Shown here: positions 1-64,000 of the stretch, one piece after another
Numbering within the stretch: the first letter of the stretch is position 1
Layout of the letters: each line of letters starts with the position of its first letter
From: Ilex aquifolium
Lineage: Eukaryota > Streptophyta > Magnoliopsida > Aquifoliales > Aquifoliaceae
DNA length: 64,000 nt
Direction: 5' to 3'
Assembly (NCBI GenBank): GCA_951799425.1
Contig: OX637398.1
Coordinates: 4,831,501-4,895,500 of the forward strand
Program-made: the position numbers and the translations under genes
Notes under the pieces: generated by a model
Told to the model about the DNA's origin: nothing
The model's input: only the letters and a program-made list of their open reading frames with translations
The model's database searches: none

Positions 1-135
1 ATTTACACATAATAAGCTGAGCCTGTCGAGTTTGAGCAAAGTCTATCGGACTCATTTTTCAAACGAACCTAAAAAATTGTTCAAGTTCGGCTCGTTTAAA
101 AAATGAGCTGAGCCAAAAAAACGAGCCGAACCGTT
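1..135. repeat. Fragment of a CGAG-motif TIR element (family also at 2271 and 25035)
   Basis: The sequence repeats motifs such as gttcaagttcggctcgttta and gagcctgtcgagtttgag. These recur in the same order in the element at 2271-2600. The left end lies outside the window, so only an inner and right part is visible. It has no coding capacity. Confidence 0.55.
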
Positions 136-390
136 ACAGATTCGAATGGTGAGGTTTTTCTAATATAAACAATTAATGGAGTAGATTTGAGTAATTTAGC
201 ATAACTTTAGGAGTTGTCAACAACTTAAATGCTCAACAGGCCATGGAGAAATGTCAAAGAAATAATATGAGTGTTCATATTCATAAAGACTCCATCACCC
301 AATATACATATCAGAAAGTAGAAGAAAATCCGAAAGACAACAATCATGGAATCAGTCGACAAGAACTAATTAAGAAACACCTTGTAATTT
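136..390. other. Short intergenic stretch downstream of the first gene
   Basis: This stretch holds the presumed 3' UTR of the minus-strand gene at 391-1055. I see no further gene in it. A short plus-strand frame overlaps the 3' end of that gene and shows no recognisable motif. Confidence 0.4.
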
Positions 391-1055
391 CTAAGTCATA
401 CTCAAACTTAAAACTTGGAAAATCCAAGGAGACTGATTAAGTCTTTCTTGTCTGAGACGTTGCTGATCTTCTGTTGTTGTATCTGACCTTTGAGGTGTTC
501 TGTTGAATTTGTAATTGGATCCCGAGGAAGAAGAAGAAAAGCTATGTCCTGAATCGGAAGTTATCGGTGGTGTCTCGTCTTTCCTCCCCCTCCTCCTCCT
601 CCTCTGGTCGTAACTTGTTGGGCCCAATCCTAATGTTAGCTCGATCTCGCTCTCGTCTTCGATCTCTAACATTACATCAACTTCATCTGATTCCACATAT
701 TCAGGCGCAGGTTGTTCCAAATTAAGATTCCGCCGCCGAGGTTTTTGATGCATACCATGATGATGATGATTAAGAATATCGATTCGATTTCGTCCATTTG
801 ATTTGCTGCTTTCAATGTTTCTCATTAACATTTTCTGGATTTGATATAGGCGGTGAAGTTCGTTCACCTGCAATATATACATAATATTGCCCTAAAACTT
901 GGAACCATTGACAGGATAGGACAGGACATATAATAATAATAATGAGGAATAATATGTATTGAAAATTAAAGTACCTGTTCTCTGAAGGTTTCTTCATGCT
1001 TTAACATTGCCATCTTCATGTACTCTTTATCGTATGGTTTTAGAAGCTTCTCCAT
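391..1055 (-). CDS. Small plant protein with DUF863-like N-terminal motif, two exons
   Basis: The CDS is join(975..1055, 391..867) on the minus strand, 185 residues, with a 107-bp GT-AG intron (868-974). Exon 1 starts at the ATG at 1055 (MEKLLKPYDKEYMKMAMLKH) and ends in FREQ. Exon 2 continues in phase as VNELHRLYQIQKMLM. The joined motif FREQ-VNELHRLY-QIQK is the hallmark N-terminus of the plant-specific DUF863 family and of short relatives of unknown function. Further on are a His run (four H near residue 67), basic clusters (KPRRR, RRRRRGR), an acidic stretch, and IELTLGLGP, which resembles an EAR-type LxLxL repressor motif. The C-terminus is Ser- and Gln-rich. Nuclear location is inferred from the basic clusters only. 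Full DUF863 proteins are far longer, so this is either a short family member or an unnamed relative. No function can be given. The reading frame is intact. Confidence 0.72.
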
Positions 1056-1233
1056 TTAAACTTAGCAAGATCAACTTGATACCCAAGAAAAAAAAAACCC
1101 AGATAGTTGATAATTAATGTTGTTATAGTCCTTAATTCCCAGGAGGAGTTTATGCACTTGGGTATGTCAAGAATTTCCTAGCTGCGAAACAAGAAAAGAT
1201 GGCAAAGATTCAGAAACAAAGAATGCATTTGAT

Positions 1234-1285
<52 letters not shown>

Positions 1286-2270
1286 ACAGAAGATCTAGCA
1301 AGCAAAACTGAACAAATTCTGACAAACAAACAAACTTCATTCTTTTTCTGATTTCTTCACACAATCTCTATCATAATACAGAAAAAGGTACGTATAGAAA
1401 GCTCAGAGTGAATATTCTGACCTGTTAGAGTCTCATGAAGTGTAAGGATCACAACCATGTGTGATAAAGATGGAGGAAACAGCAGAACTTCAAGGAAACG
1501 GAAAACCCAAGTTTTGGTACTTAGGCTTTGTTTGGTAGAGTTGAAAGACCTTCCTCCTCACATTCCCCTCATCAGTATATACTGCACAAAAATCAAATAA
1601 AATAAGAACTGAAGAAGAATTAAAGATTCTCTTTTTCGCTTAGAAACCAAAGCATTGATTTGTTGCATTTTGGGGTTTGTGGCATGCCAAACAAATCCCA
1701 GTGTCTCAGCCAATACCATTCAAGTTTTGTGAAAGAGATGCCTCAGACAAGTCCAGCAGTGCACATAATATTATATTACATTTTTATATAAATAATACCC
1801 ACAATTTCATATATATATATTTAATTGTGGATCACAAAGGCCTTGCATTTCTCCAGACAATCATCAATAAACAGCTTAGCCTGCCAAAGTGAATCACATG
1901 CACACAAAAATTCTATATAACAAGAACAGTTGTCTCAATTATATGTATATATGCTATACACATCAATTTGAGGGCCCACCGACAAATAGATCTTGACCGT
2001 ACGTTAAAGTGGGTACCCCTTACAATAGACCAAAAGTTGGAACTTATATCATAGGATCTCAAATGCTAGAGTGTTAAGAGGCTTGATTCTTGTACAGAGA
2101 ACTGTAAGGAATAAGGACCAATTTAGATAAGTCTTCCTTTGCTTGGTTTGATCACCACCTAGGAGGAAGACCCAACATACCATTATGGCCATTAATTGAC
2201 CATGTGGGAAGAGTCTCACATTCAATGATGGTGGATTTTGGTGGAGGGGTAAAATTGGTCTGTTGGAATT
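1056..2270 (-). promoter_or_regulatory. Upstream region of the 391-1055 gene, with (GA)n tract
   Basis: There is no gene here. It is the presumed 5' UTR and promoter of the minus-strand gene. A (GA)n microsatellite lies at 1239-1282, which reads as (CT)n in the transcript direction; CT/GA tracts are common in plant 5' UTRs and core promoters. I could not place a transcription start. The rest (1283-2270) is AT-rich unique sequence. Confidence 0.35.
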
Positions 2271-2600
2271 AAGGTTGTTAGTCGAACGAGCTTGAGCCGA
2301 GTTCGAGCCGAGCTTGAAAAACTTGTTTCTTAATCGAGCCTAGAAAATTGTTTAAATTTGACTTGTTTAGGAAACGAGTTGAGTTTGAACGAGTCTAAAA
2401 CAAGACGAGTCCGAGTCCGAGTCCGAGTATTTGCACATAAACGAATCGAGTCTGTCGAATTTGAGTCGAGCTTGTAGGGTTTGTTTTTTTAAACGAGCCT
2501 AAAAACTTGTTCAAGTTCGGGCTTATTTAGAAAACGAACCGAGCCTGAACGAACCGAACCCCAGCCAAGCTCGAGTAACTCAGTTTGATTAACAGCCCTT
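2271..2600. mobile_element. CGAG-motif short TIR element (non-autonomous DNA transposon)
   Basis: The left end AAGGTTGTTAGTCGAAC pairs with the inverse of the right end, AAGGGCTGTTAATCAAAC. The element is flanked by an imperfect 9-bp duplication, gttggaatt (2262-2270) and gttgaaatt (2601-2609). The interior is built of repeated cgagttcgag and cgagtccgag motifs and has no coding capacity. Nine-base target duplications are typical of Mutator-like elements, but with one mismatch the superfamily call is tentative. Related copies lie at 1-135 and 25035-25335. Confidence 0.55.
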
Positions 2601-2609
2601 GTTGAAATT

Positions 2610-5600
2610 TGGGTATCGTGAGTTTCCGTTATAGAAATAACTTCACGTAATTACAATTAAGAATATGTACATTTGATTCTATATGAATCTTACAATTACG
2701 AGCATATCATGCATTACATCTTTTTTTTCTTTTTTATTTTGTTCTTTTTCATGTACTTGGATCCGACATGTGCATGTGGATATTGAAAAGTATGTGGATA
2801 GACTTTCATTTGTTATGGGGAGGAGTTAAGTTGGTTTGTCTTTGTTATGTTTTATGAGTGGAGAAAGGTAGGAAGTGGAAGATCCACGATCATACATCAG
2901 GAATAAGGAAGAGAGATGGATTTGGTAACACACAATTGAATAAAATGAGAAAACAATTGGAATAAAGATTGGAAAAAATAAAAAAAAAAACAAAGACAAA
3001 GTACAAGGAAAATGAAATCCATGTCTGCTCATAATTATCTACAAGCATGGTCACATGCAAGCATGCATGCATGGATGGATAAAACTGTCTTATCTTTGTG
3101 TACCAAAATGTGTGTATATTTATCTATATATATATTTGTTTATATTTATACTATTTATAAATATCAATATTTATAAAAAAAATTAATTTTTTATTTGATC
3201 CCTAATTATGATAATAAAATCAATTATACCCACCTATACACTTTCATCTAATTTTTCTTTTACATTTATTGACTTTTAACTTGTTTTGACCTATTTTATA
3301 AGAATTTTTATATTCTTTTGAATTCATTTATTAGTAGTACATTTACATACAATAATCGATTTATATCTATATAAAGAACTAAAGTCCTATATATATATTA
3401 AATTATTATATACATTTAGTTATCAAATTGAATTTTACGGTCAAATATATGTTATATTTTAATTTTTAGTATGCAATAATATAATAATAATATCATAAAT
3501 GATCTAATCAATCTATTTAGCAAAATAAAAATTAATAATTCTGTAGTATAAGTAAATATACAAATGTCTAAATAAGTCGGATAGATACATAAATAAATAA
3601 TAGATTAAGTACTCAAAAATTTATAGAATAAATTAATAATTAAAATAAGATTTAATTATTTGACGCTTAATTTATTATTTAATTTACTTATATATTTAAT
3701 TTATTTGTTATAAAAGTATTATTATTTAAATTTATTTATGTATAATACACGTCCAATATTGCCAGTATATGTGTACCACTGTAATCAGAGCCAAACATTT
3801 GGATAGAATAAAGACTAATGAGAGAGAGAGAGAGAGAGAGAGAGGTGACATGCGAGCACGCGTGGCCGGTGCAGGAAGGTGCATCAGTATGGGGCAGTGG
3901 GTCCTTTTGGGTTCGCTAAAAGGCTGAGCCACGGGTTGCACTGTTTCTTTGTCCCACCATCCTTAAAAAGAAACTGAAATCATATGAAAGGCATCTTCAA
4001 AAATATCTGTTTGAACTTTTGAACAGAACAGACCGAGGCACTGAGGTATCAGCCCCTTTACTCACTCCTGTTCCCATAACGTCTAAACATCACAGTAAAA
4101 AATTTGAACTTAGCCATGTTGGTGTCCACTGTACCTTGGAAAATGAGTGAGTCCAGAAGACCATAAATCTAATTTTTCTTTTTTTTTGATACCGTAGACA
4201 TATTTAGACTATAAAAGTTGTAACCAACGAAACCCTGCAACAAATTCTATAATTTTACTAAGGCAACAAAGGAATCGAGTTGTTCATGAATCTACTAGGA
4301 TCGAATCACATAGAATTTCATAAAAAAACTGATTTCGAGCTTCATTTTAAAAATTTATTTAATAAATAAGTCGAGTTTGGACAATTATTTTTCTCAAACC
4401 TACCATCTTATCCCTTTAGTCATAGAATCAAAATCTTGCAGGTCATTGCTACTAAATTTTTTCCTGCAGTAATGGAGTTGGCAATGGAATATGTTGGGCT
4501 TCCATGAATACATCAAGTACATTTCTTTTTGTTTTTTGGGTGCTTATTTGCATTATCACTCATCTTAGATTTTGTTTGTATTCAAACCTATGACACACTT
4601 CTCTGATTAGATCATGTCCCAATCCAGTAATCCACAACCATATCTTCATCACTTGGAGGAAGAAAGTCCTGCCAAAATACAATCATATCCTATTTTTCTT
4701 TCATGAGCACCATTGCCATTTTCCTTTTGGCTGACTTCTCTCCATGTGCATCTTCTTTTATCCCTCTCTACGTGTCTGTTTTAATATTTAAGTAACAACT
4801 TTATCTTTACTTTTATCTAATAAAAATGGACTATGTATAAAAAAAATTGATTTTATTATTTTTTTAGTTAATAGTTATAAATCACCCAAATTAAAATTAA
4901 TAATTCGGATCAAATTTCAACACGTACCTCCTCAATACAATTGCTTTCCTTTCCCCATAATAGGTCCATTTAGAGTTGGTTTTTTTGGATATAAAACAAA
5001 ACTTTTAAAAGTGAAATAATAAAGTAGTCAGAGTTAAAAAAAGCTTTTGAAACTGTTTGGAGTGTTTTCAAAAAAATCGATTTTTTCTTAGAAATCCTTT
5101 GATAAGCCCTATTTTTCAGCTTTTACTTGATACTGATAAAAATTGTTTTTGTCTAAAAAACTGATTAAAAAGTAGCTCAATAAATCGGGGTCCAAACGAA
5201 CCAGACTTCTTTTCCTTTCAAACCAAAAAAAAATTTGAGATTTTCAGCCAACTCCAAACAAGCTCGATATCTCCTTCAATTATGGAGTAGAAATAGCCAA
5301 AACAATAAGACCCACCCACTTATATTTTATAAAGTTTTTCTTCAATTCATTGGATCATGAATTCAGCTATTTATTTTTTAATTTGCATCTTGTACTGAAC
5401 CCATATAAGTCAAGACTTTTATTCTTTAGGGCTCAGGCCCATGTGTTTTTGTGATTATTTATTTATTTATTTTTGCAGGCATGATCTTGGGTATAGTGTT
5501 ATGCGACAAATGACAGGGACTAACTACTCATTAACATGAATAAATTAATCTTGGATATTGGCATTAATCATGACAAATGCTGCGATCTCGAATCTAATCA

Positions 5601-5686
5601 GTTAAGTTATATGCTATTGTTTAGTATTTGTAAGAAAAACTGGCTCTTTCTTTTATAGTACTTTTTTTATTTGATCCAACTTTTAT
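2610..5686. other. Intergenic DNA without recognisable genes
   Basis: This is an AT-rich stretch with no supported coding exon. It contains an (AG)n tract at 3819-3844 and a very AT-rich block at 3120-3740. A segment at about 4970-5205 contains gtttggagtg and tccaaacga in opposite sense and may be a decayed MITE, but I could not define its ends or a target duplication. Confidence 0.4.
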
Positions 5687-7825
5687 TAGGGGTGTCAAAC
5701 GTGTCGGGTTAAACGGGTACGTGTCGGGTTAAACGGGTGACGGGTGAAAAACATGTAAACCCGTACACGACACGTTTAATAAACGGGTAAAAAATCGAAA
5801 CACGAACACGAACCGTTTAATAAACGGGTAACACGACACGACTCGTTTAACACGTCTAATTTTAAATGGGTCGAGTTGGGTTGGGTCGGGTAGGGCTAAC
5901 ACGATAAACCACTCGTTTAACCCATTTACCTGTTTACCACACGTTTGACCCATTTAACACGATAAACCATCCGTTTAACCATTTATCTGTTTATTTAAAA
6001 ATGTTATATATCTTTATCAAACTAACAAAATAACACAAATAAATGTGATATTTAGAGATATCTCATATGAGTCATACCATACCACACCATATTATAAAAT
6101 ACATAGTACAATCCAAAATATCCAAATTCTACCAACAACCATATTACAAATCATAAATACAATCCGACATAACAATCATATTACAAACCACAATCTCAAA
6201 CAACTACAAATGTCATTATTCACAAAATCCCGTGAAAGATATCAAATCTCCACCTCCACGACAACGAACAGATTCAACAACCAAATTCCCATGCCCTACA
6301 CAAATTAAAATGAAATATTATATAACATCAATCAAAATGTACAAGCTGTAATGAAAACTTCTAAAGGGGGAGGTTCAAAATATAAAAATCCAGATCTAAT
6401 GGTGAGAGAAAAAATGTGCCCCTCCACAGCAGACGGATGGCTTCCTCTACATTATGTATGACCATCTGCTTAAATCTAAGTCTCAGTCAAGTCCACCATT
6501 ACTTCTCCCATCAAATTTTCTGCTCTCAGCTATAACAGACATTGTATCGCATGTAAATGAGCCCCCACGCTTATTATATCTCCTCATATTTTCTCAACCG
6601 TTCTAAACAACCACGTCTGAATAGCAACTAAACTATCATCATTTTATGATACTAGTCACCATATCATACACACATTCCTAAAGAAGAATCACAAATTTTT
6701 CCCAGTATATCCATCTGCTACAAGCCATATTAGAAAAACTTAAAGCAAGATCAAATCCCGGAGTGGAAGTTGAATTTTGTTCCCAGCTTTTTTATTCTAG
6801 CATACATGGTAGGAGATTTAGGAAGACTGAGAACTTGGCACCGGCCAATGAAGATTAAACAACCAATATCAGGGATCGCTGAACTGAACACACTGTCGAA
6901 ACTGAAAAAGCCCAAAAAACTCACTGCTTGAACTGAACTGAACTAAACAGGGGCAAAAAACTCACTGTCGGCACTAAAAAATGGCCAAAAAACACACTCA
7001 GATCTGATCTAACAACAACAAAGCACTACCAGAGGCCAAAAATGCGGCAGTTAAAACAAAACCAGCAGCCAAACAATGGTCAGAAACACAAACAGGAGGA
7101 CAACACCTCCCAGATCCACTTTGGTTGCAATGAATCTAAATGGGTACTCCATTCTAGCCCTAGTCGAGTCTTACCAAAGAGATTCGACCCAAAAACTGCT
7201 GCAAAATTGCGCAAACCAGTCAGATCTGAAGCTGAAACTCTTTGGAGCCGAAAAACATTCAAACATTGGAAAGACCCACTAGATGACTTCAAAAAAATAC
7301 AAGAAAATAATCATAATTATTAGGAAAAAATTTCGAATCTAAGAGTTCAGCCGTGGTCAGCGATCAAGCTTGGAGGTTGTTCGGTGGCCAGCGATCGACC
7401 TTAACGCATTCGGTTCAGTTCAGCGTAGATGGTGGAGAGGAGCAACAAGTAACAACTAAGCTTGGAGATAGAGAGAGAGAAAGAAAGAGAGAAAGAGTGG
7501 ACAGGCTGGAGGCGCACCCAACGTTCAGCGATGGAAATAGATTAGGGTTTGGAAAAAATAACTTTATATATTTTCTGTGTAGTTGTCATTAAAAAAATTT
7601 TTGACCAATTTTTTTAAAATAATTATTAATTTATTATTATATTAATTTTATTTAAACGGGTTATAAACGGGTTGACATGCCTCACCCGAACACGACCCGT
7701 TTATTAAACGGGTTAAACGGGTTAACCCGTTTATCACCCGAACCCGTTAAGATCTCACCCAAACCCGCTTAATCCGTGTCGATTCGTGTCGGTTAATCGT
7801 GTCGTGTTAGATTTTGACAGGCCTA
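5687..7825. mobile_element. hAT-type DNA transposon, non-autonomous, 2.14 kb
   Basis: The left end TAGGGGTGTCAAA matches the inverse of the right end, TAGGCCTGTCAAAA. Both ends are flanked by a perfect 8-bp duplication ACTTTTAT (5679-5686 and 7826-7833), which is diagnostic of hAT insertion. About 250 bp at each end is a dense array of short motifs (cgggttaaacgggt, gacacg) in inverse orientation at the two ends; such subterminal repeats are typical hAT transposase-binding arrays. The interior (6000-7620) shows no transposase motif. Its frames of 60-93 codons are unrecognised and overlap on both strands. It was therefore probably mobilised in trans. The clean target duplication suggests a fairly recent insertion. 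Confidence 0.85.
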
Positions 7826-7833
7826 ACTTTTAT

Positions 7834-9213
7834 AGTATATTAAGTATATAGAGTTTAGGGTGGGGGACACAAATGTAAATATTTTTTTCAAAAAGGTATC
7901 AGCCACGGGGGTGGGACGGTTGGGTGGTCCATTCGATCTCAATCCAACCTATAAAATTATATACAACGACAAATTAATTTTCAATTTAAGGGGAATTACA
8001 CTTTACACCCTGCTCCCTCCCGAGCGGGGATCTAATAGCAAAATTCTAATTTCTGTGTAGAAGATTCTCATGCTTTGCATGAGAATCAAAATTAACTATC
8101 AGATATTTGAGTAGAATTTTTAAACCTAAATTTGTATAAAAATATTATTAGGATGAACCCATGACGAATTGAGGACGATCAAATTACGGTTCACCCCAAC
8201 TTTAACTCTACTTCACTAACCCATCCGTGCGGATTTTCTAATATTTAATTTGGGTTTAGATAAAAACATTACAACCTAATTTAAATTTGAATAGCTAGGT
8301 CTCTAAGTTTTCGAGACCCAACTTGAATTTACCTTGATTTGAATTCAATCTGAATTTATGAATATGTAGTACTGGAGTTGAAAATTTTAGGATGGGGTCA
8401 AAAATTTTAGGATGGAGTCAAATTGAGTGTTTTATGACTCAGCACTTTTCTAATTAGATTGCTGGGCCAATACATGCTTTTTACAAATTAAAAGATGCTT
8501 TCATGGCTTCACCTACTACAAGCTTCCACTTGACTACTTAGGTTAGGACATGGCCATCACAAAAGAAAAATCTAGTGATGGGATCCACCAACATCTTTAT
8601 CAATTGCAACCTAATGAATGAGAGAGAGAAATGCTGATTGTGTCACATATGCTTGTCATGGTACAAAGCTTTCTTCTAGCACACAATTATTTGCTTTCTA
8701 CCTATTTCTCAAAAATAAAATAAAATAGTGACAGATATCAATAATTGAGTCCTTGTCTCCACTTTCATATGACCAAGCAATCCATCCCCCTATTATCCAT
8801 CAGGTACAGGTTTGGCATATTTCGGAAAATCATCAGCCTCATGTTGACATATCAATTTATTAAGGATAACTCGTGTCTGAAAGCATGATGTAATGTGAAT
8901 AATTCTGATAAGGATGTTAGTAGTCATTGGATGATTCTATTTAAGACTATCGGATGAACTTATCGAAGTCTCACTTATTTTATATTATAGATATAGATAG
9001 GTTATAGGTAGTTTGTATATCTAAGAATATAGTATTAAATCAGCCTTGGCAAAAAGGCTCGTGTTCAACTGATGGGCCCAAAAGTCCACTGCCCATCAAT
9101 CAATAGCTGGGCCGACTCACTAGGTGGATGTCCAGGGCCGACTTTGTGGGTAAGTCCATGGGCATGTTTTTCACTGCCTTGGCCTGACAAGCTGGTGTTC
9201 ATCGGTGTATATA
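7834..9213. other. Intergenic DNA
   Basis: No gene is supported. A 24-bp unit around 8375-8420 (aaaattttaggatgg) is repeated in tandem. The remainder is AT-rich unique-looking sequence. Confidence 0.35.
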
Positions 9214-11685
9214 TCTATATAATAAAGTAGCTAGATTTCTTTGTCTTTAGCTTTTCGCGGCTCAGATCATTTTTAAGTTTTTGATCCAACGATTCTAATT
9301 AATCTACATTCCTACAGGACTCTACTACATTCTTTTTATCTCTCCTCATCCCCATTCAAACCATTGGAGAGATATCTACATTCTTACAGGACTCTACTAC
9401 ATTCTTTTTTATCTCTCCTCATTTCCATTCAAACCATGTGAGAGATTGACTTGGACGGTTATATACATACACACACATATATATATATATATATAATAAA
9501 AATAAAATATATCTAAAATCTATTAAAACTCTAATAATAAGGATTATCTCTAAAAAAATATAAGTTCATTAACATATGCCGTCATATTTATATATTTATA
9601 TTGATATCTATATCTATATATATAATTCAATTTATATAATAAACAGTTCAAACGCGTAATTTAAAATTAATAAAATAATAGTACAATAACAAGGATTATC
9701 GCTAACAAAATATAGGTCATATTCGGGTGAGACCTTTCAACCTGTTTAAATAAATTTAATATAATAATAAATTATATATATATAAAATAATGAATGAGTA
9801 AAGAAAAAAAAAATAAAGAAAACATTTCAAAAAAAAAAAAATAAACATATCAATAGTAGGAAAGTGAAGTTTTGAGTCTTGAGGCATTGAATTGCCTTTT
9901 GACCCTTTTCTTTGAATCCCACATCGACAAGGAGTGGAGAGGGGAGACTTCAGTTGCCTATAAAAAGGGTAGTGAACTTCTCATTTTAACTAACATTTGT
10001 GGTGTGATTTTCACGTAAGCTGTTGGCTGGAATTCCTTCAATTGAGGAAAGTACAGTTGGAAGCAAATAAATGGAGTGTAAAAATTTATTAAAATAATAT
10101 TTTTTTTTATTTTTTTGTAAATGGGTTAAACGAGTCATGTTGTGTTACCTGTTTATTAAATGGTTCGTGTTCGTGTTAAAATTTTTTACCAGTTTACTCG
10201 ATTATTGGTTTGAAGTGATTATGATTAGAATTCGAATTTAGCTGAATTTGATTGTCAAGTATAAAAAATATATTTTTGTTTAAACTTAACTTTGCTTGAA
10301 TTTTACGAATATTCAAAGTTGAAGTCAAAATTGAAATTGATTGTAAAAATAATAAAGAATAATTAAATTATATAGTAAGTGAGAATACGCTATGCTATGA
10401 AAAAATCTGTATTTAAATTATATGGGTTAAAATATAAATTTTTAAGTTTATATACAATAAAAAAATTTAGAATTTAAGGTCAATTTCATGTTGGTTTAAT
10501 CAACAACAAATAATATTAAACACGAAATGAACCTTAAATTGTAAGTTAATATATATTTTTATCAGAATTTGACATTTAATTTTGTCCAATTTATATTCAA
10601 CTTTGTCAAATTAATACCAAATTAATTTTTATTGTTATCAAATTAATATTAAAATTCATTTAATCAATTTTTTGGGGGTACTAAATTATATCAATTTTTT
10701 GGGTACTAAATCAAATCTTATTTTATTTTATTAAATTTTTAATTTTTTTGGGTACTCAAGTTGGAGAAAGGCAATTATAAAAATAATAATTTTTTTGGGA
10801 TAAAATCATCACTTTACGTTAGCAATATTGAAGGAAGGGAGACAAAGGGGTCTCTGTGTAATAAATTTTAAATTTTGGGGATTTTCATGTTATTTATAAA
10901 ATATCAGGGGGTGTCTTCATAATATTGTCAAAACTCAGGGGAGTCCGTATTTTTTTCCCTATTTTTTAATTAGATATTAATTTATTATTATTTTATCATA
11001 AAAACTTGAATTATTATATTTTTAATAAAAGCAGTTATTAATTGGGAAGGTTTGTTGGTAGCCAAAAAAAAATGTGTGAGAGTATGTTTCTGTGTATATT
11101 TATATGTGAAAGATTGAAAATTTGGTAATTAAATTTATAATTTTGTTGTGCCATTTGGGGTTGAATGGTGATAGTGGTGATAAATTCATGAGTTTTATAA
11201 ATGAGTAAGATTTGGTTGATTTTATTTATCGCTTAACGATTGTGAATTTAATTGTGTTATATTAGTAATTTTTTTTTTTTTTGCTTGAGATATATATTAC
11301 ATGGAGATAGAGTGGATTGAAAATATGGTGATTAAGTTTATAATTATATTCTATTATTGGATTGAATGGTGGTAAATGTGATAAATTCTTGAGTCTTATA
11401 AATGAGAAAAATTTTATTTATTACTTAAAGATTGTAAATTTCAATGAATTATGTTATATTTGTTTTTTTTTCGGAGGCATTTGTATATATGGTGTTGTTT
11501 TGAAGAGTTTTATATATTTTTACGACAGTTCTATTAATATGGAGGATATAATCGGCGATATATTTCGAGTCATTTTAAAAGAAGAATTGGTATGAATATT
11601 TTTGGCCAATTCTTTTTGAATTTGGACAATTGTGTAAGAATTTTTTGTTTGTTATATAGTGCCTTCAGACACGGGTAATGACTAG
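9214..11685 (+). mobile_element. Helitron, family B, 2.47 kb, non-autonomous
   Basis: The 5' terminus TCTATATAATAAAGTAGC begins after an A (9213). The 3' terminus has a short hairpin (GTGCCTTCAGACAC) followed by CTAG, then a host T (11686). 5' TC, a 3' hairpin plus CTRR, and insertion between A and T without duplication define Helitrons. It shares its subterminal sequence (tttcgcggctcagatcattt) and its last ~400 bp with the copy at 51619-52736. No Rep/helicase frame is visible. Internal features are a ~78-bp tandem duplication at 9283-9440, a hAT-like fragment with ggttaaacga motifs at about 10115-10200, and an AATCCCACATCGAC plus TATAAAAA pair at 9915-9966. Confidence 0.82.
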
Positions 11686-11808
11686 TATATATATATATAT
11701 ATATATATATGTCGAATTGCTCGATTTGGCTGAGTTCTCTGCAATGGAGGCTAGGGATAGAATATGACCAATACAAATTGCAACAAAAAGAAAGTTAAGA
11801 AAATGAAT

Positions 11809-12063
11809 TTAGATCTTTTCAAAATCAATCCCAAATGCCAAAACACTTAAACACATACATGGATCTGAGAGAGAAGTCAAGCTATTGCAACGAGGCAGAC
11901 GACGATCTGAGAGAGGGATGTACTCAACGAGAGGTGGCTCGATGTCAATCCTTGATTTCATTGATGATAGACCCGACGATTCTCTTAAGAACACCAGAGC
12001 TACTATGACAAAGAAATTCAGAGTGAGAGAGAGGGTAGATGAGAGAGACGATGGTGCATTCAC
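11809..12063 (-). CDS. Possible small secreted protein or truncated exon (84 codons)
   Basis: A minus-strand ATG at 12063 opens 84 codons. The hydrophobic start (MNAPSSLSSTLSLTLNFFVI, then VALVFL) looks like a signal peptide. A Ser/Arg-rich tail with three cysteines follows and the frame closes at 11809. I recognise no family. The frame ends only 124 bp from the Helitron terminus at 11685, so it could be the first exon of a gene cut by that insertion, or a chance frame in a CT-rich leader. A second, overlapping minus frame (11945-12280) is equally open, which weakens the case. Confidence 0.2.
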   Translation of the reverse strand: MNAPSSLSSTLSLTLNFFVIVALVFLRESSGLSSMKSRIDIEPPLVEYIPLSDRRLPRCNSLTSLSDPCMCLSVLAFGIDFEKI

Positions 12064-12495
12064 AGAGAGAGAGTGATGATTTTTGGATTTTCAGAAGAAA
12101 ATTCATGAAGAGAGGGCATCGGCAAGGGAGCGTGAGCGTTAAGATGTCATTTATTTTACACTCTTCTTGGCACCATTTAATGTGAATCCTATGGGAGAAG
12201 AACGTATGGGCCACCGTTTTTGGGTAAACGCTGGAATTTTTTGACACATGTACCAAATGTCGGGAATTAAATACCGACAAATATTAATTTTTTTTTGATT
12301 ACCCACTTCCATTAGGTGGCAGAAAATTGCCATTTCATTCTGTTGTTCATGCAAACTTCAGATTTAGTTTGACAAACACTCTGTAACGTTTTAGTTGTAA
12401 CCAATATAGCCTGCAGTCTCTCTTTCTTTCTTCTATTGTTTTTCATTTTTGGCTCTCGGTTCCTATTTTACATGGACCACGTTCTGTGTGAGATT

Positions 12496-12726
12496 TTTTT
12501 TTGGTCAATAATAAGAGGTATTTGAATTAGTTTATGCATCCTTCAATTAATTCATTTTCTTCTTCGGTCCGGATCAAAAACATGTCATATGCCGAGACTA
12601 GAGTAATTCAAGAGAAAATAAATATCTCATGACTTAATTTCAAAGAGTTGACAAGATTCATATTCAAGACATCTGAATTTACAGCTCGTACCTGTTACTA
12701 TTTTAGCCATCGTTGGAGTTTGTATG
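12496..12726 (-). mobile_element. tRNA-derived SINE, family C
   Basis: The A-tail reads as poly-T at 12496-12502 on the plus strand. It is flanked by a perfect 10-bp target duplication GTGTGAGATT (12486-12495 and 12727-12736). The body (cttctcggtccggatcaaaa-like block, catgtcatatgccgagac) is shared with copies at 43765, 48627, 51275 and the split copy at 54226. Poly-A retroposition with a variable-length duplication is the LINE-dependent SINE signature. Confidence 0.75.
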
Positions 12727-12736
12727 GTGTGAGATT

Positions 12737-13040
12737 CAAACTCTTATGCTCCGTTTGTTAGGATAGAAGGAAAAATGAAAGATGAAAAATATGACTAATA
12801 TACTTTTTATCTTTCAAGAGAGGAAGAAGAATGAAAAGTAAAAATGATTGATTTTTTTTATATTTGGTAAGATACAAAAAATATTTTTTATATTTTTTTT
12901 ATTCTTCTCGATTTTGGAGGGATTGATTTTGGTGAGTTAGAAATAAAATTTATTCATTAATTTTTTTATCCTTCTTATTTTTTTTAGAAAGAAAGAGACA
13001 TTAGTACTAATTCATAGAATTCTGGGCAAAGAAGAGGAGG
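12737..13040. repeat. Decayed MITE-like repeat (GTTTGTTAGGA family)
   Basis: The block starting ctccgtttgttaggatag, followed by ctttcaagagaggaagaa, resembles the segment at 56008-56155 (cgtttggtaggaatgatg, ctttcaagaaaagaaag). I see no clean terminal inverted repeat or target duplication, so only the relationship between the two segments is supported. Confidence 0.35.
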
Positions 13041-13180
13041 GAGGGCAAAGTAAAAAACAAAAGCGGCCACAGACTGAGTCAACCGAGTCACACACTAAAC
13101 AGTAAACACCGATGTCTCTATCAAAATTTCAAAGTTAATTATTAACAGTAAACTTTCATAATGCTTGAAATTCTATGAAG

Positions 13181-13315
13181 CTAGCTAGCTAGCCGGCCGG
13201 CCAACTGGCTTCTCAAAACTACTTCTATATATTCGTTTTCCTCAACATTACAAAGTGACCCATATCAAACTCTGCAATTTTATCTTCCAAACCACACCAA
13301 ATTCTGAACCATTCG
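13181..13315 (+). promoter_or_regulatory. Core promoter and 5' UTR of the peroxidase gene
   Basis: A TATA-like box tctatatatt lies at about 13224-13233, some 85 bp before the ATG at 13316, leaving a 5' UTR of roughly 50-60 bp. Upstream is a self-complementary run (gctagctagctagc then cggccggcc, 13181-13202). TGAGTCAACC at 13074-13083 contains an inverted W-box core (GTCAA). Factor binding is inferred from motif shape only. Confidence 0.5.
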
Positions 13316-16300
13316 ATGGGTCGATTCAATTCTCTAATAGCTGTGTTGTCACTATTGTTGAGTGTTTGTGTCTTTCCCTTCTTGGCATCAGCACAACTGA
13401 GACAGAACTACTACGCCAATGTCTGCCCAAACGTCGAAACCATTGTTAGAAATGCCGTAACCCAAAAAATTCAGCAAACGTTTGTTACAGTTCCTGCAAC
13501 TATCCGTCTCTTCTTCCACGACTGTTTTGTCCAGGTAATAACAATCAAACAAGTGAGGCAATAGTAGAGTTGACATTAATGAGAAGCTTGTTGTTTTTGT
13601 GTTTTGAAATATAGGGTTGTGACGCTTCGGTTATAATTGCATCTTCTGGAACCAACACCGCTGAGAAGGACCACCCAGACAATCTGTCACTGGCCGGAGA
13701 TGGATTTGACACGGTGATCAAAGCTAAAGCAGCGGTTGATGCAAATCCGAGTTGCCGGAATAAGGTCTCCTGTGCTGATATTCTTGCCATGGCCACCAGA
13801 GATGTCATTGCAATGGTTTGTACATTCTTTATGATAGGTTGCTATATGGGTATGAGAAGTTAATGGCTATTGAGAAAACTGTACACAATTCACTAATGAG
13901 TCAGTGCATCTCTATTCTTTATCTCTTTTTTTTTTAAAAATTAAAATTAAAATTTGAATAAAAGAAATTTAAAAATTTTCTCCAATGTCAAACTCATACT
14001 CATATCGAATCAAGAAAGACTCTTTTTTTTTTTTCCTCAAATCAAGAGAGACTCAAATTCATACATAAATCTTTAATAGTGAGATTTAACACACTTTTAA
14101 AGATCTAATGATCATATTTTACCCTCTTTTAAATTTGAATTTGTCCTCATTTAAATTTGAATTTTCCTTATTTTAAATTAGAGTTTTTCCATTGAAGTGG
14201 TTTATACTAAATCAAGTTTTTTAGCTTTTTTTTTTTACTCAAATTTAGGTAAGAGTATGGATCTCCATTGGAGATGGTCTAATGCTATTTGTGAGCATGC
14301 TGGTTTTGTGGGTTTTTTGGGTGAAAACCAAGGTAGATAAGAAATTAATGAGTTAAAATTGATTAGTTCTCGATATGAATTCAAAATATAATATAACTTG
14401 ATTAACACAAATATTAAACGAGTCATTCAGAATGATATTACTGAGTTTGCGAAACACATAACACAACAATGAATGGTTTTGTTAATGCACCATCCATCCA
14501 TGGCCAAGTGTGATGATATTCTATGCAAAGCAGTCTGGTGGACCATCATATGCTGTGGAATTGGGAAGACTGGATGGGTTGAGCTCAACAGCATCAAGTG
14601 TTAATGGGAAGCTGCCTCAAGCAACCTTCAATTTGGACCAGCTCAATGCCTTGTTCGGTGCCAATGGCCTAACTCAGACGGACATGATTGCTCTTTCAGG
14701 TAAACACCACTTATCAATCACTTTCAGTGGGGCTTTGTGGGTCCCCCATCTGACAGACTATGAGTTTCTGTTGCCATTGTAGTTTAGTTAAAGACCAGTC
14801 AAGCCAGCTTGCATTTCCCAGATTACAAATGGATTAAGATTGAGCATTTGTTGCTTATAGAAAGTCTCTTGTTGCACATCACCATTGCATGGTGAAAATA
14901 TACAATGCATTCGTGGTATCATGTTATCATAGTATCATTAATCATTAATCAATAATAATATGTTATATATAGTGAATTTCACTGTTTTAATAATCTTTAA
15001 TAACTATCATGTGTTATTATTAATTAGTGATCCTCTGTATTATCGATGACATGATACCATGATAGATTGAATATTTAGTCCATCACATGGTACACAGTCA
15101 AGTCAGCATAGATACTACCATGGTTGGCCGATATGAGAAAAAAAATATGGAGGAGGGGCCGGCAGATGAGAGGAAAGAGGAGGAGAAGAGAGGGGGGGGG
15201 GGGGGGGGGGGTGGTGGTGGTGGTGGTGGTGGTGTGGTTGTGTTTTGTTGTTCAGTGATTGAGTTTTGTTTTGTTTTACTTTTTTATTTGGAGGATGATT
15301 TTTTTAAGATAAATTTTATTTATTTAATCCTTTTTTGTATTTTCCGTGATGCAAATATTTCAATGAATTAGAAAGAAGATAATGAAAGATCACATTGAAA
15401 TAAGTTTATCAATGGATTGAATTCTAATCCGAATCTGATTAGTCGAATATGAATTGATATTTTTTTTATCGACGATTCGAACCTGAACCTGAATTTAAAT
15501 TTGATATCGCATATTTCACGGACTCGAATTTAGATATACCTATATCCGATCCGAATATAATCTGATCTGAATTATTTATATATTTTTATATAACTATTAA
15601 AAAAATAATTGACTATTTTAAAAAAATTAGTTGAAATTTAAGTATAATTTATTAAAATTTAGTTAGTTAAGTAATTCGAATCAAATTCGATTTTTGAATC
15701 GGATTTGAATTGTTAACGGATTTAAATATGAACCACGAAAATAAAATATGTTGGTTTATTGGATTGAATTTTTAAAAATCGGATTCGGATCAATAAAAGA
15801 CTGAGTCAACTTCGATCCTTTGATAGGCATACATTGAAACAATACTAAAATTCTAACGAAAAATTTAGACCAAAAAAAAAAAAAATACTAGTTAAGAGCT
15901 TAAAAAAACAAAGATCGTAGTTTAAGGTGATTTATTGTGTAGAATTGAAAATTGACCACCTCTGTTATTGACATCAACTGACAAAATAGGATAACAGTGA
16001 AATTGATCCTAACTATGAGGGTTGTAGTTGTAATTATATATTTTTGTATAATATGACTGAAACACAAGAATTATTGTTGTATCTGCAGCTGCCCACACCG
16101 TCGGATTCTCTCACTGCAACAAGTTTTCAAACAGGATATACAATTTCAGCCGTCAAAACCAAGTGGACCCTACGCTCAACCGGGACTACGCTGCCCAGTT
16201 GCAATCAATGTGCCCCACAAATGTGGACCCAAGGGTCGCCGTCCGCTTCGATCCAAACACTCCTAATACATTTGATAACGCGTACTTCCAGAATCTCCAG

Positions 16301-16495
16301 CAAGGCAAAGGTTTACTCACCTCGGATCAAGTCCTCTTCACCGACCCGAGGTCCAAGCCCACAGTAGATACTTGGGCTGGAAACTCCCCGGCATTCCAGG
16401 CAGCATTTGTCCAAGCCATTACCAAAATGGGTCGGATCGGAATTAAGATGGGAGGAAATGGGAATATTCGACAAGATTGTGGGGCATTCAATTAA
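13316..16495 (+). CDS. Class III (secretory) plant peroxidase, PRX16/PRX45 type, four exons
   Basis: The CDS is join(13316..13534, 13615..13815, 14534..14699, 16089..16495), 330 residues, with four exons and three GT-AG introns in the usual class III positions. It encodes a secreted haem peroxidase (donor + H2O2 = oxidised donor + 2 H2O) acting in the apoplast or vacuole on phenolics and cell-wall polymers. Residues 1-26 form a signal peptide ending ASA before Q27. The distal site RLFFHDCF holds Arg64 and His68. The Ca-site loop GCDAS opens exon 2. The proximal haem ligand is His198 in [13 protein letters not shown]. The C-terminus [11 protein letters not shown] and blocks such as AEKDHPDN and [16 protein letters not shown] match the Arabidopsis PRX16/PRX45 clade as I remember it. 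Catalytic residues and length (~330) are normal, so the gene looks functional. Intron 3 is long (1389 bp) and repeat-filled. Confidence 0.95.
14911..15066. mobile_element. MITE-like hairpin element in peroxidase intron 3
   Basis: The left arm gtggtatcatgttatcat pairs with the inverse of the right arm (atcgatgacatgataccat). The interior is AT-rich, and the total is about 155 bp. It lies between exons 3 and 4 of the peroxidase. The target duplication is not clear. Confidence 0.5.
15192..15235. repeat. Poly-G run followed by (TGG)n in intron 3
   Basis: Twenty consecutive G (15192-15211) run directly into a TGG repeat. Long G runs are G-quadruplex-prone and also error-prone in sequencing, so the exact length is uncertain. 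Confidence 0.8.
15405..15840. repeat. Degenerate GAATCCGA-motif repeat in intron 3
   Basis: Short motifs (ccgaatctgatt, gaacctgaacctgaattt, ggattcggatca) recur in both senses over ~430 bp. This resembles a decayed TIR element with subterminal repeats. Ends and target duplication were not resolved, and there is no coding capacity. Confidence 0.35.
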
Positions 16496-16687
16496 GCTAA
16501 ATACTATGGAAACTAAAGAAAGCTTTAAGCTAAATAAATCTACGTTTCTTATGGAGATTAATTGAATTTTTTTTTTTTGATTATCAATGTCATTCTTAAT
16601 CAAAATTATAAAACCCAATTGTATCATCTCATGTTGTCTTATGTTATTTTGATCGTAAATTTATTATGCACGTGATTTATATATTTA

Positions 16688-18065
16688 CTAGTTATTCTCC
16701 GTGCCTGAAGGTACGGAATAATAAAAAAAAATGTCAATAATAAATATATTTGTATTCATACCCAAAATCAAATCACAAACATAAAAAAGAGATAAATAAA
16801 TTTAAACACCAATTGTAGTGGAGGTGAGCGGTGGTAATAGCGGTAGGCGGCAGTGGTGATGGTGGAAGACGGTGATGGTTGTGGTAGGTGGTGACGACTA
16901 TGGTGATGGTGGCAATCATGAGTGGCAACGGTGATGGTGGTGGTGGATTTTGGGTGAAGATGATGGTAGTGGCAGGCGTGGGTGATGGCGGTGGTGTTGG
17001 TGGTGGTGGTGGACGACGGTGATGGTGGTTGACAGTGGTGATTGTGGGACGATGACGATTGTGGTGGTGGGCGACGATGAGTGCTTTTAGGCGACAGTGT
17101 GATGGGTGGTGGATAATGACAACGGTGGTAAGTGTGGTGGGGATAGGTGATAATGGGTGACTACAGTGGTGGACGATGACTGATGGTAGTGGTTGGTGGG
17201 GGTGGGTAACAGTGACTAGTGGCGATTATGGGCGACAACAGATCATGGTGGGTTGTGGTAGTGGGTGATGGTGGGCAAAAATGGTGATGGTGGGTGCTGA
17301 CGGTGGACGACGATGGTAATAGGATGATGATGGCAATGATAATAAATATAAGAATAAAATAACGATGGTAGCAATCGGTAGAGGGTGACGATAATGGTAG
17401 TTGTGATGATGGTGGGGGTAGTAGGAGTAATGGTGAGAAAGTTGCGGTGATGGTAAGGTGCGACAGCTGTGATGATGATGGTTGGGTGCAGTAGCGGTGG
17501 TGGTGGTGATGGTGATAGAGGTGGGGCGGTGATGGTGGTGGTAGTGATGGTGGTGGTGGTAGTGGTAGTGATGGTGATGAGGTGGTGGTGGTAGTGGTGA
17601 TGATGGTGGTAGGGCGATGGAGGTGGTGGTAGTGGTGGTGGTAGCAGCGTTGGTGATGGTGGGGTGGCAGTAGTGGTGGCGGTGACGGTGGTAGTAGGGC
17701 GATGAGTCTGGTAGGATGGCAACAGTAGTGGTGGCGGTGATGGTGATGGAAGTGGTAGTTGTGGGGGTGGCGGTGGTGTAGTGATGATTGTGGTAGGGGC
17801 AGTAGTAGAGGTGTTGGTGGGGCAGTTTCGAAACACTAATTTTTTTTTTAAAGTACTTATGAGAAATTATAAGTATTAAAAACACTTTTAAAAAGACACC
17901 TCAAACACATCTTCAGAGGTCTATTTTTTCTATTAAATTTAGAGTGTTAATATTAACCGTCGGATTAACTTTAAAGTAAAATTTAAAGAGATCTCAACCC
18001 CGAATAACAAAAGTCATTTTGTTTATCTTTTGAAATTTGAATTGTATTGTATTTTATTATATAGA
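16688..18065 (-). mobile_element. Helitron, family A, with CCN-repeat core, 1.38 kb
   Basis: On the minus strand it begins TCTATATAATAAAATACAAT after an A and ends in a hairpin (CCGTACCTTCAGGCACGG) followed by AGAATAACTAG and a host T. The outer ~220 bp at the 5' end and ~130 bp at the 3' end match the copies at 29981 and 38322-42285. Between them lies ~1 kb of imperfect CCN (mostly CAC/CAT/CCN) trinucleotide repeat, read as GGTGGT on the plus strand. The long frames in the core encode only His/Pro/Thr-type low complexity and are not genes. It starts about 190 bp downstream of the peroxidase stop codon. Confidence 0.85.
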
Positions 18066-21000
18066 TAGTATTAAAGATATGTATATGAAATATATACATT
18101 ACACTGATTAGTATTAAAAAAAAATTAACTCTTCACTTGAATACAAATGATCACGTGTCGGCTTGAATTGATTAGTGGTTAATCAAATGACGATCTCCTA
18201 TTAAACTTTAAAATCGTTGGTTCAAAAGTCAAGTTGTTCCCTCCTTAAATAATTCACCAGAAAGAAAAATAAAAAACAAGTAGCCCACTAACAAGACTTG
18301 TCTTATGCCATCAGCACTTGTTTGGACGCAGAGACAGAATACCTTAATCTAATCCTCCTCCTACAGGTCAATCATTTCAACTAATTTTCTCCAATATAGG
18401 TGGGGCCACCAATTATGTGCATTGTACCGAGATGATAAAGACAATAAGGTTTCACATGAGCTAATGAAAACCGGTCCAAAGCCATCCTTAGGTAAAGGGA
18501 CTCCCTAAAATGAACGCAAACACAACATTCTTCATTGAGGGCCCACAGTTCTAAGAAATCTAGGAACGTAACCCCACCCTATATATTAGATGATACCCAT
18601 TGTTAGCCTTTTCCACCCCCCCCCCCAGTTGTTCAAGTGCCCCTATCACGTGTCAAAAGAGGGAGGAAGGAAAAGAGTGAGGGGAGGGGTGGGGTGAGAG
18701 AGGACATACACACCGAGAATCTGATTTTGACCTGATTAAATAAAAAAAATTATAATTTAATATTTAATTCCCTCATAATATGTCTATCAAATAAACACAC
18801 ACTATACTCAAATCAAAAAGCATCCACACCGATAATCTGATTTCGATAGAGTAGCTTTCAGATAATTGGAAGCTGCACAGCACCTACTCAGATGTAGTTG
18901 CTGTCAGATTTCAGATAATCTGATTTGCAAGTATTACATGAATAGAAAATAGATAGTAAGCCCACTAATTTAGAGACAGTAATAGCTTACCAGTATCTAA
19001 TTAATGCTCAGATCGCACAGCCAGACCTCAGCTCTGGTCCAAATAAAGCTTACTAGTGGCAGATAGGCATAACTCATATAAGTCATAAACAAGAAGAAGA
19101 TGAGCAGTAGTATAGATATCATTTGAAGGCCGCCTCCAGCTAGGAGTGAATGCAATATTTTCTCCAATGTAACCTCTCTGGAAAGGCAACATTGGATCGG
19201 TGGTTTGAAGAGGAACAACATAAAGCAACAAGTTTCAAAATAAGACTATCACCTGGTTATTCCTGTCATAGAAAGCATCACACTATCAAATTGGAGAAGT
19301 GACAAACCATATCAGGACCCGCAACAGTTTGATTAAGTGGCTATTCTTTCAGTTCAACTGTGAGGGAACTGTTTATGGCCATCAAAACATCTTTTGTGAA
19401 GTGATTTTATGTCTCTGTAAGAGAAATAGTACAACTTATATGGCAGGAAGATGTTAAGCAAAACAGCTCAATGACCTAGAAACCTCGATATTATTACCAT
19501 TTAACCTTATTGTTGTCAATTTCAGGATCATTAGGCAGTCAGAGTGTCACACAGTGAAGCCAGAAAAAACAAATAACCCACAACATATACGAAAAAAAGC
19601 TAGCATCAACTATCACATAACTGGCTATTTGGGTGAAAATTATCAAGTTTCAGTCACTGATTCAGGAGGACATAGTCATATTAAATCGCACTGCACAAGA
19701 AGGGGTAGACAGACAGCTTCACTTTTGGAATTGCAAATTCCAAGGAGTGCATCCACATCAATTGAGAGATGACATCGAATAGCGAGTGAAACTCCATGAA
19801 TGGGCAAAAAGGGTGTTGAGGAAACCTTAGTCAAGAGGTTTCTCTTTGAAGAATTGCCGTTTTTCTTAAAGTGCACTACGGTTCATAATAATGCACTTTA
19901 AGAAACACAGGCAAAAAACCTTGGAGAAGAGTGGAACCTGGGACGTGCCAAGTACCAACCCATTTTAATTCCAGGTTTTATTCTTGCTTCCTGCCATTCA
20001 AACCATTCTCTAACACACCAAAATGATAACAAATTGTTATAATGTAACCACACATTAATGGTACAATATGTCTTTTAATTTGAACTACAATTTTCACATC
20101 TAATCAGGAAACCCAAGACAAGATTACATTACAAAATTCCAGTAGGACAGACCTTTATGGTGCTTTTCTTAAGGATTGCCTTTTTTCCTCGATCTTTTCA
20201 CTAGAAAATCCGCATCATAGATACTCACCAGCACATTCCCTTTTAGTGATCTGTTGTGCAGGCTAATTGTGTTTAAAGAGGAAAACTTACTTCCTTGATT
20301 TTAGCATGAAGAATTCAGATGTGGTTGCTTCCCGCCAAACACATTGCTTCTCTGTTAAAAGCAATTGAGCAAGCTAAAGGTGAATTTAGCACTGTACCAC
20401 ACAGAATCTGTCCCACAAGAATATAGAAGACGATTGAAGGTGTTGAGGCAGCATGCCATAGCATGCATGTAGGAAAAGCCACAGCACCTTTACATGTAAC
20501 CACACAGGATGGTGAACATTGACACTACATAATTGTTTCAGAAAATTTATTCATTTTCAAATGCTAAATCAAACCAACTATAAAGATTGTATGCCTGCCT
20601 ATTATAACTCACTTGAGTAAGCTTTGATCCAGCAGAAGAAAGAAATATTGTATTTTGCTATTCGTCTCTCTATCTCATATCAAGCTTCAGATTACTCCTT
20701 AGGTAGTTGTGATGAATGCAACCATACCTACTCCTTAATCTCATAATTTAGACGACTTGAGTCAATGTAGAGAATCATTTCTTCTCTTTTGCCCTTTTTA
20801 AAATTTTTCCACAATGGGACCTACACTATATGGGCTTTCTTGTTGTAAAAAAGAGAAAAAAATAAAAATTCTTTTGGGTAGAAACATATGCAGTGTCATT
20901 TACTAACTTCATAAATGTCCTCTATTAGTTGACTAAAAAAAGGTCACAACCAAAGTAGCGACAAAAAAATGTCATAACAATTCATAAAGCTCCTACATAT

Positions 21001-22790
21001 AGCAAGGTCTAGAGAGGTAAGTGGTAGGCAGGCTTAGCCCTAGCAGATGATCACTTGCCATCAATCCAGGTTCGACCTCTTTCGATATTAGTTGACTACA
21101 CATCCAAAATAACTCATTTGATGTTTGGATAATGAGAGGAAACGTAATCGTGCACCCAATTGCACAAATTCGCTATTATACACACCTAATAGAAGGGGAC
21201 ATCAAAACTAGTATTCTTATACTCTGCAATAAACACGAAGAATAGCAATGATCTCTTTGTTACTTGCACAGAAATTTTGCAGCACCAGTGCGCAACAATA
21301 GAGGAAGTGTGTGAATACAAAAGTCTTCCACATTCAACATAACCACCCATACTCCCCTGCCCAAAAAAAAACAAAAACAAAAATAAAACCAAAAATGAAA
21401 TGTAAAGATAATGAATTTCCGTCAATTAGTGGCTCAGCAAAGTCCCCAGTCGACAGATAGCAGTGAAAAATAACGAAAAGGCATATCTTGTTTCGAATTT
21501 TATCTGCAAAAGACTAGTGCTTTTTAGATTTTTCGTAAATGCTGTTCCTGCATAATGTGCTTCACAAAAGAAAAAGAATATGATTTCATAGCCATATGAG
21601 TGCAAATATCCCTCAGAATATATCCTCGTTATACAATGACTAATGAAGGTCATCCTCAGGCAGTTGAGGTTAAAACTTTATCGAGTAGAATAACTGATAA
21701 CTATCAAGAAGCTTAAGTTATCATGTATCTTATACGACAGTTCTTAGCATCAGAATAAAGAAGAAGGATCTTCATTTTGGGGTGGGGAGAAGGAAGGGAA
21801 GGAGAAAGAATTCTGCAAAGAACTTCAGAGATTGAGGCCAGAGCAGTTGGAATATCAGAAAGAAAAAGAAGAATAAAAATTCAACAACACAGGAATACCA
21901 AAATCACAAAAAAAATTTAAAACTAATCCTATCAAAACAATAATTATGATACTTTAAGTCCTGTAAGTTGTTGAAAATTCAGTGGTTAACGATAGTCATT
22001 TTCCACCTCTTATTCTCTACTTTCTGTTTGCACTTGTGTGCCATTACTTTGATGTCAAGTTGTTTTCTAGAGAAAGAAACCTGCCAAGTACTTACCTGAT
22101 TCTTGAAAAGTATTCATGATTTAAACTTCCGCCTCATATTCAACCACCAAAATAATATCTACAACGGTACTTACCAGGAACCTAATATCATTTGAAGTAC
22201 AAGATGTTATAATGGTCATGTTGATTCTCATAAGATAAAACCGGAGCCAAATAAGTAACTGAACCATTTGGAAAAACCAAATGGGAGAGTAAAAAAAGAA
22301 AAGGAGAGCATCTTAACAAAAACTGTCAAAAATCACACAATTGATTTAGCTCAGCCTAATGTTCTATATAATTCAAGCATTCAACAATAATCAGTTCATT
22401 CTAGCCCACTGGTGGAGAGAATACCATAAAATGAATGACAAATTCATAAGTATGGGTCTGGAAACTCAAAGATGCAATTTATTAACAAATAAAAATTCAA
22501 TAACGTAAACAACATATAGATATTAGTTGAACAAGGCCACTAAACTATTTGTAATGGCTAGATTCTTACAATTGTCCATGTCTTTATGCTTTACCACGTC
22601 ATGGGTCCCATTTCAGGAATAATCAGCATTGAAAAGTATATACAACCTAATCTCCTTCATCCAAAATTTTCTGTAGCTTGTAACCACGAAGATATTTCAG
22701 CACTGCTTGCATAATGGTGTGAACTTTGCTTTTTGATCATAACTTGAGATGGCTTAAAAGTTAAACCCATTGTCACACCCAACTTATGAG
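18066..22790. other. Low-copy DNA without a supported gene
   Basis: I find no repeat boundaries and no recognised protein here. Two minus-strand frames at 19028-19231 and 20315-20503 look mildly exon-like (about 65 codons each, mixed composition) but match no family I know and are not joined by clear splice sites. A tRNA-like B box (aggttcgacctct) at about 21068 hints at a decayed SINE. The part just below 22790 should contain the 3' UTR of the Tad1-like gene. Confidence 0.4.
19863..19906. repeat. Perfect 14-bp inverted repeat (hairpin)
   Basis: TTTCTTAAAGTGCA (19863-19876) and its exact inverse TGCACTTTAAGAAA (19893-19906) enclose a 16-base loop. It lies in non-coding DNA, with no terminator-like context or known RNA family. 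It may be a solo inverted repeat left by an element. Confidence 0.7.
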
Positions 22791-23891
22791 TTAATCAATT
22801 CGAATAGATTCCTCTGATGCACGCAAGAAAACCTTCTCAAGTTGTACTGGCCAATCTTCCCCAAGTATTCTGGGATTTGACTCCATTGTAACCCGAAAAT
22901 CCAACAATGATGCGGAAAAGGATTTGTTTGGATTTGGTACGTATGCTTTGGGCCTGATCCCATTAAAGCCAGATGTAGCCTGAAAACAAGTTTGGTTTAG
23001 GTGCTTGTGCTCAGACCTTGAACTGGCAAATTCCAAACAGGGCTTCATCAATCTTTTCATAAATATATCCAGCCCACTGTTCAACAGGTTGACACAATCC
23101 AATGAGATTTCCAAACCCTCCATCTCCAACTTTTGTTCCAATCGTTTCTTTAAAGAACTGGTATCAGGCAGCTCGCCATTGTTATGACAAGTGTCAATGT
23201 TAAATGAAGGAGCTGATCCACTACGTAGTACTTTCCGTGTTCCCTTTGTGTGTATGGATATGCCAAGAGGAGCTGTGACTGGGATTCTACCATAAATGCG
23301 GGTACTTCCAGCAGCCTGCTCAACCTCTTCGCCCTCTTCCACAGAGCTAACTTCAGCAAGGGGCCTGCTTCCTAAAGAAAGCAGCTCAGTGGCACTTTGC
23401 TGTGCTTGAACTTTTGGTAACAAATCTTCGCATGCAATACTCTGTGTCTTCCCATAAGGCCCAAGAGGACTTGGATGGTCCCTAAGCTTTCGCTCTCGAA
23501 GATTAGGAGTCCTTCCTTTTCTAGGGGACTGGGGTAAAACATCCCTGCAGACTGATTGAAGACTACTTATTTGATATCCATTTGGCATTTTAACATTCAA
23601 CAAAGCTTCCATTTTGCTCTGCTTTGGAGGGGAAGTCTTGGCAAGGCAGGCATTCTTGATGATTGCTCGGACAAGTCCATTATGAAGGCAGATATTCTCT
23701 CTACCCACTAAACCAATGCAGAGCTTATCAAACTCTGATTTGCAAAGCTTAAGACTTAAATATCTGCCAAGTAGATTGAAGTATTTTTCCGCCTTTTCTC
23801 GACCAAGCTTCTTTTCAATTCGAAGTTTCAGCCCAAGAGTGTCTATTCGGGGAGAATGCCGCCGTACTGGCATTTTGATTCCCGAATTCAT
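22791..23891 (-). CDS. SAGA-Tad1 / ADA1-like transcriptional coactivator subunit
   Basis: A single coding exon of 366 residues from the ATG at 23891 (MNSGIKMPVRRHSPRID); a second ATG at 23873 (MPVRRHSPRID) is equally plausible and gives 360. The first ~90 residues match the plant SAGA-Tad1 domain: LRIEKKLGREKAEKYFNLLG, then SEFDKLCIGLVGRENICLHN, then LVRAIIKNACLAKTSPP. This is a histone-fold-type region that links the SAGA acetyltransferase complex to transcription in the nucleus. The middle is low-complexity and basic (KGRTPNLRERKLRDHPSPLG). The end holds a helical LNSGLDIFMKRLMKPCLEF segment and GEDWPVQLEKVFLRASEE. Arabidopsis relatives (At2g24530 type) also have one coding exon and similar length. 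The frame stays open upstream of 23891 to 24050 but contains no ATG, so that part is 5' UTR or intron. The gene appears intact. Confidence 0.85.
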   Translation of the reverse strand: MNSGIKMPVRRHSPRIDTLGLKLRIEKKLGREKAEKYFNLLGRYLSLKLCKSEFDKLCIGLVGRENICLHNGLVRAIIKNACLAKTSPPKQSKMEALLNVKMPNGYQISSLQSVCRDVLPQSPRKGRTPNLRERKLRDHPSPLGPYGKTQSIACEDLLPKVQAQQSATELLSLGSRPLAEVSSVEEGEEVEQAAGSTRIYGRIPVTAPLGISIHTKGTRKVLRSGSAPSFNIDTCHNNGELPDTSSLKKRLEQKLEMEGLEISLDCVNLLNSGLDIFMKRLMKPCLEFASSRSEHKHLNQTCFQATSGFNGIRPKAYVPNPNKSFSASLLDFRVTMESNPRILGEDWPVQLEKVFLRASEESIRID

Positions 23892-24400
23892 TACGACCAC
23901 CAAAATCAAAATTATCAACGCACCACAAGATAACCTATGAACTTCAAACAATACATACCCCAACTCCTCAATGCCAAAATCCACAAACCCTAGTCCATAG
24001 CTGTTTTTTGTTTCTATCGTCAAGTCAATCTCAGTGAGCAAAGCCAACAACGGTCGCTGAGATAGACTGGATTATTGAATTCTGTAACATAATGAACAAA
24101 ACCCATTCTTCGATTACGCTCAAAACAAATTCTCATCACTTTATTCACAGGTTAATCATTCATTGTGTCAATTAAACACTAAAATTAAAGCAGAACATTC
24201 ATATGTATATGCACAAAATTATCAATTGCGAAGTCCAATTCGGGAAAAGAAATAGTAAAAAACATCACAGAAGCAAAACTATAAATCACATCGGAAGAGA
24301 AAATTCAACTTCTACATGAAACCCTTTAATGAGAAAATACAAAGCCATAGAGCAAATTTAGCAACAAAAACAGACCCTACAAGTAAAACTAAAACTAACC

Positions 24401-24545
24401 AGATTCAATGAAGTATGTGATCGAATTGACTTGGGCTTCAACATTTTGACTGCAATTCTTCGATCACTGTGTGATCGAGCTTAGATTATTGCGGGGAGAG
24501 AGAGAGGGAGAGAGATTAGGGCTTGGAATTCGAAGGTTCTGTAAG
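24401..24545 (-). promoter_or_regulatory. Probable 5' UTR exon of the Tad1-like gene
   Basis: On the minus strand a CT-rich leader (ctctctccctctctctctcc) is followed by a good donor, AATCTG|GTTAGTTTT, at about 24400. This would place a ~500-bp intron before the coding exon, a common arrangement in plant housekeeping genes. The leader holds one short in-frame ATG (ATGTTGAAGCCC). The acceptor was not pinned down. Confidence 0.45.
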
Positions 24546-24850
24546 TCTTAGGCGGGTCAAAGACACGTGGGTTTTACAAGTAGTGATCTGTTGAGTAGTG
24601 ACCGGTTTGAGTCTATGAGCTTGTTTGATTGGGTAGGCGAGCGTGCCTGAGGAGAGTTTGATGTGGTGTTGGCCGCACACCAGATTAAAGTCAGTTAGTC
24701 GGTTGGTTGGTTGGTTCGAAAACAGGTCCAGAGTATGTGAAAAGCATCAGTAAAGTGGGCTCATTGGCTTCCAAAAGTAGTCGATGGACTTAGGTGGGTG
24801 ATCCTCAACCCATCATTATTGACCAGATAATATTTAATATTACTAATGAT
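24546..24850 (-). promoter_or_regulatory. Presumed promoter region of the Tad1-like gene
   Basis: There is no gene and no obvious TATA box; a TATA-less housekeeping promoter would fit. A (GGTT)n tract (ggttggttggttggttcg) lies at 24699-24717. Confidence 0.3.
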
Positions 24851-24852
24851 TA

Positions 24853-25003
24853 ACGTTACATAGACTTAAAAAATAGATTTGATAATCATAACTATTGAAT
24901 AAATAATAAGTCTCAATAAATACTAGGACCCACAACTAAATCAATGGTTGTAATTATCAAGTCTACTTTTTAAGTCTAATTTTTAAATCCATATAACATT
25001 ACT
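24853..25003. mobile_element. Hairpin MITE, family H (first copy)
   Basis: The left arm (acgttacatagacttaaaaa, then gatttgataat) is the approximate inverse of the right arm (attatcaagtctac, then taagtctaatttttaaatcc). The same hairpin, including the central cccacaactaaatcaatggt block, recurs at 46896-47034. It is about 150 bp and non-coding. Confidence 0.65.
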
Positions 25004-25034
25004 CTATTACGGATATATTACGTTGTTATACTCA

Positions 25035-25335
25035 CTTAAGTTGATAATCGAACGAATTCGAATAAGCATGAGTCGAATTTGTTGAGCACTAAAAAAATTA
25101 TTTAAATTCAATTCTTTTAAAAAATTATCTAAGCCCTATAAAAATTATTTAAATTCAACTCTTTTACAAAATTAGCTAAGTCTAAACGAGTCTATAACGA
25201 GTCGAATTCGAACCGAGTTTGAGTATTTGCAAAGAAGTTGAGTTTGTCAAGTTTGAGTTGAGTTTGTCGAACTCGTACCCTAAACGAGCCGAATTCAAAT
25301 CGAGCTCGAGTAGCTCAATTCGATTATCATCCATA
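25035..25335. mobile_element. CGAG-motif short TIR element (third copy)
   Basis: The ends gttgataatcgaacgaatt and the inverse of ctcaattcgattatcatc are inverted repeats. The interior (cgaattcgaaccgagtttga, gagccgaattcaaatcgag) matches the element at 2271-2600. I found no convincing target duplication. Confidence 0.5.
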
Positions 25336-26140
25336 TCATCACGTGCTATAATTAATCAATTATAAATAATTATGAAGGATTAGTAGATCGAAACCAAATT
25401 GTATAATTACCAATAATTTTGACATTTAAAACTATTATATAAGATTATTGGAGTTCACTTATTCTATTTGTATGTTTATTAATGATCAAAACCACATGGT
25501 GACGTGACTTAATATAATCATTATATTGAATATTTACACTATACTTAGAGCATTTCTAACTCAGCTCTCCAAAATAGTTAGTTAAAATATATTTAAATAT
25601 TACATTTTTTTACTTTAACTAGCCATTTTTATAAATTCACTCCAACTACACTCTCTATTTTAGTTAATTACTTCACTCAACTTTCATTAACTTCTAATAA
25701 TTTAAAGGAAATACAATATATATAGAGAGAGAGATAGAGAGAGAATTTAAAGAGGTTAAATGACTTTTTTACATTTAGAGAGCTATTTGGATGAAATGAG
25801 AAATAGAGAGTGAGATAGAAAGTGGGTTGAAGAGTGTTTTTTGTGTTTGACCAGCTAAAATAGCTAAAAGAGAGAAAATGAAGAATGAGTTGGAGATACT
25901 CTTAACTACCTTTTGGTTATTTTTTTTTTTGCATTTTTTCTTACCTTTTATTTTTATTTTTTAAATATACTTTATAATAGCATTAATTTTGAGATTCTTG
26001 TCGTTATTTTTATTTATTCGGACTTGCACCATTCTTTTAACACTTGTATCTGTGGCATACGCTGCTGGTTAGCAATTAGCAATTGGTAAAGACGCAGGTG
26101 GAAGTTGAGTCTAAATAAAAAATGTGTGCATCGGTTATAT
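25336..26140. other. Intergenic AT-rich DNA
   Basis: No gene is supported. A ~300-bp block at 25555-25915 begins gagcatttctaactcagctc and ends gagttggagatactctt; its two ends are loosely inverse, suggesting a decayed MITE. A GA tract lies at 25721-25744. Confidence 0.3.
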
Positions 26141-26142
26141 AT

Positions 26143-26917
26143 ATACTAATATGCATCTGAATTACTTTTATATATAGTAATTAAATATAATTTTATTTTT
26201 GATGAAATAATTATTACTTTAAAAAGTTACTTAAATAGCTTTATTAAATGTTACCTTAAATAGTAAATATCACATAGTGGGGTGGTACAGTGGAGTACCG
26301 ACCGAACTTCACACTCTGAGGTTGGGGGTTCGAGTCTTAGAATCTACATTGGGGCTCGATAGTTGACCGTTATACTAGCTGAATTAGGTTCGTTTTTGAG
26401 AGTAGTAACGGGCGGGGTCAGGGACCTCATAATCCCACCAGAGAGGTCCTATCGGGGGTGGTCTCTAGATGTTCTCCTTTGCCCCCACCCTTTTTTTTAA
26501 AAAAATATTACATTAAATCAAATGTTACACAACATACGATTTTTTTTTGTCTAATGATTTTTTGTTTACTTGCTCAACTTAATTATGCATATTTGTTTGA
26601 GTCCTGTAAAATGATATAAGTTATTAATTTTATTATATAAAATGTGTTGTGTACATGTCGATACTTTTCAGGGGTTGTGTCTTTAGGAAAAACTATATCA
26701 TTTTAAAAAAATAATAATAATATGTCAATATTAATCCTGGAGCTTATAGTCGTAGAGATTGAGATATATTTCAATCTCTACATGAACTCATAATTCGACT
26801 GGTGGAACTTATTGTAATGTGGTTGTGGATAGTTCTGATTTGGTTGGTGGGTTGAATTATTATTATAAGTATAATAAATTTTTTTATTAAGTCATGTCTT
26901 TAGACACAGACAATTAT
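26143..26917 (+). mobile_element. Possible Helitron remnant carrying a SINE; start repeated at 26921
   Basis: The end gtctttagacacagacaattattag resembles the hairpin and terminus of the Helitrons here, with TTAG in place of CTAG. About 100 bp at its start (actaatatgcatct, tgatgaaat, gttacttaaatagcttt) is repeated directly after this end, at 26921-27020. That looks like a head-to-tail second copy, later interrupted by the solo LTR at 27135. The call rests on the direct repeat and one terminus only. Confidence 0.35.
26276..26502 (+). mobile_element. tRNA-derived SINE, family S
   Basis: An A-box-like ggtggtacagtggagtaccg lies near the start and a B box ggttcgagtct follows at about 26325-26336, a spacing that fits a tRNA-type pol III promoter. 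It ends in a T run and A run (26491-26505). The flanks aaatatcacat (26265-26275) and aaatattacat (26503-26513) form an 11-bp target duplication with one mismatch. Confidence 0.75.
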
Positions 26918-27049
26918 TAGTATACTAATATGCATCTAAATTACTTTTATATATACTAATTAAATATATTTTTATTTTTGATGAAATTATTATTACTTAA
27001 AAAAGTTACTTAAATAGCTTTTTGGATCAAATGTTATATTAAATTGTTT

Positions 27050-27134
27050 TGGATCATTTAATATAAAACAATCGTGTTTGAATATTGAGTATAAAACAAT
27101 CGTGTTTGAATATTGAGTATAAAACAATCGTGTT
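27050..27134. repeat. 30-bp tandem repeat (about 2.5 units)
   Basis: The unit gtataaaacaatcgtgtttg plus aatattga is repeated and ends exactly at the target duplication of the solo LTR at 27135. Confidence 0.8.
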
Positions 27135-27893
27135 TAATGAGCCCAAAATTAACTGGGTTAGGCCCAATGAATTAAGAGGGGCCCATGTCACCAAAGTCAT
27201 CAAGGAGGAGCTCAAGGGAACAACCCCAAGGGGGCGCCGCCCAAGAGGTCACCCAAGAGGGCGCCGCCCAAAGGGATACACCAAGAGGGCGCCGCCCAAG
27301 TGTTCGTCCTCTGTCTCTCCTTCGCCCTCTTGACTTCGCCACTCCAACTCGAAGTCCGACCCAGCTCAGGATCCTCCTCCGACGGAATAGGAGCACAAGG
27401 GAGAGAATATCGGGATACGCATGGAGATCTAGTCCTACTATGATTATACTTATCAAAGTGGTAGAGTCCTACCTTAATTATACTTACCAAAATAATGGTG
27501 ACCGCCTCAACTCACCGTCTCACTATACCTATATAATGTAAGTCCTCTCCACATAGAGGGCATGTCCAAGGACATTGAGACCTCTACAATTTGAGATCTC
27601 TACATACACTACACCTCCCTACACACATTATTTCTCTCCTCCTAAAGCATTGTAATATTCTCGGAGTGAACTCTCCCGGATACTTTGTTAATCAATAAAG
27701 ATCTCCGGCCACCGCCGCCGTTCTCGAGAGTAGAGTAGGTCACCCGGACCGAATCACTATAAATTTTTGTGTTGACTCTATATTTATTGTTTTGCAATTA
27801 ATCTGTCATTGATTGTCTATTTATTGCTCATTAATTACACATTTTCCTATACTTGACTGTTGATCTTGCGCAATACTAATTTGTACATCATCA
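27135..27893 (+). mobile_element. Solo LTR, family L1, first copy (759 bp)
   Basis: It begins with a slightly altered TGATGAGCCC-type terminus and ends CATCATCA. It is flanked by a perfect 5-bp target duplication GTGTT (27130-27134 and 27894-27898). Near the 3' end is the family-specific block ctccggccaccgccgccg / gagtaggtcacccggaccga, with an AATAAA-type signal just before it, as expected for R/U5. No internal retrotransposon sequence adjoins it, so it is a recombination product. It contains three ~30-bp tandem units with GGGCGCCGCCCA at 27229-27299. Relatives lie at 28164 and, inverted, at 47536. Confidence 0.85.
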
Positions 27894-28163
27894 GTGTTCG
27901 TGCATTATTCTAACAATTATAAATCCTTAAATCTTGAACGTACGATTCTCATTAAAGTTATTTAATTTGAGTTAAAATTTACCTTAAATTCAGGTGATTC
28001 AATTTCCATTATGTTGTATTGTAAAGATTCTTGTATTGGAAATAGCTTCCAGATCACTTGCGTCAAAACAAATATTTTCTCAAAGCATTCTTGTATTTTG
28101 TCAATAGACTTTTTTCCTTATATTTACCGATTGCGTGAAAATACTTAAATACACATGTGCACT

Positions 28164-28665
28164 TGATGAGTCCGGATTTAATTGGGTTAGCCCAATTGAT
28201 CAAGTAAGTTTAAATCAGCTAAAAAGTAGGTCAAACTTAACTTGTGAATTCGACCCAATCCAGAGTTTAAGGAGTTCAAGAAAATTAGCGCACGTGAGGA
28301 CCAATCATCAAGATAGTCACTCTCTAAGATTAAGACTATCTCTAATTATACTTATTCCTATAAGTTAGTACCCTACCTATCACGTCATCTCTTTACACAC
28401 CTCTACAAAATTATCTCTCTCATAGCTACCATACCTCTTCCAGAGCTCTCTTTTTCTCTCTCACCTTACTTTATTAATAAAAGTTCTCCGGCCACTATTG
28501 TCGCTTTCAGAATGGAGTAGGTCCCCCTGATCGAACTACTATAGATCTATGTGTTGACCTAGTATTTGCCTTTTACTATTGATTGTTTTATTAGTTGTCT
28601 ATTAATTACTCTGCATCACACACTCACTGTTGATTGTGCACAAGCGTATTTTGTGCATCATCAGC
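28164..28665 (+). mobile_element. Solo LTR, family L1, second copy (502 bp)
   Basis: It begins TGATGAGTCC and ends TTTTGTGCATCATCA. The target duplication GCACT is perfect (28159-28163 and 28666-28670). It shares ttctccggccac and gagtaggtcc / tcgaactactatag with the copies at 27135 and 47536. It lies 271 bp from the first copy in the same orientation but has its own target duplication, so the two are separate insertions. It is non-coding. Confidence 0.87.
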
Positions 28666-28670
28666 ACTAA

Positions 28671-29980
28671 TTAAGTATATATACATATAGATAGCAAGTG
28701 TAAATTAATCTAAGTAATATGTCACGGATTTGAGTTCAGAAATTACACACTAAAAAAGTTGTAAAACTGTATACCCTTTGCCCCTTCTAAATTCTTGTAT
28801 AAATAAGAGTTTGGTGCACTAGCTATGAAAAACAAGATAATAAAAACTTAGCAAATTCACAATTCACTTAAAATGACATTTATATTTTTTGGTGGAGACG
28901 AAAGGTGGAAGGTTGAAGATGGTCGAATGGAGAAATCATCAGTAGTTGCAAACTGAGATGTGGAAAGTATCCTAGGTTTATGCTTCTGGGCCAAACTATA
29001 GGGAATTAAAAATAATAATTAACATGTAAACTATGAGTAATTATACATGAACCTAGTTTGAAGATCTAATGAAGGAATTAATTGTTGTAGAATAACGTGT
29101 GGTAAACAATTTTAGAAATAGGAAGACAATAAAAGAAGACGAAGAAGATAGATCGTTAGGTAAGATGATACTCGTTATCTTGGAATAGTAATTTTTTTTA
29201 CTTATAATATAGATGGACTCTTAAAAATTCTATCCCCAAGATGTAATGCCTAACTTTAAAATTATTAAAGATTACACTCCTTAATAATTTTGGAATCAAA
29301 AACTCAACCCGAATATAAAACATCAGAAAGTATTGAAGTTTAAAAAATGAAAGAGAGGTAGAAGAGTAATTTCTCATTATACTTTGTTACTGCATTTGGA
29401 TTATATTTATAGTATTCTATGCATCACTTAATAAAGGTATACAACCTTTCAATACAATGGCAGGAAACATCCCTTGGAAGAACTATAACAATATAGTTGT
29501 TAGAGAGAAAACTCAAATGAAAATTAAAATTTTAACTGTCACATTTAAACAAACATTTCACGTTCGAATAGACCCAACTCTCAGTATCTCTATTATAAGA
29601 CTTTTTGAGTTTTCTGCCAAACTATTGGGAGCAAATCACGTTCGAACATGGGTTACGTTTGAACGTCACCTCCCTCTTTCTTTTATTTCTTTTTCTTTTA
29701 TATTTATATATATACAAAATTATAACTTGTAATTTTTATTATGGCCGCCTCTTTGAAAGGATTCCTTGAGACCTTCAATTGGTGAATGAAGTTCTTCATC
29801 TATTTATAAGAAAAGATGAATCCAAAAAGAACCTCAAGATTCAATGTGAGATTCTTGAATTCTTCTACCAATTCACAACTCTAAATGTTTTGCAGGGAAG
29901 TTGGAAAGTTTCAGTTTTTCACCAAAATCTCAATATACAAATACTACAAGGACTTTATATATACTATATACATACTTATA
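28671..29980. other. Intergenic DNA
   Basis: I see no gene. Open frames at 29457-29732 and 29779-29997 are unrecognised. Short CGTTCGAA motifs around 29560-29660 recur (cacgttcgaatag, cacgttcgaacatg, acgtttgaacgt) and may be part of a decayed repeat. Confidence 0.35.
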
Positions 29981-30670
29981 TCTATATAATAAAGTAGCTT
30001 ACAATTCAAATTTCAAAAGATAAACAAAATGACTGTTGTTTTTCGCGGTTCACATTGCTTCAAATTTTACTTTAAAATTAATTTAATGGCTAATATTAAC
30101 ACCCTAAATTTAATAGGAAAAATAGGGCCCTAAGAGTGTGTTTGGAGTGACTTTTTAAAAGTATTTTTAGAAATTATTTCTCATAAGTACTTTTAAAAAA
30201 AAAAAATAGTGTTCGAAACCGTCCCACCATTGTCGTCGCCACTACCACCGTCGCCGTCGTCACCACCACCACCATTGTCGTCGCCGCCACCACCGTCGCC
30301 GTCGCCGCCACCACCATTGTTGCCACCGCCGCCACCACTACCGTCGTTGCCGCCACCACCACCGCCATCGTCATTGCCATTGCCATTGCCATTGCCGCCA
30401 CCACCACTACCACCACCGTCGCTGCCACAACCACCGTCATCGCTGCCGCCACCACCACCACCATCGCCGCCACTTTCGTCGCCGCCACCACCACCATCGT
30501 CTCTACCACCGTCGCCACCACCACCACCACCTTTCACTCCCACTACAACCGATGCTTAACTTCATTTATCTCTCCTCTATATTTGTGATTTGATTTTGGA
30601 TATGAATACAAATATGTTTATTGTTTACCATTTTTTATTATTATGTGCCTTCAGCACAAACAATAACTAG
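29981..30670 (+). mobile_element. Helitron, family A, with CCN core (690 bp)
   Basis: It starts TCTATATAATAAAGTAGC after A29980 and ends with hairpin GTGCCTTCAGCAC and AACAATAACTAG before T30671. The 5' ~230 bp (tttcgcggttcacattgctt; gtgtttggagtgactttt) and the last ~130 bp match the other family A copies. The 330-bp core is a CCN (CAC/GTC/GCC) repeat. Confidence 0.87.
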
Positions 30671-30704
30671 TATATATATATACACACACACACATATCTA
30701 ATGG

Positions 30705-30862
30705 GATAATGTTATGATTACCAATTTTTTTTTACAAAATTTCTATTTTAAATAATGTGGCACAATTTTTCGCCATCAAATCAATGAGTCTCATTAAAAT
30801 ATTCAATGACGGAAATTGTGCCACATCATTTAGGAGGAAAAATTTGGTAAAGATAACATTTT
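30705..30862. mobile_element. Hairpin MITE between two Helitrons
   Basis: The left arm (gataatgttatgattaccaa ... aatgtggcacaattt) is the imperfect inverse of the right arm (aaattgtgccacatcattt ... ggtaaagataacatttt). It is about 155 bp, non-coding, and sits in the 216-bp gap between oppositely oriented Helitrons. Confidence 0.65.
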
Positions 30863-30886
30863 CCATTATATATATACTAGCAATTG

Positions 30887-33800
30887 TCTGTGCCTGAAGG
30901 CACGGTGTTACTCTTAAATTAGTTACAAATATTTGTCCATACATAAATGTAAAGTAAAATACAACATTATAGTAAACGACGAAAAAAATGTGTTCGCTAA
31001 TATTTTTTATAACATCAACATACATGCATAATATATATTTCCACATTAAATTGTTACGCCACAAAAAATTATGTTATAACTACCGAAACATAATAATTCA
31101 AACATCTGAAAAAATATATCAGTTGACAATATTCAATGTTCTGTTTTTGATTCAAAATCCACAATTTTTACATTCATAATCAACTTTATCTAAATAATAA
31201 CAGAATTCATAACTAATAGAATGAAAATTAAAACAATACTCCCACAAATAAACGAAGTCTACAGATATTGTCAAATGACCAAATATAACTATCAGAAATT
31301 CAACCGACTTCCAAAAGATACGACCTGGAAAAAAAAAAGAGATTACAGTTAGGTGTTTATTCATTCTCTAAAAACATACATTTTTTTCTTTTATCCACAT
31401 TCAAATAATAAAAACATAGAGAAATAATGTTTACCAAAAAATATTGCTTCACCGTGAATCATACCACTTGGCCATCTGTATTTTCTTTTCCGTCGACAGA
31501 ACAACTTGCTTTTTCTTTTCCTTTATAGCTAGCATTCACCATCGTGTTTGAATTTTTTTTTTAATCTAAGCAAACAATTTGAATTAGTAATAAACATATA
31601 CATAACATTATGTGTGAATATTACAAACACATGAATGTTGGAGCTTTGTAAAAGGAAAAAAAATAACACAATCCAAAAGGAAAAATAATAACGCAATATG
31701 AATTTTGGTGTAAAGAGACAGACATTATTTAAGAATTGGTCCAACGAATTGTTGGAGCATAACCATTCATGTAGTGCTTTTCTTAAACTATTTTCTTAGT
31801 ATATTTTCTTAAGTTAAACGTTATTTAGTTGCTTCGTATTGTTCACTAAATATTGAATTTTTATGATTCATGTTCATAGTATTGCTTGTAATTTTGTATC
31901 GTTTATCTCGCTTGTAATTTTGTATCATTTTTCTCGGGTATTTAAATTTGGATTATTTAGTAAATATTGTTACATTGTGTTGTTCACTAAATATTGAATT
32001 CGTATAATTCGTGTTTGTATATGAATTTAATATTGTATATTTTAAATGTTAAACATATTTTCTTTAATATATCTCTTGATATATGAGTTGCCAAATAACT
32101 TGAATTTAATATTTTATATTTTACATGTTAAGCATATTTTCTATGTTAAATTAGATTTTTTGCAAGTTATGCTTTTTTTATTTATTATGGAAAAATTAAA
32201 ATTGACTATTGAATTTGTATGATTCGAGTTTATAGTAGTGTTTTTAATTTTATATCATTCTTCTCGGTTATTTATATTTTTAGTATACTTTCTTAAACTA
32301 AACGTTATTTAGATTGTTGTTCACGAAATATTGAATTTGTATTATTCGTGTTTGTATAAACATATTTTCTTTAATATATCTTTTGATATTTGAGTTGCCC
32401 AATAACTTGAATTTAATCTTGTATATTTTAAATGTTAAGCATATTTTCTTTGTTAAATTAGTGTTTTTGCAAGTTATTTTTTTTATTGATTATGGAAAAA
32501 ACAAAATTGAAACTTGAATTTGCATGATTCGAGTTTATAGTAGTGCTTTTAATTTTATATCATTTTTCTCGGTTATTTATATTCTTAGTTTATTTTCTTA
32601 AACTAAACATTATTTAGTATGATTCGTGTTTGTAGTATTAATTGAATGAAAATTACTTAAATAACAAATAATCTTTATAGTACAGGATTCATCGGGCATA
32701 CATGGAAAACAATATAACCAATGTCAAAATCAAAACTGGAGCATAACTAAATGAACAATTAACAAATGCAAAAAAACTTAACCAAATAATGTCAAATTCA
32801 AAACAAAACTCACCTTACACTTGAACAAAATAAAATATTCAGCTAAACTCAATGAATAGTCCCAAGTCTTAATATCAAACCATACCACCAATGCCAAAAA
32901 ATTAAAGGTTATATTAAAATTCAAAACAAAACGCACCTTGCACCTGAACAAAATAAATACAGTAGCAGCACCAAATTACCCCAATGCAGTGAATTTTCAG
33001 CAGCAAGAATTCAATTCGTCGAATTCTCGAACCCAAGTTACAAAAAAATTGTCCACCCAATATTGCTATAAACAAAAGGAATGATATAATATCAGCTTAT
33101 AAACATAATGACTACAGTATACGAAAATTAGATTATCTATATCTCAACCGCAACAAAAAATCACAACAAAACTGCAGCGTGATTTTTTAACAGAACATTT
33201 TTTGTTAACAATATGGGCCAATACATGTCTCCCCAACTAAAAAAAACTTCAGATTTCCAAATAGTTACACTCCTATAATCTAATTTGTTTTCAACCCCTA
33301 TAACATAAATTGCATAGTGCCCACAAAAGTATTATGTAAAACACAAAGAGTAAAAACCAAGAAAATCAACCAACTATAAATTTAGCTTAAAAGAAACAAT
33401 CTAATTTTCATGTTCACTTTTATCAGGTCATAAAAAATAACTTGAATTAATTTACAAATTTTCAAACAACAGTCAAAAAAGTTTTTAAAAGTCTTTTTTT
33501 TTTTCTGTTGCAACAGCAGGAACATTGGTGTCAATTTAAACTCTCTCATAATCATAGGCACATACCATGGTCATTATCAAGTTATTTTAAAACAAAATAG
33601 TAGAACATATATGTCAGACCCAAGAACCATTCAAAAAAGCCAAGAACCATTCAAGATCCAATAGTCCAGAATCATTCAAAATACCATTCAATAGTGCAAA
33701 ATCATTAAAAAAAGCCAAGAACCATTCAATCGTGCATAATCATTCAAAAAAGCCAAGAACCATTCAATGAGTGTGAGACCGAGAGAGAGGGGAAAATGCT

Positions 33801-34582
33801 GGGTTTTAACGAATCAGTCGGATTTTTTTCCTAATCCATATGTGAGCATTGTTTTTCCTCGTATGCCTATCTCGGTGAGTATTCGTTGTAGGGGGCAGAA
33901 ATGGAGAGCTTGAGGGAAGGAAGACAAACCTGGGGGGGAGGAGGCAGCAACGGCTGGAAAGGGAGAGAGAGCCAAGCAAAATCGGCACAGGAGATAGAAA
34001 GCAGCAGTTGAAAGGTTCTTGACTTTGATTTTGGGAAGCCATTAGGGCATAAATTGGGTGGGATTTTACAAAGATCTGCATCAAGTTTGGAAAGCAATTT
34101 TTAGGGGATATATGCAGCGGGTGAAAGGATCTTGAGTATGATTGTGGGAAGCCTTTAGGGAATGAGTTGGGTGGGAAATTATGGAATGAATTTGGGGAAT
34201 AAATTTCGGTGAGAGAGATTGGGTGGGTAGGTTTGGGGGATAGGGAAAGAGAGAATTCTAGTATGGAAACATTCAGGCATGCAATGGTATGGAAAAGAGA
34301 TTCAAGAGATATGGAAAGGAGATGCAAGAAAATCATTCGGATGGAAATTTTTCCGGACAAAGAGATGCTGAGATTGTGGGATTCAAAATTTTTCGGATGA
34401 AAAAATAATAAAGATTCATTTCGATCCGTTGGATTAAAATTTTTTGAAGTGATCTGAGACGTCAATAGCTCGAGACAGTTTGGGATAACGCCGTCTGTTG
34501 GATGATGCCTTTTTTGATCACGAAACGATCTGGGCCGCTCTTTGTCTCCAAAATTCAAATTCGTTCTACTTTATTGTATAGA
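30887..34582 (-). mobile_element. Large Helitron (3.7 kb), minus orientation
   Basis: Its minus-strand 5' end TCTATACAATAAAGTAGAAC follows an A. Its 3' end is hairpin CCGTGCCTTCAGGCAC, then AGACAATTGCTAG, before a host T. It is longer than family A and lacks the CCN core. The 5' part holds a 250-codon frame (33806-34558) rich in Ser/Pro/Leu that I do not recognise as Rep or helicase, plus a ~115-bp tandem duplication (gggaagccattagggcat / gggaagcctttagggaat). The middle (31800-32650) contains ~310-bp imperfect tandem repeats, and 33610-33770 a minisatellite of ccaagaaccattcaa units. It ends 288 bp beyond the SCL32 stop codon. Confidence 0.75.
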
Positions 34583-34870
34583 TATAGATAACAATAATTC
34601 CTTGCAATCATTTGATTAGTTGTGCATTTTTATGCACTCAGTATGCACGCACACCGACAAAATGCAAACACAGAAATTACAGTCTTTGGGCTAATGACAT
34701 TTTTATAGGAAAAAGAATGACAAGTGGAAATATATCTACTAATTAGATGCCAAACAAATAGGACCCTGAACTCAAAAAAACTCTCATCTTCTTAACGAAT
34801 AGAAGAACATAGAACTAGCTAGGAGTACCAAAATAAAATGAGCATTAGAGCTTAAATAGTAACAAAGCTC
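34583..34870 (-). other. Presumed 3' UTR of the GRAS gene
   Basis: Unique sequence between the GRAS stop codon and the Helitron end. No other feature is seen. The Helitron therefore sits at or just beyond the 3' end of that gene. Confidence 0.4.
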
Positions 34871-36244
34871 TCAATTAGGTACCCAAGCAGTGGCAAACAC
34901 AACGTTGTGTCCTTTCCATGTAAGCACAAGATCATCTTCTTCCCTCTTCAATCCCCACCCAGCTGCATGCTCATCAAGCATACTCTTCACGTCCGAAACA
35001 GCATCTTCACTGAAAGCAACGCCGCGGAAGTTAACATTCCTCATCCGTTGCACCCACCGGCTTTTCGGCTCGGGCCTCTCCACCCTCTGAAGTCCTTCGT
35101 GTGCTATCACATTCTCAATTTTCCAACAAATATTAGCTTCATACCACTGCCTTTGTCTGCTACCCCGGGGAAGAAATGTGTCAATGGTATCATAAGGTAT
35201 CCATAGATAGTTAAAAGCCGACCTTAATCTGCATACCAAAGTGTTTGATGTAAAATCTGCATCTTCTTCTACTAGTAATACGATTGTTGGGTTTAAACTC
35301 CGAAGTGCCTTGAGAAACATAGATCGAAAGGAGGAGGTAGAAGTCGTCTCGAAAGAAAATGGAGTCGGAATAGTAGTAGATGCGATATCGACAGATAAGG
35401 TTTCTTCAGGGATGTAATGAAGCATCATATGACAGTTTATTACCAGCGCTTCGTCATTGTCTGTATTTACTAGATGTTGCATTTGGAGTTGGTCAACTAA
35501 TGATGAAAACCCATCTGAAAAACTTGAAGGAATCACTCTGAACTCCATGGTCACGTTTCGAGACCTAGCAAAATTAACTAGCTTTGTCCCCAACTCCTCG
35601 TATGAAAGATCAAGCATCGGTGGCACGTCTTCAGTGGCTCCGGCCACCGTGAGCTTGACCACCGGCGGACCCTCGAGGCGGCCGGCAATAGAATCAATCA
35701 GCGTTGGAATCTGCATGCAGTGTGTCAAGCTCAAATCAACTATGTGAATCACTGAATATCCTTCCACAGCTTCCAATATCGCTGCATTAGCTGCAGTGAA
35801 TCCAAAACGATGCCATGGGGTTAAGTCAACGAAGCTTGTGAGCTCGATAATGGAGAAGTTATGAGTGTTTATGGCTAAATTGGTATTCACATGAGCCATG
35901 GCAGTGAGCATTTTGCAACTCTCAGACCTCGCTGCGCGAGATATGAGAGCTCTGAGGAAGCCACAGGTGAGTCTCTGATTGGAATCGCCGTCAGGTGGTG
36001 CGATGTTGTTTAGGACCCATAAGATTTGTTGGGCTAAAGTGGCGTCGTTGCTTTCGATTGCATTGGCACAGTGGACTAACAACTGTTCCATGTAATTAGC
36101 ATTGCCTACGTTTCCTAATGCTTTTGATGTAGGAAAACCAGGCCATGGCCCTGTACGATGAATGTGATTCTTGTTCATGGTGAGAGTTGAAAATGGAGTA
36201 ATTTGGTGCAACGGTGATGGTAGGGTCTCGGTGAATTGCATCAT
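34871..36244 (-). CDS. SCL32: GRAS-family transcription factor, SCARECROW-LIKE 32 type
   Basis: An intronless reading frame of 457 residues on the minus strand, starting at the ATG at 36244 (a second ATG follows directly). GRAS landmarks appear in order: leucine-rich region I (NYMEQLLVHCANAIES, residues 50-65, to ISRAAR at 101-106), the VHIID block as VIHIVDLSLTHCMQIPTLID (165-184), leucine-rich region II (about 195-240), the PFYRE region (CHMMLHYIPEE, 271-281), the ICWKIENVIAHEG motif (372-384), and SAW with RWVQRMRNVNFRGVAFS (396-412), WGLKREEDDLVLTWKG (430-445) and C-terminal ATAWVPN. The short N-terminus, the THCMQIPTLID version of VHIID and the lack of a DELLA motif fit the SHORT-ROOT/SCL32 branch. 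GRAS proteins act in the nucleus. All domains are complete, so it looks functional. The exact clade placement is from memory of the family. Confidence 0.88.
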   Translation of the reverse strand: MMQFTETLPSPLHQITPFSTLTMNKNHIHRTGPWPGFPTSKALGNVGNANYMEQLLVHCANAIESNDATLAQQILWVLNNIAPPDGDSNQRLTCGFLRALISRAARSESCKMLTAMAHVNTNLAINTHNFSIIELTSFVDLTPWHRFGFTAANAAILEAVEGYSVIHIVDLSLTHCMQIPTLIDSIAGRLEGPPVVKLTVAGATEDVPPMLDLSYEELGTKLVNFARSRNVTMEFRVIPSSFSDGFSSLVDQLQMQHLVNTDNDEALVINCHMMLHYIPEETLSVDIASTTIPTPFSFETTSTSSFRSMFLKALRSLNPTIVLLVEEDADFTSNTLVCRLRSAFNYLWIPYDTIDTFLPRGSRQRQWYEANICWKIENVIAHEGLQRVERPEPKSRWVQRMRNVNFRGVAFSEDAVSDVKSMLDEHAAGWGLKREEDDLVLTWKGHNVVFATAWVPN

Positions 36245-36882
36245 GAGAGAGAGAGAGAGAGAGATACAAATTCCAGAATATAGCAGGAAGAAAGAATCAG
36301 ATTTGATTTCAGAAATTGGCTGAGAGAGAATCAGAGAAAGAGACCAGACTAGCAGTGGTACCTGGCCATTGGGATACGATACGATCCATTATTGGGGAAG
36401 TCCTGTAAGAATTTTGAGAAAATTCTGTAAAAATGAACGAGAGAAATAGACGGTTCAGCTTTTTCTGCAAATAAAAAGGGACTGGTGAGGATTTCTCTGG
36501 TCCCCAAAAATAATATGGGTGAAGTCAAATGTGGCAAAAGAGACCCATCTTGCACACTTTCAACCTTTTCAGTGGACATAAAGGTATGTAATAAGGCTAT
36601 AGAAGCTGGTACAGAGGAAACTTTTCATGGCTACAAAAAGGGTCTGGTTTTCTTCTAGAGAGAGAGAGAGATGGGTGATATAAAGGAGAGGTGGGTGGGG
36701 TTCTGTTGGATTTTGGTGGCATGTGAGGCGGCCGGCAAGGTTGTTGTCTGTTTCTGGGTGTTTGGGATATTGTCCATTTGTCCTGAACAATAGAGAAACT
36801 GAAGACAGTTAGCTTTGGTTCACTCACGGGCCATCATACACAAATATATCATGCACAAATCATTATATGCAGTACAAATTCC
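36245..36882 (-). promoter_or_regulatory. Upstream region of the SCL32-like gene
   Basis: No gene is supported. GA tracts lie at 36245-36264 and 36655-36670, reading as CT on the gene strand, as in many plant 5' UTRs and core promoters. Short minus frames at 36349-36827 are unrecognised. A SINE bounds the region at 36883. Confidence 0.35.
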
Positions 36883-37083
36883 TTTTTTTTTTTATTACAA
36901 GTGTTTAGGCTTGTGCCGATTATTCCCTTGAACTCAAGGGTTAGCCACCGTCACTTGAGTTGATCTAAAACATGTCCCTAAAGTGACAAAGATAGCTAAC
37001 CCTTAAAGGGTATAAGAAAGAATTGAACCTAAGACTTTTGAGTTACCAAAGGATAGGTGCAACCATTTAACAACATTAAAGGT
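36883..37083 (-). mobile_element. tRNA-derived SINE, family D, with perfect 15-bp target duplication
   Basis: The A-tail reads as poly-T at 36883-36893. On the minus strand an A-box-like tggttgcacctatcctttgg and a B box aggttcaattc mark a tRNA-type promoter. The duplication TGCAGTACAAATTCC is perfect (36868-36882 and 37084-37098), which points to a recent insertion. It lies about 640 bp upstream of the GRAS start codon. A related but truncated block is at about 57765-57860. Confidence 0.85.
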
Positions 37084-37284
37084 TGCAGTACAAATTCCAT
37101 GCTATTTGTGTTGCTTGCTTTCTGGAGTTCAAACTCTTCAAATTTGGAGTCTTTGATTCACTACATCCGTGGGGTCAATGCTTATATGTATGCTGCCACC
37201 ACAAAAGTTGGATTGGTATTCTGTAATCGATAGCTTTTTGAACTTAAGTTTGCTTAAATTCAATCCGTGGTTAGCGGAATTCAA

Positions 37285-37400
37285 TTGTTAAGTTTAGATT
37301 ATTACTCAATTATTCAACTCCTTAGAATCTTATGAACATTCAAGTTTAGATTATTACTCAATTGTTCAACTCTTTAGAATCTTATGAACATTCAAGTTGT
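37285..37400. repeat. 57-bp tandem duplication
   Basis: The unit agtttagattattactcaat ... ttatgaacattca occurs twice in direct tandem with very few differences. It is non-coding. Confidence 0.8.
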
Positions 37401-38058
37401 CCCCGAGTTAAAATCGATCTTAATTTTTCGTCAATAATTTATTTGATCGGAGTTGAGCCAAGACTACTCAAATTCAACCACAAGTAGTGAAATTTGACTT
37501 GTGTACAAAACGAGCTTAAAAATTTGAGAAGATTTTATTTATTTTATAATTTAAATGAGCCTTAACACGCCAGAATTGAGTCATATACAACCCGAGTTTG
37601 AACTATTCACATCGTTCAATAGTTCTACCTAGAGGGGGAGAGAGAGAGATTGGGATTGGGATTGAGAGTTGCAAGTGTGTGTTTCGACGACGGTCCCCCT
37701 CTCAACAGACTGACGGCAGCCAAAATCGTTGCATGAATCTGTAAGACGGACGAAGGGTCATTGTCGAAGCCAACGAGGATTAAACAATACTACTGGAATA
37801 GACCTTCCCCACATATATCCGCCTCTACCTATCTGTCTGAAGCAAAGATTCTCAAGAAAAAGGCATTCAACAGGAAAATTGATTGGAAAGAAACTGATTA
37901 TTCATAAAATAAAAATTAAAACTTGTAGAGGTTGTTCACATTCATATATTTATGTGTCTTTAATTGGACCGGGGATGAAATTAATGAAGCTACGCGTAAG
38001 TTGATATATCCTTCAGCTAGTGATTTAGCAAGTCAGGCCAGTTAATCATCAACTGTTA
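37401..38058. other. Intergenic DNA upstream of the Helitron array
   Basis: Unrecognised sequence. A GA tract lies at 37638-37650. From about 37850 on, short coding-like pieces appear in shifting frames (for example FNRKIDWKETDY and FNWTGDEINEATRKLIYP), continuing into the frame at 38059. They may be a decayed copy of a gene or of organelle DNA that I cannot name. Confidence 0.3.
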
Positions 38059-38321
38059 ATGATTAGAAGGGAAATAAATTTAGTCTTCATGCCCAACATG
38101 AGTAAGCCAATGAAAGAAATTGAATCTGAAGAAAATAAATCCAAGAAACTAGATTATTTTCAAAGATTTGACAGTAAACAAAGAAATGAAATTAGGATAG
38201 GATGGGTCAAATTAATGCATAAAATTGAATCTGAAATTGCATTATTTGATTACATTGAATCCTGTCACAAAGAAGTTAAAGAAGTAACTAAGCATAAATG
38301 GAAGACTTCTAATGCTATACA
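38059..38321 (+). pseudogene. Unrecognised coding-like fragment cut by a Helitron
   Basis: An open frame from 38059 reads LVFMPNMSKPMKEIES, then KLDYFQRFDSKQRNEIR, then IESEIALFDYIESCHKEVKE. It is Lys/Glu-rich with a coiled-coil look and unlike the low-complexity frames around it. It runs directly into the Helitron 5' terminus at 38322, where host coding ends. Together with the shifted-frame pieces just upstream this looks like a decayed gene fragment. The AT-rich, Lys-rich composition would fit plastid-derived DNA, but I cannot identify the protein. Confidence 0.35.
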
Positions 38322-38784
38322 TCTATATAATAAAGTAGCTTATAATTTAAATTTCAAAAGATAAACAAAATGACTTTTGCTATTCGCAGTTGAGATCACT
38401 TTAAATTTTACTTTAAAGTTAATCTAACGACTAATATTAACACCCTAAATTTAATAGGAAAAATAGGGCCCTAAGGGTGTGTTTGGAGTGACTTCTTAAA
38501 AGTACTTTTACAAATTATTTCTCATAAGTACTTTAAAAAAAAAAATAGTGTTTGAAACCGTCACACCACTACCTTTACCACCACCACCGCCACCACGGTC
38601 ATTGTCACCCACCACAACCATCACCGTATCCTACCACCACCACCTCTCACCCTCACTACAACCGATACTTAAATTCATTTATCTCTCCTCTATGTTTGTG
38701 ATTTGATTTTGAATAAGAATACAAATATATTTATTGTTTATCATTATTTATTACTTTGTGCATTCAGACACAGACAATAACTAG
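38322..38784 (+). mobile_element. Helitron array unit 1, family A (463 bp)
   Basis: It starts TCTATATAATAAAGTAGC after A38321 and ends with hairpin-like TGTGCATTCAGACACA and ACAATAACTAG before T38785. The 5' conserved block (tattcgcagttgagatcac; gtgtttggagtgacttctt) and the 3' block are present. The CCN core is only ~110 bp. It is the first and shortest unit of the head-to-tail array. Confidence 0.85.
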
Positions 38785-39789
38785 TATATATATAAAGTAT
38801 AATATAATTCAAATCTCAAAAGATAAACAAAATAAATTTTTCTATTCGCGATTGAGATCTCTTTCAATTTTACTTTAAAGTTAATCCGGCAGCTAATATT
38901 AACACTCCAAATTTAATAGGGAAAATAGGCCTTTAAGGGTGTGTTTGTGGTGACTTTTTAAAAATATTTTTAATACTTATAATTTCTGATAAATACTTTA
39001 AAAATAAAAAGTAATGTTTGGAACCACCCCACCACCACCACTACCACCGTCACTCCCATCGCCCCATCACCATCACTACTACTATCACCACTACCACCAT
39101 CATTCCCATCACCATCACTACTACTACCACCACCACCACCACCCCTACCACCTCACCACCATTACCATTACCACCGCCACCCCACCCCACCCCACCACCA
39201 AACTACCCCCCACCATCATCACCACTACCATTACCACCTCCATCGTCGCCACCCCCAGCATTACCACCAATGTCACCACCCCACCCATCGCCTCGCCGCT
39301 ACCACCACCCCCCCCGCCCCTTACCACCACCCCCCGCCATCATTGTCGTCACCATATCACCCTCCTAACATCACCATTGTCGCCACTCCACCACCATCCC
39401 CATTACACCCACCACCACCATCACCACCACCGCCACTGTCCTACTACAGTCGCCGCCACCCCACCACCACTTCTTCCACAACAACCACCACTGCCCCCTA
39501 CTATCACCACTGTCGTCATTACTACTAGCGTCACCCCACCACCACTACCCCAATCGCTTCACCACCACCCCTCACGACCATCACCACTACCACCACCACC
39601 GTCATCGCCACTCCACCACCGCCATTACCACCCACTATCACTACCATCTCTCACTCTCACTATAACCAATGCTTAAATTCCTTTCTCTCTCCTCTATATT
39701 TATGATTTGATTTTAGATGTGAATACAAATATATTTATTGTTGACAATTTTTTTATTACTCTGTGTCTTCAGGCACAGACAATAACTAG
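38785..39789 (+). mobile_element. Helitron array unit 2, family A (about 1.0 kb)
   Basis: It begins immediately after unit 1 with a slightly altered 5' end (tatatataaagtataatata replacing the TCTATATAATAAAG start) and retains ttcgcgattgagatctctt and gtgtttgtggtgactttt. It ends CTGTGTCTTCAGGCACAGAC, then AATAACTAG. The ~650-bp CAC/CAT/CCN core gives spurious frames of over 200 codons. Confidence 0.8.
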
Positions 39790-40847
39790 TATATATAATA
39801 AAGTATAATACAATTTAAATCTCAAAAAATAAACAAAATGACTTTTGTTATTCGCGGTTGAGATTTTACCACCACCATAACCATTACCACCATCGCCCAC
39901 CACCACCCCACCATCATCACTACCACTACCACCACCGTCCCACCACCACCACCACTGCCGCACTCTACCATCATCACCACCGCTGTCGCACCTTACCACC
40001 ACTGTCGCACCTTACCACCACCACCACTACTGTCCCACCATCACCCCTACCACCCCCACCACCACCCCCATGACCATCACAACTACCACCACCATAGCCA
40101 CTGCCCCACCTCAACCCCCACCCCACCCTCACTGCCCCACTGCCACAACCATGGCCACCCACCACCGATTGCTACCATCGTCCTCCATGGCCACCACCAC
40201 CACCACCACCACCACCATCGTCATCTCATTTTTATATTTATTATCATTACCACAATCATCTCACTACCACCGTCTCCCATTATCAGCACCCACCACCAGC
40301 CCATGTCACTTACCCCACCACACCTATCACCACCACCTGTAATCGCCCACCACTACAGCCACCCACTGTCACCTATCTCCACCACACTTACCACCGTCGT
40401 CATTCGCCACCACTCATCACATTGTCGCCTAGAAGCACCCATCGTCGCCCATCACTACCGTCGTTGTCCCACTATCACCGTCGTCCCACCATCACCACTG
40501 TCAACCACCATCACTGTCGTCTACCACCACCCACACCCACCATAACCACCGTTGCCACCCATAGCTGCCACTACCATCATCGTCACTCAAAACTCACCAT
40601 CACCATCACCATTGTCACCCACGGCTGCTACTACCACCACGGTCGTCATCTTATCCACCACATCCATCATCGTCTCCCATCATCACTACTGTCGCCCACC
40701 ACCACTACTATCGCTCACCCCCACTACAATCGGTGTTTAAATTTTTTTATATCTCCTCTATGTTTGTAATTTAATTTTGGGTGTGAATACAAATATGTTG
40801 ACCATTTTTTTTATTACTCCGTGCCTTCAGGCATGGAGAATAACTAG
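39790..40847 (+). mobile_element. Helitron array unit 3, family A (about 1.06 kb)
   Basis: It begins at the end of unit 2 (tatatataataaagtataat). The conserved 5' block is shortened: it passes from ttcgcggttgagattt straight into the CCN core, losing ~170 bp present in the other copies. It ends CCGTGCCTTCAGGCATGG, then AGAATAACTAG. The core is ~870 bp. Confidence 0.8.
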
Positions 40848-42285
40848 TATATATATAAAGTACAATACAATTCAAATATCAAAAAATAAACAAAATAATT
40901 TTTATTTTTCGCGGTTGAGATCTCTTTAAATTTTACTTTAAAATTACCCAACAACTAATATTAGCACTCCAAATTTAATAGGAAAAATGTCTTAAAGGTG
41001 TATTTGAGTTAAATTTTTGAAAGTGTTTCTAGAACATAAGTACTTTTAAAAAAAAAATAGTGTTCGAAACCGCTCCACCTCACCACTCCAATTACGTCGC
41101 CACCATCACCACTACCGCCACCACCACCACGACTACTGTCACAACAACCACCACTGTCGCCGCCACCACTACACCCATTGCCCCACCACCACCGTTGTCG
41201 CCACCCTATCACCACCACCTCCACCACCACTACCACAACCACCATCACCACTACAACCACCCCCGTCACACCACCATTACCTTTGCAACAACAACAATAA
41301 CAACCACCACCGCCCCGTCACCACCACTGTCGCCACCCCACCACCACCATCCCCACTATCACCACCCTCACCGCCGCCACCCCACCACCACCGCCGTCAC
41401 CCAACCACCACCACTTTCATTGCCCCTCCATCACCCCTAACACCCCCACCCCCACCCTCTCACCACCATTCCCCCAACCATCACCACCATTGCCATCGTT
41501 GTCACCCCGCCACCGCTGTCACCCCACCACCACGACCACTGCCACCACCCCATCATCACCACCACCGCTACTACCCCACCCCCACGACCACTACCTCCAC
41601 CATCGCCCCTTACCGCCATCGTCCACTGTCACCATCCACCACCACCACCACCGCCATCGTCATCTCATTCTTATGTTTATTACCACTACCACCATCATCC
41701 CACTACCACTATTGCCTACCGTCAACACACACCACCACCACCCACCGCCACCTACTACCACAACTCATCATCACCTGTTGTTGCCCACCATCGCCGCCAA
41801 CCACTGTCACCCACCCCCACCACCACTCGTCATCACCCACCACTGTCACCCACCCCAACACGCCTACCACCACTTGTCGTTGCCCACCACCACCATCGTC
41901 ACCGCCGCCACCACCACCACTGTCGTCGCCCTACCACCACCACTGCTAACCACTATTACCGTCGCCGACCACCACCACTATCAACCACAATCATCGTCGC
42001 CCACCACTATCCACACCCACCATCACAACCGTTGTCACCCATGACTACCACTACCATCATCGTCACCTAAAACCCACCACCACCATCATGATCGTCGCCA
42101 CCCACCACAATCATAACCGTTGTTCCACCACCACCACTACCACTATTCACCCCTACTATAACCGGTCCTTAAATTTCTTTCTTTTTTCTCTATGTTTGTA
42201 ATTTGATTTTTAATATAAATACAAATATATTTATTATTGACCATTTTTTTATTACTGCGTGTCTTCAGGCACGAAAAATAACTAA
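40848..42285 (+). mobile_element. Helitron array unit 4, family A (about 1.44 kb)
   Basis: It begins at the end of unit 3 (tatatatataaagtacaata) and carries the full 5' block (tttcgcggttgagatctctt; ggtgtatttgagttaaattt). It ends GCGTGTCTTCAGGCACG, then AAAAATAACTAA, a CTRR terminus with R = A. The core is ~1.1 kb, the longest in the array. A (TG)n tract follows at 42294-42315. Confidence 0.82.
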
Positions 42286-42433
42286 TATATATATGTGTGT
42301 GTGTGTGTGTGTGTCATTTTTAACTTCTTTAATTTTCTACCTAAACTTTTTACCTAACTACGCACACTCTCAAACACCCTGGTCTCGTCTAGTCTAGGGA
42401 ATAGCAAACATTCTCTAAATCCTATTACCTCCA

Positions 42434-42464
<31 letters not shown>

Positions 42465-43764
42465 GACAGAAGAGACAAATTAATCCCCCCAAAACACAAA
42501 TATCCATCTACCATGCTACTATATACAATCCTATCCTGTATAATTTTTTCACATCCACAAGAAATACAAACCTAGCATATTTTAAGTGATGGAAGAGGAT
42601 TATAAACAGGCAATATCACGTGAAGATCACACGCATTGAAACTGGTCCATGTATCTTTTTATTCCTCGCTTGGACCTACCTACGCCCCACACGCACGTGA
42701 TGAACTTTGATCTCTTTTGTTCCCCATTTGATTTTCTGGTTCTCCTCCCAATTACCTCAACCCCACCCCTAAATAGACCACTCGACCATGCCACCATATA
42801 GAAAAGGACACCCTCTTTTTCCCACACACCACCAAGATTTTCACCCATATCCGATTCACTTTTAGGATTGATGTCTTTGCTTCATTAATTAAAGTTTGTA
42901 TTGTAACTATGAGTTCAAACGAAACGTGTTAAAATGAGTCAAAAATAGATCACTTTGACTACTTAATGCCAAAAGCCCTTGCTTCCTTACACTTTCTTTC
43001 TCATATAAGGTTCAATGTCGAATTCCTTTGATTGTATAAGACTCTAGTTGATTGAAAAGAATGGTTTGTGGTTATTGTGTGTTACGTTGTAGCCATGATT
43101 TCAGAACACGTGTGTTGTCGAAAAAAAGTTTAGTATTGAACTTTCTTGAAAAAAACTAAGACAAGGATGGAAGAAAATTGCATAAAATGATACGACTAGT
43201 TTAATTTTAATGCATATGATTTATATTCAACAGAAATTTTTGAATGATTTCATATCATGAGTAATTGTTTTTTTGTTTAACAAGCGAAAATTATAATTAG
43301 ACTCAACCCCTACCCCATAGGTGAGGTCGCAATCCCCAAACTGCATGCATCCAACGAGGCTTGACCCCTTGACCTCAACACGTGGACAGTGCCGTTGGTA
43401 AGAAACCACCCATCTAAAAAACCTTTTAACATTCATGGTAAAAAAAACACTTCAACATTGTATTAACGAATCCAATTTTACCGATTTTAAAAAACATTCA
43501 TGGTGAAAAAAAATAGCAGAATTTAGTGCTTAAAGGAGCACACTGGCCAAGTGACTCTCCCTCAAGAGTCAAGGGTCCTCCTGACCCTTCTTCCTCCAGG
43601 CATTTTATTATATGAAATCATGAGCTATGGCCAGGACTAACCCAACCCATCATATTCGCATATTGATATTGGAAAGTTAAGCTCCAGAAAGTTACAAAAC
43701 CAGTTGTATCCTGTTGTGTCTTCTCATATTATTATTATTATTCCATTCAAACAAACTCCCTCAC
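42286..43764. other. Intergenic DNA with microsatellites and a possible SINE
   Basis: A (TG)n tract lies at 42294-42315 and CT then CA tracts at about 42433-42466. At 43255-43430 the minus strand carries tRNA-like blocks (ggtcaaggggtcaagcctcg near a B-box position; a T run at 43267-43275 as tail), which may be another SINE family; no clear target duplication was found. No gene is supported. Confidence 0.35.
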
Positions 43765-43975
43765 TTTTTTTTTTTTCAACGGTTAGAGGTGTTTAGATTA
43801 ACTTACGCGCATATCGATTAATTTTCTTCTCGATCCAATCAAAAATAAATCATCCACGCCGAAATAAAGATATTCATGAATGAGAGAAATTTCTCATAAC
43901 TTGTTTTGTCCTAAGATTGTAAATTAAGATTCGAACAAACTCTCACTGTTTAAACCCAAAAGCACTGGCAAAAAA
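43765..43975 (-). mobile_element. tRNA-derived SINE, family C
   Basis: The T run at 43765-43776 is the inverted A-tail. The body (cttctcgatccaatcaaaaa, taaatcatccacgccgaaat) matches the family C copies. A weak 5-6 bp duplication (ctcac) may flank it. Confidence 0.55.
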
Positions 43976-46291
43976 AGCTGACTCACTTTTTTTTTAGTCC
44001 TTTCTTGTCCTTTGTCTATTTAACAATATGTACACTTCTTAAAATAATCGTTACCAGCTTTTGAAAATGGGCATGGAACAAAAAGGTGTACAAGAAGAAT
44101 CAAAGGGAAGCATATAAGGAGAATCAAGTAAAGTTAAAGCAGTGGAGTTTAATATTCACAGTAGTGAGAATTTTGAGGAGGATTCCTAAACTTGAGGTAC
44201 AAGGACTAAAGGACATAAACTGTGGAAAAGCAGAACAGTTCAAGCATTAATTTGGAACTTCTCACAAGGGAATTCTCTTGCACCCATGGTGTCCTTGGTT
44301 TTCCTTCATCAAGACAGCACATACAGTAATGGCCAAACCAGAAAGGAATGTAACCATGTGCTTAAGAGATTTGGATATCGTCCTTAGTTCAATTGTTATG
44401 AATTCAAATAAGACTCACTATGTTTCAAAACGAGTCTTATCATTTTATGATAAGAGATTTACCTACCATCAACGAAAATTCAGTAAAAGTATAATGGATT
44501 GAGCCAGTACACTAAGGTGACCAGCAGTAACGCAGCCGAGAATTTTAGTCAAAAAAAACAATAACAAATTATTGTTAACTACAACTTTTTAACTTTTTAG
44601 TTTATAAAACTTAACAAAATCAATTTAACACTATACATGCATTATGGTATTATGAATTTCGAACAAAATTGAGAAAATAAATTCACACTTATCAAACAAC
44701 ACATTACAAAAATCAAATCAAATCTTCAAATAATCATCAATTTCAGCTCAATCATATCACATAAGCACTCGTTGTAGAGTGAGCAAAATTGATGACAAAG
44801 ACATGTATATCTGCAGAGAGAGAGAGAGAGAGAGAAACCAGATCTCTATAAAGAAAATTGTAGATAGCATGCTTCTACAAGCAAAACAAGACATAATATA
44901 TTTCTCAAATACATATTATATACGATTTTGGTCCCTATGATGGCTTCATCCATGAGTGGAAGGGATTTAGATCTATGTTTAAGATAGCTGCATTAATCAA
45001 TAACAAAATAGTTTTTTAATTGATATTTTATATATGGTGTCATCGATCATACTAGTTTAGCATTAGATTCGATTAAACAAGGGGAACTGACCAAAACGTA
45101 TGGAAGCCAATTGGAATAGAGCCACTAGCTTTGAATGTTGAGCTTGAGAAAGGACAATGCCTTTAATTTGGTGAATTTTTTTACTGACTTCTCTAATGAT
45201 TCCATTTGGTATTTGGCTTACACAACCCACCCAATCATTACTAAAACAATTACATTCTTCTTTGTATAGTAGGGATAGCCTATAGGTTTTTAATTAAATA
45301 TTTTGAGAAAATTATATATATATATATATACATCTTTCAGCATCAAATGGGGTATTACTGCATAAAATAATTAGTGGGTATGATAAATACCACTCAGTTC
45401 TAGCTCGTTATGTGAGTTGTAATATATTAAATTTTGTCATTTTTCTCCTTGTGGTTCTTGAATTTTTTTTCTTTTCTTATTATGATTTTGGAAATTTGGA
45501 CCATGGGACTTTCTCCTTATAACTGGATAAGACATTTTTTTTATAGGTAAATATGGTATTTCAATAATTAAAAAATTCAATATACAACTTAATTCAAGAA
45601 AAGCCAAAGTTTTTCTAAGTTATAGTCTCGAGACAGTTGCTCGAGCAACAAAACAAATTAGTTTTTCAAGGAAAAAATTCTATGATCTGATTAACAAGTT
45701 AATTACTCTTCTCAAATCTCAAGAGGTTAGGATACTTTACCTTCGATCTATATCGATATAATTTTAAGCCAAGACACTTAGATTTTCGTCACAACCCGAA
45801 GGACTCAATGATTTACAGGAATCATTGAAGACAAGCATAAAGTCCGGATCCAAAATGATAAGAGCATAATGTTTGTATTGTAGATTTAACCCCCCCCCCC
45901 CCCCCCCCCCTCCCGGGGGGGCCCTACCCACAGAGGCACAAACCCTCAATCTCCAATCCTTCAAATCTATTTAAAAATAAGAGCGACACGTAATAAAAAT
46001 TTTAAAAAGTTAAAAAAAAAAAGATGGTAGTATAAAAGTCATTGAGAGCCCCCTACATTGCTAAATTGTAAAAAGATTTGTCGAAACCACAGTTAGCTTG
46101 CCATACTACTGTGCCCGTTAGCAGGCGATTATACTTTACAAGATAACAGGTGATTAGTTACCTATATAAGTTGGAAGTCTTCGTCTGTTTTATCGAGCTC
46201 TGAAACCTGTTTTCGTGTATTCTTTCGCCGCCCCTTCGAGAAAGATTCTTTCAACTTTCTCTCTTTGACCTGGTATTTTCCAACACTCTTA
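43976..46291. other. Intergenic DNA
   Basis: There is no supported gene. An (AG)n tract lies at 44814-44836 and a (TA)n tract at 45316-45331. A run of 21 C (45890-45910) is followed by TCCC and seven G, a self-complementary block that may be unreliable in length. Confidence 0.4.
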
Positions 46292-46755
46292 GGGGCTGTT
46301 TGGTAAGGGAGTATGGGGGGTTTGGCAAGATGAATTTGGAAAAAATAGTTCAAAGTTTCTTTAAATCTCATGTTTGTTTAGAAAATTCAGTCCCGCGTTT
46401 TCAAACCCGGCCTATAGTTGACCCGAAGATTAAACCCATGATCATGGGTTTCGTCAAACCTAAGGGGAGGGTGGGTTTGGGAAGATCGGTAAGGGGTTAA
46501 GGATCCAAAAAACAATTGTACCCCTTAACATATGTATGAATTAGATTGATTAAGAGTAAAATAGTCATTTATAAGATAAATAGTTGTTAATAATTATAAT
46601 ATATATGTGAGTCCTACATGTCTATGTGTTGCATACCAAACATGGGTATGGACCGAATTGAATGTTGAATCTCATCTTTGCAAAGAGAGATTTGAGTTGA
46701 AAAGGTTTGGAGAAACCAATTCAAACTCCTCCTCAAAATTCATCCAAAGAAGCCC
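46292..46755. mobile_element. Tourist-like (PIF/Harbinger) MITE, 464 bp
   Basis: The termini GGGGCTGTTTGG and the inverse of the right end, GGGCTTCTTTGG, fit the Tourist consensus. The insertion is flanked by TTA on both sides (46289-46291 and 46756-46758), the target of PIF/Harbinger elements. There is no coding capacity. Confidence 0.68.
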
Positions 46756-46895
46756 TTATATTTTTCATTGTCTGAGGTTGATTTGGGCCTAAAGAACCCA
46801 TTAAAAAACTTAGAACAAGGTTTGGGCTGCTACATCAACTCAACACCTATATCAAAAAGAGAGGTCCTGGACCATTACACGTTGGCTCAACAAAG

Positions 46896-47034
46896 AGTAA
46901 TGCTAGATTGACTTAAAAATTAGACTTGATAATCTCAACTATTGAATAGGTAGTGAGTCCCAATAAATGCTGGGATCCACAGTCAAATTAATGGTTGTAA
47001 TTATCAAGTCTAATTTTTAAGTTCATGTAACATT
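46896..47034. mobile_element. Hairpin MITE, family H (second copy)
   Basis: The left arm gacttaaaaattagacttga and the right arm tcaagtctaatttttaagtt are near-perfect inverses. The centre ccacagtcaaattaatggtt matches the copy at 24853-25003. It is about 140 bp. Confidence 0.75.
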
Positions 47035-47530
47035 GATCTAAAACAAATAGAAAATTGACGGCCAGTCGTATTTGAGAGTCTTTTAAAACTTAACGTACAA
47101 AGCTTAAACATATTTTCCATTAAATCACACATGAGTAATTTTCAAGCTTGAATTCCTGCAAAAATTTGTAAGTGTAGACGTGGTTTAGAGATTATTATGG
47201 TTCCTTAAACTGGGCTTTGACTGGGCTTGATCCAATAAATTGATAACTCTAGAAAATAATGGAACATTATCCATGGTTCAGAGAGCGCAACCACCCAGCC
47301 CAATAGCTAACGAGTCGCATTAATTTCTGGCTATTTTCTAGCGATTTTTGTAAGCCGGTACACAATATAGAACTTAAGTAGTTTATGTTGTACCTATCCA
47401 CAATTTTTTGTATTTTATATCTCAACTCAAGTCAGACCATCTTAACTATATCAGGTGGCTCACACAGTTCTCGTTATGTTATTATGGCTCTAAAAGTTCA
47501 TACTCCCTACAAAAAGTGTAAGATTCCATT
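47035..47530. other. Intergenic DNA
   Basis: No gene or defined repeat is seen between the MITE and the solo LTR. Confidence 0.35.
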
Positions 47531-47535
47531 AATTT

Positions 47536-48133
47536 TGATGATGCACAAAATAATCTCGTGTAAGATCAATAGTCGAGTGTGTGATAAGGTGTAATTAATG
47601 GACAATAAATAAAGCAATCAATGACAGTAATGTAAATATTGAGTCAACACACAGATATATAGTAGTTCGGTCCAGATGACCTACTCCACTCTGAGAAACG
47701 GCAACGGTGGTCGGGGGGTTTTTATTGATGAAGTAAGGTGAACGGGGGTGAGAGTAATGGTTAACTCCGGGAGAGATACAATAGCTAGGAGAGAAAAAGT
47801 GTGTGTAGAGAGGTGTAGAAACAAAACTCAATGTGTAGTGAGATGCCCTCTCAATGAAGAGAGCTTACAATTTATAGGCATGGTGAGGCAGTGACGTGAG
47901 TGTGAGGGTACTAATTCTTCGGAGAGGATAATTACAAAAGGTAAGTACAATTATGATAGTCTTGATCTTCAAGAGTGGGTATCCCAATAATCTCTCTCTC
48001 ACGTGCTCTAATATTCTTGGACTCCTTGAATCTTGGACTGGGTTAGATTGATACACCGGACTTGACCTGCTTTTTAGTTGACTTGGGCTTGCTAAATTTA
48101 TTAGGTCTGACCCAGTTAGATCTGGGCTCATCA
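47536..48133 (-). mobile_element. Solo LTR, family L1, third copy, inverted (598 bp)
   Basis: On the minus strand it begins TGATGAGCCCAGATC and ends ATTTTGTGCATCATCA. The target duplication AATTT is perfect (47531-47535 and 48134-48138). It shares with the copies at 27135 and 28164 the gggttag/gcaggtcaagtccgg start and the block gagtaggtcatctggaccga near the end. No internal retrotransposon sequence adjoins it. Confidence 0.87.
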
Positions 48134-48138
48134 AATTT

Positions 48139-48626
48139 TACTCTCTATCAAAGTTATTTCGATATTTTTTTTTTTGTATGGTTAGTGATATAGTCTAACA
48201 TCTTATTCCAACTCATCCATGATGGAATTCAAAAAATTCCTGTTGGTTAAAATGTAAAATTCAAAGGAAAAGATAGAACACAACAACAAATAACTATTCC
48301 ATGGGGGCAGCCCCTGTAAATTTTCAGTCATTTATACAATTGTAAGTGTGCTGGTCGGAAGGAAAATGTGAAAACCGACGAGTCGACGACAAAAAAAGGA
48401 CGGAAGTTGTGGCGTTTTCTTCAATTAAAGTGAGGATGGGGGCAAGCTTAGTTTACTTGTCCCACATGGGATATGCCATAAGCCCTGCTGACCCAGGTAG
48501 GCTACACTACAGGTTACATAGGATGCCCTAGCCACAAGTATTAAATATAATTTTTTTTTGTGTGTGTGTATATATATATGTATAATTTGATAAATAATAT
48601 GACTATTAAGTCTTAAAATGAACCTT
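48139..48626. other. Intergenic DNA
   Basis: No gene is supported. The 61-codon plus frame at 48346-48531 is unrecognised. Confidence 0.35.
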
Positions 48627-48837
48627 TAATCCCAAGATAGCTCAAGTGATAACAAAGTTATAAATTCAGATATTTTGAGTTCAAATTTTGGCAATCCCTT
48701 AGAGTCAAACTATGAGAGATTTATCTCTAGTCCTGACGTGGATGATCTACTTTTGACCGGACTAGGGAGGAGATTAATTGAGGAGTGCGTAAATTGGCCC
48801 AAACACCCCTAACTATTGAACAAAAAAAAAACAAAAA
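48627..48837 (+). mobile_element. tRNA-derived SINE, family C
   Basis: It starts taatcccaagatagctcaag (A-box-like) with a B-box-like gagttcaaatttt, continues through cgtggatgatctacttttga, and ends in attgaac plus a long A-tail. The flanks aaaatgaacctt (48615-48626) and aaaatgaatctt (48838-48849) form a 12-bp target duplication with one mismatch. Confidence 0.72.
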
Positions 48838-50121
48838 AAAATGAATCTTCAACATTTTACCGATGTATAATCAATCTTAAAGAGGTTAGGATCATCATAA
48901 CTGGGTTAAGTAGTCAAACCCGTTTAATAAATTGATGGACACAAACCTATTTATCAATAAATGAACGTATTGATGACACAAAAAAGAAAAAAAAAGAAAC
49001 ATACAACAAAAAAACAATCCGAACCAAAATCTGACATGATATGTTCCACTGTGAATCCTAATAGATGAGTGATGAATTTATGATGGTTTGTATGAATTGA
49101 ATTTTAGAAGCCTGAAAGGGTAATATGACCTAAAAATCCTTTGAAGGGGCAGACGTCTCAAGATTAACCCTCCAATCCCTGTCATGGTTATAAATGCCCA
49201 CTCAATTCATGACCAAGAAAGTGAAGTAATGTGTAGTCTGTACTCTCCGTAGACACAAGCTTTCCTTTGTTTAATCCAAAGCATACACAACATTCCGAAT
49301 CTCAAAAGCCAAACAAAAGGCAGCAGAATATGAGGCTAACAACCTCATACCCATCCACTTTCAGCTAATCCTATAGTGCCAACTTGCATTGCAACTTGCA
49401 ATGACAATAAAATATATAATCAAATAAATGAAAATCTATGGGCCCCTCCTTTTTCTCTACTGGCACTCCAACTGGAACGTTCGACAATAATGCCCCATAA
49501 AAAGTTCAAAAATTTATTTAAAAAAAAAAAAAACAACCCGCAAAGTAATAGACCCAAAAAATAACATAGGTTGATTCACCAATCGAACAAATATTCAAGG
49601 TAAAGCCGCATGTTTTGGGTTGAGTTTTTTTTGAGTTTAACGATTAATGGTATCCGGGTCAGTTTATCCGTATCTTGATTAATCTTTTTTTTAATCAAAT
49701 TAAAGATAGATCATCCACACTAAAATTAAGATATTCATGAGAAATAAATCTCGTGTTACACTTTCTAACGACATAAAATTTATACTTAACTGAAATACTT
49801 GGTTTTTAAGAATTTACATTCGATTGAGATTTTTGATGCAACCATAAGTTTAAAGGATATCTTGTCGATTCTCCATCACATAATAAAAAAAACAAAAAAA
49901 AAAGGTGGAGCCAAAGAAGTTTTTTTATTTTTATCAAGGAGCCAAAGAAGATTGGCCCAGACAACAGAGCAATGTTATGGAGGAGAAATATTTAAATCCT
50001 CATGTTGGTCAAGTCCCTGTCAGATAACTTAACCAATTAAATGAAATGGGCAAGTGGGGATTAGTTTTTTCGGCGCACACAGTATGATAAGAAGAAACCC
50101 AAAAGGCTGATGAATAAACAA
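48838..50121. other. Intergenic DNA with a decayed SINE
   Basis: No gene is supported. At about 49625-49800 the minus strand carries a diverged family C SINE (ttaatcaaattaaagataga, tcatccacactaaaattaag). The frames at 49376-49564 and 49799-50032 are unrecognised. Confidence 0.4.
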
Positions 50122-50945
50122 GACTTAATTATTTATTTTACCTTTCAACTATACTTGTATTAATCTAAGTCCCTATATTATACTTTGTATTAATTTAGCT
50201 CTTGCACTATGTAATTTGTGTCAATGTGATCCTTTCGTATACATTCGTAATTAAGTTTGACAAAATTTTCTCAAGTGTGTATCACATGAGTCGGAGATTA
50301 GGGTATCATTTATGGTAGATGTGATAATTTCTAACACAACACGAAAACATGAAATGAAATCAACAAGAAAAATTCACTGTTTCTGGTTGATCATTTTTCG
50401 ACACGAACTCGTATATGACACAACCTGTTAATACGAATAATAAATTGGTTGAGTTAGTGTCAAACACGAAATTAACACGATTAACACGTTTAAATAATAT
50501 TATAAGAATAAAATAGTAATTTTTTATCATATTTTATCAAGCAATGACCAAATTTTTATATAAAAAAAAGATATTTTTACTCATTTTTATTATTATATTT
50601 ATTAAATTAATTTTTAGTTTATTGAAAAAGTATGAACATATATTCGATTAAGTGATAATAAAATTTTAGACATAAAACTGAACGTTAAATTTATTATTCA
50701 CAGGTTATATAGTTTAATACGAACATGACACGAAAATAAATAGTTCGATATGATTGTCACCCCTAGTTTTAGAGGTCACGTGATGTACACGTGAAAAATT
50801 TCGTGAAAGTTAATAACGAATTTGGACAGAAAGACTACATTGACACAAATATTAAAATTTTGAGAGCTAAATTGATATAAAACATAGTTCAAAAACTTCA
50901 TTAACAAAAATAATATAATTCAAGGGTCAAATAAATAATTAACTC
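50122..50945. mobile_element. Mutator-like element with ~180-bp TIRs, interrupted by a hAT
   Basis: The left arm gacttaattatttattttac and the inverse of the right arm gagttaattatttatttgac start inverted repeats that can be followed for ~180 bp (ttgtgtcaatgt in both). The element is flanked by a perfect 9-bp duplication AATAAACAA (50113-50121 and 50946-50954), the Mutator signature. Nearly everything between the arms is the hAT copy at 50316-50765. There is no coding capacity. Confidence 0.8.
50316..50765. mobile_element. hAT-like element nested in the Mutator-like element
   Basis: The left end tagatgtgataatttctaac and the inverse of the right end (taggggtgacaatcatatcg) are diverged versions of the TAGGGGTGTCAA terminus of the hAT at 5687-7825. 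Inner motifs (acacgaaattaacacgatta, taatacgaacatgacacg) correspond to its subterminal repeats. The 8-bp duplication is no longer recognisable, so it is older than the copy at 5687. Confidence 0.6.
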
Positions 50946-51274
50946 AATAAACAACTCAAAAAAAATAAAAATTGATAACGAGTTGCTTTAATCTTCAATA
51001 ATAATTTAATATATGGTCCATACTTTGGATCCACTAGTACAGCCTTTATATATTTGGGTAAACAGGCCTGCACCTGCACCAAGAAGCTTGGAATTCGTCG
51101 TGGTTGGCTATATTCAATGAAAAGAAGCGGTGGTGAAATCCGCGTCACACTTTTTCTTTCTTTGTCTTGATTAGCATACTATAAACTATATGCCGGTCCC
51201 TCAATTATGTACTCCACATCACACCCATGTCTCATTGTTTTTGACCCATTTCCTTGCAAAAGATTCTTTCTTAA

Positions 51275-51501
51275 CAATCTCGATGATAGTTCAAATAATA
51301 ATAAGAAAGAATTGTAAATTTAAATGTTTCGATTTTAAATTTTGACAATTTTTTGAAATTAGGTCATAAAATATTTATTTTTCATAAATATTCTAACCCC
51401 TATGTGGATGGTCTGCTTTTAATCGGACTGGAGAAGAAATTAATCGAAGTGCATATAAATTAACTCAAACAACTCTGATCGTTGAACGAAAAAAAAAACT
51501 A
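51275..51501 (+). mobile_element. tRNA-derived SINE, family C
   Basis: The body shares tgtggatggtctgcttttaa and atcggactggagaagaaatt with family C, and ends cgttgaacg plus an A-tail. An 8-bp duplication TTTCTTAA flanks it (51267-51274 and 51502-51509). Confidence 0.68.
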
Positions 51502-51618
51502 TTTCTTAAGTTGTAGCATACAAAAATATAGCCCCTAAATTAGTGGTTTTATTGTGATTCCAGACATTTCGGGGTGTCAATAACAAATTTGGCCAATGTC
51601 CGAGGTTGTTAAACTCTA

Positions 51619-52736
51619 TCTATATAATAAAGTAGTTAGATTGTTTATTTTGAACTTTTCGCGGCTCAAATCATTTTGATCTGATGGTCCTAATTAGACT
51701 TTTATTCATTTACAACTCTAAGACTTTCATCTCTCATATAACTCTCTATATCTATCTATCTTATAATCTCTCTCTCTCTCATACTATATTATTTATTCCA
51801 TAAAATAGATGAAATTATATATTATACAATTATTTATTCCATGAAACTAATTCAAAGTTTTTATATATCGGCATGTATTTTACCACTTAATTTGTAAATA
51901 ACACTTAATATAAATAAAAAGTAGTACATTGATATTTAACACGAAATGAACCTTAGAAAGGGTAATTGTAAAAATAATAAAATTTGATTTATTTGAATTT
52001 TTAATTTATTTGATTTTATTAAATTTTTAATTTTTTGGTACTAAAATTAGAAAGGGTAATTGTAAAAATAATAAAATTTATTGGGATGAAATTATCAATT
52101 TTTGTTAGCAACATTGACGGAAGAGAGACAGAGAGGGTCTTCGTGCAATGAATTTTAAATCTCAGTGAGTCTCCGTGTTATTTATAAAATGTCAGGAGGT
52201 GTCCGTGTAATATTGTCAAAACTCAGAGGTTGTTTGTGATTTTTACCCTGTTTTTTAATTAAACATTAATTTATTATTATTCTATCCTATAAATTTGAAT
52301 TATTGTATTTTTAATAAAAAAATTATTGGTTAGGAGAGTTTGTTGGTAATCAATTAAATTGCACGGGGATAGGGTGGATTGAAAATATGGTGGTTGAGTT
52401 TATAATTATGTTGTGTTATTGGATTGAGTGATATTAGAGGTAATAAATTTATGAGTCTTATAAATGGGTAAGATTTTATTTATTGCTTAAAATTTATAAA
52501 TTTCAATGGGTTATATTAGTATTTTTTTTCTTCAGATGCATTTGTATATATGATGTTATTTTGGAGAGTTTTATATATTTTTATGATAGTTTTATTAATA
52601 TGGAGGATATGATCAATAATATATTTCGAAAAGAATAATTGATATAAATATTTTTAGGTCATTTCTTTTAAATTTGGATAATTGTTTAAGTTTTTTTATT
52701 TATTGTATAGTGTCTTCAGATACGGACAATAACTAG
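51619..52736 (+). mobile_element. Helitron, family B (1.12 kb)
   Basis: It starts TCTATATAATAAAGTAGTTA after an A and ends with hairpin-like GTGTCTTCAGATAC and GGACAATAACTAG before T52737. Its subterminal block tttcgcggctcaaatcattt and its 3' ~400 bp (tggaggatatgatcaataat) match the 2.47-kb copy at 9214-11685. It has no Rep/helicase frame. Confidence 0.83.
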
Positions 52737-54170
52737 TAATACTATAAATAGGGGGAGTCTCGTGCAATAGTCATTCACTAATTGGAAATAACATTATTCT
52801 CCCGCACACAGGAAATTAAAGATCTGTACTATACAAAAAGAGTGTTAAGGTACTTTAGAATTTAATGTTATTTTCATAACATCCAAAACAATGAGAACGG
52901 TTTTGCGTGGAATGCTATTAGAACAAAAGTAATCATTATGCTGGGGAGTAGCCACATGATATATTGATGCAAGCATAGGAATTCCAGAACATATCAATAA
53001 TGTTTCATATCAGGACTCAATTGATTTGCCAGAGACAATAGTATATAACTGTTCTTTGTAAAAACACGAAACCATATTAAGGTAAGGTGTATTTCTTGGA
53101 GGCATTTTATCAAACAACTAAAGAACTAAATGAGAAAAGTGAAATGGTGTGTAAAGAAAGGTAATTTTGTCTAACGAAATTGATATCAGTAAGATCAGGG
53201 AACATACCTTCATGACCCAGAAGAATTCAGTAATTTTTCTCCTGAGAGGTGGTGGAATTGTTTTCACATGCCTTGGTTCAACATCTATGAACCATATCGT
53301 ACGATAGAGAGCTTGTACTACTTGCAGTCAAGGTGTCAGAGACCAACAACAAGTGGGTGGAATGGGTGGTGGATGGTGGATGGTGGATGGTGGAGTGGAG
53401 CCAAATATTAGAGAAGAAAGAAGAAGGTTCCGTGGGACCCATTTCAAATGCGGCGAGACGCAACATTGCAAAAAAATAAACCCCCATTCACTGAACCCTC
53501 TCTCTCTCTTTCTCTCCGCTCATTATTTTTGGGGTATTCTTGTAGGACCTAGTTGAATAAAATACTTGAGATTATAAATGATGTGGAACCCACCAGAGCC
53601 CGCAAAGATAGGAGCAGTATAGGAGGAGGAGGAGACTCCAACCAAAGTGGTGGAATGGAATGGAATGGAAGAGAGAGAAAGTTAATTAGACATAAAAAGG
53701 GAGGAGCAGGATCGAGAAAATCGAAGGTGATATTGGGATTGGCTACCATTGGGTGAAAGAAAGAGACGCAGAAACTGCAAACTTTGTTTGACCCCACACC
53801 CCCTATTGCCAAAGACGAAGACGACAATACAATACACAAAAACTCGGTTCGGTTGATTCCTTATCCCATCTCTTTACAACCCTTCCTTTCCCACCTTCCA
53901 AAAGCCGTCCCCCCCCCCCCCCCCCCCCCCCCCTCTCTCTCTCTCTCGTTTCACATCAACGCAAGAACCCCACTCTGTTTTTTTTTTTTTTAATTAAAAA
54001 TGTGTTGGCTTTGGATAAGTATGGACTATGGAGATATATCTTATTATTCAATAGAAAGTTTTATTTTACACGTCAAACATATATTAAAAAATGCTTTTGT
54101 TTTGTCCAATTCTTTAGACACTACCTATAATATATCAATTTTTTTTACCAATTATAGGTTTACCTCCTCT
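52737..54170. other. Intergenic DNA with one exon-like segment
   Basis: The minus strand at 53201-53320 has an open stretch (ALYRTIWFIDVEPRHVKTIP, then PPLRRKITEFFWVMK) ending at a good donor, AAG|GTATGT. Upstream is a GA-rich leader with an ATG in another frame (53487). I recognise no protein and find no partner exons, so this may be a lost gene's exon or a non-coding transcript. A run of 25 C lies at 53909-53933, followed by (TC)n. Confidence 0.35.
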
Positions 54171-54225
54171 TAATTCTTTCTTTTTTTCAACAATAAAGAG
54201 TGTTTGATTCATTTTCACGCATTTA
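54171..54225 (-). mobile_element. SINE family C, part left of the Tourist insertion
   Basis: tttttttcaacaataaagag plus tgtttgattcattttcacgc correspond to the A-tail end of family C on the minus strand. The rest continues at 55391 after the Tourist-like element. Confidence 0.55.
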
Positions 54226-55390
54226 GGTGCCGTTTGGTTACTCACTGTTTTTGTTTTTTTTTTCAATTTTTGTTAAAATTAAAAATAATAACACGTTTGG
54301 TTTATGTTTTTATTTTTTTTTTAATCAAGTTGTTTTAAAAACAAGGGTGGATATTGAAAACAAGGAAAATGATGTTTTTGAAAACACAGAAAAACGAAAA
54401 CACGCGGGGCTTGTGGAGGCTTTTAATAAGGTCCAGCCTTCGACTTTCATTAGTAGCAAAAAATAGGACATTTTTGTGGCACCTATATAAAGCAACAAAG
54501 CTCCTCTCTCTCACTCTCGCGCTTGTGGGTCTGAGACTATGGCGAATCCAAATCGGCGTGCAGATCTCCACTTTCTCCGGCGTGCAGATCCAAATCGTTT
54601 CTCTCCGGCAAAGCTCTCCACTTTCTTCTCAATCGGCGATGCTCACTCGGTTTTATGTGTGCAGATCTAGGGATTTTTCTTCCTCTCTATTTTATTTTGT
54701 TGTTGATTTCAACATGTGTTTATGTATGGATCTTTTTGTGTGTATCGGTGGTGGTGGACTGAAATCGGTGGTGGTTTTGGGGTGGGTTAGGTGGTGGGTT
54801 TCGGGGTTGTTGCAGTTGGGTTTTCGGGGGCTACTGTGGTGGGTTTGGGGTTTGTGAGTGTATCGGTGGTGGTGGTTTTGGGTGGGTTGGGTGGTTTGTT
54901 TCAGGTGTGCTTTGGTGGGTTTTCAGGGGCTGCTGTGGTGGGTTTTGGGTTTGTGTGTGTGTCGGTGGTGGTGGACTGGTATTGGTGGTGGTTTTGGATG
55001 GGTTGGGTGATGGGTTTTGAGGCTGCTGGGGTGGGTTTTGGGTAGGTTGGGTGGTGGAATTTCGGTGGTGTTGGTGGTGGGGTAGACGGTGGTTGGGTGG
55101 TGGCTAAACAGGGGTGGCGGTGGTGGTGGCGGCTGGGTGGGGTGGATTTTCGGTGATTTGGGTGGAGATGCATTTGGTATTAAAAAATTAATTAAAATAA
55201 TTACAGTGAAGTATAAAAACAATGATATAATACCAAACATATTTTTTATTTTTGTTTTTATAATTTTATAAATATAAATGACTACCAAACATGTTTTATA
55301 TTTTTAATTTTTATTACAAAAAAAACAAAAATTTGTTTTATTTTCTTTTATAAAAAAAACATAAAAATAAAAACGTTACCAAACGCACCC
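54226..55390. mobile_element. Tourist-like (PIF/Harbinger) element, 1.17 kb, inserted in a SINE
   Basis: The termini GGTGCCGTTTGGTTAC and the inverse of the right end GGGTGCGTTTGGTAAC fit the Tourist consensus. Flanking TTA occurs on both sides (54223-54225 and 55391-55393). Subterminal tgtttggt motifs repeat near the right end. The interior holds a promoter-like stretch (cacctatataaagcaacaaa) followed by a CT leader and a 43-codon frame from the ATG at 54539 (MANPNRRADLHFLRRADPNR). A GGT-rich minisatellite of ~115-bp units covers 54750-55130. No transposase is seen. The promoter-plus-leader suggests captured host sequence (Pack-type), but the donor is unknown. Confidence 0.7.
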
Positions 55391-55445
55391 TTAGACTAAT
55401 TTTTTTCGCAATCCAATCAAAAATAAGTCATTCACGTTGAGATTA
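55391..55445 (-). mobile_element. SINE family C, part right of the Tourist insertion
   Basis: actaatttttttcgcaatcc plus aatcaaaaataagtcattca continue the SINE body interrupted at 54225. The match to other copies fades after about 55445. Confidence 0.55.
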
Positions 55446-56007
55446 TCGTTCCTCTCCTACACTTTTCTCATCTCCCTCTCTCTCTTACACACACATCAAT
55501 TCTTATAGCAATTTTAGGTTTTCCTTTTTTTAATCCTTCTTACACACCATTATAAATAATAGTATTATTGTAACATATTAATTTGATTTAATATCTTGAC
55601 TTGATAACATATATCAATTGAGGATGTCTCGAATAAATAATTTTAAAAAATTATTGATTAATGTTAACCAATACTAAATATTAAATTAAACTATTAGATC
55701 TAATAACAATAATATATATCCCATCAACATAGTGGAATAACAAGAGCAACTCTATTGGAACCTAATTTACTAATTTAATTCACTATGACCTTGGGATTAA
55801 CTGTGGAGTTCATCAAACATCGAATCTTTGTGTTGATCCAATGGTTTCAATAAAATTACATCATTAGCTAAGCAAATTAAGTTAAATTTTTAGATCTAAA
55901 TAACATTAATCGAATAACAATCCTAAAATATGCATGTTTTCTGACGTTGTTACCTAATTCCACCGTGCCTATCATCATGCAAGTAGAAAAACACTTACCG
56001 ATGATAA
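55446..56007. other. Intergenic DNA
   Basis: An AT-rich stretch with no gene or defined repeat. Confidence 0.35.
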
Positions 56008-56160
56008 TGTTTCGTTTGGTAGGAATGATGAAAAGTATGAGGGATGGAAAGTAGGAGGAATACACATTTTCTATCTTTCAAGAAAAGAAAGTAGGAATGA
56101 TACAATTTTCTTTCTTTGTGTTTGGTAGGATGAATGAAAAATAAAAATAATTTTTTTTTT
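56008..56160. repeat. Decayed MITE-like repeat (GTTTGGTAGGA family)
   Basis: cgtttggtaggaatgatgaa and tctttcaagaaaagaaagta match the block at 12745-12905. A second gtttggtaggatgaatg at about 56120 suggests an internal duplication. The ends are unresolved. Confidence 0.35.
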
Positions 56161-56169
56161 GTGTGCTTG

Positions 56170-57124
56170 CTAAGATTAGTTGTGACAATCGAGTCATGTC
56201 GTGTCAGGGCAGTACCGACAATCAAGCACAACCGTCACTCAGGAAAACCATGTCAAATTCGGAAAGGATGCTTTTAACCCCAGGTCAGAGCTGATGTCAT
56301 CCTCGTGACATGGGGCTTGGGGGCAAATAATAATGATGGGATTTCGGGTATGGGCCGCCATAATCAAGAGCCGAATAAGTCCAGGAGGACTCTACTTGCA
56401 CAGTGGCCCAAATGGATCGTCCGCAGCTTGTCCACGGCAAGAGTAGAATGGACCGCGCCCAAAGAATAAAGCCCAACAGTACCAGAAGGCTTGAAGTCTA
56501 GCCCAGCCTCAATCCAACTCAGCTGGAGGTCAGTTTAGGATAAAGGAGCTCGGCCCAATGTCTATCCTGAAGCACTCTCGTCGCGTCACGTGTCCTGAGG
56601 GAAGAGGGACCACTTCTGACACCCATAACGAACACAAAGAAAATATTGATGTGCGTAACCGCTCAAGGACTGTGAGTGCAGTGGCATCATGTGACAGAGG
56701 CCGCTACGGGATAAAAGTAGAAAGGCCCACAAAATAAGCTAAAATGAAGAAAGAGCCGCAGGAAACCCTAGAAAGATCACTTGTATAAATACGACATTAT
56801 TACACAACAAAAATCTACAATCATCGTCTTCCTCTCTACATACTTAGGTTATATGCTCAGATAAACTTGCATTGTCTAGCCATTTTCTTGTAGAGGCTCT
56901 AAGCCTGTAATATCACTGTGCTAACCTTCTTCAAGCAATATACATCTCAATAAACAAGAGATTCTGTTTCAATAGACGTACCCTTAATCCTTCGGGTAAG
57001 GCGAACTACTTACGTAACATTTTTACAACTCTATCTATTGTTATATTTATATACCTGCCCTGCATCCTCTCTTGACCATCTGACTGTGGTTCTAGACTTG
57101 GGCTAATATATCCCAGCATCATCA
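56170..57124 (+). mobile_element. Partial LTR retrotransposon (Gypsy-like): 3' remnant plus 3' LTR
   Basis: 56170-56333 looks like the last internal bases, ending in a purine-rich tract (catggggcttgggggcaaat). The LTR runs from about 56334 (TGATGGGATTTC) to 57124 (CAGCATCATCA), ~790 bp. A TATA box (tataaatacg, about 56785) and an AATAAA signal (about 56951) lie at sensible positions in it. No 5' LTR or coding domain is in the window and no matching target duplication was found, so this is a broken, old copy. The superfamily is inferred from LTR style only. Confidence 0.6.
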
Positions 57125-58179
57125 TATTATATCGTGAAATGATTTCACACTGACATACCATTCCTCGTATACCCAATTTGCCACGTATTGCTGAGACGAA
57201 TCCACATCAAATTGCAGCAGGCAGGTCAGAGTTTTGACTTAAACGAATCTAAAGACTCACATTTGGTGTTCATTAATTGCAACAAAATAAATATTTTTTA
57301 TTATTAAATGATGGAAAGAGGATAAAAACCGCTTACCATTTAATCGGTGGAAATATTTTATAATGAGTACCATGTTTTCATCTTATGAAAAAAGAAATGC
57401 ATCGAAAACCTAACCGACAATCAATCAGAATTAAACAAAATAGTGGGGTGTAATTTGTTTTACTTTGGGTTGAAAGGCGTAAAGTAAAAGCATATGACAT
57501 GCGTCTCCTAGGTGTTTGAAAGAACAAAGCCATTCAAGCCACTGTGGTAAATGGAGAATGACATTCATGATCACGACTTCAAATCACAAAGTCCACAAAT
57601 TTAAGATAAACTAGGATATGATAAACTCTAGAACATGAAGATTATATTAGATTAGATTTATGAGGTGGGATTAATCCAAATACAAACTTAATTAATCCCA
57701 CGTTAATTTTCAATTGGTTTTTCACTTTTGTACCATTTTTTTCCCCTTAATTCAATATATTAAATTTTTTTTTTTTGTTTTTTTATTACAGAGTATCAAG
57801 ACTTGCGTTGACTATTTCTTTCGGTTGACAACCGAACGGATTCAATTCTCATTCAGCAATTTGTTTCTATGTCTTCTTTATTAAGGTTATTAGATTTGAC
57901 TAGGAGATAAGAGAATAAAAGTAAACAAAGACCAAAGTAAGTAGTTTATTCACGTCAAGCAAGTCATGGTGGAACACAAAAAAGAAAAAAAGGAAAAAAA
58001 AATTGACTAAAGAAGAAGAAGGAATCACCGGAGAACTTTCATTTTTCCCACCTGTTTGGGGAAATCCTGTGCCGGTGATTTACAAAAAACTCGCCGGAAT
58101 TCGGTTCGGAGAAAACTCTACCCACCAGAAAGAAAAACAAAAGATTAAAAATGAACAGTAAAATATCTGATAGATAAAC
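57125..58179. other. Intergenic DNA and 3' flank of the LBD gene
   Basis: No gene is supported. A block at about 57765-57860 (ttattacagagtatcaagac, ggattcaattctc) resembles the tail part of SINE family D. The last ~150 bp should hold the LBD 3' UTR. Confidence 0.35.
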
Positions 58180-58946
58180 CTAATTGAACAGATTAAGAAG
58201 CTTTGGTTCTCCTCCTGGTGCACTGCGATGATCTCCAAAACCATTTTCACAACACGCCGTTGTCACAGATTCTTCAGAATTCCTCGACGGCGTCCCTGGT
58301 CGCCGCTTCTCAGGCAAAACAGTCGCCGGAAAAACAGGAGTTAAACTGAGATCAAGATCTGTGAACTGCACTAGTTTTTCTGATTGATCATCTGAACGCC
58401 TACGCTTTTGCACCGTTGATCGAGAATTCAAGCTCGGATCTTGAGTCTTAAAGATTTCAGTAGACACTTCGGAGGCCTCGTAAAGTTCTGATCTCAATGG
58501 ACTTCCACCGAGAAACGCCGGTATCGGACGCAACGCGCCACCACGGAGGACGGTCTCCACCGCCGCTTGACACACGTGCCAGTTGCCAGTCCATAAAAGC
58601 CCCACCGCTCCATTCACTGGATTTACCGTCCGGCCGGCGGCTTCAAACAAAAGCGACTGAAACAGGGCTGTGACAAAAAAAAATCGTCAAGAACTGAATC
58701 AGTAAAACATCAAGACATCGAAATTTTGGAGTTAGAAGAGAGAGAGAGAGGAAGATAATTACCAGGTCTTTTGTTTTCGGGGACAGCGGAGATGAAAGCC
58801 ATGAGACCGGCGCGACCAAAGAACTTGGCCACGAAGACAGTGGCGTGACCTTGAGCTTCAGCGGTTTCGATCCACTGCAAACATGGGCGAAGAATACAGT
58901 TCTCACTGCATCCCTTCCGTAGAACTCGACATCCATTGCAACTCAT
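58180..58946 (-). CDS. Class II LOB-domain transcription factor, LBD37/38/39 type, two exons
   Basis: The CDS is join(58763..58946, 58180..58667) on the minus strand, 223 residues, with a 95-bp GT-AG intron. The start [17 protein letters not shown] carries the zinc block C-x2-C-x6-C-x3-C (C3, C6, C13, C17). The GAS region follows ([20 protein letters not shown], then [15 protein letters not shown]). The intron falls after KRP, where family members split, and exon 2 reads [20 protein letters not shown], then [20 protein letters not shown]. This matches LBD37/38/39 rather than LBD40-42, and the class I leucine zipper is absent. Near the C-terminus is LDLSLTP, an EAR-type LxLxL repression motif. 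In Arabidopsis this trio is nitrate-induced and represses anthocyanin and nitrogen-response genes in the nucleus; that role is transferred by homology. A short basic motif (QKRRRSDD) may direct nuclear import. The gene appears intact. Confidence 0.93.
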
Positions 58947-59180
58947 CTCTCTCTCTCTCTGTATATATATGTATATATCTCCGGCACAGGAACTAGGTCA
59001 GATTTGATGATGATGAACAGAAAAAAGCATACTACTTTGGACCCAAGAAACAGAAACAAGGGGTAGGAGGAGACGACCATAGAAGAGAGGAATGAAGATT
59101 GGATTGGAGATGGGGAGGCAAATATATAAAAAGGAGAGAGAGAGAGGTTTTGGTTAACTAGAGTCGAGTTAGCTTTGGTA
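58947..59180 (-). promoter_or_regulatory. 5' UTR and core promoter of the LBD gene
   Basis: On the minus strand a TATA box (tttttatatatttgcc, about 59118-59133) lies ~175 bp upstream of the ATG, giving a 5' UTR of roughly 150 bp. CT tracts (58948-58960, 59136-59147) and a (TA)n stretch at 58961-58978 are also present. Confidence 0.5.
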
Positions 59181-61186
59181 GTGGTAGTGGGTGGGTGGGT
59201 GGGTATGTGTAGTTGGGTTAGATTCCAAAGTACTGGGGCAGGAGCTGCTCCGTGTTTCCGCGAATGCCTATCCTTCTACCGTTTGATTCTTTTTTGCTTT
59301 CTAGATATCGATAGCCTTCACTTTCATAGTTCTTTCTAGAGCCGTAGCATAGCTTAAATTACATTTAGGCCTCTAAGGTTTCTAACAAGTATGCACTATT
59401 ACCTTTTATTGTTCAAATTTACCCGGACGGTTCTTTGTTGAGTTTTTATAGCACATTCTCCCTTTAATTTTTTTTTTTTTTTGATAAACACCTAACACAA
59501 AAGGGATATATGCCAAATTTAAACATATTTTACTCATCATACTGTAATCATAAGAGTCCAAAAGGATTAACAATTTAAACAACAATCACTCGAATATAAA
59601 TTGTGTTGACATCATCGCACAATATATTAAATATATAAACATTATTAGTTGGTTAGACCCCGTGATCTAAATAAAACCAAAATCTACAAATGCAATTTTT
59701 TTTATATAATACCCAGAAAAATTTCCTACCATTTTAGACTGTAAAAGGAGGAGAGGTTAAGCAAATTTCGAAACATTATTCCCTCCCTCGGTAGGGTCAA
59801 GCAATGCGACCTTACTACTTATCGTGCAAATCTCAAAACACAGATTATATTCCCTCGGTAGGGTCAAACAAGACACAGAACTACTAATCACCATCCCAAT
59901 TTGGCAAATTAAGAGTGTTTTTCCTTGAATAAAATGGAATACCCTACATCATTCCTATTGTAAGGGTTCATGGCTTTTGTGTGTGTGTGTCTCTCTCTCT
60001 CTCAGAGAGAGAGAGAGAGAGAATTCTCTAATCAGCAAGATAGAATTCTCAGCAGAAAGCATATCAATGGCGCCATCGCTTTCTTCTCACTGAAGTCAAT
60101 ACATCATACTATCATAATCCTAGCAAAAGCATTTCATGACAAATGAACAGCTAGTGGACCATTGCCCCTTCTCAGGAAAAAAAAAAATTGAGCACCATTT
60201 CTTCACAAATACAAACAAAACAATAAAATCATTACAAAATCTAGGAAATATCATGAAGACGTTGATCTCTGGGGTCCTTTGAAAAGATAAATCCGAAGCT
60301 GAAGAAAAATTCGCATCCAAAATGATGATGGTAAAGAAGCCATATATAAATTGCATTTCTATTTACGTTCAAATAATCTGGCCACTTACGTCAATTTTAC
60401 CATGTTTAATCAAATCACACCACTCAAATTAACTTTTGTGCCGACAATGTTCTGCCTATAAGCATTGGGATTGTTCTTTAATGAGTGGCTACCTTTACTT
60501 TCAAATGGATTACGAAAAGCTTCATGAGTGGGGTGCCCGTCACCCTTTAAAATAATGTACCATGACTAATTATGTAAAGATCGCACCATGTGTACAAGAC
60601 TCCCATTTCTAGTTTCAAGAGATAAGTGATGGATAAACTTACCCATTTTGAAGAGGTTGATTACCATCCGTGGCAAATCACTAGAACAAATGAGCACTAA
60701 TTACGGCTTCTTACCCGACCTAGTTTGACTGCTCACTGTTATAATTAACCTGCAAATAGTTTGTCCAGATTACAAACAGCTATCGGTGGTCCATCCACTA
60801 AAGAAAAAGATGAAAGAAATCTGACCCGGTGGTTCCCACATGGCTGTCAAACTTACCATCTGAAACTAGAGGCTCCAAAACTTCAGCCACTTCAAGGAAT
60901 CTTCTCTCTAACAGATCATACTGGATCAAGTAAGCATATCAGAGTAAGCCATGGATCTACATGGTAGTGCCCATAGATGTAACGAAGAACCCTCGGGAAC
61001 AAGAACTTCCCTTCACAACCGGTGGCACCCAGACATACCTCCAGTTGCAGAGGTGAAAATCCGAAAACAGAGAAAATAACTATATTGATTAGTTATTGAT
61101 TATATTACCTAAAAATTTCCAAAATCCGGTTCTGTCTCTCCCCCTGACAAATATAAACGACAGAAGGTACAAGAAGGCTACAGCAG
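59181..61186. other. Intergenic DNA between LBD and the QNG1-like remnant
   Basis: A (CCCA)n-type tract (gtgggtgggtgggtggg) lies at 59189-59205. (TG)n(TC)n(AG)n at about 59979-60022 forms a self-complementary block. A 40-bp unit (ccctcggtagggtcaa) is repeated around 59780-59870. The 60700-61186 part may be the 3' UTR of the minus-strand remnant. No other gene is supported; frames at 60120-60356 and 60761-61314 are unrecognised. Confidence 0.4.
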
Positions 61187-63449
61187 CTACGATCTGCTCA
61201 ATAATACATAGAGAGCATGCTGATGGCGTTGGAGAGATGCACATTCAGTGCCAAAAGACCATAACCAAAGATCCAGTTCTATGCACAACACCTGAAAGAT
61301 GGGCGAGGGGTTAAGAATTGTCAGCAATAAACAAGGGGTGAGGAAGTGCCTCTTTGAAGTACTCAAAACTGCTGAATGTAATGAAAAAGGAGCACAAAGT
61401 TAAGCTGTAGTTTATTGATGAGAAAAACAAAAAAAAAAAATAGCAACATGAAAAAGAGAACTCTTTGTGAATCACAATCTTGGCATGACCAATATTCTAG
61501 GCCACAAGCAAACTGCATTCTTACATATATTCCTTGTGTGAGTCTCTGTGCTTCTCTATATTATTTTAACTATGATAAGTTTTGGGATTGCTAAAGGATT
61601 CATCATCTTAATGTCATGGCTGAGTTTCGATAGACTTGAGCACCCTCAACATCAATTCATAATTCACCTATTTCTAAGAGATTCCCAATAACTGGCACAT
61701 TATGCAAGGTCAAAGTCAGTGAGTAAAACAGCATCTATCTAAGGTTCAGGTCTAGTCACCTTTGTTCAAAATGCATTTAGGCAGAATACTTTGTGCTGGC
61801 AAAACATAACAGCAAAAGGCACTGTACATATTTCATCCAGCCTTATTTATGCATATGTTAGCTAGCCTTAATTCATAAAACACCGTCAACAATGCCATTG
61901 ATGTGCACAAATATCATCACAATTTTCAGTAAAAGTTCCAAATATTAGACAAAAATAAAAAACATATTCAATATTGAAAAAAAAACATAGAAGCAAGAGA
62001 AAACAAAAGAATGCCTGGCAATATCTAAAAAGTGAATTAAGAGACCAGTTCTGATAAAAGAGAAAAAGTGAAGAAAAATTCAGATTAGGTTACCCAAAAA
62101 ATCCTCTCTCTTTCTCCATCTTCTTCCCAGCCAAGCAGGCAGCAAAAAATGAAATCAAATGGAAACCTAAAATGATCAACACTCTTGCCAAACACATTGT
62201 TGGTCTTCTAGGCCAAATTAACCTCTCTATTCACATGTAATACAGAAAAGGAACAAAAAAAAAAATCACATGTTTCTCATCCAATTGTAGCCGACAGATC
62301 AATTCGATAACGAGACAAGATATTCAGACTATCTCAAAGGGGACGGGATTCACTAGAGAGGAGTTCAGTGTGATATACTTTCAAATCTCACCAATATCTC
62401 ACACAATAATTGTTGGAAATATGAATCTAAAAGATAAAGTGAAAGGCAAGGTGAGGCTCAAACTAGGTCGCTCTATTAAGACGATTTCCACCCTTTTATG
62501 AAAGAAACACAGTGCAGAAGGTTGCATCGTCCCTAGGATGCAACAATTCAGCGTAATTGACTGTTGTTTTACTCAAGATCTGCACAATCGAATGAAGCAG
62601 AAGTTCCACACAATACCTTTCTTTATTGCCCATAAAACTAATGTAGTAAAAAAGAATATTGAAGATATGAAAGTATGTCTATCTATTCTAAAATATCTAA
62701 ATATATATACTGTAAAAATATGACTGCTGACATTCCATAATTACTTCCGTATTTAATGAGATAATAATTATTAGAATTTAATGGAAAAATGACTTTTGAA
62801 AAACTAGCCGATAGACCCTTGGTAATGATAAAATAAAATAATAACGAGACTACAAGGTCTCCTCCGCTGGTCTTCCCCCTCCGCACCCCTCTGCACGTAT
62901 GAAGACTCAAGGTCTAACTTAACTCAATTAAAATGTAGCACTAGTATAGTATATAAACCGAAGTTCTTTTAGAAAATTAGTCGATGTGGGATTGAGTTTT
63001 TCCCATAAAGGGCTCCTTTTTATTAAAATTCTAACAATAATAAATAACAATATTATCGAAATAATGAATTCCTTCAAAATCCCATTTGACCATTGGAATC
63101 GAGTCATTCCAATTTTGCACAACTTTCTCAATGCCCGCACATACACCACAGCCTTCCACTTTCGAATTCATACACAATACAGTCTCTCTAAGGCTCACAA
63201 CTCTAACAAGAGAACGGAAAAGGAGTACAATGTAAATAGCATCTTCAAAACAGAGCATCACACTCAACATTGTTCCAATCCATGTTATTAGGCAGTACAT
63301 TCAAATTCTGTAGCTCTGAATCGCAAATAAATATGCATGTGGTGACCTAATTGGAGTGTCATAGTGAGATCGAGAAGACCTGAGGATTCGACGGTTACAT
63401 GGGAAGAACAAGTGACGATCCAAGCAGAGCTAGCCCTAACCTCCTCCAT
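61187..63449 (-). pseudogene. Queuosine-salvage protein (QNG1 / DUF2419) gene remnant
   Basis: Three minus-strand pieces fit this family, which releases queuine from queuosine 5'-phosphate for tRNA modification. Exon 1 (63449-63380) starts MEEVRASSAWIVTCSSHVTV and ends at a donor in phase 1 (TCCTCAG|GTCTTC). Exon 2 (about 63152-63052) reads IEKVVQNWNDSIPMVKWDFE, then GIHYFDN. The last exon (61291-61187) follows a good acceptor (TCTTTCAG|G) and reads VLCIELDLWLWSFGTECASL, then QRHQHALYVLLSRS and stop. Intact family members have ~320 residues. The ~200 residues between GIHYFDN and VLCIELD, including the FCFWPD-type catalytic region, are not seen anywhere in the intervening 1.76 kb, and no clear donor follows GIHYFDN. 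A solo LTR lies in that gap. I infer loss of the middle exons. The family match is from memory of motifs; an exon missed by eye is the main alternative. Confidence 0.65.
62411..63036 (+). mobile_element. Solo LTR (Copia-like), 626 bp, inside the QNG1-like remnant
   Basis: It starts TGTTGGAAATATG and ends AAAATTCTAACA, a short inverted terminus typical of LTRs. It is flanked by a perfect 5-bp duplication ATAAT (62406-62410 and 63037-63041). A TATA-like tatataaac and cgatgtgggattgag, common near the 3' end of Copia LTRs, lie at 62952-62996. No internal part adjoins it. It lies 11 bp from the last recognisable codon of exon 2 of the host remnant. The clean target duplication suggests moderate age. 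Confidence 0.83.
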
Positions 63450-64000
63450 CGCGGCCTTCAAGATTATCTGGCTCTTTGAATTGAACCCTAAAGGAAATAC
63501 ACAGGAAGAAATCGAAATGGTTGGGGCATGCGGACCACAGGATCCCTTATTCGAGCTTTCCCGCTTTTGTTTGTTTCTCTGGGGAAGAATTAAAATGTCG
63601 TTTTGTTGTGTTGTTTGGTCATTTATTAACGAAAACGTTTAACGAAAATAATATTTTGGTTTAATTACATTGGAGGTCTTTAAAGTATGAGATTTGATTA
63701 ATTTTAGTCCTTAATGTTTTAATTGTATTATTTTGATCTCTAAAGTATTAAAAATATTTTTATATGGTCCCTCAAGCAGGTAACATCTAGACTGCTAATG
63801 TTTTTTTTAATATAAACTTATCACGTAATACCTAAATATAGATAAAAAATAATTTTGATAGTTTTTAAACAAAATTTGGGTAGCTCTTGACAAAAAATGT
63901 GTAATATGTGTAGTTTTTTACTAAAATTTGGATAACTATCAAAATTTGGTAGCTATTTAACCAAAATTTAGTCGAGAGTTATCCAAATTATTTTTTTGTT
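63450..64000. other. 5' flank of the QNG1-like remnant and start of an AT-rich repeat
   Basis: 63450-63640 would be the promoter/5' UTR side of the minus-strand remnant. From about 63655 the text (ggtttaattacattggaggt, tttagtccttaatg, ttttgatctctaaagta) resembles a common plant interspersed repeat and runs off the window end. No gene is supported. Confidence 0.35.

What the first reader, a model, noticed from the sequence alone, without database searches (positions are those of the whole stretch)
38322..42285. Four Helitrons in a perfect head-to-tail array
Seen: four family A units in the same orientation, each new 5' end starting right after the previous CTAG, with boundaries at 38784/38785, 39789/39790 and 40847/40848 and a final CTAA at 42285. 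Each unit keeps its own 3' hairpin (GTGCCTTCAGGCAC type). Inference: this may be a rolling-circle concatemer, in which replication ran past the 3' hairpin into the next round, or repeated insertion at Helitron 3' ends. Only unit 1 has the canonical TCTATATAATAAAG start preceded by A; later units have an altered tatatata start, which favours read-through or junction slippage over independent A/T insertions.
Basis: partly seen in the sequence, partly recalled or inferred. Interest (0 to 1): 0.78.

Follow-up and report, generated by a model that had tools for sequence, protein, structure and literature searches.

The report
Helitron array built by independent insertions
Four jumping-gene copies lie end to end in this plant genome, but they look like separate copies that landed beside one another one at a time, probably each new one at the front end of an older one, rather than a multi-copy strand rolled off one circle.

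Summary
The array is real: units 38322-38784, 38785-39789, 39790-40847 and 40848-42285, head to tail, each new unit starting right after the previous CTAG. It is not special in this 800 Mb genome, which holds 515 exact CTAG|TCTATATAATAAAGTA junctions (control 0), with arrays of up to five units in the loci read. The concatemer reading fails here: unit 1 is of another subfamily (A) than units 2-4 (B), and by alignment score each B unit is closer to copies elsewhere than to its array neighbours. Sampled type-A neighbours match at diagnostic transversion sites at the random rate (47 of 104, 0.452, against 0.442). Best explanation: serial independent insertion. A canonical A|T insertion at the 5' boundary of a resident (host A, resident's first T) gives exactly the CTAG|TC junction, so arrays would grow at the 5' end. 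Support: B is the more diverged subfamily, and mixed zero-gap pairs are A-upstream/B-downstream 11 to 0 (11 to 1 with one odd junction). Same-type decay shows only a weak, non-significant trend that way, and some results go against it. Tandem Helitrons and this ambiguity are in print (maize, 2008); the polarity over a dozen mixed pairs and the self-mimicking target motif are what is added.

The parts
38322..38784 (+). Unit 1: non-autonomous Helitron, subfamily A (GTAGCTTA 5' type), preceded by host A at 38321
   Evidence: best genome matches outside the window 89%
38785..39789 (+). Unit 2: subfamily B (GTATAATA type), ACC-rich interior, altered start TATATATATAAAG
   Evidence: best-scoring held relatives C1:15822818 locus (88.5%) and C1:18846147 locus (90.1%), against 81.8% and 84.7% to units 3 and 4
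39790..40847 (+). Unit 3: subfamily B; its 5' region passes into ACC-rich DNA after GGTTGAGAT, earlier than in the other units; altered start TATATATAATAAAG
   Evidence: best-scoring held relatives C1:10922257 locus (88.1%) and C1:2808117 locus (87.6%), against 81.8% and 83.4% to units 2 and 4
40848..42285 (+). Unit 4: subfamily B, ends CTAA followed by T at 42286
   Evidence: best-scoring held relative C1:38873602 locus (84.5% over 1282 columns); 84.7% over 973 columns to unit 2 and 83.4% over 983 to unit 3, with much lower scores
38757..38772 (+). 3' hairpin of unit 1, weak
   Evidence: -1.7 kcal/mol, z -0.5
39760..39779 (+). 3' hairpin of unit 2
   Evidence: -4.4 kcal/mol, z -2.3
40817..40838 (+). 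3' hairpin of unit 3
   Evidence: -7.9 kcal/mol, z -4.9
42256..42271 (+). 3' hairpin of unit 4, degraded
   Evidence: -3.2 kcal/mol, z -1.8
38321..38322 (+). Left insertion boundary A|T of the whole array
   Evidence: family-wide frequency of A at -1 about 0.91 in 61 flanks
42285..42286 (+). Right insertion boundary CTAA|T of the whole array
   Evidence: T follows 61 of 62 held 3' ends that are not followed by a recognised start
29981..30670 (+). Single subfamily A copy in the same window
16688..18065 (-). Single subfamily B copy in the same window

Best explanation
A non-autonomous canonical Helitron family (two main subfamilies, A and B) inserts at A|T inside a longer AT motif, roughly A-T-A|T-A-n-n-T-A-n-A-T-A. 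A resident copy preceded by host A offers such a site at its own 5' boundary, A|TCTATATAATA. A new copy that lands there is followed at once by the resident's TC, which gives the perfect CTAG|TC junction without any G|T insertion. Repetition makes a head-to-tail array that grows at its 5' end, oldest copy last. Shown: the units of this array are not sisters, and sampled type-A neighbours are no closer than random copies at transversion sites. Inferred with moderate support: growth at the 5' end. Inferred only: that the Rep transposase favours the resident's own 5' cleavage site, as the excess of exact zero-gap junctions suggests. In this window: B copies first (units 4, 3, 2 in that order if the model holds), then an A copy (unit 1).
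For: By alignment score units 2, 3 and 4 each rank copies elsewhere above their array neighbours among 26 complete B units held; unit 1 is of type A. Sampled arrays, type A: neighbours match at transversion sites 47 of 104 (0.452) against 0.442 random at the 5' end, 71 of 120 (0.592) against 0.556 at the 3' end. Lengths of neighbours are no closer than shuffled (22 A pairs 0.168 against 0.186; 7 B pairs 0.347 against 0.283). Mixed zero-gap pairs: A upstream and B downstream 7, B-A 1 (which reads CTA|TC) among 46 typed of 53 zero-gap pairs; listed coordinates add 4 further A-B and 0 B-A. Together 11 to 0 for CTAG|T junctions (p 0.001) or 11 to 1 with the odd one (p 0.006). B is the more diverged type: random same-type identity 0.823 against 0.909 at the 5' end, mean deviation from own consensus 0.075-0.079 against 0.042-0.046. 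Target motif, with the resident 5' boundary at the 96th percentile of A|T sites (the motif was built from the same flanks). 515 exact zero-gap junctions against about 3 to 8 expected if resident 5' ends were ordinary sites of that score (an order-of-magnitude estimate).
Against: Same-type decay is weak: zero-gap A pairs, downstream more decayed 18, upstream 10, p 0.09; trend over 32 zero-gap blocks one-sided p 0.10 by sign, and B alone leans the other way, -3 over 11 comparisons. In the TATA-spaced class the 3' ends lean to an OLDER upstream unit, 9 of 11, p 0.054, so that class may be formed differently. Mixed A-B pairs were more decayed upstream in 5 of 7, each against its own type consensus. 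Neighbours are slightly more alike than shuffled over all types: 5' 0.874 against 0.863 (p 0.015, 48 pairs), 3' 0.833 against 0.822 (p 0.03, 42 pairs); type A at all variable 5' sites 0.58 against 0.537 (p 0.06); type B 5' transversions 14 of 18 against 0.541, though 3' is 9 of 27 against 0.401. Same-type pairs are over-represented (28 A-A and 10 B-B to 8 mixed), which succession in time explains but a minority of concatemers would too. The motif alone predicts more two-base than zero-base spacers, yet the first 100 listed have 59 of zero and 2 of two bases. In maize three lines carry only the left (upstream) of two adjacent Helitrons, which favours 3' insertion or needs excision (PMC2267711, passages). 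Units 2 and 4 share a start form found at 8 places in the genome, a hint of exchange inside this array.
Confidence: 0.7

Rival explanations
1. Rolling-circle concatemer: a circular or read-through intermediate was copied past the 3' hairpin several times and inserted as a multimer.
For: Precise CTAG|TC joints are what Helraiser circles contain (PMC5876387, passages); 515 exact joints in the genome; same-type neighbours are over-represented; type B 5' transversion sites match in 14 of 18.
Against: Units differ in subfamily, in length (463, 1005, 1058, 1438) and in best-scoring relatives; sampled type-A neighbours share transversion alleles at the random rate; neighbouring complete B units rank 5th to 22nd of 25 by identity, never first; mixed arrays cannot come from one circle.
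Confidence: 0.06
2. Serial insertion at the 3' end of residents (at CTAG|T), as the first reader's second idea and one of the two readings in the maize paper.
For: Gives the same junction; in maize, lines with only the left unit fit it (PMC2267711, passages). The one B-A pair found has CTA|TC, and the TATA-spaced class leans to an older upstream 3' end.
Against: Needs a G|T target, whereas the family has A at -1 in about 0.91 of 61 and T at +1 in about 0.97 of 48 flanks; predicts old-upstream pairs, but mixed zero-gap pairs are 11 to 0 or 11 to 1 the other way.
Confidence: 0.17
3. End joining in trans: Rep joins the 3' end of one element to the 5' end of another during transposition, and the mixed multimer inserts at once.
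For: Would give exact joints between unrelated copies; not excluded by the lack of similarity between neighbours.
Against: Predicts no order of subfamilies; no direct evidence.
Confidence: 0.05
4. Unequal exchange, gene conversion or local duplication built or reshaped this array.
For: Units 2 and 4 share a start form seen at 8 places in the genome.
Against: Full-length identity of neighbours is ordinary: unit 2 to 3 81.8% (rank 22 of 25 from unit 2), unit 3 to 4 83.4% (rank 8 of 25 from unit 3, 21 of 25 from unit 4).
Confidence: 0.05

Closest known systems
Adjacent head-to-tail Helitrons of maize (Du et al. 2008, PMC2267711; passages seen)
   Same: CTAG of one element joined to TC of the next, a G/T joint, different contents, read as consecutive insertions; the A|T-at-the-5'-end reading was already proposed there.
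   Different: One pair there, order left open, and lines with the left unit alone; here hundreds of junctions and a subfamily order, from a dozen mixed pairs, that favours 5' insertion.
Tandem Helitrons of Myotis lucifugus (Pritham and Feschotte; known here only through PMC2267711 passages)
   Same: Perfect head-to-tail joints.
   Different: Read there as tandem repeats from rolling-circle replication; here the sampled units look independent.
Helraiser circles (PMC5876387; passages seen)
   Same: Precise RTS-to-LTS joint.
   Different: Experimental circles of one element; no evidence on circles here.
Self-inserted and tandem Helitrons of Fusarium and other fungi (PMC5148889; passages seen)
   Same: A copy inserted 2 bp upstream of the 5' part of another; a triple tandem in Metarhizium explained either way.
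   Different: Helitron2-like ends; single cases.
Xuan-Feng Helitrons of wheat (PMC13286980; passages seen)
   Same: Canonical TC...CTRR ends and marked AT insertion preference.
   Different: Inverse PCR found no genomic tandem Xuan1 copies in the varieties tested there.

Membership tests
Canonical Helitron (Helitron1), non-autonomous | 5' TC | tested here: met
   Unit 1, and 6396 genome places with the start motif at up to 2 mismatches; units 2-4 have TA
Canonical Helitron (Helitron1), non-autonomous | 3' CTRR | tested here: met
   CTAG, CTAG, CTAG, CTAA
Canonical Helitron (Helitron1), non-autonomous | Hairpin 10-15 bases before the 3' end | tested here: met
   Clear in units 2 and 3, degraded in 1 and 4
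Canonical Helitron (Helitron1), non-autonomous | Insertion between A and T without target duplication | tested here: met
   A38321|T38322 and CTAA|T42286; T follows 61 of 62 free 3' ends, A precedes about 0.91 of 61. Empty sites not tested
Canonical Helitron (Helitron1), non-autonomous | Autonomous Rep/helicase partner in the genome | tested here: inconclusive
   150 Helitron_like_N (PF14214) matches scored in the genome, 0 of 14 control genomes; none tied to these ends
Rolling-circle concatemer | Units are each other's nearest relatives and of one length | tested here: not met
   for this array; for the sample
Rolling-circle concatemer | Precise CTAG|TC joint | tested here: inconclusive
   515 exact places in the genome; the three joints in the window read CTAG|TA

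The most novel reading that the evidence does not exclude
The transposase uses the 5' end of resident copies as a preferred landing site well beyond what the target motif explains, roughly a hundredfold over equally scoring sites, so that a Helitron family directs itself to its own 5' ends and a tandem array is a dated record with the youngest copy first.
Probability: 0.4. Interest if true: 0.6.

Novelty: new member of a known kind. Interest (0 to 1): 0.4.

Why it matters
Tandem Helitrons have been cited as a trace of rolling-circle replication (PMC5876387, passages). If many are serial self-targeted insertions, they are weak evidence for concatemers and instead record insertion order. The data bear on the order-of-insertion question left open in maize in 2008 and give a testable rule: the downstream unit should occur alone in some accessions, the upstream unit should not.

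Tried and rejected
Identity of neighbours over all types has little power here because random copies are almost as alike; sites of intermediate frequency, then transversions only, were used instead. Age by distance to the five nearest copies gave no polarity for zero-gap pairs (p 0.31 and 0.94) and a lean to an older upstream 3' end in the TATA class (p 0.054). Decay by array position was weak. The target motif was tried as the whole explanation of spacers: four bases upstream of a resident, in the 25% of flanks with A|T there, it scores higher than the zero-gap site (median 11.8 against 5.8), in line with the TATA class, but it also predicts two-base spacers (7.8, in 61% of flanks), which are rare. 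The tail letters GAAA were tried as a marker of B upstream units; of 6 such loci fetched, 4 showed the upstream start and all 4 were A at the 5' end with a B-like 3' end, so the marker was dropped. A full-length blastn all-against-all timed out and was replaced by pairwise global alignment of the 26 complete B units held; A units were not compared that way.

Rows left out: the upstream unit at C1:6181977 (ACATA, typed B and A) is not in the 11. Of 53 zero-gap pairs, 7 have no clear upstream type: 6 whose upstream start was not found in the held DNA (4 with an A and 2 with a B downstream; the four had A-like 3' ends) and 1 with an odd start. In one search the A list is the first 100 of 242 places and the start list the first 100 of 6396, the B lists are whole; an unlisted unit between two listed starts cannot be excluded, and tails other than CAATAACTAG and GAAATAACTAG are not seen.

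Sampling limits: loci were taken from the first listed matches, mostly contigs C1 to C5, and by near-perfect patterns, which favours young downstream starts.

Full report
What is there. The window lies at C8:4831501-4895500 of an 800 Mb genome in 103 contigs, plant-like by its genes (a GRAS protein and a SAGA-Tad1 protein; that GRAS proteins are typical of plants is recalled). They are elements with conserved ends and an ACC-rich interior, 55-58% GC in units 2-4, and no Rep/helicase frame was sought or seen in them.

The family. The start motif occurs at 6396 places with up to 2 mismatches. Two types can be told apart just after the start: A (GTA-GCTTA and the like; 75 of the first 100 listed perfect starts, typed by hand) and B (GTA-[C/T]AATA; 25 of 100). 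Unit 1 is A, units 2-4 are B. B is more diverged: random same-type identity 0.823 against 0.909 at the 5' end.

Arrays are common. Exact CTAG|TCTATATAATAAAGTA occurs 515 times with no match to the reversed control. With any spacer of 0-24 bases there are 864; of the first 100 listed, 59 have none, 22 have TATA, 2 have two bases, 2 have TATATA and 15 others (hand count). The exact TATA class numbers 152. Among the loci read, one array has five starts in a row, with mixed spacers (C2:9188964 locus). The window's joints are altered forms: TA in place of TC occurs in 14 of the 106 zero-gap junctions listed in full, and the form of units 2 and 4 at 8 places, two of them here.

Concatemer or insertions. 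In the window array units 2, 3 and 4 have different best-scoring relatives elsewhere and are 81.8-84.7% like each other, ordinary for type B; unit 4 is about equally like many B copies. Unit 1 is of the other type. In the sample, type-A neighbours agree at diagnostic transversion sites at the random rate (5' 47 of 104 against 0.442; 3' 71 of 120 against 0.556) and do not resemble each other in length. Type B gives little: 14 of 18 against 0.541 at two 5' sites, 9 of 27 against 0.401 at four 3' sites, and full-length ranks of neighbours from 5th to 22nd of 25. A single circle does not give this picture. A small excess of similarity over all types (5' 0.874 against 0.863; 3' 0.833 against 0.822) leaves room for a minority of duplications.

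Which end grows. A perfect CTAG|TC joint arises from a canonical A|T insertion if the new copy lands between host A and the first T of a resident; the maize paper already named this possibility (PMC2267711, passages). It predicts that the upstream unit is the younger. Mixed zero-gap pairs are A upstream of B in 7 and B upstream of A in 1 of 46 typed pairs, the window's own pair included; coordinates in the match lists add 4 and 0. The single exception reads CTA|TC. Since B is the more diverged type, this favours 5' growth (p 0.001 for 11 to 0, 0.006 for 11 to 1). Decay in same-type A pairs points the same way but is not significant (18 to 10, p 0.09; all zero-gap blocks, one-sided p 0.10); B pairs alone do not show it, mixed pairs do not show it against their own consensus, and the TATA-spaced class leans the other way at its 3' ends (9 of 11, p 0.054).

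Why there. Flanks of 61 free 5' ends and 48 free 3' ends give a target motif with A at -3 and -1, T at +1 and +5, and ATA at +8 to +10. The element's own start after A resembles it (96th percentile of A|T sites). The excess of exact joints, 515 against 3-8 expected for sites of that score (an order-of-magnitude estimate), and their excess over two-base spacers, which the motif would favour, suggest that the transposase also recognises the resident's own cleavage site. This last step is inference.

Verdict. Literature searches were in an open-licence library, so wider priority was not checked; six papers were seen, as passages only.

Noticed in passing
window 39020-39660, 39870-40740, 41070-42150: Interiors of the B units are strand-asymmetric ACC/CCA-rich low-complexity DNA (GC skew to -0.68 per 2 kb); unit lengths vary between copies; origin unknown.
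   Followed up: partly
L096, L097, L099, L100; C1:3141361-3142188: A third form of the family: A-type 5' end with a B-like 3' end (GTTGAC...GAAATAACTAG), perhaps a recombinant subfamily.
   Followed up: partly
L004, L062, L058 (C1:6817708, C1:2564568, C1:2308961): Junctions that read CTA|TC with the G of CTAG missing, one of them the only B-A pair; may mark a different cleavage or route.
   Followed up: no
L078, L080 (C1:57111898, C1:62083666 region): Junctions CTAG|TATATAATAAAG lacking TC altogether, downstream of a TATA-spaced unit in the same array.
   Followed up: no
window 9214-11685 (+), 51619-52736 (+), 30877-34582 (-): Starts TCTATATAATAAAGTA (one with a mismatch) and CTAG ends with the same kind of hairpin suggest further Helitrons of other families; starts and ends were not paired formally.
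   Followed up: no
window 34871-36244 (-), 22791-24050 (-): Host genes: GRAS domain protein and SAGA-Tad1 protein (Pfam).
   Followed up: partly
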